Part shown: piece after piece, positions 1 through 64,000 of the stretch | How the letters are laid out: every line of letters starts with the position of its first letter | How positions within the stretch are numbered: the stretch's first letter is position 1 | Source: Agapetus fuscipes | Taxonomy: Eukaryota; Arthropoda; Insecta; Trichoptera; Glossosomatidae | Length of the DNA: 64,000 nt | Direction: 5' to 3' | Assembly: GCA_951799405.1 (NCBI GenBank) | Contig: OX637352.1 | Coordinates: 15,448,820 to 15,512,819, forward strand | Translations under genes and position numbers: made by a program | The notes under the pieces: model-generated | What the model saw: the letters and a program-made list of their open reading frames with translations, nothing else | Told to the model about the DNA's origin: nothing | Databases searched by the model: none

Positions 1-114
1 AAAATAAGGTGTACTGTGATTTTTTATCAATCGAGTTCTTTCGCAAGCGCTAGCAAGCTCCGACTTGGATTGATATCCGAGATGTAAGGAATTTAGCAGA
101 ATAGCGCTTCAGAT
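1..114 (+). repeat. Dispersed repeat Q, copy 1
   Basis: This stretch is closely repeated at 27782-27895, including the words GAGTTCTTTCGCAAGCG and AGAATAGCGCTTCAG. In both places a LINE-A tail follows, immediately here and about 200 bp later at the second locus. The family is not recognised; it may be a piece of a longer element cut by the window edge. Confidence 0.6.
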
Positions 115-116
115 AC

Positions 117-352
117 CTTGACTTATAGGTTGGTATGCGGCTGACCACCCATACTGTAAAAATATGGTTCACTTTGCCAATGTCACCCCTGTTTCAGGGA
201 AGGTCGGCAAGTGTTGCAGGGCTTATGTTCATTTGAGATTGGGTTTTTTATCCTGTAGGTCCACATGCAGCATGTGTGAGCGCGAAATTACGCATGTCTG
301 CTAGAAGGAATTCATTTAATATGAACCTCAAATTATACATATCTTTGCAACT
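117..352 (+). mobile_element. LINE-A 3' tail
   Basis: This matches the window's most abundant repeat: it starts CTTGACTTATAGGTTGG, passes GGCTGACCACCC, TTCACTTTGCCAATGTCACC and CACATGCAGCATGTG, and ends at ATATCTTTGCAAC. The terminal TTAGA repeats are replaced by a T-run. No coding part is attached. Confidence 0.8.
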
Positions 353-891
353 TTTTTTTTTACTTTTGCTATTTTTGACTGTGATATTATGTAATATTAA
401 TCAATGAATTATTTTGTTTTCTTTGTTATTCTTTGTAAATCACCTTGTCATAAAATTATGTAAGTAATTGGACTATCATGTCCGTTAATAAATAAAATAA
501 AAATAAAACTTAGATTTAGATGGTAGGTAGTTAGGTACATAATAATAAGCCTAATAAACCGATCGATACCACCCACAGGAGCATAGGCATCGAACAACCA
601 TAAAAGTTCCTAAGTAGGTATTCTTTTTTTGAAATTTCAATCCTCGTGTCCTCTGTGCTCGTGTCGCACTGCAAACAAGATGGACGCAACTGGGAAACTT
701 TGATCTGTCATAAATTATTAGTGAAAAATAAACACCGCGGCTGATATCACGCAAGGTGAAGGAGATAAAGACCTCTGGAATAATAATAACAGGCAAAGCG
801 GCCAAAATATTTATCTGCGACGGCGTCATATCAATAAATTCTGTAATGTAATGTGGTTGCCATTTTTTAAAGTTTATTTCAACAATGGAAT
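353..891. other. No recognised feature
   Basis: AT-rich sequence with stop codons in all frames apart from a 92-codon minus-strand frame that has no recognisable motif. I see nothing supportable here. Confidence 0.5.
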
Positions 892-894
892 CAG

Positions 895-1088
895 GACCCT
901 GAGTACGAGTTTTTTCACTTTACTCGAAGTATTGAGTATTCGAGAAAAATGTATGTGAACTTGCAAAGCACCCCTGGCAAAACAAGTTTCGAAACTTTTT
1001 TTGCCAGGGGTGCTTTACAAGTTCACATACATTTTTCTCGAATATTCAATACTTTGAGTAAAGTGAAAAAAAACTCGTACTCAGGGTA
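895..1088. mobile_element. MITE-CWG copy 1 (palindromic)
   Basis: The element is an almost complete foldback: about 85-bp arms around a short AACAAGTTTCGAAA centre. Its ends read ACCCTGAGTACGAG and CTCGTACTCAGGGTA. It is flanked by CAG at 892-894 and 1089-1091. Ends and target triplet match the copies at 7539-7776 and 35046-35290, though the interior differs, so this is a related subfamily. There is no transposase. Confidence 0.8.
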
Positions 1089-1091
1089 CAG

Positions 1092-2404
1092 GACGTTCTT
1101 TGCCCGGATGTTCCAAATTTGAATGTTTATCGGTGGGTAATCGTCACACGTCCAGCAACCAACAATAAATATTAGTTAGCCTTTAGCTTTAGCAATTTGG
1201 CCGCGTGACGTCAAACTTAGTTAACTTTTGAAATAAGCTTATTTAAAAAAAACGAGATTGCATTTATTTTGTTTAGAGATAGTTAGTTGGGTTCGCACAT
1301 TTTACATTGACAGAAAAGAAGTGACGTCACGAATGTTAACAATTTTTTGTCTGATATAATATGCATTGACAATAATAATTACCGACCGAGAAAAAAAATT
1401 ATGTAAGAAATTCGGTTGCGGATTTCATAAGTACTTTTTGAACCATTAGTCAAAATTAATTTAGTAAAAAAAAATATGATAGGTATAAAAAATTATACCT
1501 ACCATTTTGAATTAATTTCCAAAAGAGGTAGGGACAGGTCTAGGGTTGTGAAGTATCAAACGCTTTGTAGAAATGTAACAGGAATTAAAATATCAAGGGT
1601 TTCAATGAGTTTACAAAATGAACAATAATATTGCCTTATTAAATTTATATCAAATTTTATCGAAATAACCTTTGAAATTAAAAGGATGTCAATGCTTTTC
1701 TCTTTTTGTACTTGCATAAATTATTTTGTTTTATTCTCCATAATATTTGATAATTCATGAGAAAACATGTGTATAATTTAAATAAGGAAATTTTGTGTGT
1801 TCATTTCAGTGTTGACATACTGTGTTATTATTTACTAATTAAATTTCAAGATAATCAGATAAAATTGTAGTTCATTAGACTTCAGAGCTAAATAAGAAAT
1901 ACATATAAGTACATAGGAAACGAAGTGAGAAAGTTACAGATACGATAATTCTGTGAAATAAAATTGATTTAATTTCCAATCTTGCAGTCACACTTTCAAG
2001 TATTCGCAAGAGCCATGCAAACTCAATTTTCCACTTTCCTTATCTTATTGAACAGAATAGAAGAAACATTTGTTGGTAACAAACTCACATTTAATTCAAA
2101 ATAAGACATTGCAAGTGCATTAATAGGAGATTGTATACGTTATCCACACTCGCCAGTGAGTTAGTTTTGGGCTCAATATTTTAGACGTTAGCATAGCGAC
2201 TATATACTAAATAAAGAGGATGCAATTATGTCAATCGTGTGGGTAGATTTTTTTATGAGCATAAAGTCACATTTAATGCTAACGTTGAAAATACCGGGCC
2301 TTAGTTTGTGAGTGTAGTGTGCATGCACAGGCAAATATGGCTGCCCACGCACACACCCATGCTACTAATGCATTATCACACAATCTGTCTGAACAAGGCG
2401 TAAT
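1092..2404. other. No recognised feature
   Basis: AT-rich intergenic DNA without a coherent reading frame. A short hairpin (ATAGGTATA...TATACCTA) lies at 1480-1502. No repeat shared with the rest of the window was recognised. Confidence 0.5.
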
Positions 2405-2702
2405 TTTATTGCACTTATAATGTGGCTTATTTATTGAGCGCTCTTTTTTAAAGTAAATCACACCTCAAGAACCAATTCCGAGCTTGACCGTTGTAACAAA
2501 ACTCTAACTCAAGCAATAATCAGTATCTGTAAGGCAACATTAACCTTTGTGACCGGTCGTTGATAACGACTGACGAAAATTTCAACCCAGTATAGGACAT
2601 TTTTGTAACATAATAAAATTTTAAGTGATTAACTAGGAATTGTACCCCTGTCATCTGATTCAGTGTCTGAAACGTTAACCTAACTAGACTGCGACCAGCC
2701 AA
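2405..2702 (-). mobile_element. SINE-B, old diverged copy
   Basis: The order of SINE-B blocks is kept although sequence is eroded: a TTATTTATTGAGCGC tail, TCACACCTCAAGA, GAGCTTGACCGT, TTAACCTTTGTGACCGGTCG, TTTCAACCCAG and a decayed tRNA-like head up to GACTGCGACC. The 9-bp word GTGACCGGT is intact. It is the most diverged SINE-B copy I can align. Confidence 0.6.
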
Positions 2703-2754
2703 CAATAACATTGTAATATGAAATCTTTATTAATTAATTTAAACTTATCGAAAA

Positions 2755-3127
2755 ATGTTCGATTGGCGGTACACGGTGGTATACTAGTGCCCACTTTGAT
2801 GTACGGAAGTGAAGCTTGAACGATGAATGAGAGTGAAATAAGCAAAGTCCATACGCTCGAAATGGACTTTCTAAGAAGATTGATTGGAAAAAAACGGAAA
2901 GATAGGGTGAGGAATGAGTTGGTGAGAGAAGAATGTGGTGCAAGGGAAAGTATAAAAGAAAAAATCAAAAGGGGATGGATCAAATTTATGAAATAGCGAA
3001 TGAGTGGGATATTCAGAGTCATAACAAAAGGAGAGAGTGCATGAAAAAGATTATGACTCTGAGTGAAATGAAAGAAGTATGTAAGGACCGAAAGAAATGG
3101 CGGTTGATTTGCAGCAATGGCGGCTAG
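2755..3127 (+). pseudogene. LINE-A reverse transcriptase C-terminal relic
   Basis: This relic encodes the thumb and C-terminal part of a non-LTR retrotransposon reverse transcriptase. Conceptual translation shows a LMYGSEA motif, then an in-frame stop, KVHTLEMDFLRR, a DRVRNELVREECGARES block, and, after a deletion and frame change, MDQIYEIANEWDIQSHNKRR and DRKKWRLICSNGG before the stop. The deletion removed the RWFGH...GRGRPRKVW block that is present at 32.2-32.7 kb and 37.14-37.44 kb. The LINE-A 3' tail follows on the same strand about 110 bp downstream, which ties tail and RT into one element. The 5' part (endonuclease, RT palm) is absent. The clade is not certain; the C-terminus resembles RTE-like LINEs. 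Confidence 0.8.
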
Positions 3128-3238
3128 GGCATTAATTCTAAGTTTAAAATATTAAGTTTAATTTTACTTTATTTTAAATTGGATGTGTTATTAGTTTAAT
3201 TAAGATTTTTTGTAAATCGTTTTTATTTTTTTGTGCTC

Positions 3239-3478
3239 CTTGATTGATAGGTTGGTATGAGGTTGACCACCCGTGCTGTAAAAATCGGTTCACTTTTGCC
3301 AATGCCACCCCGTTCAGGGAACGGCGGTAGGAGTTGCAAGGTTTATGTTCATGTAAGGTTTTGCTTATTTGTATGCACACATGCAGAATGTATAGGCGCG
3401 AACCTACATGTGCCTGTCTGTGGGCATGCATTTAATATGAGCCTTAAATGTTAACATATCTTTGCAGCTTAGATTATA
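3239..3478 (+). mobile_element. LINE-A 3' tail (linked to RT relic)
   Basis: This tail begins TTGATTGATAGGTTGGTATGAGG and ends ATCTTTGCAGCTTAGATTATAGATTATAG. It follows the RT relic ending at 3127 in the same orientation, with an AT-rich 3' UTR spacer between. Together with 37141-37788 it is the best evidence that the common repeat is a LINE 3' end. Confidence 0.85.
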
Positions 3479-3479
3479 G

Positions 3480-4249
3480 ATTATAGATAGAAGTAAATAT
3501 TTTTTACACAAATAACCTCAGGTGAATCATAATCCTTTGCATTGTTTTATAAGTCATAAATTATTATTGTTCAATAACTTAATCCTAAAAAATACGCATA
3601 CCTACTTGATACGAAGTAACTTGTACCGATAAAATAATAATGATTGATGAGTTTCAAAGTACGCGGGCACACCCCTAGCGCCGCGACGATTTTAAAGATC
3701 TTTGAGGTTATGCTGCCTCACTCGACATTAACATCGAAAAGTCACACAAAAACACAGTAAAGTAATTTTATAAGTAACAGAAATCCCCAAGAATATCATA
3801 TTTTAATTTATTTTCTTTTCAGATTTGACTTACCTGCCATTTTAACTGCTTAAAAATCTGTTAGAGTATTTCTTGTAGCTGTCACTTTTGGAGTGTATTT
3901 TTACTTGTTTTTTTTCACATTACACTGTATATTTATGTGATTTATAGTTTAATACTGATGTAAAGTGATGTACTCAGCTTGTTGTGTACATATTGTATTA
4001 GCTAGAGGGTGTATTTGTGTGTATTCAATGCACCCTTGGCCTTCGTTTTTCTTTACATACAAAATACTTCATACGAGTAGTTCTAAGCCGGCGACATTCA
4101 TAGAGCTACACAAGTCCTCAAAGTTTTGACAGCCTATGAAAATAAAATTAAATATTAGAGTTGCAAAGAACCTAAAGATACAATTTTAGTTTTTTTTTAA
4201 AAGTAAGATAAGTAGAAAAAAGCGTATAAATTTTGTACTTCTTTTTTTT
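3480..4249. other. No recognised feature
   Basis: AT-rich DNA with no coherent frame and no element I can align elsewhere in the window. Confidence 0.5.
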
Positions 4250-4520
4250 CAATAAAAAAAAAAGATTTGTGAAGGGGAATGCAATTTACCAACACATTCT
4301 GCCTGGCCAAAAACGGGTTTTAATATCATCAATTAATAATTCGTTACTGTTTATTTTAAAGAATTATTAATTAATAATTACCCGATAGAATCTGTTAAAT
4401 TAGGGTCAAAGTTATGGTCAAATGACCCAGGTGGGGATCGAACCAACGTTATTCTATTCTAAACACGCTTGAAAGATCAGCCCACTTGGCCCCCTCGGCC
4501 ATAGCACCGACGTTTTCTAG
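4250..4520 (-). mobile_element. SINE-D, tRNA-derived
   Basis: On the minus strand the head reads TATGGCCGAGGGGGCCAAGTGG (a Leu/Ser-type D-arm with a polymerase III A box), then TTGGTTCGATCC (B box), then GGGTCATTTGACCATAACTTTGACCC. The tail contains GTAATTATTAATTAATAA and ends in CACAAATCTTT plus A-rich sequence. Related copies are at 29450, 30190 and 60130. Confidence 0.75.
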
Positions 4521-5560
4521 ACATTATATCCTTCTTTGATTATAAAGAAGAAGAAAAAACATTTCCAAAATATAAAGCAACAAAATAAAACGAAAAAAAT
4601 GTGTTTTTTTAGATAGTTTTTGTAGCGTCATTTTTAAATTATACAAAGAATATTAACTTTATAATTTGGATAAAAAATCAATAAACACGAGCGATTTTTT
4701 TAAATTTAATTTTAGACCTTACTGTTAGTATGTGGTTAGTATATTAAGACCATTAAGTATAAATAAATATATATTGAAACACATGTAGAAACATACTTGG
4801 ACCGACGCCTTCTGCATGTATATATGGTATTGTCCTATATGTTTTGCTGCCCTAGGCCTGGGACTACTGGACCTACAATCAAATCTGCATTTTCACTAAA
4901 AAGCTACACCCCAAATAAAACGCAAGTTCATTTGATAATTACATTTTATTTTGTACGTAAACATGCAGCATGTGTAATGCGAACATATATGTAAGTGTTC
5001 GACGAATTGTTTTTTAGTTTTTTGTGGTTATCAATTTTTCTATTTGTAGCTGAAAGCTGGTTATCAAAACAGTGCAGTGAGCTTCGCTGTTGCTTGCCGA
5101 TGGGTAAATTCTATAAGTTACCTTGATATTCAACCCTGAGAATGCTTTCTGCTCGTGTAATTGAAACGTCTGCACTAGCAAAAGCTGCAAATTGAACAAA
5201 GGTCTAATCTGAAAAAACTTCCAAAAATATGTCATCTGTCGGCATATTATGAAAGTGAAAGTTTGAAACTGTAAAAGATATTACACGTGCTTGCTTATAG
5301 ATATGCATTAGATATTAAACTTATTTTTTAATACATCTTTGCAACTTAGATTATAGAGTATTTTTTTTTATTCTCGCATTATTAGGCTTGCCCAGGTTTT
5401 AGATTTTGCCTACGTTAACAAAGCCTCAATTAAAGGTAGAACATGCCACATTACTCTGGGCTGAGTGACCTCACATGTGAATGTGACATGGGCCCAGAGC
5501 AGCCAAAAATAACAATCTTATTTTTGGTAAGCTTTGCTGGATGTTAAAAAAAATCCATCT
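4521..5560. other. Mostly unrecognised; faint LINE-A traces
   Basis: A fragment near 4940-5000 (TACGTAAACATGCAGCATGTGTAATGCGAAC) resembles the middle of a LINE-A tail, and 5333-5356 (ATCTTTGCAACTTAGATTATAGAG) its end, so a badly decayed copy may span this interval. Nothing else is recognised. Confidence 0.4.
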
Positions 5561-5637
5561 GATTTCTTTTTGGGGCGCCAACAAAAGAACTTTGACATTC
5601 TGTGCGTGCGTGTGCGCGCTGCGGCAGCCTGTCCTTT

Positions 5638-5849
5638 TCAGTCTTTCTCTTTCTCTGGCATTTCGTTTCCGATCGCGGCCGCTCGCTGTCGCGCTCCCAG
5701 TAATAATTTTACTCGAAAAAGTGCAAGTACGGAAAAAAACTGGAGGGAAATCAATCAAATTAAATAATAACCGATCAATTAATATAAAGTGTGCAAACTT
5801 TTCAAACAGTACACCCAACGTTGCAGAGCAAAATAAAAAACAAGTGAGT
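5638..5849 (+). promoter_or_regulatory. Candidate CpG-rich promoter and first exon
   Basis: Against an AT-rich background, 5590-5700 is rich in CpG and GC (NotI-like GCGGCCGC at 5676-5683). A TCAGTC initiator match lies at 5638-5643, and a purine-rich, stop-laden leader runs to CAA|GTGAGT at 5841-5849, a good splice-donor match. This could be the promoter and untranslated first exon of a host gene on the plus strand. No coding exon was recognised downstream. It could also be chance or an old LTR. Confidence 0.3.
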
Positions 5850-6535
5850 TTCAATCGAACGTCAAAATTTTCAAAAAAGGAATCCATGACATTCTGAAAT
5901 CCAGAATATAACCAAATATTTACGCAGTGTCGCGGGATTTTGTTTGATTTTGTGTTGATTTCCATCAAATAAAGTTGTAATTATTATTCAGTGTTCTTGT
6001 ATATATCGTACAGGATCTGTGTTAATAATATATTTTGCTTTTTCAGCTGTTTAATTCAGTAAATTTACTATTTTTAATCTCGTGTGTTGGGAATTTTTAA
6101 GCTTTCGTAGGACACGTGTTTTTTTTTTGCATTGTGGAGGCAGTTCTAGACGTTGTGATCAGCTGTACAAATATTCAAGGTATGCAGGCGTATTTTCTGT
6201 ATTTAAAATTATTTATTTAACATGTGTTTTTAGTATTAATTCATCCTTGCGCTGTGTCTTATAATATTTTTTAGGTCGGTACGTCCTTTGACCTTTATCC
6301 TCTAACCTCGATTACTATGCGTATTTTATATATTCCTTCTGTAAAACGATTATCTTGGCTATTTTTTTTTTGTAAAAAAGCGTCATATTATTTCCTATAC
6401 AACGCGAAAAAAAGATGAATATTTTTGTGGTTATTTCAATCGTGAATTAATTATATTTAAAACGTTTCTTACAGCTTCATTAAAAATCCGAAAGTACATA
6501 ATTTTTAAACACATATATCCAGTTTATGTAGTCAT
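5850..6535. other. No recognised feature
   Basis: T-rich DNA. If the donor at 5843 is real this would be the start of a first intron. No coding exon or repeat recognised. Confidence 0.4.
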
Positions 6536-6539
6536 AAAA

Positions 6540-6910
6540 TCTATCTATAATCTAAGTTGCAAAGTCTGTGTGTTGTGCACTGGAATGGTGGGAAACCTGT
6601 TGTGCACTGCAAAAACAAATACGTTTAAGATTCATATTTAATGCATACCCATAAGTAGCCACATGCCGCATGCGTATGAATCATAATTTAATCTTCAATC
6701 TATGTGTCAAGGTCGTATTAACATTTGAGCTTAATATTTAATGTATGCCCACAGGCAGACACGTGTTAGTTCGTCCTTACTTATGCTGCATGTGTACTAA
6801 AATAAGACCCAAACTTGAAATTAACATAAACCCTGCAACTCTCGCCGCCCTACCCTGAAACAAGGGTGACATTGGTAAAAGTGAAACAGTCTTTACAGTA
6901 TGGGTGGTGG
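6540..6910 (-). mobile_element. LINE-A 3' tails, fragmented
   Basis: The stretch opens ATCTATAATCTAAGTTGCAAAG (the LINE-A end, minus strand), then holds two partial copies of the CCACATGCCGCATG region. From 6725 there is a longer copy with GCAACTCTCGCCGCCCTACCCTGAAACAAGGGTGACATT and TTTACAGTATGGGTGG. Probably two overlapping, broken insertions. Confidence 0.65.
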
Positions 6911-7030
6911 TAAATACCACGCACGGTAAAGGGCAGTTTGTGCCGAAATGCATGACGGCATAACAATGCTTTTCAGTCTTTTGAAATTTTAATAAACTTT
7001 TAATTTTTCTCGTTTTCTCAGTTTGACCCT

Positions 7031-7355
7031 CCGGTCGATAGCTCAGTTGGTAGAGTGCTGGCATTCCATGCCGTGAGCTCGGGTTCGAATCCCACCGAGG
7101 GTGTCAGAAATGATTTCCCCTTTCGGTGTTTATTTCAAACCCCAAAATAAAATACCGGCAAGGTTTACTCAGCCTTCACAAGAAATGAGTACCAGCCCCC
7201 TCAGGATCTGGGAAACCCCCACTTCAACTGAAGTGGTTGGGCGTATGGCCGGCCCCTTATCTGTAAAAATAAACAGGTTCAACTCGCCACATGCGACCCC
7301 TTTGGGGGTAACGCGGCAAGAAGTTACACTGTATGTGTGGCTTAGTTGCGTTGCG
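7031..7355 (+). mobile_element. SINE-C, near-complete copy
   Basis: The tRNA-like head runs GATAGCTCAGTTGGTAGAG (A box) to GGGTTCGAATCCCACC (B box). A 7-nt anticodon loop reads ATTCCAT, giving a TCC (Gly-like) anticodon by eye. The body contains GTCAGAAATGATTTCCC, AAATACCGGCAAGGTTTACTCAG, CACTTCAACTGAAGTGGTTGG and CGACCCCTTTGGGGGTAACGCGGCAAG. It ends at GCTTAGTTGCGTTGCG. This is the reference copy for the family here. It is a retrotransposon copied by polymerase III transcription, not a tRNA gene. Confidence 0.85.
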
Positions 7356-7483
7356 TTACCCTACTTAGTGCCTGTAAAAAAAGCGCCCCTAAGTTTTCAT
7401 TATATCATTTGTTATAAAGCCTGACAGTCAGCGGCGGGCATCCCATACAGGCACATGCGCCATATATGTAGGCAATATATCGA

Positions 7484-7925
7484 CGGTTAAAAGGAAGTAG
7501 GGCATAAGCGACAAAAACTTAATTGTTCAGGAGAGCAGTACTTAGTACGAGTTGCAAAACTTGAGTAATGTAAAGTTTACGGCAATTATTAAAGAGTGAT
7601 TTCCCCCAAAATCTGCCGTTTTTGTTTGTTTGAACTTGATTTTCTTCATCACTGTAACTCTTTTGCTAAGACCACAAAGTGTAAGAAACAAAAACGGCAG
7701 ATTTTGGGAGAAATCACGCTTTAATATTTTCCGTAAACTTTACTTTTCTCAAGTTTTGCAACTCGTACTAAGGGTACAGTTTAAAGTTTGAGATTGCAAA
7801 AAATGGCATAACTTTTTTTATTTTTTATCATATCGTTGAAATCAAAACAGCTCTAAAATTTAAGAAATAAAGACATTTATTGGCATTTCTATTAATGTGG
7901 TTTTACGATTTTTATGTCACAAGCG
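7484..7925 (+). repeat. Dispersed repeat L, interrupted by a MITE
   Basis: It aligns with the minus strand of 20936-21153: TCGACGGTTAAAAGG, GCATAAGCGAC, TTGTTCAGGA and, after the MITE, CAGTTTAAAGTTTGAGATTGC, AACAGCTCTAAAATT and GGTTTTACG. The copy at 21 kb lacks the MITE and so gives its empty target site. Family unknown. Confidence 0.7.
7539..7776. mobile_element. MITE-CWG copy 2
   Basis: A 238-bp element with inverted ends (CTTAGTACGAGTTGCAAAAC and its complement) flanked by CAG at 7536-7538 and 7777-7779. It sits inside repeat L. The uninterrupted paralogous site near 21090 reads GAAAACAGTTTAAAG with a single CAG. The first two C residues of the left end are missing. Non-autonomous. Confidence 0.85.
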
Positions 7926-8129
7926 CCTTTAGGACAAAAGAGGCCAAAATCTTGTCGGTTAAACCAAAACCATACTTCGAAAACGCAGTTGTTTGCTTCT
8001 TGGGCATAAACAACACAAAAATCGTCGTAGAGCTATGGGAGTTAGCGCATAGAAAGAGCGGAAATTTTTAAGTGGATAGCATTCATAACTCATTTTTAGC
8101 AAAACGTCGCTTTTTAACTATGTTCTAGG

Positions 8130-8167
8130 TTCCTTGACTTATAGGTAGGTATGCGGCTGACCACCCA
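8130..8167 (+). mobile_element. LINE-A tail, head fragment
   Basis: Only the first 38 bp (TTCCTTGACTTATAGG to CTGACCACCC) are present before the sequence switches to an opposite-strand LINE-A copy. Either an insertion with deletion or an inversion would give this. Confidence 0.6.
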
Positions 8168-8172
8168 ATCTA

Positions 8173-8576
8173 ATCTCATCTAAGTTGCAAAGATATGTTA
8201 CATTGGAGATTCCCATTACATGCATTCCCACAACCAAGACACGTACAAGTTCGCGCTTGCACGTGCCTCATGTGAGCCTACAACATAAAAACCAATCTCA
8301 AATGGACATACACCCTGCAACTCTTGCCGTCCTTCCCTGTAACAGGGGTGACATTGGCAAAGTGAACCATTTTTACAGCATGGGTGGTCAGCCGCATACC
8401 AACCTATAAGTCAAGGAACATACACGACAAATAACATTTTTTAAATCAATAAATAATAATATACATGGACATAAAAACTTAAAAACATAAAACAAATTTC
8501 ATTTTAATAAACCCTAGCCGCCAACATTACAGATCAACCACCATTTCTTTCTGTCCTTACATACTTCTTTCATACT
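8173..8576 (-). mobile_element. LINE-A 3' end (tail plus RT stub)
   Basis: Reading on the minus strand, an RT stub (8510-8576, the codons for a KEVCKDRKKW-like block and the NVGG terminus) is followed by the AT-rich 3' UTR and the full tail ending in the TTAGA motif at 8173. The order is the same as at 37.1-37.8 kb, which supports one continuous 5'-truncated LINE. Confidence 0.8.
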
Positions 8577-8611
8577 GCATACTCACCTTACATATTCTGT
8601 CACACTGAATG

Positions 8612-8818
8612 GTTCACTTTGCCAATGTCACCCCTGTTTCAGGAAAGGTCGGTAAGAGTTGCAGTTATGTTCATTTGAGATTGGGTTTTTATATTGTAGG
8701 TCCACATGCGGCATGTGTTAGCGCGAAATTATACATGTCTGCTTGTGGGAATGCATTTAATATAAATATTAAATAATATATATCTTTGCAGCTTAGATTA
8801 GATTAGATTAGATTAACT
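8612..8818 (+). mobile_element. LINE-A 3' tail
   Basis: Starts inside the tail at ATGGTTCACTTTGCCAATG and ends in four TTAGA-type units at 8795-8815, a clear microsatellite-like LINE terminus. Confidence 0.8.
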
Positions 8819-9057
8819 GCCTTTTTACAGTCGATATCAACAGTCGATATATAATACAGTAGAAATAAATTAATTCTGTACGTACTGACTTAATCTAACT
8901 ATGCAATACATAATTATTCTGAAATTGTGAATTTATTTTGCTCGATAAGACTGTTGTTTGTTTCATTTGTTTGTATAAATTTATGATAACAAAAATATGT
9001 TTCAAGATTTGTGTAGTTACTGTATTGGGTCCATCGATCTTAATAAAATATATAGAT

Positions 9058-9527
9058 GGACTGATCTGTAGTCTAGTGGTTAAAACTTGTAAATGGAAGG
9101 CTGTGGGTTCGAATACCAGCGGGGTACAACAAAATACCATTTATATTTTCAGATGTGCTCTTCGCTCGGTGACAAATTCACCTTTTCCAAAGGCCGGTCA
9201 GAGCCCGTTCCCACCTGCCAGGTGTCGGATCAGTAGGTACTTATATTCATCGGAGGTTCCAGTTTCAGAACATTTCGGACAAAATCGGTTTCCGACAAGT
9301 GTGAGTAGCTCCATACACAATGTTCTGCACTGGAACCTCCGATTAATATACGGATCCGACACCCGACAAGTGGGAACAGGCTCTCACTAAAGATCCATCC
9401 AGCCTTACAGCAACTGGGTCTTGCTTGAGAATTAGCGCTTTATACAGCGACGACCACGCTCGCAGAGCGCTCTTGAGGTGTGATACACAAAAAAGCAGCG
9501 CTCACCAAATAAAACAGCCTAATTTAC
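9058..9527 (+). mobile_element. SINE-B interrupted by MITE-O
   Basis: The head has the A box TAGTCTAGTGG and B box GGTTCGAATACC, then the CTCTTCGCTCGGTGACAAATTC region. After the inserted MITE (9201-9383) the element resumes with CTAAAGATCCATCCAGCC and continues to CTCTTGAGGTGTGATACAC and GCGCTCACCAAATAAAACAG. The 3' part matches the consensus well. Confidence 0.85.
9201..9383. mobile_element. MITE-O copy 1
   Basis: A 183-bp element with ends GAGCCCGTTCCCACCTG and its near complement GTGGGAACAGGCTC, and internal inverted copies of GGAGGTTCCAG. The flanks are TCA on both sides (9198-9200, 9384-9386). Uninterrupted SINE-B copies read CCGGTCACTAAAGG with a single TCA, so this is a genuine insertion. 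Confidence 0.85.
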
Positions 9528-9842
9528 ACGTGTTTGTTTGTGGGCATGCACTTGATATGAGCTTTTAATGTTAATATGAGGCTATCACGGCAATAGTGGT
9601 GTCATTCACAACTTCGGCTAAGTGGTGTTTTGGCGTAATTTTAATTCATTATTATAGTACAAAACATCGTCTCTGGCGAAATCTCTTTTTCAATAGCTAA
9701 ACTATCTTACACCACTTCAAATTTGTTAGATACTATAATAAGGAATGAAAAGTACGGCAAAATGCCACTTAGGCGACATTGTGGAGAATATACCACTATT
9801 GCCCTGATAGCCTCATATATCCGTTCAACTTAGATTATTATT
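9528..9842 (+). mobile_element. LINE-A tail fragment split by a TIR element
   Basis: 9533-9577 (ACACGTGTTTGTTTGTGGGCATGCAC...AATGTTAATAT) and 9815-9842 (ATATCCGTTCAACTTAGATTATTATTAG) together form the end of a LINE-A tail. The DNA element at 9578-9814 lies between them. Confidence 0.7.
9578..9814. mobile_element. Non-autonomous TIR element
   Basis: A 237-bp element whose ends are GAGGCTATCACGGCAATAG and its near-perfect complement CTATTGCCCTGATAGCCTC; secondary internal inverted words (CTAAGTGGTGTTTTG / AAAATGCCACTTAG) follow. It is flanked by ATAT on both sides. No other copy is in the window, and the superfamily is not assigned. Confidence 0.75.
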
Positions 9843-9844
9843 AG

Positions 9845-10444
9845 TATATAATATTGTTATAACTGGATTTCAACTGGGTTTTAATTGAAGAAAAAAAGAA
9901 AGATGATTAATTTGAATTTAAATTTATTTATTGAAAAGAGTTTCGCATTGAATCTGGATAATCTACGGACAGAAGATGCTGAAGGCAAGATGGTAAAGGT
10001 TCAACTGTGGCCTTCCTTCCCTCGTGGGGTCTATTTATCCACTTTTGGGTGATGCCAATATTGATTTGAATACAGGATCCTCATTGGTTGGATCCTGCGT
10101 GAGGGTGGCTTGGCTAGCCTGATATAAAAAATAGGAGCGTACGATTCTCGGCCCTGCAGATGGTAAAGTCAGGTCACACTTCAGTGACAGGGTGTTCGAA
10201 CCGTAACAAATATTACTATTATTTAATAAAAGAGGATGAGACTGAAAAAAAATGAAATATCAAATTCAGGTCAAAAAGTTGTCGAAAACGAGATCCGCAC
10301 ATTCATGTCGGTGTTGGTGAAGTAAATTAACATTGCAATGTGAATTTCCTGTGTCCACAAAAACGTTATTTTTGTTTCAATTATTCCTAAACGTAATAAA
10401 CTGGTCAGACCATTACAAGCATGAAAGGCTTTTGGTAATGCGAA
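9845..10444. other. No recognised feature
   Basis: Mixed composition. A slightly GC-richer part lies at 9990-10200, but there is no recognisable protein or repeat. Confidence 0.5.
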
Positions 10445-10447
10445 TAA

Positions 10448-10740
10448 GGGGCCGTCCATAAATTACGTCATCGATTTTAGCCGATTTTCGACCCCCCCCC
10501 CCCCCTTACAATCATCCTATAGTCATTATCTAATGACCCCCTCCCCCTCTTGCTGTAATAATGGATGAGCTTAATAATTAATAATGTTATATTACTAACA
10601 TAATATTTTGTATATTTTGTAGAAATTGGTATTTAGAAGAACGACGTCACTTTTGGTACTCCTACATAATTTGTCATCATCCGCAGACCAGACTCCCCCC
10701 CCCCCCCTTAATGCGAATGACGTAATATATGGACAGCCCC
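10448..10740 (+). mobile_element. Harbinger-like MITE copy 1
   Basis: 293 bp with ends GGGGCCGTCCATAAATTACG and, at the right, CGTAATATATGGACAGCCCC, flanked by TAA at 10445-10447 and 10741-10743. Both subterminal regions have C-runs of about 12 bases. The 3-bp TAA duplication fits PIF/Harbinger (TWA) habits. No transposase. Confidence 0.8.
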
Positions 10741-10744
10741 TAAG

Positions 10745-11000
10745 TAGTTCTCAAGAATTTCAAACGAGTGCTAGTTCGAACCCCGCCTGCGTCGTGTCCT
10801 ATCGACAATAAGTGCCCGTTCCCACTTGTCGGGTGTCGGATTCGCATATTAATCGGAGGTTCCAGTGGCAGAACATTATGTACGGAGCTATTCACACTTG
10901 TCGGAAACCGATTTTGTCAAAAATGTTCTGACACTGGAACCTCCGATTAATATACGGTCCGACACCCGATAAGTGGGAACGGGCTCTAACTTTGGACCCT
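10745..11000 (+). mobile_element. SINE-P relic with MITE-O inserted
   Basis: 10765-10808 contains a B-box-like GTTCGAACCCCGCCTGCG and GTGTCCTATCGACAA, matching the minus strand of 14752-14880 (a tRNA-like head). The MITE-O at 10812-10986 interrupts it. Confidence 0.5.
10812..10986. mobile_element. MITE-O copy 2
   Basis: 175 bp, ends GTGCCCGTTCCCACTTGTCGG and CCGATAAGTGGGAACGGGCTC, flanked by TAA (10809-10811, 10987-10989). The internal GGAGGTTCCAGTG inverted words match copy 1 at 9201-9383. Confidence 0.85.
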
Positions 11001-11093
11001 TTTCAATCTCATTGGGTAATTATAAATTATCAATTAATTGCATTATTAAACAAGTAAGTAATTATTCATTGATAATAAAAAGATTGATGACTT

Positions 11094-11340
11094 GACTTAT
11101 AGGTTGGTATGCGGCTGACCACCCATGCTGTAAAAATGGTTCACTTTGCCAATGTCACCCCTCTTTCCGGGAAGGACGGCAAGAGTTGCAGGGTGTATGT
11201 CCATTTGAGATTTGGTTTTTATGTTGTAGGTTCACATGATGCATGTGCAAGAGCGAACTTGTACGTGTCTGGTTGTGAGAATGTACGTAATGTGAATCTC
11301 CAACGTAACATATCTTTGCAACTTAGATTAGATTAGACTT
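11094..11340 (+). mobile_element. LINE-A 3' tail, near-complete
   Basis: Runs from TGACTTATAGGTTGGTATGCGG through TTCACATGATGCATGTGCAAG to CATATCTTTGCAACTTAGATTAGATTAGA. One of the best-preserved copies. Confidence 0.85.
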
Positions 11341-11384
11341 GTATTCCTCTTCAGATTTTTTTTTTAAACAGTTTTTCCAATGTT

Positions 11385-11430
11385 TTGTCATAGTGATGTT
11401 TTGTCATAGTGATGTTTTGTCATGTGGTGC
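11385..11430. repeat. Short 18-bp tandem repeat
   Basis: About 2.5 copies of TTTTGTCATAGTGATG. A short GAT-rich run follows at 11520-11540. Confidence 0.6.
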
Positions 11431-11610
11431 ACTGTCATTGGGATGCTCTGGCATGCGTTATTATGTCACATTGTGTCGTTCTGTCAGGTGTCTATTCTAG
11501 TCTATACTAGTTCTATTAGGATGATGATGATGATAATGATGTTGATGTAGACTCCATCTTCTGATCTTCATCATCTGAAGCCGGCCATGAAAGCCTAAAA
11601 ACACTTATAA

Positions 11611-11908
11611 TATTAGGATGATTTATTTGGTGAGCGCTGTTTTTGTGTGTATCACACCTCAAGAGACCTCTGCGAGCTTGGCCGTCGCTGTAAAAAGCGC
11701 CAGTTCTCAAGCAAGACCCAGTTGTTGTAAGGTTGGATGGACCTTTCAGTGACCGGTCTTTGGTATAGGCTTATGAATTTTTTCAACCCAGCGAAGAGCA
11801 CATTTGGAAATATAAATGGTATATTATATTTTTGTGCTCCGCCGGGATTCGAATCCACAACCTTCCATTTACGAGTCCGAAGTGTTGCCACTGGACTACG
11901 GACCGGTC
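11611..11908 (-). mobile_element. SINE-B, near-complete copy
   Basis: Minus-strand copy from the tRNA-Thr(CGT)-like head (GACCGGTCCGTAGTCCAGTGG, CTCGTAAATGGAAGG, GGATTCGAATCCC) through the body to ACAGCGCTCACCAAATAAATC and the ATATT tail. The A box is intact; the B box differs from consensus at one position. Confidence 0.85.
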
Positions 11909-11964
11909 AAAATGTTATGTCACATTGTGTCGTTCTGTCGTATGTCGTTCTGTCGTATGTCGTT

Positions 11965-12125
11965 GTTCGAGTCAGAAGACAAAAGAACTAGAGGAAGGCC
12001 TCTTGCACGATGGTCAGATGATATTAAAAGAGTTGCTGGTGACTGGATGCAGAGAGCCCAGGACAGAGACGCCTGGAGAGGTATGGGGGAGGCCTATGTC
12101 CAGCAGTGGACAAGAATTGACTGAT
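11965..12125 (+). pseudogene. RTE-like LINE C-terminal relic
   Basis: The plus frame ending at the stop near 12122 reads RTRGRPLARWSDDIKRVAGD, then DWMQRAQDRDAWRGMGEAYV and QQWTRID. The RGRPxxRWxDDI...DRxxWR...EAYVQQW pattern is the usual C-terminus of RTE-type LINE reverse transcriptases in arthropods. The rest of the polymerase is missing; upstream DNA is low-complexity GTCGTT repeats. It is a different LINE lineage from LINE-A, whose C-terminus ends in DRKKWRLICNxGG. A similar but worse fragment lies at 17025-17110. Confidence 0.75.
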
Positions 12126-12354
12126 AAATTAAAGTCGTTCTATCATGGAACCAGACTTTGACCGGTTTCGTTATGCAGTGTCGCATAGAAGAGACTGAAT
12201 TAAAATAATACATCCAGTAAAATAATACGTGGATTATCTTAGTGTGTGGACTTTGATATGAAAACCAAATATGTGTGTGTGTGTGTGTTTGTGTTTATCA
12301 ATCTGTACTCGGAGTATTAAATATTGCGTAAAATCACCTCGATTGCGTTTCTAC

Positions 12355-12600
12355 TCTATAATCTAAGTTGCAAGATATTAGAGACATTTATTAAGGCTTT
12401 TGTTAAACGCTCGCTCACATGTAGACACGTATAAGTTTGGTTTACAAATGCTAAATGTGTCGTCACAAATGAAAACCAAATCCCAAATGAACATAACCTC
12501 TGCAACTTTGGCCGACCTTTTCTGAAACAGCGGTGACATTGGCAATGTGACCATTTTTTACATATGTGTGGTCAGCCTCATACCAACCAACCGACGTTCG
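12355..12600 (-). mobile_element. LINE-A 3' tail
   Basis: Begins CTCTATAATCTAAGTTGCAAGATA and ends GTGTGGTCAGCCTCATACCAACC; all internal landmarks are present with moderate divergence. Confidence 0.8.
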
Positions 12601-12702
12601 TTTGACATGTAGGTACGGATAGAAATTATTGACTTTTTTTGTATAGATTTCTTTTTAAGGTTTTGTTCTTTTTTCATACTTAAATGTTTTTTATTATTTG
12701 TA

Positions 12703-12905
12703 TTCCTTGACTTATAGGTTGGTATGAGGCTGACCACCCATACTGTAAAAAATGGTTCACTTTGCCAATGTCTCCCCTGCGTCAGGGAAGGTCTTGTAAG
12801 TACACATTCAGCATTTGTAAGCGCGAACTATGTACACGTGTTTGTTTGTGGGCATACATCTGAGAGCTTTGAATGAATATATCCTTGCAACTTAGATTAT
12901 AAATT
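12703..12905 (+). mobile_element. LINE-A 3' tail, internal deletion
   Basis: Starts CCTTGACTTATAGGTTGG. The segment from GTCGGCAAGAG to the GGTTT stretch is deleted (CAGGGAAGGTC joins TTGTAAGTACACATTC). It ends ATCCTTGCAACTTAGATTATAAATTATAG. The same variant body occurs at 14440 and 37545. Confidence 0.8.
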
Positions 12906-12916
12906 ATAGAATGATT

Positions 12917-13140
12917 TCGTAACCAATAGGTAGGTATGAAGCTGACCCCCCATGCTGTAAAAACTTCGTTCACTTTTGCCAATGCCACCCAGGTAGGTAT
13001 CAGGCAAGTGCGGCAAGAGTTGCAAGGTTTACGTTTATTGTTTTTTTAGTGCACATGTGGCAAGTGAAAGAACTTACACGTTTATGCCATTGAGTATTTA
13101 AGTCTTAAACGCCACTATATCTTTGCAACTTAGATTATTA
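12917..13140 (+). mobile_element. LINE-A 3' tail, second copy in tandem
   Basis: Starts CCAATAGGTAGGTATGAAGCTGACC and ends ATCTTTGCAACTTAGATTATT. It lies just 12 bp after the previous copy, in the same orientation, but its sequence is clearly different, so this is two insertions rather than a tandem duplication. Confidence 0.75.
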
Positions 13141-13365
13141 AAAGTATTGCTTACTAGAATAATGATTAAAGTTGCAGGACACTGGTACCTGTAGCGTGTC
13201 ACACGAGGACGGAGCTTACATAAAAACACCCGTCTTTTCAAGTTGATTTTCTAGTTTTGAATATTAATACATAAATATGTAAAGTACCTTCTGTATGTTA
13301 TTGTTTTGTCGTCTGCTCCTTCGCTACCTATTATAGTGTAGGTATATTACAAGTGTACAAATAAA

Positions 13366-14074
13366 CATGGAGGTATATTCAATGGAGGGGCTATGAATGT
13401 GATTTAGTACCAATCGACATGATGCAACGTCTTTGACAACATACATTGTTTACCTATATTGCTGTCTCGCTCACGACATATGAAATGATTATGTTATTTT
13501 CTATGTAAGCAACGTGTCTCTACTGCGTCTTCAATCTATGTAATATCACAATGGAAACCCATGACATCACTATGGTAACGGTGTTTGTTACTAGTGTTGT
13601 TGAAAGTATGAAAATACCTGATAAATTCCGAATTCAAAAGTGTTCCACCCTCATTGTGTACGGGATGATTTTCACAAGTATCTATTACCGCGAGCAAAGA
13701 AGTTACATACTTGAAGAAGCAAGTACCTACCTACAGGTATATATTTGAACATCACTAGTTCTAGAAATGGCTGTCACTTTCGCGAACAAAATATTTCGAC
13801 AAACGAAAAAGAAATTTTATCAACGTAATCATATAGAATAGTGATTAAAGGGAAATATTATTCCATGTTCTATAACACATTTACTTTTGTTGGCACGTTT
13901 AGAAAATACCCAGTTTGGCATTTATATGGATTTTTTCCAATTAGGTAACACACCTGTTGATAGTTGGAAGGTTACCGATAGACGGAATTTGGATTTTTGT
14001 ATGATGAGTGGGGTAGCGTATTTCTAATTCTTAAAGAATTGATTTTTTAGCCCATCCTGTTCTATATATCGATG
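13366..14074 (-). mobile_element. DNA element N (CATGG ends), copy 1
   Basis: A 709-bp element matching 18085-18754 and 48512-49213 in the opposite orientation. Landmarks are TGTTACTAGTGTTGTTG, CGGGATGATTTTCACAAGTA and GAGTGGGGTAGCGTATTTCT. It starts CATGGAGG and ends TATATATCGATG (expected CCATG). The 8-bp flanks (CAAATAAA / CAAAATAA) match only imperfectly. No transposase frame. Confidence 0.75.
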
Positions 14075-14223
14075 CAAAATAATCTATAATCTCTGTAGCA
14101 AATTCATTAGTCTTCCTGACCAGAAACAGGTGTTAACATTACCAATGAATAACTCATAAATTTAGTATTTTAATTATACATGTCTGCTTGTGGGAATGCG
14201 TTAAATATGAATCTTAAGTGAGT

Positions 14224-14668
14224 CGTATAAATGCAAACGCCGTCAACTCCTTACGCGATGATTTTGAGAAAAATAAACTTGTGTTTTGAACGCAATTTTT
14301 TGTCAGTTGGAGATGACGGCGTTTGCACGAAATCATACTTTTTCAATTAAATTACGAAGGATTAAGTGAGGTTTTCATCGCATAGCACACAGCAAATGAT
14401 TTGTTACACTGCGCAGAATCAAGTTTAATAATTATCTTTGACTTATAGGTTGGTAAGGGAAGGTCGGCTAAAGTTGCAGGGCTTATGTTTATTTGAGGTT
14501 TGGAATTTGATTTGTAAGTACACATTCAGCATTTGCAAGCGCGAACTACACGTGTCTGTTTGTAGGCATACATCTGAGAGCTTTAAATGAATATATCCTT
14601 GCAACTTAGATTATAGATACATTATTATCTAAAAAATCATAAAATTTGGAGATGACGGCGTTTGCAGT
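14224..14668. mobile_element. TIR element carrying a LINE-A insertion
   Basis: Ends TCGTATAAATGCAAACGCCG and its near complement CGGCGTTTGCAGTTATACGA. A second TGACGGCGTTTGCA copy at 14317-14330 forms an inner inverted pair with the left end. A LINE-A tail with the 12703-type deletion (14440-14630, plus strand) sits inside. Superfamily not assigned. Confidence 0.65.
14440..14630 (+). mobile_element. LINE-A 3' tail, internally deleted
   Basis: TTGACTTATAGGTTGGT joins AAGGGAAGGTCGG directly, so about 60 bp are lost; the remainder runs to ATCCTTGCAACTTAGATTATAG. It lies inside the TIR element at 14224-14668. Confidence 0.75.
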
Positions 14669-14751
14669 TATACGAATCAAATGATATATTATCTCTTTGC
14701 AGCTTAGATTTAGATCACTAAATTACCTAATGATACTCGTATCTGTTGGAA

Positions 14752-14880
14752 TAGTGTCAGTGTTTTTCGATAGGACACGATGCAGGCGGGGTTCGAACTC
14801 GCGATTGTGTCAACAACGCAAATTTTAGTACCGACGCCTTATCCCTTTGACCATACCAGCGACAAGTTTGTTTTCACGCA
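14752..14880 (-). mobile_element. SINE-P, tRNA-like fragment
   Basis: On the minus strand, TATGGTCAAAGGGATAAGG (A-box-like) is followed by a GAGTTCGAACCCCGCC B box and GTGTCCTATCGAAAAACAC. The second copy is the relic at 10745-10811. The source tRNA is not clear. Confidence 0.5.
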
Positions 14881-14924
14881 GCCACGCGTAAGTTCATGCT
14901 TACACTTGCTTCATAAGCTTCAAA

Positions 14925-15790
14925 GCTATGACTTATAATTCTTGCTTCTATCGTGAGGCGCTACAAGGAAGTGGTGATTGATGTTGGTTTTGAATAAAAC
15001 CGGATTAAATTGGGAAGGGAACACAGATACTGGTAGACCATTCCATAAACGGGAAGTTTGGCAAAGGAATGAGTCACGAAAAGCCAAGCTCTCGTAGTTT
15101 TGAGATCGACTGCAAAGGGATGAATGAGAGTCGTACTACGAGTTTCCCTTTCTGAAATGCGAGGAGGAGGATATAATGAATGGAGCTCATTAGAACAAGC
15201 TTTGTGGTAATATCGATAAAAAGACTGAGCATTCCAACTTTTCTTCTGTGCTGGAGCGGCTGCAGATCGGATGTCAGAGAAGGATCATTGATCAACCTCA
15301 GTGCCCTCCTCTGCACAGAATCTAGTTGAGCAGTCAACTTCTTGGACATACCAGACCAGAGATCGCTGCCATACTCGATAATGGGGCGGATTTGGTATTT
15401 ATACAGAGTCAATAACTGGGCTGAAGTAAAAAACCTACGGGCTCTGTATAATATGCCGAGTCGCCGGAAAGCGGAAGTTGTGCGAGACTCAATAGCATCA
15501 TGGTATTTTAACTCTGATGACAGAGAAACACCAAGAAGATTTAAGTGTTCATGGTTAGAGAGGGAGACATTGTCGAAAGTTGGGAGATAGTTGTTTGGAA
15601 TCCTCTTTAAGGATATCAGACATGCTTGAGTCTTTTTGATGTTGAACTCTACAAGGTTGTCAGTGCCCCAACGGCTGACAGCCCTGAGATCTGTATTGAT
15701 CTTTGAAGCTAATGATTCACGAGCAATAGATATCGCTGAACTATTTGGGGCTTTGTAAGCCCATTTTAAAAGTAACGAATTCCTTGACTT
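14925..15790 (-). pseudogene. Jockey-like LINE RT C-terminal fragment
   Basis: The open frame extends well upstream of its first Met. From about 15778 it reads KWAYKAPNSS, SRWGTDNLVEFNIKKTQ, LLGVSLSSELKYHD, LYKYQIRPIIEYGSDLWSG and LDSVQRRALRLIND before the stop at 15074. These are the RT thumb blocks typical of Jockey-superfamily LINEs. A frameshift follows: another frame at about 14930-15060 reads SRLWNGLPVSVFP and FKTNINHHFL, the usual end of such proteins. The palm domain with the catalytic YADD and the endonuclease are missing. Fragments with similar ends occur at 47090-47225 (minus) and 61618-61705 (plus). Confidence 0.85.
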
Positions 15791-16190
15791 GAAGGTCCTG
15801 ACTAATCAAGAGCCTGACAGAAAAAAGTGGAGGCGCATCTGCGGAGGTACCGGCCACCCCTAGTGGAACGGCGACAGGATACAGTACAGTACATATCCCC
15901 CATGATGTGATGACATCGAAAGCGCTCGAGGAAATAAATCAACTCGCGATAAAAAAACGTATTTTTTTTTGCATTATTAATTGATTTCATAGATTACAAT
16001 TGCGTATGAGTTTATTTGTTTACGGATATAAGAAATGCCCGCCGTACAAAGAGCACGCTGCACTCGCATCTCGCACATTTCTACTTAAATACAGAAATAG
16101 CTTGATCTTGGGAGTGACCACCACACACATAGTATCTCACTCAGTCTAAATAGTCTCTCTTACTGGCTGAAGTCGGCTTCCGCACTCTCA
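15791..16190. other. LINE scraps and unrecognised DNA
   Basis: 15820-15900 on the minus strand resembles the end of the LINE-A-type RT (GCGCCTCCACTTTTTTC, then GGGGTGGCCGGTACC), matching the CAGGGGCTCTGGTCACCCCTA stretch at 61850. The rest is unrecognised. Confidence 0.4.
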
Positions 16191-16191
16191 A

Positions 16192-16425
16192 CATCTAAAT
16201 CTAAGCCGCAAAGATATGTATCATTTGAGATTCATATTAAATGCATTCCCACAAGCAGACACGCATAATTTCGCGCTTACACATGCCGCATGTGGACCTG
16301 CAATATAAAAAAACTCAATCTCAAATGAACATGAGCCCTGCAACTCTTGCCGTCCTTCCCTGAAACAGGGATGACATTGGCAAAGTGAACCATTTGTTAA
16401 CAGTATGGGTGGTCAGCCGCATAGA
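16192..16425 (-). mobile_element. LINE-A 3' tail
   Basis: Full-length minus-strand copy from ATCTAAATCTAAGCCGCAAAG to GGTGGTCAGCCGCATAG, with all landmarks. It abuts MITE-M at 16434. Confidence 0.85.
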
Positions 16426-16609
16426 CCCTTTATCTTCTTTTATCGATATTTATTTAATGTGAAGTAATGTGAACAACGTATGTGGAACTTCCGTGGTTTA
16501 TGCTCGCACTTTTATGTGCATCCCATATTTATTACACTTGATATCTCAGTAACTATGAGTCCGAGGACTCCAATATTTTTACCACTTAAAAAACAGCTAA
16601 TTATAATAA

Positions 16610-16929
16610 CTAGGGGCGTTGCCCCTGGCTGCTACGCAGCCCAACCCCTTAACATTTGGAGAATCTGTATATTGCGCATAGTTTACTCACGTTTTAAAAT
16701 TCGTAATATTAAAAAAAACATGTAAAATAAAAACATGCAGTTTTTGTAAAAGAAAATTTATTTTTGCACACTGCCGAGCAGGCAGTTTAGCGTAATCGGC
16801 TAAACCACCGGTTCTTTCGGCGGCCCCGCCCGGGAGACGCGGGTTCGATCCTCGCGGCGAGACATTTTGAAAATTGAAAATTTGAAAGTCCAAACGAAAG
16901 ACGACGACGAAGGAGAATATAATAAAGGA
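16610..16929 (-). mobile_element. Non-autonomous Helitron
   Basis: On the minus strand it begins TCCTTTATTATATTC and ends AGGGGCAACGCCCCTAG: a 5' TC, a 3' hairpin, and a CTAG terminus. It is inserted between A and T. The same sequence without it is present twice (near 59115 and near 46890), reading AGAAATTATTATAAT. A second hairpin, GGCTGC/GCAGCC, lies just inside. A truncated relative is at 62114-62248. It contains a tRNA-like segment (16780-16862). Confidence 0.85.
16780..16862 (+). repeat. tRNA-like segment inside the Helitron
   Basis: TTTAGCGTAATCGGCTAAACC resembles a D-arm, CCGGTTCTTTCGG an anticodon arm with a 7-nt loop GTTCTTT (TCT, Arg-like), and CGCGGGTTCGATCCTCGCG a T-arm with a perfect 5-bp stem. 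The variable region is unusual, so it is more likely a captured or decayed tRNA than a functional gene. Confidence 0.45.
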
Positions 16930-17024
16930 TTTCTGCATCATTAACTCAAAAACGCAAAAAAGTGGACTTCCGTTGTTTATGCTCTAAGGTACAGAATTGT
17001 ATCTCTTGCTGATTGAGGTGACGA

Positions 17025-17110
17025 TGGCTGAACACGGCAGCGAATAGATAGAAATTGAGAGGCCTACGTCCAGGAGTGGACTGAGAAGGCTGAGAAGAAG
17101 AGGAAGAAGA
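17025..17110 (+). pseudogene. RTE-like LINE C-terminal scrap
   Basis: A short plus-strand frame reads EAYVQEWTEKAEKKRKKTG, equivalent to the EAYVQQW end at 12.1 kb, preceded by a decayed RRWLNTAAN stretch with a stop. Only about 30 codons can be aligned and there is no linked 3' tail. The frame continues into GAAGAAG low-complexity sequence, a common 3' feature of RTE-like elements. Confidence 0.55.
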
Positions 17111-17194
17111 CTGGCTGAGAACTCTGTTTCCGTACTTGCTTATTCGTTACACAAAATTGTCGATATTATTTGGCAGAAAATGTGTTATCAGAAA

Positions 17195-17268
17195 GAATTT
17201 CTGGCGCCCTTGGCGAGGATCGAACGCCAGCCCTCTGATAGTCACTTATTCAGTTTTACCCTTAAGGG
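17195..17268 (-). repeat. tRNA-like SINE scrap
   Basis: The minus strand contains CTGGCGTTCGATCCTCGCC (B box) preceded by GTGACTATCAGAGGG. Too short to assign to a family. Confidence 0.35.
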
Positions 17269-17406
17269 TAGGTATTCCTTGACTTATAGGATGGTATGAG
17301 GCTGACCACCCATACTGTAAAAAATGGTTCACTTTGCCAATGCCACCGCTGTTTCGGGGAAGGTCGGTAGGAGTTGCAGGGCTTATTTTCATTTCAGATT
17401 GGGTTT

Positions 17407-17756
17407 TTGATGATGATGATGATGATGAGTTGATGATTTCTTTATAGCGCCGTTTCGTGATGTAGTCACTCCAAGGGCGCTGGTGCAAACTAATCTAATC
17501 TAATCTAATCTAAGCTGCAAAGATATATATCATTTAAGTTTTATATTAAAACGATGCCAGATATTTGCTTGTCTTCAGTGCATTCCGGAACTTTCCATGG
17601 TCCTCTAGCTCTCTCACATGATGTGGCAGGTGGTTCCAGGCCAGAGGGCCAGCAACTGCAAATGCACGCTCTCCAAACATTGTGTTAACTCTTCTTATAG
17701 GTTCTTCAATTCTTGATTTGGCTCCAGTCTCAGCCGAGCGGAGTGTAAGGCTTCTT
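17407..17756 (-). pseudogene. CR1-like LINE 3' end, itself interrupted
   Basis: The minus-strand frame reads EEPIRRVNTMFGERAFAVAG, then PLAWNHLPHHVRELEDHGKF and RNALKTSKYLAS, the C-terminal FGxRAFxVAGPxxWNxLP motif of CR1/L2-type LINEs. It is followed by APALGV and a (ATC)n tail at 17407-17430. A 60-bp LINE-A end (17491-17551, minus) splits the coding end from the tail. The intact arrangement is at 61242-61545, where GTGCAAAC is directly followed by GATGCC. No upstream polymerase remains. Confidence 0.75.
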
Positions 17757-17815
17757 ATATTGTAGGTCCACATGCGGCATGTGTTTGTACATGTCTGCTT
17801 GTGGGAATGCGTGTA

Positions 17816-17972
17816 ATATACTGTAACTGTAACTCTGTCGCCATTGCGCTAGGGTTAGGCCAGAGCCTCTGCAGAGTTGCCTCCATTTTTTCCTATCCTG
17901 ACATACCTCTTTCAATTCCTTCATATCCATCACCTTTTTCATGCATTTTCTTCTTTTACGCTCACGTTGTAT
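17816..17972 (-). pseudogene. LINE RT C-terminal scrap
   Basis: Minus-strand codons give MKKVMDMKELKEVCQDRKKW followed by RQLCRGSGLTLAQWRQ. The KEVCxDRKKWR block relates it to LINE-A, but the ending (RGSGxxxxQWRQ) is that of a second subfamily, also at 20170-20320 and 61706-61890. It interrupts the LINE-A tail. Confidence 0.7.
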
Positions 17973-18084
17973 TTGTGTAATATGAATCTTAAATTATTTA
18001 TATCTTTGCAGCTTAGATTTAGATTAGATTAAGTATCGACATACTATAGTGTGTTAGTTTTTTTATCACATTTACAACTGGGTG

Positions 18085-18754
18085 CATGGATATATAGAAC
18101 TGTATGGGCCAAGAAATCAATCCTTTGAGAATTAGAAATACGCTACCCCACTCATCACACAAAAATCCAAATTCAGTCTATCGGTAACCTTCCAACTGTC
18201 AACAGGTGTGTTACCTATTTGGGAAAAAATCCATATAAATATCAAACTGGGTATTTTCTAAACGTGCCAACAAAATAGAGTAAATGTGTTGTAGAACATG
18301 GAATTAACGTTGATAAAATTTATTTTTCGTTTGTCGAAATATTTTGTTCGCAAAAGTGACAGCCATTTCTGGAACATGTGATGTTCAAATATATAGGTAC
18401 TTGCTTCTTCAAGTATGTAACTTCTATGCTCGCGGTAATAGATACTTGTGAAAATCATCCCGTACATAATGATGTGGGAACATTTTTGAATTCGGAATTT
18501 ATCAGATATCTTAATACTTGCAACAACACTACTAACAGATCCGTTACCATAGTGATTTCATGTGTTTCCTTGGTGATTTGTAAATAGATTGAAGACGGAG
18601 TAGGGACACGTTGCTTACATAGAAAATGAGAAAAGCATTTCATATGTCGTGAGCGAGACAGCATTATAAACAGTGTATGGTGTCAAAGACGGTGAATCAT
18701 GTTGATTGGTACTAAATGACATGTACGACCCCTCCATTTAATACTTCCTCCATG
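18085..18754 (+). mobile_element. DNA element N, copy 2
   Basis: 670 bp, starting CATGGATATATAGAACTG and ending AATACTTCCTCCATG, flanked by perfect 8-bp duplications ACTGGGTG (18077-18084, 18755-18762). Only about 6 bp of the ends are inverted repeats. A 69-codon frame in the middle resembles no transposase. Confidence 0.85.
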
Positions 18755-18762
18755 ACTGGGTG

Positions 18763-19084
18763 TGACTTTCTGTGAACAGTAGATTTTTACTTGCTTAAAT
18801 TCAAAAAATATTTGTGGGCCGCGGTTATCTCTCCGCTTTATTTTTATCTAATTTGTTGTTGACATTTTGTCTTATATAATGTAGGTACCTACTTGTATGT
18901 GTAGATATGTACCTATCATTAATGACGTTATCTGCTGGTTGATAAATTTTTACATTTATAATTATGTGGTCAGCTCCCGCCGCCCAGAATACAAACGCGT
19001 AATCTCTCTTAATTATTGTCAAATTATGGCGTTGGTAGAACGCTTGCAGTCAAAGCCAGAGGGTTAAATTTTAAACTGAGCAAA
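18763..19084. other. No recognised feature
   Basis: AT-rich DNA with TAGGTACCTACTTG and ATGTACCTATC stretches, a pattern common in lepidopteran intergenic DNA. No element recognised. Confidence 0.4.
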
Positions 19085-19465
19085 AATCTTATCACATTTA
19101 ACGCATTCCCACACGCAGACATTTGTATAAGTTCGCGCTAACAGCATGCAGCATGTCACAATCTCACATGAACATAATCCCTGCAACTCTTGGTAACATT
19201 TGCAGAGTGAACCATTTTCTACAGCATGGGTGGTCAGCCGCATACTAACCTATAAGTCAAGGAGCATACACAACAAATAACATTTTTTAAATCAACAAAT
19301 TATAACATGTATGGACATCAAAAACTAACAGAAAACAAATTCTAATTTAAAAAAACCCTAGCCGCCAACATCACAGATCAACCGCCATTTATTTCTGTCC
19401 CTACACACTTCTTTCATTTCCTCCAGAGTCATAATCTTCTTCATACAGACTCTCCTTTTATTAAC
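19085..19465 (-). mobile_element. LINE-A 3' end (tail plus RT stub)
   Basis: Minus strand: RT stub with codons for a VCxDRNKWRLICDVGG-like end (19365-19440), then the AT-rich 3' UTR (19263-19360), then a partly deleted tail to 19085. The UTR closely matches that at 8424-8510 and 32100-32210, so these copies share a source. Confidence 0.75.
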
Positions 19466-19590
19466 CGTCAATATTTAAGATTGCGTGCGTCAGTCCAACA
19501 CCGCTCCAACTGTATACCTACGTCAATTACATTCCATTACTTCTGATTGGCTGCAGGCCCGAGGACGTGCGATGCAATTTGTGTGCGTTT

Positions 19591-19665
19591 CGCGGGATAA
19601 TGTATAGCTTTGTATGCGCGTACCGCGGGATAATGTATAGCTTTGTATGCGCGTACCGCGGGTAA
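19591..19665. repeat. 33-bp tandem repeat
   Basis: Just over two copies of a unit starting CGCGGGATAATGTATAGC, spaced 33 bp apart, in a locally GC-rich patch. Function unknown. Confidence 0.7.
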
Positions 19666-19785
19666 TCACGCCCGTGCAGGTACTCGCTGCAGCTGGGTGA
19701 AGATTGCAGGACAACGACCCCCACAGAGGCGTAGGTATAGCGTTTTTTTACGTGGAGAGATCCTTGACTCATAAATAAAATAATA

Positions 19786-20076
19786 TTAGGATGATTTATT
19801 TGGTGAGCGCTGTTTTTGTGTGTATCACACCTCAAGAGCCCTCTGCGAGCTCGGTCGTCGCTGTAGAAAGCGCCAATTCTCGAGCAAGACCCAGTTGTTG
19901 TAAGGTTGGATGGACCTTTCAGTGACCGGTCTTTGGTAAAGGTTTATGAATTTTTTAACCCAGCGAAGAGCAAATTTAAAAATATAAATGGTATATTTTG
20001 TGCTCCACCGGGATCCGAATCCACAACCTTCCATTTACGAGTCCGAAGTGTTGCCACTACGGACTACGGACCGGTC
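19786..20076 (-). mobile_element. SINE-B, variant head
   Basis: Complete minus-strand copy. The head has the variant A-box region TAGTCCGTAGTGG and the B box GGATTCGGATCC, the same variants as in the 5S-headed copy at 62980. No 5S piece is attached here. Confidence 0.85.
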
Positions 20077-20089
20077 CATAGGTTGATGA

Positions 20090-20146
20090 TACTTATAGGT
20101 TGGTATACGGCTGACCACTCATGCTGTAAAAAATGGTTCACTGAAA
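20090..20146 (+). mobile_element. LINE-A tail, head fragment
   Basis: TACTTATAGGTTGGTATACGG to AAAAAATGGTTCACT only; truncated. Confidence 0.65.
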
Positions 20147-20169
20147 ATTTTGTCCTAAAGGCGCTTGTG

Positions 20170-20320
20170 ACATAACTGTTACTGTAACTCTGTCGCCATT
20201 CCGCTAGGGGTGGCCAGGGCCTCTGCAGAGCTGCCTTCATTTTTTCCTATCCTTACATACCTCTTTCAATTCATTCATATCCATCACCTTTTTCATGCAT
20301 TTTCTTCTTTTACGCTCAGT
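20170..20320 (-). pseudogene. LINE RT C-terminal scrap, second subfamily
   Basis: The minus strand encodes a HxKKVMDMNELKEVCKDRKK block followed by MKAALQRPWPP-type codons. It is about 90% like 17816-17972 by eye and has the same length, suggesting both come from one 5'-truncated source or a shared internal promoterless segment. No tail is attached on the 3' side; the adjoining LINE-A head fragment is in the opposite orientation. Confidence 0.65.
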
Positions 20321-20344
20321 TTTATGCTCTTTGTGTATCCCATC

Positions 20345-20585
20345 TATAATTTATAATCTAAGTTGCAGGGATATATTCATTCAAAGCTCTCAGATGTATG
20401 CCCACAAACAAACACGTGTAGTTCGCGCTTACAAATGCTGATTGTGTACTTACAAATAAAATCCAAACCTCAAATGAACATAAGCCCTGCAACTCTTGCC
20501 GACATTCCCTGAAACAGGGGTGACATTGGCAAAGTGAACCATTTTTTACAGTATGGGTGGTCAGCCTCATACCAACCTATAAGTT
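20345..20585 (-). mobile_element. LINE-A 3' tail
   Basis: Starts ATTTATAATCTAAGTTGCAGGG and ends CAGCCTCATACCAACCTATAAG, complete. It lies 3' of the RT relic at 20640-20940 in the same orientation. Its sequence is very close to 37545-37788. Confidence 0.85.
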
Positions 20586-20639
20586 ATACGTATAAGGAAT
20601 ACGAGTAATAAATAACATTTAAGTATAAAAAAAAAACAA

Positions 20640-20940
20640 CAACAAAACCTTAAAATTTTTCATTCATTCTTTCACAATATCCTCAATCTGATCACTCAAT
20701 ACTTTTCTCGGTCGTCCCTTCCCTCTTTTTCCTTTCACACTTTCTTTGTATACATACTTTGTCATTTTATCATCATTCATTCTTTCCACATGCCCAAACC
20801 ATCTCATCACATTCTTTTGTACCTTAACTTTCACATCCTCTTTCAAATTACATTATTTCTTTACCCATTCATTCCTAACTCTATCCTTCAGAGTTTTTCC
20901 TGTCATGCTTCTCAAATGCTTCATTTCCACCGTACATACA
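20640..20940 (-). pseudogene. LINE-A-type RT C-terminal relic
   Basis: The minus-strand frame reads MKEDVKVKVQKNVMRWFGHV, ERMNDDKMTKYVYKESVKGK and RGKGRPRKVLSDQIEDIVKE before a stop at 20664. The RWFGHxERM...GKGRPRKxxxDQI pattern is the RT C-terminal block; upstream codons (RSMTGKTLKDRVRNEWV) continue it with a frame change. The final DRKKWR block is missing because a stop precedes it. The LINE-A tail follows at 20345-20585. Confidence 0.8.
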
Positions 20941-21153
20941 TAAAAAAAAAACGTAAAACCGCATTAATAGGAATGCCAATAAATGCTTGTATTATTTTTT
21001 TTTAATTTTAGAGCTGTTTTGATTTTAACGATTTATGATAAAAAAATAAAAATGATTTTTTGCATTTTTCTGCAATCTCAAACTTTAAACTGTTTTCCTG
21101 AACAATTTAGTTTATGTCGCTTATGCCCTACTGCCTTTTAACCGTCGATTTAA
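20941..21153 (-). repeat. Dispersed repeat L, uninterrupted copy
   Basis: Complementary to 7484-7925 without the MITE. The site GAAAACAGTTTAAAG (minus strand, near 21090) is the empty target for MITE-CWG copy 2. Confidence 0.7.
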
Positions 21154-21354
21154 TGTAAATCCCCAGTGTAACATATCTGTGCAAATTAGATTAGACAGTA
21201 CTTTAAGTTATTCAAAAATATTGAATTAACAAAAAATGGTGTATACTTTACCACGTCCATGTAGTTTATGAGGACCGGTTACCTCAGATTCCGTTGTTAG
21301 TGTATTAGATTGCACCTCTTGTATGGACCTACATTCTTTTAATGTAAAGCATCT

Positions 21355-21560
21355 TAATCTAAATCTAAGTTGCAAAGATATGCATCATTTGAGGTTCATA
21401 TTAAATGCATTCCCACAAGCAGACACGCATAATTTTGAGCTCACACATGCCGCATGTGGACCTACAATATAAAAACCTAATCTCAAATGAACATAAGCCC
21501 TGCAACTTTTGCCGACATTCTCTGAAACAGGGGTGACATTGGCAAAGTGAATCACTTTTT
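21355..21560 (-). mobile_element. LINE-A 3' tail
   Basis: From AATCTAAATCTAAGTTGCAAAG to GACATTGGCAAAGTGAATCAC; truncated before the GGTCAGCC end. Confidence 0.8.
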
Positions 21561-21934
21561 TTTCAATTATACCCAGTAATTCCTAAGGAATTGTTACGAA
21601 CGGTTGAGTTCGTGTAGACCCGCTGATTGGTGTGTGTGAACACTCTGGTATAGTGTGGAACAATACTCTAGTATAATCCATTATGGAAGTATCTACCATG
21701 TTGTCGAACATGCAAGAATCGTCTCTGCCGCAAATATATATACGAGCATAGTTTTCCTGGGACAGAGTCGCTTTGACCATTGTAACGTGAATACCATGTA
21801 AGCAGAAAGTGAAGAGTGAACACTACAATGAACAGAAAAATAGTCACGAGGTCTGCTTAAAAGAACTGTAGTTAGAATTAGTCAGATAACTAGGGAGCAA
21901 TCCCCAACATCTATTTTTGTGTCTTTAATCTATA
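21561..21934. other. Possible LTR fragment, otherwise unrecognised
   Basis: It includes TGTTACGAACGGTTGAG at 21594, an LTR-like TGTTACGA start also seen at 56688, but no matching end or second copy is visible. The interval is otherwise non-coding. Confidence 0.25.
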
Positions 21935-22085
21935 TTGTAAAGGTGTAAACAGACACGTGTAAGTTCGCGTGTACACAATATGTTTGTATTGTGTGTACTT
22001 ATAAATAAAAAAACCTCACATAAACCTTGCAACTTCTGCCGCTTTTCCATGAAACCGGGTGGCATTGGCAAAAATGAATCAAGTT
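21935..22085 (-). mobile_element. LINE-A 3' tail, partial
   Basis: Carries ACAGACACGTGTAAGTTCGCG and CCATGAAACCGGGTGGCATTGG; both ends lost. Confidence 0.65.
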
Positions 22086-22095
22086 TGTACAGCAA

Positions 22096-22195
22096 AGTCC
22101 GAACGATGGTTCAGTAGGTAGAGTGCTTACATTGCATGCCGAGGCAACTGAAGTGGTTGGCGTAAAGTCGGCCCCCTTACCTGTAAGAATAATTT
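22096..22195 (+). mobile_element. SINE-C, internally deleted
   Basis: The head GGTTCAGTAGGTAGAGTGC...TGCATGCCGAGG joins CAACTGAAGTGGTTGGCG directly, so the B box and 100 bp of body are gone. Confidence 0.65.
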
Positions 22196-22809
22196 CTAAA
22201 TTTATTTATTTTATTTATTTATTTATTTGTAAAAACACCAACAGATCATTGACAATTTTTTCACAAGTTAAACATAATAAATTACATACTAGACATCAAT
22301 GCTCCAGTGACGGTGTCTGTCACATACTTAGTTGTTATAAAATTCTTATTGTCTAAATTTTATATAATATTTGAACCATAATTAATCATCATAATAATAT
22401 AAGCGCGCTTGATTCATGACGAGTACATTGAGTGCAAATACCAGTCAATACATAATAATCGTATATTAAGCCACAAATACCCAACGCTCGTCATTATAAA
22501 ATGTTGCAGGCAAAATCACGAAAGCAGAAAAAAAAAACAAGAAAGAAAAAATAAGAGAGAGAAAAAAAAAAAAAATGAATATTCCAATTGATTAGCACCT
22601 TGGAATTAATTCATTACCGTTCAGATAATATGATAGATAGGTGAGTAAAAAAGGCTTGAATATTAATGCACTTACCATTACAAACAGGTCAAATATGTTT
22701 AAAAAAGATGGGAATATGAATATTACATACATACATATATATATCAATATGTATATGAAGAAGGAGGGATAAAGAAGTATACATACTAAGTTAATGACGT
22801 ATACTACAT
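22196..22809. other. AT-rich, purine-rich stretch
   Basis: Contains a TTTA/ATTT run (22200-22230) and an A-rich AGAAAGAAAAAATAAGAGAG stretch (22530-22580). The part next to 22810 may be the 3' UTR of the Jockey-like LINE. No gene. Confidence 0.45.
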
Positions 22810-23520
22810 AAAGTTTGTTAAATGTCTACAATTGATTGCGCTTTAAAGGCCACGAGGATTGCTCGCTTGAAAGTAGTGACCGGATCAGAAAAAATATCAA
22901 CATTAGGTACGACTTTCGATACATTGTTATACGATCGCATCATGCGTCCAATCGGGCAGAAATGCCCTACATTGGTGTTATATTTTTTTAGGCGAAATAA
23001 TTGCCCACTTCTTAGTTTAGAGTTAGCGTAAAAGCATAGTAGTTCCAAGTCCGAGGTGTCCAAGTTACCCTGGACTAACTTACGAAGGTACATCAATTCG
23101 GCGACATTTCGCCTGACTGATAATTTTTCCATATTAAAAAGAGATAGGCGCTCCTCATAGTCCAAACGACCACCGTGCCCCGCTCGATAACACAGAATTC
23201 TTGTAAAGTATCTTTGGACACGCTCGATCTTGTCATTGTGCAATGTATAGTACGGGGACCAAATAAAAGACTGGTATTCGAGAAGACTGCGGACTAGGGC
23301 ATAGTAAAGTGTGATTACACTATAGGGCTGCTTGAAAGGTTTTGCTGTTCTTAATAGGAAACCCAAAGTTTTAAAGGACTTCTGCGTGATGAGATCATAG
23401 TGATCTTTAAACGTTAACTCAGCGTCCAGGATAATTCCGAGATCTTTAATTGATGTCACTTTTGTTAGCTCTGTGCCACTTACGCTATAGGAAAAACTCA
23501 GTACTTTTTTTTAAATTCGG
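22810..23520 (-). pseudogene. Jockey-like LINE RT thumb and C-terminus
   Basis: A 213-codon minus-strand frame carries the region after the RT palm: VTSIKDLGIILDAELTFKDH, then SFKTLGFLLRTAKPF, YYALVRSLLEYQSFIWSPYY, IERVQRYFTRILCYR, and near the end CPIGRMMRSYN and FKRAILVAF. The upstream frame (FSYSVSGTELTK) continues about 15 codons to 23520, then the element is truncated, so palm, YADD and endonuclease are missing. The frame has no internal stop, suggesting a fairly recent 5'-truncated insertion. It belongs to the Jockey superfamily and is a different lineage from the 15-kb fragment. Confidence 0.85.
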
Positions 23521-23523
23521 GGA

Positions 23524-23645
23524 TATGAAGTGGTTGACGGAGCGTCGACCCCTTGCCTTTAAAAATAAATAAGTTTCACGCACCACATGCGACCGCTGCA
23601 ACAAGAACTTGCACTATGCATGCAGCTCAGTTGCGTTGCGTGTAA
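23524..23645 (+). mobile_element. SINE-C 3' fragment
   Basis: GAAGTGGTTGACGGAGCG to CAGCTCAGTTGCGTTGCG; the body end only, diverged. Confidence 0.6.
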
Positions 23646-23794
23646 GATTTGAATGTCTGGAAATGACGAAAAATAAACCAATTTACTTCAAGTACCCAAG
23701 TACATAATAATGTATAGTGGATCTGACAAATTAACTTGTGGGGCTTCTGGCAGAGGCGGAACCACAATTTAGGCAAATAGTTGTTGTCCGCACT

Positions 23795-23955
23795 AAAAAA
23801 AAACGCAACTAAGCTACACATATAGTGTAACTTCTTGCCTGCGTTTCCCCGAAGGGATCGCATGTGGCGCCTATTTATTTATTTTTATATCGGGACCTAT
23901 TTATTTTTACAGGTAAGGGGGCCGGCCTCACACCAACCACTTTCAGTTGAAGTGG
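23795..23955 (-). mobile_element. SINE-C 3' part
   Basis: Starts with the tail AAAAAAAAACGCAACTAAGC and runs to CACTTTCAGTTGAAGTGG; headless, with a small duplication of the CTATTTATTT region. Confidence 0.75.
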
Positions 23956-23957
23956 AA

Positions 23958-24158
23958 AATAAATATTAGCATGATTTATTTGGTGAGCGCTGTTTTTGTG
24001 TGTATCACGCCTCAAGAGCCATCTGCGAGCTTAGTCGTCGCTGTAGAAAGCACCAATTCTCAAGTAAGACCCAGTTGCACTCAGGCTGGATGGACCACTG
24101 GTGACCGATCATTGGTTATAGGCAGATGGATCTTTCAACGCAGCGAAGAGCATTGTGG
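23958..24158 (-). mobile_element. SINE-B, headless
   Basis: From the ATTAGCATGATTTATTTGG tail to CAACGCAGCGAAGAGCATTG; the tRNA-like head is replaced by a LINE scrap. Confidence 0.75.
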
Positions 24159-24159
24159 A

Positions 24160-24262
24160 TGAGAATTGAAGCGTTCGAGATGTGTGTCTACCGAAAAATG
24201 CTTCGGATCCCCTGGCGGGATCGGGTCACCAATGAAGAAGTCCTCCGACGTTGAAGGGGGGG
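24160..24262 (+). pseudogene. RTE-like LINE RT scrap
   Basis: The plus frame reads WMRIEAFEMCVYRKMLRIPW followed by RDRVTNEEVLRR and a stop. The LEAFEMxxYRxMLRIxWxDRVTNEEVLRR pattern is diagnostic of RTE-type LINE polymerases just after the thumb. About 34 codons survive. It is joined to a SINE-C scrap (GGTTTCCCAGCTCCCGAGAG) and to a LINE-A tail. Confidence 0.7.
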
Positions 24263-24299
24263 TTTCCCAGCTCCCGAGAGGGCTGGTACTATCCAAATC

Positions 24300-24545
24300 C
24301 AATCCAATCCAAGCTGCAAGGACATATACCATTTAAGATTTATATCAAATGCATTCCCACAAGCAGACATGTATAATTTCGCGCTAACACATGCCGCATG
24401 TGGACCTACATTATAAGAACCCATCTCAAATGAACATAAGCCCTGCAACTCCTGCCGTCCCTCCCTGAGTCAGGGGTGACACTGGCAAAGTTAACCACTT
24501 TTTTACAGCATGGGTGGTCAGCCGCATACCAACCCATAAGTCAAC
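24300..24545 (-). mobile_element. LINE-A 3' tail
   Basis: Full copy, from CAATCCAAGCTGCAAGGAC to CGCATACCAACCCATAAGTCAA. The CCAATCC repeats are a variant of the TTAGA tail. Confidence 0.8.
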
Positions 24546-24547
24546 TC

Positions 24548-24710
24548 ATTTCTTGTAAAGGCTGAGTAAACCTTGCCAGTATTTTTTTGTTGGGTTTGAA
24601 ATACACACTGAAATGGGTAATCATTTCTGGAACCCTCAGTGGGATTCGAACCCGAGCTCTCGTCATGGGATGCAAGCACTCCACCAACTGAGTTACTCTA
24701 TTTGTGTAGC
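24548..24710 (-). mobile_element. SINE-C, head half
   Basis: Carries TTGTAAAGGCTGAGTAAACC, GGGATTCGAACCCGAGC (B box) and CCAACTGAGTTA (A box). The 3' half is missing. Confidence 0.75.
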
Positions 24711-24768
24711 TTAGTCACTTAGTCATTTTTATATTAGGAGCACTGTTCCAGACCTTCGCGTGGACTGC

Positions 24769-25275
24769 AAAAAAAAAAACGCAACTAAGCTACACATATA
24801 GTGTAACTTCTTGCCTGCGTTATCCCCGAAGGGGTCGCATGTGGCGCTTCGGGACCTTTTTATTTTTACAGGTAAGGGGGCCGGCCTCACACCAACCACT
24901 TTCAGTTGAAGTGGGGGTTTCCCAGCTCCCGGGGGGGCTGGTTCTCATTTCTTGTGAAGGCTGAGTAAACCTTTGAGATCGAACCCTTGCTCTCGGCATG
25001 GAATGCAAGCATTCTACCAATTGAGCTATCGACCTTTTTACGAGCTTGATCGTCGTCGCTACAAAGCGCCAATTCTCAAACAAGACCCAGTTGCTGTAAG
25101 GCTGGATGAACCTTTGGTGACCGGTCATTGGTAAAGGTTTTATGAATTTTTCAACCCAGCGAAGAGCAAATTTGAAAATATAAATGGTATTTTTTTTGTG
25201 CTCCGCCGGGAATCGAACCCACAACCTTCCCATTCAGAGTCCGCAGTGTTACCACTGAGCTACGGACCGGTCAAT
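24769..25275 (-). mobile_element. B-C dimeric SINE, copy 1
   Basis: On the minus strand a complete SINE-B head and half body (25275-25037) joins at TACGAGCTTGATCG/TAAAAAGG to a SINE-C head (GGTCGATAGCTCAATTGG, GGTTCGATCTC) that lacks the ATTTCCC...ACCGGC block and continues to the SINE-C tail and poly-A at 24769. The same junction and internal deletion occur at 48100-49311, so the dimer itself was copied. Confidence 0.75.
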
Positions 25276-25289
25276 GTCTAGAAAATTGA

Positions 25290-25482
25290 GTTAGTTGAAT
25301 AATCTGCTGTGGAATGCCTTACCACACGAGCTGAGAGCTGTGGAGAGTACAAGTGCATTTAGGTCAGGATTGAAGACATGCTTGTTCGGGAGGGGCTATG
25401 GCTCTGCAGTGCCCTTGCAGTGAATTCACAAAACGGCACTAAAAATATTGTCAATTTATTATTATTATTATTAATAAAGAGC
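25290..25482 (+). pseudogene. CR1/L2-like LINE 3' end
   Basis: The plus frame reads LLWNALPHELRAVESTSAFR, SGLKTCLFGRGYGSAVPLQ and then a stop, followed by TTCACAAAACGGCACTAAAA and a (TTA)n tail at 25453-25473. The LWNxLPxELR...FRxxLKTxLF pattern is the end of L2/CR1-clade reverse transcriptases. Nothing upstream is left: the piece starts directly after the dimeric SINE. It is short (about 40 codons) but the motif order and the simple-repeat tail are convincing. Confidence 0.75.
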
Positions 25483-25882
25483 AACATGCATTAAGTTTTG
25501 GCCTGCCATGCCTACTGTGGAAGTACACGCGCCCATATGGGATGCTCGCCCCTGGTTGACTGCAATTCCTGGAAATCCTGGGTAATTGAAGAGCAACGTG
25601 ACGTTATTATTGAATGAACCGCCTGCAGTGTTGTCATCACACGGAGTTTTTACGTTCCTGAACAATGAGTCACTGTTCAGTATTTACGCTATCAGCATTG
25701 CGACATTCCCACTGTCGTCAGCTTTACTGTGTTTGATAATGCCTAAGCTCACGTGTAAACTAATTAACAGTTCAAATACGCGTCACCTGGATCCCGTCTA
25801 CAATGTTTATTTCATTCTTAAACGTCTTCAACCGGGCAGAATGCGTTGTGTGTAAAATGGTCCTTCGAACCGGTATTGCATT
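25483..25882. other. No recognised feature
   Basis: Moderate GC (about 45%). Contains an 89-codon plus frame (25586-25855) without a recognisable motif and an overlapping minus frame. Could be unique host DNA. Confidence 0.4.
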
Positions 25883-25886
25883 ATAC

Positions 25887-26302
25887 TGTTATGTAAATAT
25901 GCAATATAAATATTAAAATAAGTATAGGTATTAGTTATAGCTAATTGGAATTCTTTATTGTATTCGTGGGTAGAATTGATGATTGTGAGTAAATATAGAA
26001 GTCACTATATTTGTGTGTGCTTCGAGAACAGTCTAGCAACAATGTGTTCTCGACAGTTCCATCTTCTTAGTATAAAAAGGGTGCAAATTGCTTGCACTAG
26101 GCAGTTGGTCTTCAAGCTCTAACAAATACAGTCTTATCTGTTAGCTCCAATACAATAAACGAATTCGACCAGTGACCTCAAACCAAGTGTAATGAAATAA
26201 ATGAAAGTGTCTTTGTAACAATAAATATAAACGTGTAAAATAAATAAGTAAAAAGAAGAGTAGTGTTTTATTTGAAAAGTATCCGAACCAAAAATCGTAA
26301 CA
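25887..26302 (+). mobile_element. Solo LTR
   Basis: A 416-bp unit starts TGTTATG and ends CGTAACA (TGTTA...TAACA termini) with a 4-bp duplication ATAC on each side (25883-25886, 26303-26306). Inside are a TATA box, AGTATAAAAAGGG (26071-26083), and AATAAA signals from about 26153. No second LTR or gag/pol lies nearby, so it is the product of LTR-LTR recombination. It is not the same family as the LTRs at 53-57 kb. Confidence 0.8.
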
Positions 26303-26884
26303 ATACTGTTACATTATACTGGGGTTCAAAAAGTCTTTAAATTAACAAAACTGGTCTTCTTTCATGGATATTTATTTTACAATTATATTTTTCTACTCCC
26401 ATTTGGTAATTTACTAATTACAAAACGGCTAACGCAATCACAATGCCATACATTTCTACACCCGTTGCATAATGTTACATTATGCAACCGGTAACCGTGT
26501 TAAAATGAACATGTGCGCATGCGCATTGTCAGAATTGGAACCATTTTTTAATTTCAAATGTCAACCTTGTATGGGGGTATGAAGACCTGTCAATCCAAGA
26601 TGGCCGCAAGCGATCAGCTGATTAGGCTTCATACAATATTAGTGATATTCGGTAGGTAGGAATTACCGTGGTGATGAGACTTTCAGCCCTGGTTCAGATG
26701 AAAATAAATAAGTATATTTTATGTGTAGAGTCAAATAAAAATTGTTAATAGTGCTAAAATTTATCGAATTTATTTATCGGATTGCTCCAAATAAAGCTTT
26801 CCTTTTTTCAATGGAAAATAAAAGGCTTGAAAGGAAAACAATACAAAAAATTTCACCGCAAAAAATAAACAAACTCAAAAAGTT
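26303..26884. other. Mostly unrecognised; MITE-J copy inside
   Basis: 26570-26690 (CCTGTCAATCCAAGATGGCC, ATCAGCTGATTAGG, AATTACCGTGGTGATGAGAC) matches the element at 35699-36062. The rest is AT-rich with no gene. Confidence 0.5.
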
Positions 26885-27115
26885 ACTTGGTTAATAGGTG
26901 AGTATGAGGTTGATCACCTATGCTGTACAAATTTGGTTCACCTGCCAATACAACTGCAGGGCATATGTTTATTTGAGTTTTGGGTTTGAATGTTTAAGCT
27001 TATATGCAGGATGTAAAAGCGCGACCTTATACATATGTGTCGGCTTGTGGGCATGAATTCAATATGAAACCTAAATATAATTTATTTTTACAACTTAGGT
27101 TAGATTAGATAATCG
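26885..27115 (+). mobile_element. LINE-A 3' tail, diverged
   Basis: TTGGTTAATAGGTGAGTATGAGGTTGATCACC to TTACAACTTAGGTTAGATTAGAT. A short deletion removed the GTCACCCC block. Confidence 0.7.
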
Positions 27116-27238
27116 AAGGGAATGATAAATCACACGTTTTGACAAAGGTAAGGTTTTAATTACTTCAAATGGACGAGTACATTATAATGACTATTATTCA
27201 CTATTTTGTTAATTCTCTCATGGTCGTAGAAAAAGTAT

Positions 27239-27362
27239 TGTATGCCACTGCACGTAATTAGTCTTTGTAACACTCGTGCTTTCTATTGTGCCATTCGGCT
27301 GCGCCTCATGGCACAAACTAGCACTCGTGTTAAAAAGACTATCATTACTTGGCAGTGGCATA
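27239..27362. mobile_element. Hairpin MITE-like element
   Basis: ATGCCACTGCACGTAATTAGTC ends pair with GACTATCATTACTTGGCAGTGGCAT. Nested inside, AACACTCGTGCT pairs with AGCACTCGTGTT and TTGTGCCATtcggctgcgccTCATGGCACAA forms the apex. The whole 124 bp folds into one long imperfect hairpin. Confidence 0.65.
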
Positions 27363-27781
27363 AATAACTATTATTTGACAATTTATATTTACTTCACATT
27401 TATGGTTCAGCACTTCACAGTTATGTTGGTCTTCAATGTTTTTCTTCTTCAAGGCTAACATAGACTAACTCCTCTGCAGGCGACTTGCGCCTTATATACC
27501 CATAGAAACAGTAGTCTCTAGAAGCCAATTTGCTAGAACGCTCTCGACCGCTCTAACAGCTTCGAGTAGGTACATAGTGATTATGATTTCTAGATTTCTT
27601 TAACCTATAATAATTATTCCTACTTACTCTTATCAGCGACAAACGATGTACCTACCTACCTTAGCATTTATATTAATCTGATATTTACATAGCAATACAT
27701 TGACAGTGCTCGACCCTTTTCACACTATTCTACTCAATTTCTTACGACCTTAAAAGGCGAAGAGCTAGCGATTGGTGTCCA
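27363..27781. other. No recognised feature
   Basis: AT-rich with TACCTACCTACC runs (27650-27662). No repeat or frame supported. Confidence 0.4.
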
Positions 27782-27895
27782 AAAATAAGATGCACTGTGA
27801 TTTTTTTTTATCTATGGAGTTCTTTCGCAAGCGTTAGCAATCTCCGACTTGTATGGATATCCAAAGTGTAAGGAATTCAGCAGAATAGCGCTTCA
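27782..27895 (+). repeat. Dispersed repeat Q, copy 2
   Basis: Matches 1-114 (GCACTGTGATTTTTTTTATC, TTCTTTCGCAAGCGTTAGC, AATAGCGCTTCAGG). After it the two loci differ until the LINE-A tail. Confidence 0.6.
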
Positions 27896-28091
27896 GGAGC
27901 TCTTGTCCTCTGATTTTACGTGGTACACGATACTGTTACAAATGTGTGATTGTGTGCCTGTGTGTTTTACTTCTGTGAGTGTATCTGTGCATCTAGATGT
28001 AGGCGCTTGTATGATTTTACTTGTATTTGTTCGATATGGAGTGAGTACCTACTCGAATATTTTAAATTGAATAGTATAGCGTGGTCTTTCC

Positions 28092-28675
28092 TTAAATTAT
28101 AGGTTGGTATGAGGCTGACCACTCATACTATAAAAAATGGTCCACATTGGCAATGTCACCCTTGTGTCAAGGAAGGTCGGCAAAAGTTACAGGGCTTATG
28201 TTCATTTAAAAAAAAAAACGCAACTAAGCTGCACATATAGTGTAACTTTTTGCCGCGTTATCCCCGAAGGAGTCGCATGTGGCGAGTTGAACTTATTTAT
28301 TTTTACAGGTAAGGGGGCCGGCCTTACGCCAACCACTTCAGTTGAAGTGGAGGTTTCCCAGCTCCCGAGAGTGCTGGTACTCATTTCTTGTGAAGGCTGA
28401 GTAAACCTTGCCGGTATTTTATTTTGGGGTTTGAAATAAACACCGAAACGGGAAATCATTTCTGACACCCTCGGTGGGATTCGAACCCGAGCTTTCGGCA
28501 TGGAATGCAAGCACTCTACCACCTGAGCTATCGACCGGACATTTGAAGTTTGGTTTTTGAATTGTACACATGAAGGATTTGTCAGCGCAAACTTACACGT
28601 ACGTATGTGTTCGTGGGGATGCTTTTAATGGGAATTTTAAATGTAATGTATCTTTGCAACTTAGATTATAGACTA
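28092..28675 (+). mobile_element. LINE-A tail interrupted by SINE-C
   Basis: 28092-28207 (TTAAATTATAGGTTGGTATGAGG...TTATGTTCATTT) and 28539-28675 (CATTTGAAGTTTGG...CTTTGCAACTTAGATTATAG) are one tail split at TTCATTT. Confidence 0.8.
28208..28538 (-). mobile_element. SINE-C, complete copy
   Basis: Complete from the poly-A end (AAAAAAAACGCAACTAAGC) to the head GTCCGGTCGATAGCTCAGG, with intact A and B boxes. CATTT flanks it on both sides (28203-28207, 28539-28543), a short target duplication. It dates after the LINE-A tail it interrupts. Confidence 0.85.
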
Positions 28676-28680
28676 TAATA

Positions 28681-29080
28681 TAATAATAATAATAACAGGC
28701 TGATTTATTTTAAATTACACATGATAAGAGAGCGCCGTTTTTGTGTGTGTCACACCTCAAGGGCCCTCTCCGATCATGGATAAGACTTTCTAAACAAGTG
28801 TGCCTTGAGTGCTCCTCGAAGTGCTCAGCCAGATAAGGTGGGGCCAAGCCATTGATGGCTTTATATACCATTAAACAAACACGGAAGACCACCCTCTCCG
28901 GGAAACGAAGCCAATGAAGTTTTTTTAACAGCGGGGTGATGTGAGCGAATTTGGGAATCCCGAATATGAGTCTTGCTGCCGAATTCAACACAGATTGAAA
29001 GCGATTAAACTGTTTCTTCGGCTGACCACTATAAAGCGTCGAGCAATAGTCAATCCGAGACAACACATAAGATTAGGCCA
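28681..29080 (-). pseudogene. L2-like LINE RT C-terminus (likely SINE-B partner)
   Basis: A 118-codon minus frame reads MLSRIDYCSTLYSGQPKKQF, NRFQSVLNSAARLIFGIPKF, TPLLKKLHWLRFPERVVFRV and YKAINGLAPPYLAEHF. This is the LSRxDYCNxLxxGxP...LQxVxNxAARLI...LxxLHWLPVxxRIxFK signature of L2/CR1 LINEs. The frame ends with DRRGPLRCDTHKNGALLSCV and the DNA continues into TCAGCCTGTTATTATTATTATTAT. Those last ~90 bp, from GGGCCCTTGAGGTGTGACACAC onward, match the 3' end of SINE-B, so this LINE lineage is the probable source of the machinery that copies SINE-B. The usual RAFSVAGP block is deleted. Palm domain and endonuclease are absent. Confidence 0.8.
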
Positions 29081-29449
29081 TTGTAGGCCACATATAGTTC
29101 CATGGACGTGTAATGTTTGATTGCCTAACGAGTCTTTTGTCTATTGTTGACGTAAAATGAAGGGCATCGCCTCAAGTGTTGAATTTGAAAGCAAGTACGC
29201 GATATTATGTGCGATATGTAGGAGAGCAGAGACCCGCTTATCAGTTGTTCTACATCGGCTGCTCCAAATATTCCCCTCACGCTCGGCTGCCTTTTCAATT
29301 TCATCTGACCAACATCACCAAATTACTGCACAACTGATACACAAACCTTTTTGAAACTGTATAAATACAGCCTAGTCACCCTTCGCGTGACTAGGTTGTA
29401 TTACTATTAAAATCTATTAATATAAACCTATATAGTATTACTATTTGTC
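29081..29449. other. No recognised feature
   Basis: Includes a small inverted pair (AGCCTAGTCACCC / GTGACTAGGTTGTA at 29371-29399). No gene or repeat family recognised. Confidence 0.4.
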
Positions 29450-29695
29450 GGTGTTGTAGCCGAAGGGGCCAAGCGGGCTGATCTTCCAAGCGTGTTTGGA
29501 ATAGAATAACGTTGGTTCGATCCCTGCTTGGGTCATTTGACCATAACTTTGACCCTGGTTCAACAGATGTTATTGGGTAATAGTTAATTAAAATAAACAA
29601 TAATGAATTATTCATTGATGATATAAATACCTGTTTCTGGCCAGGAAGAAGAGGGTGGCAAATTGCATTCCTCTTCACAAATCTATTAAAAAAAC
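29450..29695 (+). mobile_element. SINE-D, complete copy
   Basis: Head TGTAGCCGAAGGGGCCAAGCGG (A box), TTGGTTCGATCCC (B box), then GGGTCATTTGACCATAACTTTG, TGGCCAGGAAGAAGAGG and the end CTTCACAAATCTATTAAAAAAAC. The best copy here to define the family. Confidence 0.8.
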
Positions 29696-29699
29696 AATA

Positions 29700-29925
29700 T
29701 GATTTTCCATTTGATGGTGTATTTCAAACCCAAAATAAAATACCGGCAAGGTTTACTCAGCCTTCACTAGAAATGAGCACCAGAGCACCCCTGAGGGAGC
29801 TGAAAAACCCCCGTTTCAAATGAAGTGGTTGGTGGAAGGCCGGCCCCCTTTCCTTTAAAAATAAATATGGGCCACTCGCGCCACCCCTTCGGGGATAATG
29901 CGGTAAGAAGTTACGATTTGTTCCG
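29700..29925 (+). mobile_element. SINE-C, headless
   Basis: From GATTTTCCATTTGATGGTG to GATAATGCGGTAAGAAGTTACG; the tRNA-like head is missing. It directly follows SINE-D. Confidence 0.75.
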
Positions 29926-29940
29926 TTCATTTGTATAGAG

Positions 29941-30172
29941 CAGGCTTGTCCAACATACGGCCCGCGGGCCACAGTTTGGCCCGCGTAAGCCTGTCATCCG
30001 GCCCGCGACGACATCTAGTTATTTTCAAACTGGGGGGGCGCGATTTTTTTCCCCGAAGATTGAAAATGCGTGCCTACCTCCCCCCCCCCCCCCCCCCCCA
30101 AACCCTGCTTTTTCTGGCCCGCAACGATTACAAAAGTACTTAATCTGGCCCGCCACGATTTTGACAAGCCTG
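29941..30172. mobile_element. hAT-like MITE
   Basis: 232 bp, ends CAGGCTTGTCCAAC and TTTTGACAAGCCTG, with 8-bp duplications GTATAGAG (29933-29940, 30173-30180). The interior carries repeated GGCCCGC words and a C-run of 18. End motif and 8-bp duplication are diagnostic of hAT. Confidence 0.85.
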
Positions 30173-30189
30173 GTATAGAGGAATAGAAA

Positions 30190-30415
30190 TAGATTTGTAT
30201 AAAGGAATCAATTCACCAACCTATGTTACCTGGCCAGCTTCTTCTTCTTCTCCATACGAAAACAGAAGCTTTTGTGTATGGAATGGCATCTGTTGAACCA
30301 GGGTCGAAGTTATGGTCAAATGGGCCAGACGTGATTCGAACCAACGTATTATGTTCCAAATACGCTAGCCAAGAACAGCGACTTGACTCCCACGGCCATT
30401 ACAATGACACTTTTA
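30190..30415 (-). mobile_element. SINE-D, diverged
   Basis: Shares ACCTGGCCAGCTTCTTC, GGTCGAAGTTATGGTCAAATGGGCC and a decayed B box (GATTCGAACCAACG) and head. It carries an extra CATACGAAAACAGAAGC segment also seen at 60190-60230, so both belong to one subfamily. Confidence 0.7.
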
Positions 30416-30592
30416 TCTGATATTGTTTTCTTGTCCGAACGCCGAAAACCTTTTCTGTTATTTTTACAATAACAGTTCATGTGAAAATCAATAAATTTAT
30501 AGTTTACTATTTTTTAAGGAATTCAAAGAAAACACTGTTTATTTTCACTCAAATATATTTAAAAAGATTAAAATCTTTAAAATAAATTACAA

Positions 30593-30628
30593 ACGCGTTT
30601 TCGACCTAGTAGGTCATCATCAGGTATC
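30593..30628 (-). ncRNA. Hammerhead-ribozyme-like motif 1 (minus arm)
   Basis: Complement of the plus arm: CTGATGA at 30623-30617, the GACCT/AGGTC helix, and GAAA at 30601-30598 followed by ACGCG. Confidence 0.55.
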
Positions 30629-30637
30629 CGCTTATCA

Positions 30638-30680
30638 GTTACCTGATGATGACCTACTAGGTCGAAAACGCGTTTGTAAT
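30638..30680 (+). ncRNA. Hammerhead-ribozyme-like motif 1 (plus arm)
   Basis: CTGATGA (30643-30649) is followed by a GACCT-ACT-AGGTC helix, then GAAA (30664-30667) and ACGCGTTT. TTAC before the core can pair with GTAA after it (stem I). The self-complementary ACGCGT would be stem III, as in the minimal dimer-forming ribozymes of Penelope-like elements. There is one extra U before stem II and an extra A after GAAA, so activity is doubtful. The mirror copy lies at 30593-30628 on the minus strand. Confidence 0.6.
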
Positions 30681-30765
30681 TTATTTTAAAGATTTTAATC
30701 TTTTTAAATATATTTGAGTGAAAATAAACAGTGTTTTCTTTGAATTCCTTCAAAAAATAGTAAAC

Positions 30766-31132
30766 TAAACATTATGAATTTTCACAGTGTTAATACACAA
30801 ACAATACAAAATATAATCAATAAATTTCACTACATGTAAGTTTTTGCTCTATTTAACAGTCACCGACCAAAAAATAATGGACTCGATCGATTTCTCGACC
30901 GTTTTTTGGTTCAAATAATGAACGTATTTCACGATAGAAATCGGCTTGCAACAAAACATTCCAGCTATTTTCCAACGACCTTTTTTGTCGCCCAAAATTT
31001 TGTTGTACGCAAATCGTATTGACTAATTTTGTTTGCGCAAGAATGGATTTGTGCACAAATCGTTTCAACGGAATTTTTCTCGGCGAGCAAACGTCACACG
31101 TCTAAGCGGTTAGGATCTTTATTTTCAATGCA
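30766..31132. other. No recognised feature
   Basis: AT-rich; a 71-codon minus frame (30853-31068) has no recognisable motif. Confidence 0.4.
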
Positions 31133-31385
31133 ATAATCTAAATCTAAGCTGCAAAGATATAATATATCATTTAAGATTCATATTAAACGCATTCCCACAA
31201 GCAGGCATGTACAAGTTCGTGCTAACACATGCCGCATGTGGACCTACAATATAAAAACCCAATCTTAAATGAACATAAGCCCTGCAACTCTTGCCGACCT
31301 TCCCTGAAACAGGGGTGCTTTTTGGCAAAGTGAACCATTTTTTACCGTTATGGGTGGTCAGCCTCATACCAACCTATAAGACAAT
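31133..31385 (-). mobile_element. LINE-A 3' tail
   Basis: Full copy from AATCTAAATCTAAGCTGCAAAG to CATACCAACCTATAAGAC. Confidence 0.85.
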
Positions 31386-31411
31386 AATCGCTATTTTTAA
31401 TTTGAATACTC

Positions 31412-31490
31412 AGGCTGGTAGATATCACAGTTGGTATAATGCTTGCATTCCATGCCGAGGTCTAGACTTTGATTCCCGCCAAGGTTTTTC
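31412..31490 (+). mobile_element. SINE-C head, diverged
   Basis: GGTAGATATCACAGTTGGTATAATGC then TTGCATTCCATGCCGAGG and CTTTGATTCCCGCC: both boxes decayed. Confidence 0.55.
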
Positions 31491-31504
31491 CAGTGTATAT
31501 AATA

Positions 31505-31655
31505 ATTAGAAGAGGACCCAAAACTGAGCCTTGTGGAACTCCTGATCATAGAGAGAATGGTCTGGATGTGCCGTTTCCCAGTCGGACCGTTTAAAGACAT
31601 TCAGATAGGTACGAGCGGAACCAGTCATATACTATTCCATTTAAGTATAACTTGT
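31505..31655 (-). pseudogene. LINE RT palm fragment (GVPQGSVLGP)
   Basis: The minus-strand translation gives GIVYDWFRSYLSECL, a stop, TVRLGNGTSRPFSL, a stop, then SGVPQGSVLGPLLI. GVPQGSVLGP is RT motif 4 of Jockey/CR1-type LINE polymerases, and W..SYL..R is the block before it. This is the only fragment of an RT palm domain I found in the window; every other LINE relic is a C-terminus. Two in-frame stops and flanking SINE/LINE-A pieces show it is dead. The lineage beyond Jockey/CR1/L2 cannot be set from 45 codons. Confidence 0.75.
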
Positions 31656-31661
31656 ATATTC

Positions 31662-31840
31662 CTTGACTTATAAGTTGGTATGAGGCTGACCACTCATACT
31701 GCAAAAATAATTCACTTTACCAATGTCACTCATGTTTCAGGGAAGGCTAGCAAAAGTTTGAAGGGTTTATATTAATTTGAGGTTTGGATTTTTTTTTCGA
31801 GAGTACAGATTCAGGATTTCTAAGCGCGAACTTAGCGACG
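31662..31840 (+). mobile_element. LINE-A 3' tail, truncated
   Basis: CCTTGACTTATAAGTTGGTATGAGG to TTTCTAAGCGCGAACTTAG, where the palindrome at 31842 begins. Confidence 0.75.
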
Positions 31841-31841
31841 T

Positions 31842-32030
31842 AGCTAACGTCTTCAGGAGACACCCTCTGCGCGACGACTGAGTAGGAAGTTCGTTGAGGA
31901 TGAAGATGAGGATGAGGTTGAAGAAGTTGAGGAAGAAATTGAGTTCATCCTCAGTCGTCGTGCAGAGAGGGTTTTTCCTGAAGACGTTAGCTACGTCTCT
32001 AACGAAACGTCGAGAATAAGGTAAGTTTAC
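31842..32030. repeat. Inverted repeat with hammerhead-like motif 2
   Basis: GACGTAGCTAACGTCTTCAGG on the left pairs with CCTGAAGACGTTAGCTACGTC on the right; GACACCCTCTGCGCGACGACTGA pairs with TCAGTCGTCGTGCAGAGAGGG. The loop is a GAGGATGAAGATGAGG-rich purine run. Confidence 0.75.
31975..32014 (+). ncRNA. Hammerhead-ribozyme-like motif 2
   Basis: CTGAAGA (31978-31984; fits CUGANGA) is followed by CGTTAG, an 8-nt loop and CTAACG, then GAAA (32004-32007) and CGTCG. Stem II is 5-6 bp with no gap. Similar motifs mark Penelope-like element termini. Confidence 0.55.
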
Positions 32031-32099
32031 TTAAAAAAAACTGGCCTTCAATTTTATAAACCTTTATCCTTTCTTTGTAATCATGTATGCCGTTGTTTT

Positions 32100-32740
32100 T
32101 CGGATCATACATGAACATACAATATGACAAATTACATTTTTTAAATCAATAAATAATAATATATACATGGATATCAAAAAAACTAAAACATAAAACCAAT
32201 TTAACTGTAATAAACCCTAGCCGCCAACATTACAGATCAACCGCCATTTCTTTCTATCCTTACATACTTCTTTCATTTCCTCCAGAGTCATAACCTTCTT
32301 CATACAAGCTCTTCTTTTATTATGACTCTGGATATTCCATTCATTCGCAATTTCGGATATTTGGTACATCCATACCTTTCTCGGTCTTCCTCTACCACGA
32401 CATCCATCTATTCTACCAACATATACTTTCTTCGTCAGTCTTTCCTCATTCATTCTCTCTCATATGCCCAAACCATCTTAACAATTTTCTTTTAATCTTC
32501 ACTTTCACACTTTCTCTTGCACCACATTCTTCTCTTACAAAATCATTCCTCACCCTGTCACTCCGCTTTTTCCCAATCATACTTCTTAGAAAGTCCATTT
32601 CAACAGTATGGACTTTACTAATTTCGCTTTCATTCACCGTCCAGGCTTCGCTTCCATACATCAAGGCGGGTAAAAGTATGCCACTGTGTACCGCCAATCG
32701 AGCATAATTTGAGAAAAAATCATTCTCTCGCTTCAAAGAT
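32100..32740 (-). pseudogene. LINE-A RT C-terminal region, best copy
   Basis: Two overlapping minus frames, shifted by one frameshift near 32450, give the longest LINE-A coding relic. The first reads RLAVHSGILLPALMYGSEAW, KVHTVEMDFLRSMIGKKRSD, RVRNDFVREECGARESVKVK and KIKRKLLRWFGHM. The second reads NEERLTKKVYVGRIDGCRGR, GRPRKVWMYQISEIANEWNI and MKEVCKDRKKWRLICNVGG before the stop at 32217. That is the thumb and C-terminal domain only; the palm with YADD lies further 5' and is missing. Its 3' UTR (32100-32216) matches those at 8424-8510 and 19263-19360. No tail follows, since the palindrome interrupts. It is useful as a query for the parent LINE. Confidence 0.85.
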
Positions 32741-33404
32741 TCGTAATTTCCTGTATAATCAAATCAAGACCTCGTTATATCACAATTTAGTTCCCGAATT
32801 TCACTGGAAGCCCATTATGTACCCGAAACGTAATATGATTTACCCTTACAGTGAAATTACCAGCAAAATCTTGTTAAAGTGCCTAAAGAGCGTGCGGTAG
32901 AAGTGACGTACATTGAGAGGAATGGCTGTGAAGCAGTGGCGAAGGGTGCCAAACAACTCGATTCCCATCGGTTTCCCTTTTAAAATGAGGCAAAAATGAT
33001 AACAAAGTAGTAGGCTGCATGGTTTCAATGGGGGAAAAATATGCAATGTTTTTTTGTTTTAAATGTAATTTTTTACTTTGTGGCTTTATTTTTTAAGTAC
33101 TTTGTTGCCTCATTTTAAAAGGAAAGTTGATAGGAATCGAGTTGTTTGACACCCTTCGCCACTGCTGTGAAGTGACTCTGAATGATAAGATATGGCAAAA
33201 TCTACCGTCCTTCGTCGAAAGTTAAAATTGAACGACCATTCCAGCGACTGTGTCGAGTGCTCATGAAGAACTTCTAAGCTACAGGAGAGTTTGAACTTGA
33301 CAGTTCTTTAGTGTTTTGTCTCGTAGAAAATAGAAAAAAAAATGCATTTATCTGAGAAACCCATGTTGGCTTAATATGCTACTTATTTATGTTTATGTTA
33401 TTTA
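32741..33404. other. Unrecognised except hAT-K
   Basis: Apart from the hAT-like MITE at 32934-33164 the DNA is AT-rich without a gene or known repeat. Confidence 0.45.
32934..33164. mobile_element. hAT-K MITE, copy 1
   Basis: 231 bp, ends CAGTGGCGAAGGGTGCC and its near complement ACACCCTTCGCCACTG, with perfect 8-bp duplications CTGTGAAG (32926-32933, 33165-33172). The arms extend inward (ACTCGATTCC.ATCGGTTTCC; AAAATGAGGCAAA). A second copy is at 44676-44904. Confidence 0.9.
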
Positions 33405-33500
33405 TGGTTATGACTCTGGATGAAATGAAAGAAGTATGCAAGGATCGAAAGAAATGGCGGTTGATCTGTAATGCTGGCGGTTAAAGCTGAGGCTTTTAAT
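33405..33500 (+). pseudogene. LINE-A RT extreme C-terminus
   Basis: Plus frame VMTLDEMKEVCKDRKKWRLI followed by CNAGG and a stop, 30 codons of the LINE-A protein end, then AT-rich UTR. At 33535-33570 an opposite-strand scrap (TCATCAAGAGTCATAACCTTTTTCATAC) repeats the same codons, so two insertions lie head to head. No tail follows. Confidence 0.75.
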
Positions 33501-33904
33501 TTTTTTTGAAAAAAAGTGAAACGTACTTCTTACATTTCATCAAGAGTCATAACCTTTTTCATACTTAATTCACAAATAAAACCCAGATACCCTGGTAGGG
33601 TGAGTATGTCTGCTATCGCACCTGCCCTATGTGTTATTTAAACGTGGCTCGCTGCGTCATCGATTGCCCACGTGGCTAAAGCTACGGCCTTGGACTCCCC
33701 GTGGGGAGGCAGGGGGAGGAACCCTCCCATCTCCACCACCATACACGATAGCCACGGCCCTTACAGCTGGGGTGTACGCGCAGCGCCCACCAGAAGCAGT
33801 GACGTCAGCAACCCCAAATACAAATACTATCACGGATTCTAAAATAGAACACTACCACCATAATCTGTAATCTTAGTTGCTTACTACGATACATTACATT
33901 GTAT
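33501..33904. other. GC-rich unrecognised patch
   Basis: 33640-33800 is unusually GC-rich (CGTGGCTAAAGCTACGGCC, GACTCCCCGTGGGGAGGC hairpin) with an 80-codon frame. GGCTAAAGC...GGACTCC resembles a decayed tRNA-like SINE head, but no B box follows. Not assigned. Confidence 0.35.
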
Positions 33905-34000
33905 GACCGGTGCGTAGTCTAGTGGTTGACACTTCTGACTCGTAAATGGAAGGCTGTGGGTTTGAATCCCGGCTGAACACAACAAATACACAAAAAAAAA
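33905..34000 (+). mobile_element. SINE-B head only
   Basis: TGACCGGTGCGTAGTCTAGTGG (A box), CTCGTAAATGGAAGG, GGGTTTGAATCCCGG, ending in an A-run at 33980-33996: a 3'-shortened copy with its own poly-A. Confidence 0.75.
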
Positions 34001-34280
34001 AAAAAACACTACATTTCGCTCCCCCAGTTCTTGTTGGCCGTATAGACCAATTCTTTCAAACGTGACTTTTTTATGCAGTTGTCTTGAGAATCAAATTCTA
34101 CACAATCTGAGCTAAGAAAAAACGTAAAACTCGTTAATGTGAGAGTTGTTTTGAAAATTTTTTAAATCAATTTCCTGTTTTCATCAGACACATTGGTCCA
34201 GTCCACATGCAAACATTGCTCATGGAAAATTAGCTGAATGGTCTATACGGCAAATAAGAACTAAGGCAGCGATTTACCAA

Positions 34281-34475
34281 AGACCGGTGACTATAGGTCC
34301 ATCCAGCCTTACAGCAACTGGGTCTAATCTAATCTAATCTAAGATTCAAAGATATGTAACATTGGGGATTCAGATTATATGCATTCTCGTAAACAGACAC
34401 GTACAAGTTCGCGCTTGTGCGTGCTGCATGTGAAGCTACAACATAAAAACCCAAATCTCAAATGAACATACATTA
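34281..34475. mobile_element. SINE-B scrap joined to LINE-A tail
   Basis: 34281-34324 (ACCAAAGACCGGTGACTATAGG...ACTGGGTCT) is a plus-strand SINE-B piece. From 34325 (AATCTAATCTAATCTAAG) a minus-strand LINE-A tail runs to AAATGAACATACA. Confidence 0.7.
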
Positions 34476-34929
34476 ATGACTGTTGTTTTCTTGTTTCAGG
34501 TATGTCCCGCATATTTCATCGCACACGTTGGTCGCTAGTATGACTGGTTTGTAGCTCTATGTAAGGACGATAGCAAGCGATTAAAACAGCTGATCGAGCA
34601 GTCAAATGTTCTCATTAAAAATTGCATCAGCTGTTCACCCTAGGCCATGTTGTATCGCTTGCTATCGACGTGTACTATCGCTAACTAAGACGAGTTTCAA
34701 GCCATGACTTCATGTGTGTGTTTTTTTTATTTCACCCGTTCGACTCACCTTACAAATATCGATTATACTTTCATGGTTTATGTTTTATTTGCACCTGTAT
34801 TTATGAGTGTACATAGCCTCGCAGGAAAGCTACAACCCATTTATCAACCTTTTTTTTCTCAGGTACACTTTTCCGCTATTGACTTCCTAGTGAAGATTCT
34901 TGTTCTCCCGATTGTGCTATAAACTTTGG
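34476..34929. other. No recognised feature
   Basis: A short inverted pair (ATGTAAGGACGATAGCAAGCG / CGCTTGCTATCGACGTGTA, near 34560-34680) suggests a decayed foldback. No gene. Confidence 0.4.
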
Positions 34930-35471
34930 AATAATTGGGCAACCTGCGGCTCGCGAGCCACATGCGGTTCTTTCTCTTTGGGTGTGAAGTTGCAGCTCTT
35001 TAGTTCCATACGCAAATATTAAAATTTATCAAAAAAACACTACTGTACCCTTAGTACGAGTTGCAAAACAAACTTGAGAAAAGTAAAGTTTACGGAAAAT
35101 ATTAAAGAGTGATTTCTCCCAAAATCTGCCGTTTTTTGTTTCTTACACTTTATGGTCTTAGCAAAAGAGTTACAGTGATGAAGAAAATCAAGTTCAAACA
35201 AACAAAAACGGCAGATTTTGGGGGAAATTACTCTTTAATAATTGCCGTAAACTTTACATTACTCAGGTTTTGCAACTCGTACTAAGGGTACTGATCGAAA
35301 AACACAAAAATCGTTCTGAATCGATTACTTTACTCGCTCCCCCCCCCCCCCCCCCTCCACCCGTCGACGCTATTTATTGTTGGCAAGAAAACATTTGTGG
35401 CTCTTACCACAATTTCAATTTTGTAAATTGTAATTTTTGGCTCTTCCGATTTAAAAGGTTGCCGACCCCTG
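34930..35471. mobile_element. hAT-like element with MITE-CWG inside
   Basis: The right end AAGGTTGCCGACCCCTG (35455-35471) is a typical hAT terminus. The left end TGGGCAACCTGCGGCTCGCGAGCC lacks the first CAGGGG. A C-run of 15 is at 35340. MITE-CWG copy 3 interrupts it. Confidence 0.6.
35046..35290. mobile_element. MITE-CWG copy 3
   Basis: 245 bp with ends TACCCTTAGTACGAGTTGC and GCAACTCGTACTAAGGGTA, flanked by CTG (35043-35045, 35291-35293). It is the inverted-orientation sister of 7539-7776, about 95% alike by eye. Confidence 0.9.
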
Positions 35472-35524
35472 GTCTAGTATGAGGTCCGAACATTCAAAAT
35501 ATTTCTCGGCTATGGGACGTCACC

Positions 35525-35698
35525 TCCCGATCTAATCTACTTAATCTAAGTTGCAAAGATATGTTACATTGGGGATTCACATTATCTGCATTGTCAAGCC
35601 CGCAACTCTTGCCGACCTTCCTTCCCTGTTGACATTGGCGAGGTGAACCAACTTTTTACGGTATGGGTGATCAGCCTCATACCAACCTATAAGTCAAG
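35525..35698 (-). mobile_element. LINE-A 3' tail, deleted inside
   Basis: CTACTTAATCTAAGTTGCAAAG to CATACCAACCTATAAGTCAAGG, with the CACATGC region missing. Confidence 0.75.
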
Positions 35699-36062
35699 GC
35701 TGGAAGTTTCATCCCCACGGTAATTCTTACCTACCGAATATTGGTAATATTTGTATGAACACCTGTCAATCCAAGATGGCCACAAGTGAACAGCTGATTA
35801 GTCTTTATACAAATATTACCGATATCCGGCAGCTAAGAAGGTAAGTGCATTTGCAGTTGCTGGTCCTCTGGCCTGAAACCACCTGCCACATCATGTGATA
35901 GAGCTAGAGGACCATGGAAAGTTCCGGAATGCACTGAAGACAAGCAAATTTCTGGCATCGTTTGCACCAGCGCCCTTGGAGTGACTGCATCACGAAACGG
36001 CGCTATAAAGAAATCATCAACTCATCATCAAGAATTACCGTGGGGATGGGACTTCCAGTCCT
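35699..36062. mobile_element. MITE-J with a LINE fragment inside
   Basis: The ends CTGGAAGTTTCATCCCCACGG and CCGTGGGGATGGGACTTCCAG form a TIR. Subterminal inverted words (TACCGAATATTGGTAATATTTGTA / TACAAATATTACCGATATCC) follow. 35845-36030 is foreign. A second, uninterrupted copy is at 26570-26690. Confidence 0.75.
35845..36030 (+). pseudogene. CR1-like LINE 3' end
   Basis: Plus strand; codons give FAVAGPLAxNHLPHHVIELE, then DHGKFRNALKTSKFLASFAP and ALGV, followed by ACTGCATCACGAAACGGCGC and an ATC-rich tail. It is the same 3'-terminal family as 17407-17756 and 61242-61545. All three copies stop at about the same 5' point, which is unusual for random 5' truncation. It lies within MITE-J. Confidence 0.75.
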
Positions 36063-36095
36063 GGTCTTCATCGTAGTTCATTAAAAAAAAAAAAT

Positions 36096-36386
36096 TAGGC
36101 TGATTTATTTGGTGAGCGCTGTTTTTGTGTATATCACACCTCAAGAGCCCTCTGCGAGCTTGGTCGTCGCTGTAGAAAGCGCCAATTCTCAAGCAAGACC
36201 CAGTTGTTGTAAGGCTGGATGGACCTTTTGATGACCGGTATTTGGTAAAGGTTTATGAATTTTTCAACCCAGCGAAGAGCAAATTTGAAAATATAAATGG
36301 TATATTTTTTGTGCTCCGCCGGGATTCGAACCCACGACCTTCCAGTTACGAGTCCGAAGTGTTACCACCTGGACTACGGACCGGTT
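36096..36386 (-). mobile_element. SINE-B, complete copy
   Basis: Tail TTAGGCTGATTTATTTGGTGAG to head GGACTACGGACCGGTTC. The B box is the canonical GGGTTCGAATCCC. The closest copy to an inferred consensus. Confidence 0.85.
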
Positions 36387-36671
36387 CATTGCTTCCTCTT
36401 TATGTGTTTCTTTCCTTTTCTTCTTATTTCTCTTGCTATAAATTCGCTGTCACTGTTCCTGATATCGGATATTGTTTTCACCTACATATTATGCTCTTGA
36501 CTTGGTTATTCACGTGGAAAATGAGTTTTCCAGCTTATCTACTATCTAGAGCTCGCAGCCATGGAAAATTGGGAGTTTATTTAAGTAATTGTATTTTGTA
36601 TTGCCTTTTTATCATCTCAGTACATATTTCTAGTCGAAATCTAGTTGAATTGGTTTAACACTTACGTTTAA

Positions 36672-36785
36672 AGCCCGAGGTCTACGGTTCAATACCCACC
36701 AAGGGCGTCAGAAAGGATTTCCCATTTCGGTGTTTATTTCAAACCCAAGATTCAAAACCGACAAGTTTTCTGAACCTTAAAAAGT
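36672..36785 (+). mobile_element. SINE-C, partial
   Basis: CCCGAGGTCTACGGTTCAATACCC (decayed B box) through CAGAAAGGATTTCCCATTTCGG to ACAAGTTTTCTGAACC. Confidence 0.65.
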
Positions 36786-36791
36786 CTTTTG

Positions 36792-36925
36792 TGACCGGTC
36801 TATAGTCTAGTGGTTAGCGCTTTGGATTCGTAAATAGATGGTCGTGGGTTCGAATCCCGGCGGAGCACAAAAAAGATGCCATTTATATTTTCAAATATGC
36901 TCTTCGCTGGGTGAACAATTCATAT
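36792..36925 (+). mobile_element. SINE-B, 5' half
   Basis: A canonical head (TAGTCTAGTGG, GGGTTCGAATCCCGG) then TATTTTCAAATATGCTCTTCGC; lost after CAATTCAT. Confidence 0.8.
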
Positions 36926-36989
36926 AATTCCTGGTTACAAGACCTTGATTATGCCGCTACAGAATCTCTCTTGGAGGTTGTGGGCTGAA

Positions 36990-36996
36990 AATGAGT

Positions 36997-37029
<33 letters not shown>

Positions 37030-37048
37030 TACACACACACACACACGC
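36990..37048. repeat. (CA)n microsatellite
   Basis: About 29 dinucleotide units with a few substitutions. Confidence 0.95.
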
Positions 37049-37140
37049 ACACAGAGTGACTGGAGTCCTATAAGAACAGGCAAGACCTAGTTTAGGCTCC
37101 AGCCCTCTAAAATAAAGTTTGTTCAATGTATTTCACTTAT

Positions 37141-37440
37141 TACAGAATTGTATAAAAGAAGTATACTTAGATGGTTTGGACATTTGGAAAGAATGAATGA
37201 GGAAAGAATGACGAAGAAAGTATATGCTGCAAGAATTGATGGATGTCGTGGAAGAGGAAGACCGAGAAAGGTATGGATGGACCAAATTTTCGAAATAGCG
37301 AGTGAATGAGATATCCAGAGTCATAATAAAAGGAGAGCTTGTATGAAAAAAGTTATGACTGGATGAAATGAAAGAAGTATGCAAGGACAGGAAGAAGTGG
37401 CGGCTAATCTGCAATGCTGATTTGTAATGTTGGTTTATTA
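37141..37440 (+). pseudogene. LINE-A RT C-terminal relic with tail downstream
   Basis: Plus-strand codons read KRSILRWFGHLERMNEERMT, KKVYAARIDGCRGRGRPRKV, WMDQIFEIASE, a stop, DIQSHNKRRACMKKVMT, a small frame slip, then DEMKEVCKDRKKWRLICNA. The LINE-A tail starts 105 bp later at 37545. With the pair at 2755/3239 this shows twice that the RT end, a short AT-rich UTR and the common tail belong to one LINE. It is 5'-truncated at the RWFGH block and carries one stop and one frameshift. Confidence 0.85.
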
Positions 37441-37544
37441 GCTTTCTACATTTTTTGCATAAGACATTTTTGACTTTCTTTGTATAGATTTATTTTTAAG
37501 GTTTTGTTGTTTTCTTATACTTAAATGTTATTTATTACTCGTAT

Positions 37545-37788
37545 TCCTTGACTTATAGGTTGGTATGAGGTTGACCACCCATACTGTAAAAAATGGTTCA
37601 CTTTGCCAATGTCACCCCTGTTTCAGGGAATGTCGGCAAGAGTTGCAGGGCTTATATTCATTTGAGGTTTGGATTTTATTTGTAAGTACACAATCAGAAT
37701 TTGTAAGCGCGAACTACACGTGTTTGTTTGTGGGCATTCATCTGAGAGCTTTGAATGAATATATCCTTGCAACTTAGATTATAGATAG
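37545..37788 (+). mobile_element. LINE-A 3' tail (linked to RT relic)
   Basis: TTCCTTGACTTATAGGTTGG to ATCCTTGCAACTTAGATTATAGATAG, complete. Nearly identical to the complement of 20345-20585. Confidence 0.9.
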
Positions 37789-37833
37789 TATTGTAGTTAT
37801 AAATTATTAGAAATAAATTATTATACAGTTACT

Positions 37834-37900
37834 ACCAAAGACCGGTCACTAAAGGTTCATCCAGCCTCACAGCAAGTGGGTCTTGCTTGAGAATTGGCAT
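37834..37900 (+). mobile_element. SINE-B middle fragment
   Basis: TACCAAAGACCGGTCACTAAAGG to TTGCTTGAGAATTGGC; cut off where the satellite region begins. Confidence 0.7.
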
Positions 37901-37997
37901 GCCGTTATGTTTTTTCTCGCTTTTGTTCCTTGGCTAAAATTATCTGCTCTGAGGAAACAACTGAAATTATTTAAAGAGCATAATATCAGCGCGACCT

Positions 37998-39245
37998 TGT
38001 GTGAGACTCCGCGACCTCTCCCATCACTCACAGAGCTTCACATCATTCAGCACTTGCTCTTACATTCCTGTTGATACATTTCCCTCTGGTCGTATTTACG
38101 TGGACCTCCGTCTTGTGTGTCGAGACATTCAGCATGCTTGCATGTCATGTTTGCCTGGGACTCCGCGACCTCTCCCTTCACTCACAGAGCTTCATATCAT
38201 TCAGCACTTGCTCCTACATTCCTGTTGCTACACTTCCCTCTGGTCGTATTTACGTGGACCTCCGTCTTGTGTGTCGAGACATTCAGCATGCTTGCATGTC
38301 ATGTTTGCATGAGACCCCGCGACCTCTCCCATCACTCACAGAGCTTCATATCATTCAGCACTTGCTCCTACATTCCTATTGCTACACTTCCCTCTGGTCG
38401 TATTTACGTGGACCTCCGTCTTGTGTGTCGAGACATTCAGCATGCTTGCATGTCACGTTTGCCTGAGACCCCGCGACCTCTCCCATCACTCACAGAGCTG
38501 CACATCATTCAGCACTTGCTCCTACATTCCTATTGCTACACTTCCCTCTGGTCGTATTTACGTGGACCTCCGTCTTATGTGTCGAGACATTCAGCATGCT
38601 TGCATGCCATGTTTGTCTGGGACTCCGCGACCTCTCCCATCACTCACAGAGCTTCATATCATTCAGCACTTGCTCCTACATTTCTATTGCTACACTTCCC
38701 TCTGGTCGTATTTACGTGGACCTCCGTCTTGTGTGTCGAGACATTCAGCATGCTTGCATGTCATGTTTGTCTGGGACTCCACGACCTCTCCCATCACTCA
38801 CAGAGCTTCATATCATTCAGCACTTGCTCCTACATTTCTATTGCTACACTTCCCTCTGGTCGTATTTACGTGGACCTCCGTCTAGTGTGTCGAGACATTC
38901 AGCATGCTTGCATGTCGTGTTTGTCTAAGACCCCGCGACCTCTCCCATCACTCACAGATCAGCACATCAGTCAACACTTCGTCCTACATTCCCAGAGCTA
39001 CATTTCCCTCTGGTCGTATTTACGTGGACCTCCGTCTTGTGTGTCGAGACATTCAGCATGCTTGCATGTCATGTTTGTCTGAGACCCCGCGACCTCTCCC
39101 TTCACTCACAGAGCAGCACATCAGTCAACACTTCGTCCTACATTCCCAGTGCTACACTTCCCTCTGGTCGCATTTACATGGACCTCTTGTGTGTCACCCT
39201 CACAATGTTCACCAGACATTCAGCATGCTTGCATGTCATGCTTCA
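37998..39245. repeat. 154-bp satellite, about 8 units
   Basis: GCGACCTCTCCC-type starts recur at 38011, 38165, 38319, 38473, 38627, 38781, 38935 and 39089, exactly 154 bp apart. Units include CACAGAGCTTCATATCATTC, CTCTGGTCGTATTTACGTGG and GTCGAGACATTCAGCATGC. The last two units carry a distinct block (CAGCACATCAGTCAACACTTC). Since 154 is not a multiple of 3 and the unit lacks plus-strand stops, long open frames (up to 321 codons) run through it by arithmetic; I do not read them as genes. Confidence 0.95.
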
Positions 39246-39254
39246 TGTCGTTTT

Positions 39255-39425
39255 AACATGCAGCTCTACGTTCATTTGGTTCACAATAAAAGCCCTGGTC
39301 TCAGATAAGCATAAATCCTGCAACTCTTTCCGAACTTTCCTGAACCAGCGGTGACATTGGCAAAGTGAACCATCTTTTTGCACTATGGGTGGTCAGCCTC
39401 ATACCAACCTATACGTCAAGGAATC
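39255..39425 (-). mobile_element. LINE-A 3' tail, truncated
   Basis: From ACATGCAGCTCTACGTTC and CATAAATCCTGCAACTCTTTCC to CATACCAACCTATACGTCAAGG. The satellite abuts its truncated side, so the array may have expanded inside a LINE-A copy. Confidence 0.7.
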
Positions 39426-39589
39426 AAGCAATTAAAATTAATAAATCAAGTGAAAATAAAACAGTTTTTAACTAAAATTGTTTTGGTTCTATAAAATTTA
39501 GTAGAAATCAATTAATATGATTTTTCAGGGAAATACACAAACCATACAAATATAATTTTATTTTTGGTTGCTGAAGACCGTAGTCATAA

Positions 39590-39900
39590 CATTATTTCAA
39601 AATTGTGCTTAGCACATTCATGCATTTGTTCAAATAAACCTTTCTCTCCTTTTTTATATGCCCTCTCTGGTCTCCGACGTTGACAATCGGCGTAGGGGCA
39701 GTCGATTCCATGCTCTTCGAGCCGCCACTGCAAAAGCGCGCTCACCAAACACTGTTGCAGAGTCTGAATAAACAGTGTTCTGGCTGCACCGCCCGTAGAC
39801 AGTTTGCAAGTATGTGCCAATCACTTGGAGCCGCCATACTTGCCATTCATAGATTTTCTCCGCCAAGTGATCACTCTTGAATGCCGTCACTCATCACCCA
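39590..39900 (-). pseudogene. CR1/L2-like LINE C-terminal fragment
   Basis: The minus frame ending at 39654 contains YLQTVYGRCSQNTVYSDSAT and VFGERAFAVAARRAWNRLPL, the FGxRAFxVAAPRAWNxLP motif of CR1/L2 C-termini. A neighbouring frame continues GEKGLFEQMHECAK. About 70 codons, with a frame slip after RRPERA. The DNA upstream (39830-39900: SDHLAEKIYEWQV) continues into sequence I cannot place. It seems a different LINE lineage from the (ATC)n-tailed one. Confidence 0.65.
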
Positions 39901-40859
39901 AGAGCGTCAGTCTGTTCGGGGCGACAGTAGCCTATAACGAATTTCGTTATATTTGAGTATTCATGATCTAGATTGTTCTGTGTGTATTTACATTGACGCT
40001 GTTTCCTTCAGCTAAATGTGTCCCACAATGCTTGCAGACAAATTATTTGCGATTTAATTTCAGATTTTGTTAATGCTGTAAAAGTTGCAGTAGATTCCAA
40101 GCCTGACGCGGATGCAAAAACAATTATGTACTTTCTTTGGCTCAAATGTCTTGAAGGATCAATGCCTCCCGCACCACAAATGACTTTCTGTATTGTGCTG
40201 CTTCCCTTCATGGTATCCTTACTCATGGAACTTCAGCGTCGGCCTCAAAATTGTCTGCCCACCGTATTCTTGAACGTCAGAGAGGTCTAACACCCGAGGG
40301 GGCACCATCCAACACATACCTGATTATCCTGGAGTTCTCTGCCACAGGTCCGGCTCACTGATCAAAAACAAAAAGCTGAAAATAGTGTGTACCAGACTCC
40401 AGACAAGCTTTATCTTGGTTCTGTTGCTCACATCCCAGTCTTTATGTATCCTATACACGTTGATATACTGCGCCCAGCGCAGATGGCTCCTCGCGAAATA
40501 CCCGTCAGGCACATAAGCTTCAGTAATATCGCAATTCTGGGGAGGGGGGGTTCCTTAGAGTCATGCAATAGCCTCTGATCTGGAAGACCTTCTCTTCTAT
40601 TTCTACGAATAGAGTTACACCAGCTGATTAACTTCATCGGGAAGGCCTTCAGCCACTTGAAGAAATATTGCAATGTTGTTCACGGAGTGAAGCAACTCCG
40701 CATGAGCTGTATGAACTGGGCAGGAGAGTGGCCCTTTCCAGATTTTGTCTAGCTTAGATATGTCACTTTTGGCAATGGCAATACAACGTCTGATCTCTTC
40801 TTCACAAAGAAACCCATTTGACTAATTGCAAAAAAAAATACCAGTACTGTGAAAGTGTC
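39901..40859. other. Unrecognised, moderately GC-rich
   Basis: Several 60-90-codon frames on both strands (for example 40018-40290 plus, 40324-40512 minus) have no motif I can name. Composition and lack of window repeats suggest unique DNA, an old processed pseudogene, or a degraded element interior. Confidence 0.4.
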
Positions 40860-41000
40860 TTGGACCGGTCCGTAGTCCGTAGTGGCAACACTTCGGACTC
40901 GTAAATGGAAGGTTGTGGATTCGGATCCCGACGGAGCACAAAAATATACCATTTATATTTCGAATGTGCTCTTCGCTGGGTTGAAAAATTCATAAACCTT
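40860..41000 (+). mobile_element. SINE-B, variant head, 3' truncated
   Basis: TTGGACCGGTCCGTAGTCCGTAGTGG and GGATTCGGATCCCGACGG mark the same subfamily as the 5S-headed copies. The CTTGG just before it may be the last bases of a lost 5S head. Confidence 0.8.
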
Positions 41001-43454
41001 GTGATGATCCAAGCTTTTCATCAAATATAAAATAAAATAATTTAAGTTCCTATGTATGTGGGCGTATCACATTTGTGTAGGAAGAGTTTTTCTTGTCCAT
41101 ACGTATTTTTCCTATGGACTGATTGCACCTCTTGATGGGGGGGAATGCAAGTCAAACTGGGAGTGAGCTGGGGAAAGGAATGGGGATTCGGGTCGAGACA
41201 GTCAGTCGGGAAGCACGGGTTTATATGATCTTAAATCTGAGCTAAACAAATTCGAAACAAAATATTTTAATTAAAATCGGGTTTTAATTCGGAAGATAAT
41301 TTAAATAGACTAAAAAGATTTTTCTCTTAATAAAGACGCCGCGAATCGTTCGTTCGGAATTTAAGGGAGAATAAGTATTTACGTGGTTTTAATAATAATA
41401 AAATATCTGCCGACATAATATTCCGGGAGTGTATTTTTCATGTGTCTGTCTAAAACTAAAAGTATGCTAAATAAGTAATTCCGTAAATCGCAGTGATTCT
41501 CAAACTTTCGAACATAAAAATAACTTCCGATTGAAATTTTGAATAAAATAAAATTAAACCAGTGGTTGCTGAACGGGAAGGCGCATTTAATTATTTAATA
41601 ATCAAATTCATTAATCCGCGTAAACACATAGTTCGCTGAGCTGCTTCGCAGAAGGATGAGAGATTTCAAATTATTTTCTAACACACTAAACTAATCTTAT
41701 TAACTTGCGTTCTAAAATGTATTCAATCTTCACATTTTGAAAATGATTTGTTGCCTATGTTTCAGTCCGAGGGGCTGATGTTGCCGAATACTCCGATCTT
41801 AAAAAATTACATTTCGTACCTATTGTAAATAAAATGTTTTCTTTCAGGTCAAAAGGGGTGAATTCAACATAGCTTTCAATCAAGGGGCGCAAATGTCCTG
41901 AAATGCTTATAAATTGTTGTCTTTTTCCACAGCCTTGCAGTTACTAACAAACACACCTTCTCTCTCACAAAACACCTGTGTCAGAAAGAATTGAACGCTG
42001 TTTGCTTAATATCTGAAATACCGGAACCTAACGGTTCTTTTTGCTGCTATGAAGGAGTTCGCATTGTGTTGGAGGTGAAAGCTTTCGGCTTCCACAACTT
42101 TCCATCAAAACTATAAATCCAATGTTGACTGACAAGGAGCCATGCTCCGGAGCACGTCCTATGTTTCCTTTGGTTCATAGCTTGACCTCTCCTTCGGCCA
42201 TGGTTATCTGCGTCCTCAACATCATCACTGAACGAGGGACGAGGTTACTACCAGACTTATATCATGACTTGGATATAGCTTCCATTGTTCCTCTGTTATG
42301 GGCTGGAGTCAACTGACGTCATTCCAACATCACAACACCTAGTTCCTGCTGAATTCTGACACCAAAAATTCAATGCGAGCCTCGACATGGCGATCGAGTT
42401 TTAAAAAGTCTCCATTCATTGTTTTTTGGCGTTCGGTTATTTCATGACGCGGAGTAAGGTTAGGGCCAGTCCCTTCTAAAATATCCTTCCCGTGGTCTGA
42501 AAGGACCAGGCCGTGGGGCCAACCTGTTAAATTCTTGGAGGAAAGAGGAAGATGAGCTTTCTTCGATTTTGGGTCTCTCTTGCTTACGAGCAAATGAGGA
42601 ATCCCATTTACAAGGAAGCTGGGGTGAAGGGAGTCATCTTCTACTGGGCCGGTTTGTCGTACCAGTTATTAAAATCAATCCCTTCCTAAAACACACTAAT
42701 GAAATTTCTTCCACAGCAAAGAGAATCTACAAAAGGTAAGTGATCTTGGAGCGAGAAATGTTTACAACCGCTGGTTGGAGCTACGGCGCAGGGAGAGAGA
42801 GGAAGAAGAAAAGATCAAACCATATTCTCTTTAATTTTGCTAAAACAATACTAACCAAATAACTATTATTCAATTGATGTTTGATTACCTCCTGTTTAAT
42901 TGAACTGTTATTATTGTACTTGTCTTTGGGATAAATTCATCTGCATTAACTGGCGTCAAAATTAAATGAACGAATCTCGCGGTAATTTTGTCAGAAATAA
43001 AATCAAATGCGCTGCTACGCGAACGCAAAGTCGTGTATAATTCGGCATCGTAACCTTTGGGTTAGTTATTTAAATTCATTAAATACTATTAAGCTAGGCA
43101 CATCTGTGTTTCATCCTCACCATCATGAAAGAATTTGGGTCCACTACGAAGGTAGGTTTTGAGACAGTAAAACAAAAAAATGACACAACGTTCTGTTTCT
43201 ACCTATCGCACATCGAGGGGTCATAACCGTAAAATAGACGATCACACAAATGCATCAAGATTATTGGCCATAATCTTATAATTTTCACCTAAGAGTGAAT
43301 TGACCGGTTCACTCCAGTCGAACCATGAAGAAGGATTGTTCCCTTTTCGAAGGGAGTTTTTTCCATAGGTCGGTTTCATTTAAGCTGAGCCGCAACCATG
43401 GATCCCTTTATTTTCCTCCGGTTTTAAGTGAGGAGGTAGAATCTTTTCAACCTT
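41001..43454. other. Longest repeat-free stretch; nothing recognised
   Basis: About 2.4 kb without any of the window's repeat families. There are scattered frames below 90 codons (for example 42122-42316 plus, 42339-42593 minus) and no recognisable protein, RNA gene or TIR. It may be unique host intergenic or intronic DNA. Confidence 0.5.
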
Positions 43455-43545
43455 TACCAATGACCGGTCACCAAAGGTCCATCCAGCCTTACAGCAACTG
43501 GGTCTTGCTTGAGTATTAGCGCTTTGTAGCGACGACCAAGCTCGT
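43455..43545 (+). mobile_element. SINE-B middle fragment
   Basis: TTTACCAATGACCGGTCACC to GCGACGACCAAGCTCGTAC; headless and tailless. Confidence 0.7.
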
Positions 43546-43547
43546 AC

Positions 43548-43642
43548 ACCTCTGCGGCACTACAACAAGTGTCATAGACCCCTAGAGTCTTTAGAATCTA
43601 GGGAGTCTCCCGCACAGGATTTCTTAAAAAAAAAAAAAAGTG
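43548..43642 (+). repeat. Dispersed repeat R, copy 1
   Basis: CACCTCTGCGGCACTACAAC, AAGTGTCATAGACCCCTAG, GGGAGTCTCCCGCA and TTTCTTAAAAAAAAA; matches the complement of 46992-47085. The poly-A end suggests a retroposed transcript or SINE. Confidence 0.65.
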
Positions 43643-43812
43643 ACCTTGCTAAAAAAAAAAAATACACAAACGTATGCATCATTGCCAAGTACATTCTGAT
43701 AAATGACCACATTCGTGATGTATTTTTTTTACATTTTCTTGTATCTACGTCCCCGCCAGGCAGGGGTCTGATTCCATCACCCGTACACACCTCCTGCCGC
43801 CTTACTGAACTC

Positions 43813-43840
43813 TGACGTCACGCGGTATGTCTATAAATAC
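43813..43840 (+). promoter_or_regulatory. Candidate CRE and TATA pair
   Basis: TGACGTCA (43813-43820, a perfect CREB/ATF site) is followed 11 bp later by CTATAAATAC (43831-43840). The next 100 bp hold no frame or splice donor I trust. It may be a host or LTR promoter, or chance. Confidence 0.3.
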
Positions 43841-43975
43841 CTGAGAGTTATTATTCTCGCTTACGTACCTAAATATATTATGCTGGCGAGTTTTTCAATT
43901 TTCGTGGATCGGAGTTAATTTCCCTATTTAATTTTGTTATCGAGAATATTGTCGGATTAGTTTTTCGTCCGGTCG

Positions 43976-44043
43976 ATAATTCAGTCGGTAGAATGATTGC
44001 ATTCCATGGCGAGAGCAAGAGTTCGATCTACACTGAAGATGTC
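43976..44043 (+). mobile_element. SINE-C head, dimer-type
   Basis: GTCCGGTCGATAATTCAGTCGG, GAGAGCAAGAGTTCGATCTAC: the same GAGCAAGxGTTCGATCT head variant as in the B-C dimers. Cut by the Harbinger-like MITE. Confidence 0.7.
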
Positions 44044-44046
44044 TAA

Positions 44047-44312
44047 GGGGCCGTCCATAAATTACGTCATCGATTTTGGCCGATTTTCGACCCCCCCCCC
44101 CCCTCACAATCATCCTATAGTCATTATCTAATGACCCCCCCTCCCCCTCTTGCTGTAATAATGGATGAACTTAATAATTAATAATGTTATATTACTTACA
44201 TAATATTTTGTATATTTTGTAGAAATTGGTATTTACAAGAACGACGCCACTTTTGGTACTCGTACATCATTTGCCATCATCCGCAGACCAGACTCCTCCC
44301 CCCCCCCCCTTT
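44047..44312 (+). mobile_element. Harbinger-like MITE copy 2, right end lost
   Basis: GGGGCCGTCCATAAATTACG with TAA before it (44044-44046). The interior matches 10448-10740 closely; it stops inside the right C-run. Confidence 0.8.
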
Positions 44313-44429
44313 TTGTCTTCCGAATACATTTTTTTCAGCTGAAAATAACGCTTATACGAATCGTTCAAATGACGGCCATTTTAGTGACTGAGAAAAATTT
44401 ACTTGAATGGGATTCTTATGTTTACCTAC

Positions 44430-44990
44430 ACGGTTGGCGGTTGACTGTAACCGTAACTCTGTCACAATTCCACTGGGAGGGGCCAGAGCCTCATTTGTTC
44501 ATATCTTTGCACATCTCTTTCAGTTCATTAATATCCACCGCCTTTTTTATAAATTTTCTTCTTTTACACTCCCTCTTTATATTCCATTCTTTCACAATTT
44601 CACCAATCCGATCCAACCATATTTTTTGGGTTATCCCGTTTCTTCTTTTCCCTTTCACTTTTTCTCTGTGTATACCAGTGGCGAAGTGTGCCATTCAAGC
44701 CGATTCCCATAGGTTTCCCGTTTAAAATGAGGCAAAAATGATAATAAAGTAGACTGCATGGTTTCATTGTGGAAAAAATACGTATTGTTTCTTTGGTTTT
44801 AAATGTATTTTTTTACTTTTTGCCTATATTTTTTAACTACTTTGTTACATCATATTAAAAGGGAAGCCGATGAGAACCGGCTTGTATGGCACCCTTCGCC
44901 ACTGGTGTATACATTTTGTAAGTCTTTCATCATCCATTCTTTCTACATGTCCAAACCATCTCTTCACATTAACTTAATACCTTACACTAT
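44430..44990 (-). pseudogene. LINE RT C-terminal relic split by hAT-K
   Basis: Minus-strand codons read MVWTC...RKNG, then, across the inserted MITE, HREKVKGKRRNGITQKIWLD, RIGEIVKEWNIKRECKRRKF and KKAVDINELKEMCKD. It is the GKxRxGxxxKxWxDxI...E(M/V)CKD block of LINE-A-type reverse transcriptases, of the subfamily seen at 20640. The MITE at 44676-44904 duplicated GTGTATAC and split the codons for the V-H-R segment. The 3' end continues to CCTCCCAGTGGAATTGTGACAG. No tail. Confidence 0.75.
44676..44904. mobile_element. hAT-K MITE, copy 2
   Basis: 229 bp, ends CAGTGGCGAAGTGTGCC and GCACCCTTCGCCACTG, perfect 8-bp duplications GTGTATAC (44668-44675, 44905-44912). It lies within the LINE RT relic. 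Confidence 0.9.
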
Positions 44991-45009
44991 TATTGAATCG
45001 AATTTGCCT

Positions 45010-45175
45010 TGATTTTGGGGAAGGTATGAAGCTGACAACCCATCCTGTAAAAAAATAGTTCACCCTTCCAATATCACCCATGTTTCAGGGAAGGTCGGCT
45101 AAATCTGGTCATCATCATAATCCGAGCGTGAACTTTACACGTGTCTGTTTGTGGGAATGTATTTAATATGATTTT
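45010..45175 (+). mobile_element. LINE-A 3' tail, deleted inside
   Basis: TTGATTTTGGGGAAGGTATGAAGC to GGGAATGTATTTAATATGA. The opening is diverged. Confidence 0.65.
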
Positions 45176-45199
45176 TTAATACTTAGGTACTTTACTTTG

Positions 45200-45945
45200 C
45201 GTATAAGGCAAGCACAGCAAATCGCGTCAGAGGCGAAGATCCAAGCCCTCCATCCACTTCACTGCTCCCGGCGTGGCTTCGTGGAGGTCTTTCAAGCCAG
45301 GAGGTTGTCTTCTGATGGGGCACTCCTCCACTATGTGCCGGACAGTCTGGTTCTCCGCCCCACAGTCACATCCCGGAGATGGAGCTAATCCCCATCTATG
45401 GAGCAAGAAGTTGCAACGGCCTTGCTCGGTTCGGATCCTATTCAAGGTCGTCCACAGTCCTCTCGCAAGATTAAACCCTGGGACCTCCTGGTGTGGCAGA
45501 GTGATCAGCTCGTGGTTTTTAAAGCCTTTCTCTCCTTTGACTTCCATTGCAATGTAGCATCCCTACTCCGAACATCAATTGTCCAGATGGGGTTTCTGGA
45601 CTTGAGTCGCTTGTTTGGGTGCTGGAAGATGTCCTTGAAAGCAGGGAGCAGCGGGTCACTTCTCACTCTGTCGACCAGTTTTATGGATGCCAGGGATCTA
45701 CGCAGTGTTGGGGGGGCGATGTTGGACAGGACCGAGAGCCACTGGACGGGTGTAGACCTTACGGTTCCTGAGATGGAGCGCATGGTTTTGTTCAGCTCCA
45801 CATCCAGCTTGTTACAGTGATCGCTACGAGCCCAGACGGGAGCGCAGTACTCTGCCGCACTGTACACCAGAGCCATAGCTGAAGTTCTCAGTGTCCTTGC
45901 GTCACTTCCCCATGTAGTGCCTGCCAGTTTTTAATAATAAAAATA
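45200..45945 (-). pseudogene. LINE C-terminal region with CCHC-like zinc motif
   Basis: Two minus frames join by a frameshift near 45520. The first reads MALVYSAAEYCAPVWARSDH, LDVELNKTMRSISGTVRSTP and VQWLSVLSNIAPPTLRR, an RT thumb. The second reads LARGLWTTLNRIRTEQGRCN, FLLHRWGLAPSPGCDCGAEN and QTVRHIVEECPIR, ending WMEGLDLRL. C-x-C-x8-H-x4-C is the zinc motif of such LINEs. Each frame alone is open over 100 codons, so the relic is young. It is a fourth LINE lineage, related by its C-terminus to the piece at 52290-52600, and lacks everything upstream of the thumb. Confidence 0.8.
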
Positions 45946-45947
45946 TT

Positions 45948-46235
45948 AAGATGATTTATTTGGTGAGCGCTGTTTTTGTGTGTATCACACCTCAAGAGCC
46001 CTCTGCGAGCTTGGTCGTCGCTGTAGAAAGCGCCAATTCTCAAGCAAGACCCAGTTGTTGTAAGGTTGGATGGACCTTTCAGTGACCGGTCGTTGGTAAA
46101 GGTTTATGAATTTTTCAACTCAGCGAAGAGCACATTCGAAATATAAATGGTATATTTTAGTGCTCCGCCGGGATCCGAATCCGCAACCTTCCATTTACGA
46201 GTCCGAAGTGTTGCCACTGGACTACGGACCGGTCC
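45948..46235 (-). mobile_element. SINE-B with 5S-headed 5' end
   Basis: A complete SINE-B from its tail (AATATTAAGATGATTTATTTGG) to GGACCGGTCC, with an intact A box TAGTCCAGTGG and the variant B box GGATTCGGATCC. The 5S-derived head at 46236-46358 continues it on the 5' side without a gap. Confidence 0.85.
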
Positions 46236-46358
46236 AAGATGCCAACGACACGCGGTGTACCTGAGCGGTCACCCATCCAAGTACTATCCGCGCCCAATGT
46301 TGCTTAACTTCGGTGATCGATGGGAACCAGTGCTTTCAACATGGTAACGTCCGTTGAC
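46236..46358 (-). repeat. 5S rRNA-derived SINE head
   Basis: The complement reads like an almost full 5S rRNA: GTCAACGGACG at the 5' end, GATCACCGAAGTTAAGCAAC, TTGGATGGGTGACCGCTC and ACACCGCGTGTCGTTGGC. The A, intermediate and C boxes of the internal promoter are recognisable. It is 123 bp, the same length as 62857-62979. Confidence 0.8.
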
Positions 46359-46787
46359 ATGTTGAATGTTTTCAAATTGAATATCATCTATTATATATTC
46401 CTTTGTATTTTAAAGTTTTTCCTTTGTAAATGTCGCCGCCCAACTCTTTCACAATATCGTTCATCTGATCAAATCTCACAGCTCTGAAGTTGTCCCGCAA
46501 CACTGAATTTTTACGAAATATTCTTCTTTAGTTTAGTTTTTTGTTGGTCGAGGTGTCGCCGTGGGCGGACAGTCGCTTGAGAAATTTCAGGAGAAGAAAA
46601 AAGTGTCTGTAAAAATGTAAAATTAAACTCGTCTACGATAAATAATACAAAGTCAGTTGGAGAGTCACGCGCTTCCAGTGCATGTGTACTGATTTACATA
46701 CTGTGTGTTGTGTAACCGCTGCTGGGACATTGTTGTGTGTTTCTCATTGACTTATATGACAGGGGCGTGCATCCCATACAGGCACAT
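46359..46787. other. No recognised feature
   Basis: Non-coding, mixed composition; no repeat in common with the window except the final GGCGTGCATCCCATACAGGC, also seen near 7436. Confidence 0.4.
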
Positions 46788-46990
46788 CTATAATCTAAGT
46801 TGCAAAAATGTATTAACATTTCTGTACCTTAGAGCATAAACAACGGAAGTCCACTTTTTTGCGTTTTTGAGTTAATGATGCAGAAATTATTATAATCAGC
46901 TGTTCTAAAAGTGATAAAAATATTGGAGTCCTCGGACTCCAATATTTTAGTCCTGCAACTCTTGCCGACCTTCCCTGAAACAAGGGTGAC
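46788..46990. mobile_element. LINE-A scraps and MITE-M fragment
   Basis: 46788-46808 (TCTATAATCTAAGTTGCAAAA) and 46950-46990 (GTCCTGCAACTCTTGCCGACC...ACAAGGGTGACATT) are LINE-A (minus). Between them, 46830-46945 is a MITE-M fragment (TGTACCTTAGAGCATAAAC, TTTTTTGCGTTTTTGAG) that carries an empty Helitron site at about 46888. Confidence 0.65.
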
Positions 46991-46991
46991 A

Positions 46992-47085
46992 TTTTTTTTT
47001 TTTTTTTAAGAAAGCCTATGCGGGAGACTCCCAAGATTCGAGAGACTCTAAGGGTCTATGACACTTGTTATAGTGCCGCAGAGGT
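46992..47085 (-). repeat. Dispersed repeat R, copy 2
   Basis: T-run, AAGAAAGCCTATGCGGGAGACTCCC and GTCTATGACACTTGTTATAG; complement of 43548-43642. Confidence 0.65.
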
Positions 47086-47089
47086 GTTG

Positions 47090-47225
47090 GTGATGTGGCA
47101 GTTGTCCATGTCCGGTTGCAGGGCCGTTAGCTGCGCAGTGCTGTGGTGTGTGTGGCGTTGCTTTGTTTTGAGACACTGAGAGGAAATGGCGATTGATATT
47201 GGATTTGAAAAGGGCAAGGTTGACA
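47090..47225 (-). pseudogene. Jockey-like LINE C-terminal scrap
   Basis: The minus frame reads CDLVNLALFKSNINRHFLSV followed by SQNKATPHTPQHC. FKxNINxHFL matches the end of the Jockey-like fragment at 14.93 kb (FKTNINHHFL). About 40 codons only; no polymerase motif. It is flanked by repeat R and a LINE-A end. Confidence 0.5.
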
Positions 47226-47227
47226 AG

Positions 47228-47300
47228 GTCACATTGGCAAAGTGAAACATTTTTTACAGTATGGGTGGTCAGCCGCATACTAACCTATAAGTCAAGGAAC
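47228..47300 (-). mobile_element. LINE-A tail, head fragment
   Basis: TCACATTGGCAAAGTGAAAC to CATACTAACCTATAAGTCAAGG. Confidence 0.7.
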
Positions 47301-47639
47301 ATAAATCATCCTAATATTTATTTAAGGAAAGGGAAAAATGGAGGTAAATTTTCAAAGGCTCTCAAAGAGTTACAGTTACTGGAAGACTGCGACCTTCAAC
47401 AGGCCCTGGTTACATCAGATGTTGTATTTACCCTCCCAATAGCGAGGAATCTGGTGGGCAGCGTGACGTCACTCTGCCCTAAATATTGAATAAGTGGCGG
47501 AATGCCGCCGGGAACATCTGTTTCAATAAGAACGCGACAACTTGCTAGCTGGGCGGATGGATCGCACGCAGACAGTTGTGCGGAACATTTTATTTCGGAA
47601 AAACGCTGAAAACATATTTTCAAAAAAGTGTGAAAGTGA
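47301..47639. other. No recognised feature
   Basis: Mixed composition with overlapping 75-98-codon frames and no recognisable motif. The end (47630-47668) is a LINE-A RT scrap: VKVKIKRSLLRWFG. Confidence 0.4.
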
Positions 47640-47668
47640 AGATTAAAAGAAGTTTGTTACGATGGTTT

Positions 47669-48218
47669 GGTGTGAGGCCGGCCCATTTTCCTATAAAAAT
47701 AAATAGGTCCCGAAGCGCCACATGCGACCCCTTCGGGGATAACGCAGACAAAAAGTTACACTATATGTGGAGCTTAGTTGCGTTTAAAAACAATTTGTAT
47801 AAGAGTTATAGGCTTACACGGCCGGCTAATGATGCTGGAGTGATGTTTTCCGGGATCTGTTGCCGTGGTCTGTGGGAGCTGAAGCTTTCGGACGTTTCGC
47901 CCATTTCTACTGAGAACTGTGATGACCCAGCACATCAAGATCATCTTCATCATCATACTTCACGCTGAAAAAGCCCATCGTAGAAATGGGCGGAACGTCC
48001 GGAAGTTTCAGCTCCCACAGAACCAACAACAGATCCTTGAAAACATCACTCCAGCATCATTAGCCAGCCGTGTAAGCCTACAGCTCTTATACAAATTGTT
48101 TTTAAACGCAACTAAGCTACACATATAGTGTAACTTTTTGCCTGCGTTATCCCCGAAGGGGTCGCATGTGGCGCTTCGGGACCTATTTATTTTTATAGGA
48201 AAGTGGGCCGGCCTCACA
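47669..48218. repeat. Large inverted repeat containing SINE-C arms
   Basis: GGTGTGAGGCCGGCCCATTT on the left pairs with AAGTGGGCCGGCCTCACACC on the right. The arms (about 240 bp each) contain the SINE-C 3' half, AAAACAATTTGTATAAGAG, GGCTAATGATGCTGGAGTGATG and GGAGCTGAAGCTTTCGGACG. The spacer (about 47905-47965) is ATCATCTTCATC-rich. The arms hold a hammerhead-like motif. Confidence 0.8.
47962..48002 (+). ncRNA. Hammerhead-like motif 3, degenerate
   Basis: CTGAAAA (47965-47971), GCCCAT, loop, ATGGGC, GGAA (47992-47995), CGTCC. The core has two substitutions (CUGANGA to CUGAAAA, GAAA to GGAA). The opposite arm keeps GAAA (47898-47895, minus) and the ATGGGC half of stem II but has lost CUGANGA. 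Confidence 0.45.
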
Positions 48219-49311
48219 CCAACCACTTTCAGTTGAAGTGGGGGTTCCCCAGTTCCCGGGGGGACTGGTTCTCATTTCTTGTGAAGGCTGAGTAAACCTT
48301 AGAGATCGAACCCTTGCTCTCGGCATGGAATGCAAGCATTCTACCAATTGAGCTATCGACCTTTTTACATGCTTGATCGTCGTCGCTACAAAGCGTCAAT
48401 TCTCAAGCAAGACCCAGTTGCTGTGAGGCTGGATGGACCTGTGGTGACCGGTCATTGGTAAAGGTTTTATGAGTTTTTCAACCCAGCGAAGAGAAAATTC
48501 GAAAATATAAACATGGATATATAGAACTGGATGGGCTAAGAAGTCAATCCTTTGAGAATTATAAATACGCTACCCCACTCATCACACAAAAATCCAAATT
48601 CAGTATATCGGTAACCTTCCAACTGTGAACAGGTGTGTTACCTAATTGGAAAAAAAAAACATATAAATGCAAAACTGGGTATTTTTTAAACGTGTCAACA
48701 AATATGAGTAAATGTGTTATAGAACATGGAATAATATTTCACTTTAATCACTGTTCTATATGATTACGTTGATAAAATTTATTTTTCGTTTGTCGAAATA
48801 TTTTGCTCGCGAAAAAGACAGCCATTTCTAGAACTAGTGATGTTCAAATATATAGGTACTTGCTTATCCAAGTATGTAACTTCTATGCTCGCGGTAATAG
48901 ATACTTGTGGAAATCATCCCGTACACAATGAGGTGGGAACATTTTTGAATTCGGAATTTATCAGATATCTTCATACTTGCAACAACACTACTAACAAATC
49001 CGTTACCATAGTGATTTCATGTGTTTCTTTGGTGATTTGTAAATAGATTGAAGACGGAGTGGAGACACGTTGCTTACATAGAAAATGAGAAAATCATTTC
49101 ATATGTCGTGAGCGAGACAGCATTATAAACAGTGTATGGTGTCAAAGACAGTGATTCATGTTGATTGGTACTAAATCACATGTACGTCCCCTCCATTTAA
49201 TACTTCCTCCATGAATATAAATGATATATTTTTTGTGCTCCGCCAGGAATCGAACCCACAACCTTCCCATGCAGAGTCCGAAGTGTTGCCACTGAACTAC
49301 GGACCGGTCGG
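48100..49311 (-). mobile_element. B-C dimeric SINE, copy 2, with element N inside
   Basis: On the minus strand: SINE-B head (49311, GACCGGTCCGTAGTTCAGTGG), body interrupted by element N, resuming at 48511, then the TAAAAAGG junction to the SINE-C head (near 48365) and SINE-C tail to 48100. Junction and internal deletion equal those at 24769-25275. Its tail end forms the right arm of the inverted repeat. Confidence 0.75.
48512..49213 (+). mobile_element. DNA element N, copy 3
   Basis: 702 bp, CATGGATATATAG to CTTCCTCCATG, with perfect 8-bp duplications AATATAAA (48504-48511, 49214-49221). Uninterrupted SINE-B copies have a single AATATAAA at this point, so the target site is confirmed. Confidence 0.9.
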
Positions 49312-49711
49312 TTTTTGATTTTTAATATTTAAAACAAACTCTCCGAGTCTTTTTCTGGGAAGGAAAAATGATTCCACGTACCCGAATGGCGCAGTGGAAC
49401 ACGCTTGGTAGTGCTACTTACTCGTAAATCATATTCGCTGATTAGTACTGTCATTGCTTACAGGAATTCCTCATGAGCCGGGTAGCTGTGGTTTACATTA
49501 GAGTCACGTACCCGCAGTCACTTGACCCCAAGTGAGGGTCGTGTGTTGCCATTATTGTGATTAATTATTCACAATTAAAGATAACACACCTACCCACCCA
49601 CTGGCAACACAGGCAGGATAGAACGACACAGTGACAAAACAACACATGACATAGCGAAACATGCAGAACGTCACATGAAGACTACAGGGGAAAAAACAAG
49701 GAATGTCAGCA
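49312..49711. other. Possible tRNA-like SINE scrap
   Basis: ACCCGAATGGCGCAGTGGAAC (49379-49399) looks like an A-box region, followed by TACTCGTAAATC. No B box follows at a proper distance. The rest is unrecognised. Confidence 0.3.
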
Positions 49712-49945
49712 AACTAATCTAATCTAATATAAGTTGCAAAGATACGATACATTAAGGATTCACATGTATATGCATTTTCACAAGCAAACACGTAAAAGTT
49801 CGCGCTTTTACATGCCGCATGTGAATCTACAACATAAAAACCCAAATCTCAAGTGAACATACACCCTGCAACTCATGCCGACCTTCCCTGAAACAGGGAT
49901 TACATTGGCAAAGTGAATCTTTTTCTTACAGTATGGGTGGTCAGC
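49712..49945 (-). mobile_element. LINE-A 3' tail
   Basis: AATCTAATCTAATATAAGTTGC to CAGTATGGGTGGTCAGC, complete. Confidence 0.85.
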
Positions 49946-50238
49946 TATAATTGGCCAATTTTTGTATAGCGACGTCTAGTGGCACTAGCCACCCCAAGGG
50001 CGCTTTTACGTGTTGAAGCTTCTGTTAAACAAAACAACTTCCTGAAACTCACACCTTCTCTCAGGGTCAGTCTCCCCTCCACTGACCCACGCCCTGTATA
50101 TCCATCCCATCCGGGGATGTGTCACAGGACTCGCATGCAAAAGTTATGTGAGATGCGAGTGGCAGAAGGCCCTCCCATGAAGCTACACTTTCCCAAGTGT
50201 TTACACAAAGCAAAGGAGGCTTAGAAATCACTGAAATA

Positions 50239-50722
50239 TTATAGCCGTGAGGGTTTAGAGCTCGAAGACTTCCTGAAACTGCCAACACTGGTCTCTGTTC
50301 TCAACTCCAGAGGTAGACTGTTCCAGCAGGATGGACCAGCCGAACTAAAAACCCTGTCTCCGAAACCGGTTCTGTTCCGTAAAAGTGACAGTTGAAGCCT
50401 ATTTACGGCGTCACTCTGTGCAGAACGAAGAGTGCGTCGTTTTCCACCTATCTGGTCGACTCTGCACAATTCACGCAAGTACGATGGAGCAACTCCTCTG
50501 AGGGCGTTAAAAACAGAAACGCATATCTTGTACTCAATCCTCTCTGGGACCCGCAGCCAATGAAGACGCCGCAACAGAGGAGAGACATGGTCAGTTTTTC
50601 GTCCTCCCAAAAGTAATTTGGCTGCAGCATTAAAGACAGACTGCAGTCTAGACTGCTGAAACCTTGGAAGACCAAAGAACAGACCATTGCGATAGTCCAG
50701 TCGAGACACAACGAATGACGCA
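50239..50722 (-). pseudogene. L2-like LINE RT C-terminus
   Basis: A 156-codon minus frame reads MSRLDYRNGLFFGLPRFQQS, RLQSVFNAAAKLLLGGRKTD, HVSPLLRRLHWLRVPERIEY, KICVSVFNALRGVAPSYLRE and, at the end, GFGDRVFSSAGPSCWNSLPL and RKSSSSKPSRL. This is the L2/CR1 C-terminal domain in full, from the thumb to the last residues, without a stop. Compared with 28.7 kb it keeps the SSAGPxxWNSLP block and has a different 3' end, so it is a second L2-like lineage. Palm and endonuclease are missing. A frame shift by one gives another open frame upstream (50448-50723), a shadow. Confidence 0.85.
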
Positions 50723-50880
50723 ATGTTTTGTTTTATTTACATATTTGCAATGTAGTGGAAATATTTTAGTTACCTTCTAATTACAGAATTACACATTAAA
50801 TCTTCTTAGTGTTAGTGCATTCACAGAGTGAAAATTCATTTTAATTTCAATTAAAAAACTTTTTTGAAACATACTTTTAT
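50723..50880. other. Spacer, AT-rich
   Basis: AT-rich non-coding DNA; an AATTTCAATTAAAAAACTTTT stretch (50839-50860) recurs inverted at about 51178-51203. Confidence 0.4.
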
Positions 50881-50884
50881 TTTC

Positions 50885-50945
50885 ACTTATTTGAGTTAAC
50901 AAGGCCTAAGCGCTATCGGACTTTATCCGTCCATCATCAGAGGCT
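50885..50945 (-). ncRNA. Hammerhead-like motif 4, degenerate
   Basis: Minus strand: CTGATGA (50940-50934), TGGAC, loop GGATAAA, GTCC, then GATA (50917-50914) instead of GAAA and GCGCTTAGGCC. Stem II is 4 bp. The pattern is that of Penelope-like element ends. The AATTGAAATTA arms at 50840 and 51190 invert around it. Confidence 0.45.
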
Positions 50946-51540
50946 CACTGAGGTTAAAAAAACAAAACAAAAGGGTTAAAATTCAGGGTAGGAAAGAGAA
51001 AGTGGGTGGGGTTTTTCGGGGCAGGTACTGTTTGTAGGGGAGAAGGACTAGGTATTTGCTTATTAATATTATTTAGATTATATTGAATTTCGAGCGTATA
51101 AAGGGCGATAAGTTATCTGACTTTGCACCCTGAGAAGAGGACCTTTACTCCTGTAGTATCGAAGAAAACTATGTTTTAAAAAAGTTTTTAATTGAAATTA
51201 CACATTATTTAGTCTCGCGACAGGTTTAGAGGATAGACCGCTCTTAATGAAACAGTAGGAAAGAGAACGCGTGCATTTAATAAACGTTTTAATCACAATG
51301 TTAGGCATTCCATACGCCTCCTAAATACTTCCTCAATTCTCTGAAACCAGTTTATTTGTAATAATAGTAATAGCATGAATGTGACAGCTGTTGCAGCTGA
51401 CACAACCATCACATTCTGTTTAACATTCACGTCGTCACATGACAGCGAGACCATGACCTTCGCAATGTCGGTACACTCGGTAGAAAGTAAAATACAATAT
51501 TATTAATCATTTACTTACTTTCCGCGTCCAGAACCACCAA
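50946..51540. other. No recognised feature
   Basis: Non-coding. Possibly the remains of a Penelope-like terminal repeat in its first 260 bp (inverted AATTTCAATTAAAAA arms); nothing recognised further on. Confidence 0.4.
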
Positions 51541-52400
51541 TGCTCAGCATCTCCAGTGACTAGCGGCAGCCACTGCATTGTCGTTTCCTTGGAGCAGGTC
51601 CTTCAGTGTGCATACCCATACTGTACTTACTTACGTGTCCAGAACCACCTATGCTCAGCATCTCCAGTGACTAGCGGCAGCCACTGCATTGTCGTTTCCT
51701 TGGAGCAGGTCCTTCAGTGTGCATACCCATACTGTACTTACTTACGTGTCCAGAACCACCTATGCTCAGCATCTCCAGTGACTAGCGGCAGCCACTGCAT
51801 TGTCGTTTCCTTGGAGCAGGTCCGTCAGTGTGCATACCCATACTGTACTTACTTACGTGTCCAGAACCACCTATGCTCAGCATCTCCAGTGACTAGCGGC
51901 AGCCACTGCATTGTCGTTTCCTTGGAGCAGGTCCGTCAGTGTGCATACCCATACTGTACTTACTTACGTGTCCAGAACCACCTATGCTCAGCATCTCCAG
52001 TGACTAGCGGCAGCCACTGCATTGTCGTTTCCTTGGAGCAGGTCCGTCAGTGTGCATACCCATACTGTACTTACTTACGTGTCCAGAACCACCTATGCTC
52101 AGCATCTCCAGTGACTAGCGGCAGCCACTGCATTGTCGTTTCCTTGGAGCAGGTCCGTCAGTGTGCATACCCATACTGTACTTACTTACGTGTCCAGAAC
52201 CACCTATGCTCAGCATCTCCAGTGACTAGCGGCAGCCACTGCATTGTCGTTTCCTTGGAGCAGGTCCTTCAGTGTGCATACCCATACTGTACTTACTTAC
52301 GTGTCCAGAACCACCTATGCTCAGCATCTCCAGTGACTAGCGGCAGCCACTGCATTGTCGTTTCCTTGAAGCAGGTCCGCCAGTGTGCACTTTGGCACAC
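51541..52400. repeat. 111-bp tandem array, about 7.7 units
   Basis: TGCTCAGCATCTCC recurs at 51541, 51652, 51763, 51874, 51985, 52096, 52207 and 52318, every 111 bp. Units are nearly identical. 111 bp is 37 codons, so one plus frame stays open for 307 codons (51556-52479). On the minus strand each unit carries the codons for the C-terminal end of the LINE at 52290-52600, so this is an amplified LINE 3' end, not a gene. Confidence 0.95.
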
Positions 52401-52600
52401 TGACATATGTGCCGAGTCCTGCATATCCCCGCAGTCGCACAGGGTGTCCTGTCCACTGTCGAGCAGGCCCCACCTCTGAAGGCTTGTCCTGCACCTTGTC
52501 ACCCAGTCCTGAGTCTGTTGAGGGCTCTCCAGGTATTGTATGGTAGCTGGTTGCCAGGTGGGAGAGTCTCGGCTGGTTCCATCCAGCTGCTACCATCCCT
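52290..52600 (-). pseudogene. LINE C-terminal fragment next to the array
   Basis: The minus frame reads VTRCRTSLQRWGLLDSGQDT, LCDCGDMQDSAHMSVCQSAH and WRTCFKETTMQWLPLVTGDA, then EHRWFWTRK and a stop. RCRTSLQRWG...CDCGxxxxxxHxxxC is the zinc-motif end of the LINE type at 45.2 kb, here with C-x-C-x8-H-x3-C. Upstream codons (RLSHLATSYHTIPG) lie in another frame. The stop and the last 30 codons are the part repeated in the 111-bp array. Only this end is present. Confidence 0.7.
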
Positions 52601-52804
52601 CCGCAGTCTCAGGCGTTTCTGTCCTTGGATGACGGTGAATTCTTCAAATGTGTTTGCAAATGCCTTTGTAAATGCTATTAATTAGTATAGTCAATTGTAA
52701 GATAGATTAGACAACGTTGCTCCGGCGTTGCACGGCGGAAAGATAACTCAGTCGGTCTCACAAGTAACATGTAACCGCTGTAGCAGCTAAAATCCGAGTA
52801 TGCA

Positions 52805-52870
52805 TAAAAGTAAGAAAGTATGCAAGGACAGAAAAAATGGCGGTTGTTCTGTAATATTGGAAGCTTGAGC
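52805..52870 (+). pseudogene. LINE-A RT extreme C-terminus
   Basis: The plus strand encodes KKVCKDRKNGGCSVILEA-like codons with a 1-nt slip (expected VCKDRKKWRLICNxGG), followed by AT-rich UTR and no tail. Only about 20 codons. Isolated from other LINE-A parts. Confidence 0.55.
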
Positions 52871-53151
52871 TTTTAAATTTCAGTGGTGAAAAAAATATCA
52901 CATTTTAAATTAACTGCAATACTGAATAAAACATAAAATAAATACATTGAAAATTATGCGTGCGTCCGCCATTGAAGGGCATGTTTCGGAAGGTTGGTAG
53001 GTTGGTATTGTCAATGGCAATAAAAACTCATTGTTTATGGTTCATCGAATCCGAGACCACAGACAATGAGCGCGTCCAAAATGGCCGACCCCAAGGGTCA
53101 CGCACCAAACAGATACCTTATAAGCATTTTTAATTTGATTACATTGAATAT

Positions 53152-53667
53152 TGTTACGAAATTAGGGTTCAATTGTCTTCAAATTAAAAATACACAGGTC
53201 TTCTTCAATAGTTATTTATTTTACACAGTTACAAAATTTATTTTCACACTACTTTCTCGATTATTCCACTTGGTTTTGGTTCACTGATCAGATGACTTCG
53301 ATGTGTTTGTAAGTCTCTATGATACTGGCCCGCTCTGCAGGCCATTCGCACCTTTATACTCTGTAGAGCAGTATGATCTAGAACTAAAGTCGCCAGACGG
53401 TTCCAGAGTAATTATTACTTCTCGATGTTTCACGTACTACCTAGACACAACCAAAATCCTACCTACCAATGCAATACAGTATTCCTATAATTATAACAAA
53501 TACCTACTTAGCCTAGAGAATTCTACACTTATACACAATTATCGATCCTACCTACCTATACCTATGAGGACTCTTATAACTATAACTACCCATACTTATT
53601 TCAATATTTATATTTACATAACACTATAACTACCCATACTTATTTCAATATTTATATTTACATAACA
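53152..53667 (-). repeat. 3' LTR
   Basis: 516 bp; identical by eye to 56688-57203. Its minus-strand 5' end contains a 44-bp tandem duplication (units starting 53581 and 53625), so two TGTTATG starts exist. A TATA-like stretch lies within AGAGTATAAAGGTGC (minus, near 53355). Confidence 0.9.
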
Positions 53668-53682
53668 CTACCCCCCACCTAG
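53668..53682 (-). other. Polypurine tract overlapping the gag stop
   Basis: The minus strand reads TAGGTGGGGGGTAG directly before the 3' LTR. It encodes the last Gly codons and the stop, so the plus-strand primer site and the gag end are the same bases. Confidence 0.7.
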
Positions 53683-56007
53683 ACTGTTTCGTCCCGGAAC
53701 AGTCTTGACTCTGTGTAGGTAGGGGCATGCTGATCCACGTCGACACCCTGTGGTCAGGAAGAAGTGGCAGTCCACGGATTTCTCCCCACTGGCTCTCGGC
53801 TGCGCTTGCTCGCAGCACACCATGACGCTGATGCCGACTCCCGAGAACACTGCTTCAATCATACTCCGGATTATCCGCCAGTCTCGATTAGCGCGGCCGC
53901 CACCCATCTTCGGTATTGCCAGACGCGCCTGCTGATCCTCCAACATGTAGTCACGCAGCTCAACAAGGCCGTCCCACAATGCCTTGTAGTCCTCTTCCAG
54001 GTTGCTGGAATCCGGGACAACCAGGCAGTATGCTTGTTGACGCCCCTTCGGTAGTCTCAGAGCTCTTCCTTGCGGGCTGCTCGAGGGTTGCGGTTCTCCG
54101 AATTTGTATCGGAAGACCCGTGCAATTCCTCTAGACATATCTAGATCTTCCGGTACACTGCATGCCAGTGTGTGGTCCCCAGTGACCTCAAATAAGTCCT
54201 TGTGGACTTCTGTGGTCACCCCATGGCGAATCTTCTGTCCCTCTTGCACCTTGCTCCAGAACGTCTCAAACAGGGGCGCTTCTTTGGATGCGACGCATTT
54301 TTGTACTCTCTGGGCGGGCTGGTCATTGTTTGACCACTTTGCTCTTTGAGTTGGCCGGTGGTTATCCTTCATTCGAGCTCCCGCCTCCTTGGTGTTGCTG
54401 ATCTTGGACTCCAGGTTGGCGATGGTGTCCTTCGTCCTGGGCCCCTGCCCAGCTTCCAGCTGCTGGAGCTTAGTCTTAAGCCCCTTGTTCTGTCTCTCCA
54501 GGCTCAGCACAGTCTCGTGCAACTCGTCCCTCTCGGCCTCCGCTGTTCGCCGGACCCTTTCACTGCTGGCCAAGTTCTTCGTCAGCTGCCTGTTCTCCGT
54601 CTCCATGACTTTGACCTTTCTCTCGGCATCCTGGAGCTGTTTCCTCAGCCGTTTGTTCATCTCCATGGTGGTCTCTACATCCTTGCGGTCGTCTTCCAAT
54701 TTCTCCGGTCCTTGAGACTTTGGGCACCTCGCGCTCAGGTGTCCTTGCTGGCCACACGTCCAGCAGTGCGCCTTCTGTCTCGTTGGCTCAAGTTGCTGCA
54801 GCACTTTTTCTATTATTTCCTCGGTTGTAGGTAGTTTGACCTCCTCTGCCTTGATTGCACAAACCCTGGCGTGGCCCCTGATGGACTGTTTGACAGCCTC
54901 AAATTCGAGAGCTCGGCTTAGCGCCTCGTTCAACGTCTTCGGAAGAGCCAGCTTCACTGCTTGCTGCGTCTCCCATTCTCTCAATCCGTTCAGGAACTTG
55001 TCCACTGCCAAGCTCTCGCAGATGTCATCAGGGAATGTCGGGTAAGCGTCTCGTACTAGGTGGACGATGTCCATTTCAAACTCCTGGAGGCTCTCGTTGG
55101 GCTTCTGCACCCTTGTGTTCAGCTGCGACTTGTACAGCTGCTCCAGGCACTTGTGGCCATAGCGCATATCCAAGCGCTGCTTCAGCTGCCCAAAGTCACC
55201 ACGGTTGTCCAGGGGTATGGCCTGCAGAACCCTGAGAGCGTCTCCTCGGAGCGACAGGCTGAGAACCGAAGCCTTCTTCTGCTGGCTCCAGGCTCCCATC
55301 ATGGCAGCCGTCTCAAAGAGGGTCAAATACTCCTCCCACGACGTCTTCCCGTCGAAGGTCGGAAGGTTGTGCTTCGACAGCGAAGGGTCGTCATCCCCTC
55401 TAGTGACCCTGGTTGGAGTTGAGCATCCCTGGTCGGTCTCGTCGTGAAGGCCTTTGGGGGATATTCTGGTGGACTCCATCTGGCCCTTGTCGGCCAGCTC
55501 GGCACGCAGATGTACCTCCAGATTTGACATCCGAGTCTCCATTTCCCCCTTCAGGGCTGTCATCTTCTCCTCCATTTCTCCCTTCAGGGTTGTGAGATTC
55601 TCGTTCATCTTCTCTTTCATGTTGGCGAGGTCTTCCTGCAGGGCCTTGGCGTTTTCAGCCATCTCCACTTTCAGGTCGGTCACCACTTCCTTCAGGTTGG
55701 TGGTCATCTTCTCCTCCAGCCCGGTCAGGTCCGCCTTCAGGTCTTCCCTCAGGGTCTTGGAATTGTCAGCCATCTCAGTCTTCAGTCCTGTCAGGTTACT
55801 GTTGATGCTGATATTTAGCTCGTCCAAGGCGCGGTCCCCCCCAGACGCCATGACAAAATATGCCGGGTCTTCGCCTGTCTGTTCCAAGGCCTCTATGAGG
55901 CGTGCCTGTAAGGCCGCCTTCCCTCCTGAGGTCTCCAGGTCCCTCTCCAGAAGCTCATTTTTAAGCTCTGTGACTTTGAGGTCCTTGACGTTCACTTTGG
56001 TTGCCAT
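53668..56007 (-). CDS. Gag polyprotein with macro domain and CCCH finger
   Basis: 779 codons on the minus strand, Met at 56007. Residues 6-42 form a SAP motif (LKVTELKNELLERDLETSGG). Residues 60-175 are a coiled coil with DLK/EMxEN repeats. Residues 214-380 match the Ty3/Gypsy capsid (PTFDGKTSWEEYLTLFE; LRGDALRVLQ). Residues 415-428 are a CCHC knuckle (CWTCGQQGHLSARC). Residues 436-520 are a second coiled coil. Residues 598-733 resemble the TARG1/OARD1 macro domain: KDLFEVTGDHTLACSVPEDL, MSRGIARVFRYKFG and AIPKMGGGRANRDW. Residues 747-765 are a C-x7-C-x5-C-x3-H finger. Aligned by eye, the catalytic Lys84 and Asp125 of human TARG1 fall on non-Lys and Ala706, so ADP-ribose binding is likelier than hydrolysis. 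The stop TAG abuts the 3' LTR. Gag assembles the RNA particle; the macro domain's role is inferred only. It could also be a host capture in progress. Confidence 0.85.
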   Translation of the reverse strand: MATKVNVKDLKVTELKNELLERDLETSGGKAALQARLIEALEQTGEDPAYFVMASGGDRALDELNISINSNLTGLKTEMADNSKTLREDLKADLTGLEEKMTTNLKEVVTDLKVEMAENAKALQEDLANMKEKMNENLTTLKGEMEEKMTALKGEMETRMSNLEVHLRAELADKGQMESTRISPKGLHDETDQGCSTPTRVTRGDDDPSLSKHNLPTFDGKTSWEEYLTLFETAAMMGAWSQQKKASVLSLSLRGDALRVLQAIPLDNRGDFGQLKQRLDMRYGHKCLEQLYKSQLNTRVQKPNESLQEFEMDIVHLVRDAYPTFPDDICESLAVDKFLNGLREWETQQAVKLALPKTLNEALSRALEFEAVKQSIRGHARVCAIKAEEVKLPTTEEIIEKVLQQLEPTRQKAHCWTCGQQGHLSARCPKSQGPEKLEDDRKDVETTMEMNKRLRKQLQDAERKVKVMETENRQLTKNLASSERVRRTAEAERDELHETVLSLERQNKGLKTKLQQLEAGQGPRTKDTIANLESKISNTKEAGARMKDNHRPTQRAKWSNNDQPAQRVQKCVASKEAPLFETFWSKVQEGQKIRHGVTTEVHKDLFEVTGDHTLACSVPEDLDMSRGIARVFRYKFGEPQPSSSPQGRALRLPKGRQQAYCLVVPDSSNLEEDYKALWDGLVELRDYMLEDQQARLAIPKMGGGRANRDWRIIRSMIEAVFSGVGISVMVCCEQAQPRASGEKSVDCHFFLTTGCRRGSACPYLHRVKTVPGRNSLGGG

Positions 56008-56687
56008 TTTTTTTCAAAATTTACGTCAAAACAAAAATATTTTCATATTTATTTAATACCAGTTTTGAGTTTTATATATATAGCTGTTTTGAATGCGTAC
56101 TTTAGCAAAATAATAATTTATCTGATTACACTGATTGGTAGGTACTGTCTTTTAATATTTATTTTTAAATCACCAATATTTTTAACATAATAATGTCTGA
56201 TAGTACATAATTATTTATTTCGTCTCAAGTCTCTCCAACACACAGGTAGGTACTTAATGTACATTCATACACTTGTAAACGAAGCACAGTTATTCAAAAA
56301 CTTTTTCTCGATGAATCTGGAACGTTCTTTTGTAATATTTTTTTTTTCAAGATTTTTATTTATTTATTTTATTTTTTTAATCACACACAATAATAAAAAA
56401 ACTATGGTCCAATTTGATGACTTTCTCAATGCGGTAAAATAGTCATTATGTTATGTCCAGAATTATGTTCCATATTATGTTCCATATGATGTTCCAGAAT
56501 TTATAAGCAACTTGCTTTTGCGTCTTTTCTTTTAACAAAAATTTATTTAAACACTTGTTTTCACAAAAGTCAGTTCACACAAAGTTCAATTTGAATAAAG
56601 TTCATTTTAACACTTATTTAATTTATTTTATTTATTTTTAGACAGAAGATCTTAATTTTTCTTGACAATTCCGCACCTGACGCCAAT
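56008..56687 (-). other. Leader of the LTR element with primer site
   Basis: Minus strand, 680 bp, AT-rich, non-coding. It starts two bases inside the 5' LTR with TGGCGTCAGGTGCGGAATTG (56685-56666). TGG plus GTCAGG resembles a tRNA-Leu-type primer site with mismatches; the tRNA is inferred. The rest may carry the packaging signal. Confidence 0.6.
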
Positions 56688-57203
56688 TGTTACGAAATTA
56701 GGGTTCAATTGTCTTCAAATTAAAAATACACAGGTCTTCTTCAATAGTTATTTATTTTACACAGTTACAAAATTTATTTTCACACTACTTTCTCGATTAT
56801 TCCACTTGGTTTTGGTTCACTGATCAGATGACTTCGATGTGTTTGTAAGTCTCTATGATACTGGCCCGCTCTGCAGGCCATTCGCACCTTTATACTCTGT
56901 AGAGCAGTATGATCTAGAACTAAAGTCGCCAGACGGTTCCAGAGTAATTATTACTTCTCGATGTTTCACGTACTACCTAGACACAACCAAAATCCTACCT
57001 ACCAATGCAATACAGTATTCCTATAATTATAACAAATACCTACTTAGCCTAGAGAATTCTACACTTATACACAATTATCGATCCTACCTACCTATACCTA
57101 TGAGGACTCTTATAACTATAACTACCCATACTTATTTCAATATTTATATTTACATAACACTATAACTACCCATACTTATTTCAATATTTATATTTACATA
57201 ACA
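56688..57203 (-). repeat. 5' LTR
   Basis: 516 bp, identical by eye to the 3' LTR; holds the element's promoter and polyadenylation signals. A 108-codon frame on the plus strand occurs in both LTRs and is not a gene. Confidence 0.9.
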
Positions 57204-57264
57204 ATATTATAAAATTAATTAAAAATGTCTGGCGACAAAACGTTTGCAATGAAGATAAAAATGG

Positions 57265-57408
57265 TGACTTGTCTTTGGTAAAGGTATACGAATATACTAA
57301 CCCAGCGAAGAGCATTTTTGAAAACAGAAATGGTATTTTTCTTGTTCTCGGCCGGAATACGAACCCACGACCTTACATTCACGAGTCCGAAGCTTGACCG
57401 CTAGACAT
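57265..57408 (-). mobile_element. SINE-B, diverged 5' half
   Basis: CTTTGGTAAAGGTATACGAATA, CCCAGCGAAGAGCATTTTTG, then a decayed head (GAATACGAACCCACGACC, GACCGCTAGAC). Confidence 0.65.
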
Positions 57409-57411
57409 TCA

Positions 57412-57497
57412 CATAATTTCTGACATCCTCGGTGGGATTCAAACCCGAGTTCTCGGCATGGAATGCAAGCACTCTACTGAGTTATCGACCGGATATG
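57412..57497 (-). mobile_element. SINE-C head only
   Basis: ATTTCTGACATCCTCGGTGGG, ATTCAAACCCGAG and TGAGTTATCGACCGGA; truncated after 85 bp. Confidence 0.7.
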
Positions 57498-57720
57498 CAA
57501 CTTTAATTACATATTATAAATCTACGAATGAGACAGTTTGTCTACGAAAGATCATTGCATAAGTCCTTCACTACTATGTAATATGTACGACTAGACATTT
57601 CCTCTAGGCCGCAAACTATTTTAAGCAATACGTATATAACATTATCATCTGTATGAATTTTTACGCTTCATTTTCGACTGAATCTGCCAAAAACTAAATC
57701 ATAATATCTGTACCTTAGAG

Positions 57721-59055
57721 CAGTGGTTCCCAAACTATGGTACGCGTACCACCAGTGGTACGCGACGCTTCTTAAGGTGGTACGCAAGCAGCCATGGCCA
57801 TAGGAAATAGATGGTAAATTATAAGATGAAACGTTTTTCAATTTCGCGCTTAACCCATCCGCATACCGTTATTTTGAAAAAAGTGTGCACAAAAATATAC
57901 TAATTTATTTTATCCCCGAAATCACAAAAGTGGCCCCGCCCGGTGGGGTGTGTCATGGCTTGTTAAACTGTGGCGCGCTAAACTTACTTCCTCAGAAATA
58001 ATCTATCCAGAAAAGGGTAACGCGCACTAAACAGTTTGATTTTTTGTGGTAAAAGTTAGTTGAACCAATCAGAACGCTCACCGCGACACGTACTTTTGAA
58101 GCGCCAAAAGTGTTCAAATTCAACTGACTTGTTATTATTTTATTTATTTATTTTTTTGTTTTGTTGTACTGATGGCCATAAAAGTCCATGTACAGGATAT
58201 ATAAAATAGCAATAAACGGCATTAGTCAGCAAAAATATGCAATATAACAGAGTCCGAACAAGCTACAATAATAAACTGTTTCAAAAAACTACAACTATTG
58301 CCGTTTTACCAATTAATACGGTACTAATAATTATTACGCACGTAATCACTCGAGTGTCTAGATCAGATATGTGATAAATTGTCGATAAAACTCAAAAAAA
58401 AACTCCATAAAACATTACGACTGCGAAGTAAAAATTTGAATTTTGACTGACTTTAGTTGGCTCTCACAGTGATATCTATCGTCGAATTCCGTAAATAAGT
58501 TTTAAAATCAAAGGGCTAATTTGTTCCTCATAGGGACATCTATTGCCTAATTCCGTAAATAAGTTTAAAAATACAACCAATGCTTTACAAAAGTTTTCTG
58601 TATTGACATGTAGATGTCACAGAAAAAAGCAACTGTATAATATGAACTACACACAGGCGGGGGAGTGGCTAAAACCGCCAGCGTTTGGCGGCCGGTATTT
58701 TAGCGTGAAATATTATCAGGCGCCATATCTTGGCGGCTGATATGCCGATGGGTTAAAGTTAAGTACAACTGAGCCAAATATTTCCTCTTTTGTTTCGAAC
58801 ATGCAGCACCATTTTTCAGACTAAGACAGGCCTGTCCCGCCACAATTACAAAAATACTAATGTTTGACACCCCTGCACTAAGAGTATTGTATTTTTTTTC
58901 TATAATAAATAAATAAGCATAATGTTTTCATTAACAGTTGCAGTTTTTATTACTTTACCATTTGAATGATTTTTTTAACTGATGCACTTCAGTGGTACGC
59001 CACTGATTTATAATTTCATTAGTGGTACGCGAAATTAAAAGTTTGGGAACCACTG
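57721..59055. mobile_element. Non-autonomous hAT element, 1.3 kb
   Basis: Ends CAGTGGTTCCCAAACT and AGTTTGGGAACCACTG, perfect 8-bp duplications CCTTAGAG (57713-57720, 59056-59063) within MITE-M. GTGGTACGCG words recur at both ends. A scrap of another hAT end (TTTGACACCCCTG, 58863-58875) lies inside. No transposase; the middle is the piggyBac-like insert. Confidence 0.9.
57854..58752. mobile_element. piggyBac-like non-autonomous element
   Basis: TTAA (57850-57853) and TTAA (58753-58756) flank ends CCCATCCGCATA and TATGCCGATGGG, imperfect 12-bp inverted repeats starting with CCC as in piggyBac. The 899-bp interior has no transposase; it includes a GC-rich GCCAGCGTTTGGCGGCC near 58678. Confidence 0.65.
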
Positions 59056-59499
59056 CCTTAGAGCATAAACAACGTAAGTCCACTTTTTTGCGTTTTTGAG
59101 TAAATGATGCAGAAATTATTATAATTAGCTGTTCTATAAGTGGCAAAAATATTGGAGTGCTCGGACTCATAGTTACTGAGATATCAAGTGTAATAAATAT
59201 GGGATGCACATAAAAGTGCGAGCATAAACCACGGAAGTTACACATACGTTGTTCACATTACTTCACATTAAATAAATATCGATAAAAGAAGATAAACAGT
59301 TTTTACAGATCAAAAATATCTCGTCTAGTTTAGAAGTTATGATGGTTTAAAAAAGTGCACATTTTCACTAAAACTCGTCTCCTGCACATTTTACTAAATG
59401 TGACTACCGTTGTTTATGCTCTAAGGTACAGATATAAGTGTCACTTTTTCATCACAAATCGTCCTTCCAACGCTTTTTTGGCTTATCTACCATTTGATT

Positions 59500-59755
59500 T
59501 GGTACGATTGGTCTGCACTTCAAAAGTTACTGAGCACATCACACCCTCACTCAGGGATCAGCTTCATTGGCTGAAAATAAAGGAGAAGGTGGAGTACAAG
59601 GTCTGCTTAACTGTATTTAAGTCCTCGCAGAACATTGCGCCACTGTATGTCTCAGAGCTATGTGTGGAGGACACACAGAAGGGTAGGTGGGGGACTTTGA
59701 GATCTGCATGCAGCACTGCTGTGAATAGACTCAGGGTTCCCGGCCAACATGGCCA
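59500..59755 (+). pseudogene. L2-like LINE RT thumb fragment
   Basis: The plus frame reads KVTEHITPSLRDQLHWLKIK, EKVEYKVCLTVFKSSQNIAP and LYVSELCVEDTQKGRWGTLR, ending RSACSTAVNRLRVP. LHWLxIxxKVEYKVCLxxFKxxxxxAPxYxxEL is the L2/CR1 domain also seen at 28.7 and 50.2 kb, here closest to the latter (RTLRSAxSxAVNRL). It lacks the first helix and the final SSAGP block; SINE-C follows. A third L2-type copy in the window and on the opposite strand. Confidence 0.75.
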
Positions 59756-59769
59756 ATTATTTTTCATAC

Positions 59770-60108
59770 AATATAAAAACGCAACTAAGCTACACATATA
59801 GTGTAACTTCTTGCCGCGTTATCCCCGAAGGGGTCGCATGTGGCGAGTTGAACCTATTTATTTTTACAGGTAAGGGGGCCGGCCTTACGCCAACCACTTC
59901 AGTTGAAGTGGGAACTTCCCAGCTCCCGAGGGGGCTGGTACTCATTTCTTGTAAAGGCTGAGTAAACCTCGCCGGTATTTATATTATGGGGTTTGAAATA
60001 CACACCGAAATAGGAAATCATTTCTGACACCCTCCTCGGTGGGATTCGAACCCGAGATCACGGGGTAGAATGCAAGCACTCTACAAACTGAGCTATCGAC
60101 CGGACACA
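59770..60108 (-). mobile_element. SINE-C, complete copy
   Basis: Tail AAAACGCAACTAAGCTACAC to head CTGAGCTATCGACCGGAC. The B box GGGATTCGAACCCG is intact. A 3-bp duplication (CTCCTC) lies just after it. Confidence 0.85.
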
Positions 60109-60129
60109 TATCGCAATCAATAACATTTT

Positions 60130-60312
60130 TTTTTCTTTCACAGATTTGTGAAGAGGAATGTAATTCACCAACTTATTTTGCCTGGTTGGATGTTTTCATG
60201 CGAAAGCAGAAGCTCGTGTGCATGCATTGACATCTGTTAAACAAAGATCGAAGTTATGGCCAAGGGGTCGAGCGTTATTTTGTTCCAAATACGCGGCCAT
60301 AACACCGACATT
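60130..60312 (-). mobile_element. SINE-D, truncated
   Basis: TTTGTGAAGAGGAATGTAATTC, GATCGAAGTTATGGCCAAGG and a decayed head up to GGCCATAACACCGAC; the B box is deleted. Confidence 0.6.
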
Positions 60313-60574
60313 TCGCACGTTTAATAATAAAGAGCAATAACTCAAAATTTGGGAAAATCGAGATTTTGTAATAAAACGCAAGAACAATGCGAGAAGAATA
60401 GGTAGAATGCGACAGCCGTTCAATTTGGACGAATATGACCGAGATAAAACATCGGTCGCCTTTTTCATCCCATACAAGTTGTACTGGTTGTCTGAACTTC
60501 AAACGTGATTTCCCGACATTCTTGTTTTTTTGTATGCTTTTTCTCTAGCAACCTAGCCGGGTGACTACACAATA
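60313..60574. other. No recognised feature
   Basis: Two overlapping minus frames (93 and 75 codons) without motifs; otherwise unremarkable. Confidence 0.35.
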
Positions 60575-60712
60575 TTGTCTATGTCAATATTGATACATGC
60601 CCACAAGCAGACACGTGGGAGTTAGTGCTTCCGATGCTGCGTGTGTACAAACAAAATGAAAGTACAAATCTCAAATTAACATAAACCCTGCAACTCCTGC
60701 GGTTCTACCCTC
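60575..60712 (-). mobile_element. LINE-A 3' tail, partial
   Basis: ATGCCCACAAGCAGACACGTGG, GCTGCGTGTGTACAAAC, AAACCCTGCAACTCCTGCGG; both ends lost. Confidence 0.65.
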
Positions 60713-61241
60713 GACATAAAAAAGTAATACAACGCTTGTTTATAGAAGGTTACTTTGAAACTTACCAATCATATATTTGTTAGTGCCTTTTTACACTGGC
60801 ATTGAAAACATCGATAGGTAGGTAAAAAATAATTCAAATTGAGAACAAGCGTGGTGTCCGTGACCACAGACAATAATAAACAAGAGATACAGGTAGGTAG
60901 GTATAAAGCTAGTTGTGTTTTATACCTACCAATGATGAGATGCGATAATCTCGTAATTACTATTAAACATACAATGTTGCCAGTCATATTAATTTCATTG
61001 TTTGTTATTTGTCTAACTGAGGTAGGTAGGTACATAATTAATTAATTCATAATATTGCCGTTTGTTTCTTTACGTGTCTGATTACTGTTTTATCCTTCAG
61101 CTGGTATAAGTAGGGTGCGAATAGCATTAACTTGCAAAGATACGGTTATGATATGGTTAGATATCCTTAGACATTTTGGTCGTCCGTTGAGTCCACGCTT
61201 TGACTCTTGAGCACAGAAGGAAAGTTGGAATGATCAGTCTT
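60713..61241. other. TAGGTAGG-rich intergenic DNA
   Basis: Contains CGATAGGTAGGTAAA, ACAGGTAGGTAGGTATAAAG with TTTATACCTACC (an inverted pair, 60891-60930) and GAGGTAGGTAGGTAC. This tetranucleotide style is common in Lepidoptera. No gene. Confidence 0.45.
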
Positions 61242-61545
61242 TTCTATAGATGATGATGAGTTGATGATTTCTTTATAGCGCCGTTTCGTGATGTCACTCC
61301 AAGGGCGCTGGTGCAAACGATGCCAGAAATTTGCTTGTCTTCAGTGCATTCCGGAACTTTCCATGGTCCTCTAACTCTCTCACATGATGTGGCAGGTGGT
61401 TCCATGCCAGAGGGCCAGCAACTGCAAATGCACGCTTTCCAAACATTGTGTTAACTCTTCTTATAGGTTCTTCAATCCTTGATTTAGCTCCAGTCTCAGC
61501 CGAGCGCAGTGTTAAGCTTTTAGGTACTATAATGGCGTCTGCTCT
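61242..61545 (-). pseudogene. CR1-like LINE 3' end, uninterrupted
   Basis: Minus-strand codons: EEPIRRVNTMFGKRAFAVAG, PLAWNHLPHHVRELEDHGKF, RNALKTSKFLASFAPALGV, followed by GACATCACGAAACGGCGC and (ATC)n. It shows the undisturbed join GTGCAAAC|GATGCC that is split at 17.49 kb. No stop occurs in the 85 visible codons. It stops upstream at about the same point as its relatives. Confidence 0.8.
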
Positions 61546-61617
61546 GATTAAATATTCTCACTTACACCTCCTCCTCTCATCACAACAGGGCAACTCGTAG
61601 AACGGCTCACATTCAAC

Positions 61618-61890
61618 CATTTGCAGTCGATATCAAAACTATGAGAACTTGGTGTTTTCAAGACTCATTCCTTTGCCAAACTGCCCACAACAGTATACTG
61701 GGGAAATGTAACAAGCAAGAAGGGAAGGGGAGACTGAAAAAAGGAATGGCTTGATCAAATTAGTGACATTGTGAAGATATGGGATGTACAGAGTGAATGA
61801 AAATTAATTTTAAGACGCAAGATGCAAGGATAGGAAGAGAGCAACTTTGCAGGGGCTCTGGTCACCCCTATCGGAATGGCGACATTTGTA
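61618..61890 (+). pseudogene. Composite LINE scrap
   Basis: 61618-61705 gives codons FQDSFLCQTAHNSILG, like the RDSFLCQTSRLWNG end of the Jockey-like LINE at 14.99 kb. 61706-61890 gives REGKGRLKKGMA*SN*x-type codons with QDARIGREQLCRGSGHPYRN at the end, matching the RGSGxxxxQWR subfamily at 17816 (there on the other strand). Both are decayed, with several stops. They appear fused, so one likely inserted beside the other. Confidence 0.5.
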
Positions 61891-62113
61891 TTTGATGGCA
61901 GACATTACACCAGTGATTCCCCACTGTACAAATAAACGCGTAATGACACTCAATCAAGACCCGCCATGATTTTGTGCGGACTCCTCACTCCCCGCTCAAC
62001 TCCGAGTAGGCACATTCATGATACTTCAAATTGCCAACATTACTGTCTCATTATATGTGACTGATACAAGCAAATGAGGCAATCAACGATTCTTTTAGGA
62101 AATGATATAAAAA

Positions 62114-62248
62114 CTAGGGGCGTTGCCCCTGGCTGCTACGCAGCCCAACCCCTTAACATTTGGTGAATGTGTATATTGCGCTTAGTTTCCTCACGTTAAA
62201 ATTCGGAAAACATGTAAAATAAAAACATGCAGCCTTTGAAAAAGAAAA
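62114..62248 (-). mobile_element. Helitron 3' end, truncated
   Basis: CTAGGGGCGTTGCCCCTGGC with the two hairpins, and the next 100 bp, match 16610-16745. It stops at a LINE-A tail. The base after CTAG on the minus strand is T, as expected. Confidence 0.8.
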
Positions 62249-62455
62249 TCGACCACCCATACTTTAAAAAATGGTTCACTTTGCAGATTTCAGCTGTGTT
62301 TCAGGGAAGGTTGGCAAGAGTTGCAGGGCTTATGTTCATTTGAGAATGGGTTTTTATGTTGTAAGTCCACATGGGCCATTTGTAAGCGCGAATTTTTACC
62401 TGTCTGCTTGTGTATCCCAAATGATACATATCTTTGCAGCTTAGATTTAGATGGA
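62249..62455 (+). mobile_element. LINE-A 3' tail
   Basis: CGACCACCCATACTTTAAAAAATGG to ATCTTTGCAGCTTAGATTTAGATGG, short by its first 25 bp. Confidence 0.8.
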
Positions 62456-62827
62456 ATACTGGAGCATCTAGATTCTAGAATCTCTACGGTTTTGTTATGC
62501 GGCAGAGTTGCATATTTCCTTTGTATCGTGCATATCAAGTGTATCCACGTCATTTGATACATTTACAATGTAAATTGTTTTGAAACCGCACGTATGTTTA
62601 ATTGGCTATTTATAGAAGTGCATGCTGCTGCAGAACTGTTGTGCATCACTTTAAAATGTCACATAATGTGCGGCATTGAGCTGTCACCAACACACGCCAT
62701 CTTGTTTTATACACAGTCAAAGATCACTTTGGTTTGAATAGTACAAGGCAGTACCTATTCCTTATTGTCAATAAACATGTTACATACAATCATGTCTGCT
62801 GCGAGAAGCTTCCTGGTTTACTTACTA
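62456..62827. other. No recognised feature
   Basis: Non-coding, mixed. A SINE-C tail scrap (CAAAACGCAACTAAGCTACAC, 62829-62850) follows on its right. Confidence 0.4.
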
Positions 62828-62856
62828 CGCAAAACGCAACTAAGCTACACATATTT

Positions 62857-62979
62857 GTCAACGACGTTAGCCATGTTGAAAGCACCGGTTCCCATAGATC
62901 ACCGAAGTTAAGCAACATTGGGCGTGGTCAGTGCTTGGATGGGTAACCGCTCAGGTACACCGCGTGTCGTTGGCACCTT
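62857..62979 (+). repeat. 5S rRNA-derived SINE head
   Basis: GTCAACGACG, CCATGTTGAAAGCACCGG, GATCACCGAAGTTAAGCAAC, GTGCTTGGATGGGTAACCGC and ACACCGCGTGTCGTTGGCAC follow 5S rRNA from end to end (123 bp), with substitutions such as GTTCCCATA for GTTCTCGTC. It is joined directly to the SINE-B head at 62980. Confidence 0.85.
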
Positions 62980-63285
62980 GGACCGGTCCGTAGTCCGTAG
63001 TGGCAACACTTCGGACTCGTAAATGGAAGGTTGTGGATTCGGATCCCGGCGGAGCACAAAAAATATACCATTTATATTTCGAATGTGCTCTTCGCTGGGT
63101 TGAAAAGTTCATAAATCTTTACCAATGACCGCTCACTGAAAGGTCCATCCAACCTTACAACAACTGGGCCTTGCTTGAGAATTGGCGCTTTCTACAGCGA
63201 CGACCAAGCTCGCAGAGGGCTCTTGAGGTGTGATACACACAAAAACAGCGCTCACCAAATAAATCATCCCAATATTATTATTATT
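62980..63285 (+). mobile_element. SINE-B, complete, 5S-headed
   Basis: GGACCGGTCCGTAGTCCGTAGTGG (A box with a 2-bp insertion), GGATTCGGATCCC (variant B box), then the full body to CAGCGCTCACCAAATAAATC and a (ATT)n tail. With 62857-62979 it forms one 429-bp composite. Confidence 0.9.
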
Positions 63286-63615
63286 AACTGCATGAAAAAG
63301 TCATATTTGACAAGATTGGCGTATACGATAAACAAGAACTGGGGGAGCGAGTACCTAGTCTGTTTGTGACTCGTGTCTTATTTCAATGAAAACCACACAA
63401 CCTTTTGACATCACTACACAATGTAAATTTTGAATTACCAAATTTGACCTCCGATTTCCGGTGATAAAAAAAAACTAAGCAAAAATACCGTTATTTATTT
63501 AGTTATATGGATATCTATCTGCAATCCAAGTTGCAAAGATATTCTTACGAAAATGCAGTTGTGTGTTTAGGATTTTCTGTGTTAGTGTGTCTCTATAAGT
63601 AAATAGATGTACGAG
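63286..63615. other. Mostly unrecognised; LINE-A end scrap
   Basis: 63517-63545 (TCTGCAATCCAAGTTGCAAAGATATTC) is the last 25 bp of a LINE-A tail, minus strand. Nothing else is recognised. Confidence 0.4.
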
Positions 63616-63618
63616 TAA

Positions 63619-63916
63619 GGGGCTGTCCATATATTACGTCATTCGCATTAAGGGTGGGGGAGGGGGAAGTCTGGTCTGCGGATGGTGGCAAATGATGTAC
63701 GAGTACCAAAAGTGACGTCGTTCTTGTAAATACCAATTTCTACAAAATATACAAAATATTATGTAAGTAATATAACATTATTAATTATTAAGCTCATCCA
63801 TTATTACAGCAAGAGGGGGGGGAGGGTCATTAAATAATGACTATAGGATGATTGTGAGGGGGGGGGGGGGGGTCGAAAATCGGCCAAAATCGATGACGTA
63901 ATTTATGGACGGCCCC
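63619..63916 (-). mobile_element. Harbinger-like MITE copy 3, complete
   Basis: 298 bp, ends GGGGCTGTCCATATATTACG and CGTAATTTATGGACGGCCCC, flanked by TAA (63616-63618, 63917-63919). Inverted relative to copies 1 and 2; the G-runs match their C-runs. Confidence 0.9.
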
Positions 63917-64000
63917 TAAGCCTACTTCTAAGAATAATAATTTGTTCAACATTGGTTGAATCAAATGTTCTGGCAAAATCAAGCAAGCAGCGATTCTTGA

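Follow-up and report, generated by a model that had tools for sequence, protein, structure and literature searches.

The macro domains of viruses are known above all for removing the ADP-ribose marks of the host and antagonize PARPs chiefly by hydrolysis, and CCCH fingers are found combined with ADP-ribose reading in PARP12 and PARP13. Plants harbor TR-GAG elements, which are non-autonomous and consist of an LTR pair around a gag ORF only. For human TARG1 (also OARD1 or C6orf130, of the ALC1-type macro clade), an adenosine held by D20, L21, F22, I44, L47, P118, Y150, and L152, a pyrophosphate held by the GxG motif, and a distal ribose faced by S35, T83, and D125 and by the main-chain atoms of H32 and C33 have been described; K84 attacks as nucleophile, and the intermediate is resolved by D125 (PMC6397177). 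Macro-domain ORFs are also reported from the endogenous retroviruses of ray-finned fish (PMC4977317, citing Basta et al. 2009).

Here we describe a 4,052-bp LTR element in a window of the Agapetus fuscipes contig OX637352.1 (the whole 64,000-nucleotide stretch that was analyzed), most of whose interior is a single ORF. Its macro domain shares with TARG1 the fold, the order of strands and helices, the MxxGIA and PxxGxG loops, and the D20-L21-F22 adenine strip, but K84, D125, T83, S35, and Y150 are replaced in it, and an LTR element encodes it as a fusion with Gag and a CCCH finger. Like the fish endogenous retroviruses, it belongs to a retroelement that has acquired a macro-domain gene; in the fish epsilon-like retrovirus, the macro domain is reported to form an additional ORF (PMC4977317), whereas here it is part of the Gag reading frame in an element of Ty3/Gypsy type that is devoid of pol. 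Compared by description, the plant TR-GAG elements likewise enclose a lone gag ORF in an LTR pair and are non-autonomous, while macro and CCCH modules go unmentioned in the descriptions consulted. The macro domains of alphavirus nsP3 differ in being hydrolases of RNA viruses, and their identity to the domain described here is 13–15%.

The first-pass annotation knew of no described gag fusion of this type. In the literature searched, which consisted mainly of titles and abstract openings, there was indeed no report of a Gag-macro fusion or of any Gag with an internal macro domain, of a TARG1-class or a catalytically dead macro domain in a retroelement, or of ADP-ribose reading as a targeting principle of retroelements; the claim of novelty is, however, narrowed by the macro ORFs already reported from fish retroelements (PMC4977317).

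Layout of the LTR element and its Gag ORF

The features of the element are collected in Table 1. The two LTRs are identical at all 516 of 516 bases, end in TG...CA, and are bordered by ATAT on both flanks, which identifies an LTR retrotransposon, and their identity suggests a recent insertion. The last codons and stop of the ORF (GGT GGG GGG TAG) form a G-rich tract that directly abuts the 3′ LTR. Between the LTRs, a putative primer-binding site, a putative polypurine tract, and gag alone were found, as in TR-GAG-like elements; the protease, reverse transcriptase (RT), and integrase of an autonomous LTR retrotransposon were not, the element being filled by the ORF and an A+T-rich leader. The ORF had 17 Pfam matches at E ≤ 1, none of them to a pol family, and it contains neither D[ST]G nor an RT-like YxDD, its sole [YF]xDD being an FPDD at residue 325, within the capsid region. 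From this layout, we read the element as a gag-only, non-autonomous LTR element.

Table 1 Features of the LTR element (positions in the window; residues of the ORF product).
Feature	Positions	Strand	Details
Target-site duplication ATAT, left copy	53148..53151	.	flank ...GAATAT ahead of LTR
3′ LTR	53152..53667	-	516 bp, TGTTATGT...TCGTAACA; identical to 5′ LTR
Putative polypurine tract AGGTGGGGGGTAG, G-rich	53668..53680	-	read by eye; coincides with the last codons and stop of the ORF
Single intact Gag-like ORF	53668..56007	-	779 aa, ATG start, stop TAG
CCCH zinc finger	53713..53781	-	residues 743-765; PF00642; CPSF30 chain in PDB E=0.0019
TARG1/OARD1-type macro domain	53809..54240	-	residues 590-733
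Second coiled coil	54508..54699	-	residues 437-500; Myosin_tail E=5.4e-10, 38.3 bits, cut-off 38.1
CCHC zinc knuckle	54718..54765	-	residues 415-430; PF00098
Ty3/Gypsy-type capsid core	54976..55263	-	residues 249-344; PF03732 (Retrotrans_gag), segment scan
First coiled-coil-like region	55504..55785	-	residues about 75-168; from sequence; Apolipoprotein match 27.1 bits, cut-off 90
SAP domain	55882..55989	-	residues 7-42; PF02037 E=1.5e-8, 34.5 bits, cut-off 23.9
A+T-rich leader	56008..56685	-	678 nt, primer site included; read directly
Putative primer-binding site TGGCGTCAGGTGCGGAAT	56668..56685	-	starts with TGG, two bases past 5′ LTR end; read directly
5′ LTR	56688..57203	-	516 bp; TATAAA at LTR positions 12, 56, 310; AATAAA at 426, 448
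Target-site duplication ATAT, right copy	57204..57207	.	flank ATATTA behind LTR

The unbroken frame of 779 codons proposed in the first-pass annotation is real and its coordinates are exact, but it lies on the minus strand; read over the same interval in frame 1, the plus strand contains stops. The SAP, capsid, CCHC, and CCCH modules proposed for it all passed their Pfam cut-offs, the last three as segments only. The capsid scored a marginal 24.4 bits (cut-off 24.1) with Retrotrans_gag when the segment was scanned alone, and did not appear among the matches of the whole protein at E ≤ 1; the CCHC knuckle behind it scored 24.0 bits (cut-off 20.8) as a segment and 18.9 bits, below the cut-off, in the whole protein; the CCCH finger scored 21.8 bits (cut-off 20.5) and 19.3 bits, again below the cut-off, respectively. 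The spacing of this finger, C-x7-C-x5-C-x3-H as read directly, fits the C-x7/8-C-x5-C-x3-H pattern.

The PNMA and Ty3_capsid models also matched the capsid region, each below its own cut-off. When compared with the PDB, the capsid-knuckle segment matched chiefly retroviral nucleocapsids, at the position of the knuckle, and one scan of viral contigs yielded no relatives of the capsid part. The single-sequence model of the capsid was poor (pLDDT 42.8) and was left out of the fold search. Coiled-coil regions flank the capsid and the knuckle on both sides. Together, the domain matches and the predicted fold described below show that the ORF encodes a Gag of Ty3/Gypsy type with a C-terminal extension that carries a macro domain of TARG1 fold and a CCCH finger.

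Other parts of the window were also surveyed. Fragments 70–87% alike to the LTR of the element lie on both strands at 25881–26381 and may represent members of this LTR family that are older and have been rearranged. Two 5S-rRNA-like copies (46240–46358, minus strand, 84.9 bits; 62857–62975, plus strand, 77.3 bits) adjoin the same repeated flank, as inverted arms, with a tRNA-box-like 80-mer (46155–46234, judged by eye), and look like a composite 5S plus tRNA SINE, not rDNA. A bacterial-code scan of the window returned no tRNA gene. At 51409–52485, a tandem unit of 111 bp is repeated in eight register copies (the inner six 98–100% and the outer two 71–73% alike), with a plus-strand open frame of 331 aa, which may owe its openness solely to a period divisible by three; a second repeat region (37965–39351) contains long plus-strand open frames of repeated peptide. 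Of ten other ORFs of the window compared with Pfam, nine had no match at E ≤ 0.1, and the remaining one had a weak match to zf-RVT that fell short of the cut-off.

Homology and relatives of the macro domain

No macro match was found in the Pfam scan, with either the whole protein or the segment, and NCBIfam returned only a weak DarG match (20.7 bits, cut-off 250). In the PDB sequence search, TARG1 chains were the top five of 19 matches (E 2.1e-10 to 3e-10, residues 599–730). The single macro sequence aligned by hhalign with 19 OARD1-type proteins at E 1.6e-14, as against 0.03 for the best of 200 shuffles, 0.86 for the reversed domain, and 0.17 to 0.95 for seven other segments of the ORF. On these comparisons, chance is excluded as the source of the macro homology.

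The AlphaFold model of the domain reached pLDDT values of 70–95 (means of ten-residue blocks) over model residues 11 to 150, with 44 in the first block and 25–40 in the finger and tail; its alignment contains the same 19 OARD1-type rows, so that the model is not independent of the hhalign profile result. TARG1 was the best match of this model in the fold search, in which alphavirus macro domains ranked below TARG1, DarG, Poa1p, and two Bacteroides proteins. The macro fold anticipated for residues 590–740 was recovered with the PDB matches, the profile, and the model, and both the PDB matches and the model place TARG1 closest.

Searched alone against proteins, the macro domain gave 22 candidates, of which one, P0001 (ENA, 232 aa, 996-bp contig), was a relative. 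Its match to the ORF spans 220 residues (92%) and takes in the linker from residue 560 onward, and both sequences end in RNSLGGG. The first-pass annotation had named the lack of any other gag copy with this region as a result that would count against it, and P0001 answers the point by half: it has the macro-CCCH tail, but no part of Gag can be recognized in its sequence. Residues 570–779 were also searched against 5.8 billion proteins under whole-protein length limits, for which P0001 is too short to qualify, and none of the 353 candidates matched. Two scans of viral contigs gave no relatives of the C-terminal part, and none of 27 pattern matches in prokaryote genome contigs was confirmed. Neither a helper element nor a full-length parent was found in the proteins, viral and prokaryote contigs, and window searched. 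Aligned with human TARG1, the macro domain matched 2,498 of 3,464 candidates; the best 120 of these comprise P0001, mostly vertebrate OARD1-type proteins, one coral and one mussel protein, hypothetical or unnamed proteins, and one named as an inositol-trisphosphate receptor.

The 17 differences between P0001 and the ORF are distributed unevenly, with 16 among the 51 positions up to residue 610 and one among the 169 beyond. The longest identical run is 148 residues, a length reached by none of 100,000 random placements of the differences. This distribution points either to recombination between two lineages close to where the macro domain starts or to much stronger constraint on the macro-CCCH part; recombination is favored by the sharp edge, which falls inside the N-terminal part of the macro domain.

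The first 12 residues of P0001, which starts with a Met of its own, do not match Gag and may stem from a flank, a splice product, or a different upstream gene. The N-terminal decapeptide was absent from all six frames of the window with up to four mismatches allowed, and a spliced origin of these residues from the window was rejected on this ground.

State of the ADP-ribose pocket

Five of the eight adenosine contacts of TARG1 (D20, L21, F22, I44, and P118) and both GxG glycines are retained in the element, and L47 is replaced by V at a position that is variable in OARD1 also. The two contacts lost are Y150 (to C), which is invariant in 22 of 22 OARD1-type rows, and L152 (to E). On the side of the distal ribose, none of the four side chains is retained (S35 to P, T83 to V, K84 to P, and D125 to A); T83, K84, and D125 are invariant in 22 of 22 OARD1-type rows, and S35 in 21 of 22, that is, in all rows having that column. 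H32 and C33, which in TARG1 face this ribose through their main chain, have become C and S, and G19 is K. At every pocket site compared, P0001 has the same residue as the element.

The TARG1 hydrolase pattern TKx(30,35)Px[IL]GxGxD, which includes K84 and D125, is missing from the window and from P0001. It is present in 115 of the 119 other matches among the best 120 of 2,498; of the four that lack it, two retain a loop-3 PRIGCGLD and two have no loop-3 motif in the available sequence. The earlier idea that the domain counters ADP-ribosylation is thus not supported as far as hydrolysis is concerned, both catalytic residues of TARG1 and the two other distal-ribose side chains being replaced in the element and in P0001 alike. 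Judged by these residues, the TARG1 reaction is unlikely for the macro domain of the element, and binding of an adenine nucleotide or ADP-ribose is plausible but weakened, since the loss of Y150 and L152 makes an ADP-ribose reader less likely. The net charge of the macro domain is −2, which does not favor direct binding of nucleic acid by this domain.

Possible roles of the Gag-macro-CCCH protein

Our preferred explanation, which we hold tentatively and regard as quite possible rather than probable, is that of a recent non-autonomous Gag-macro-CCCH element that receives pol in trans and whose macro domain is an ADP-ribose reader. Gag would package the RNA of the element through its CCHC and CCCH fingers, and the pol proteins of a full-length relative, supplied in trans, would carry out reverse transcription and integration. 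The macro domain would derive from a TARG1/OARD1-type gene, and we favor a reader role because the catalytic pocket around the distal ribose appears lost while much of the adenine and pyrophosphate sites is retained. Such a domain would anchor the integration complex or particles of Gag on ADP-ribosylated protein, RNA, or chromatin instead of erasing the mark, perhaps acting together with the SAP domain, and SAP and CCCH could provide further contacts. The more specific proposal that a gag-only LTR family turned a host ADP-ribose eraser into a capsid-protein reader, with SAP and CCCH helping to guide particles or integration toward chromatin or RNA that is ADP-ribosylated, seems to us rather unlikely as it stands.

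The pocket substitutions, which affect every one of the four distal-ribose side chains, G19, and two adenosine contacts out of eight, would also fit a degenerate passenger, that is, a captured TARG1 segment tolerated at the C terminus of Gag, which has ceased to bind anything specific and has drifted since its capture. The near-identity of P0001 past residue 610 may reflect recent recombination and would then be weak evidence of constraint. Against such drift, the macro domain is still recognizable at E 2.1e-10 and its fold is predicted with confidence, the ORF is uninterrupted as far as its stop codon, and both sequences preserve the CCCH ligands; we consider this explanation somewhat unlikely.

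The composition and borders of the C-terminal part bear on another possibility, in which the full-length parent carries gag-pol and a separate 3′ macro-CCCH ORF, and the loss of pol by deletion joined that ORF to gag by accident. Third-position G+C is lower in the linker (0.58), macro domain (0.61), and CCCH finger (0.55) than in the five preceding segments (0.64 to 0.81), which weakly suggests that the three arrived together from elsewhere, although the segments are short and the difference is weak. The macro-CCCH part directly abuts the putative polypurine tract, P0001 has its own start unrelated to Gag, and accessory macro ORFs of fish retroviruses are reported (PMC4977317). Such a parent was, however, absent from the searches made, and we judge this course of events unlikely.

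A macro-CCCH tail could instead act as a decoy that competes with host PARP/ZAP-like antiviral proteins or shields the element from them, as its combination of a CCCH finger with an ADP-ribose reader resembles PARP12/13 and alphavirus macro domains are among the fold-search matches. This role is distinctly unlikely, given that the TARG1 residues for the hydrolysis on which viral antagonism chiefly depends are missing here and that the closest relative is host TARG1 and no viral macro domain. Finally, the gag-only content of the element and the example of Ty1 p22, a C-terminal Gag product that inhibits particle assembly (PMC4599808), would fit a satellite or inhibitor of the full-length relative, whose product co-assembles with the particles of this helper to poison or hijack them. 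The macro-CCCH tail would then serve in assembly or in the selection of RNA and be unrelated to ADP-ribose, but no helper was found for comparison and the ADP-ribose pocket is retained in part, which leaves this the most improbable of the explanations.

In this locus, a mobile element seems to have retained the macro fold, dropped the eraser chemistry, and fused the domain to Gag, while encoding nothing else detectable. If the macro domain does bind ADP-ribose, as the reader explanation has it, this would suggest why an element devoid of pol keeps a 779-codon protein intact, and the element would offer a straightforward, testable example in which a retroelement uses ADP-ribosylation either as its address or as its shield.
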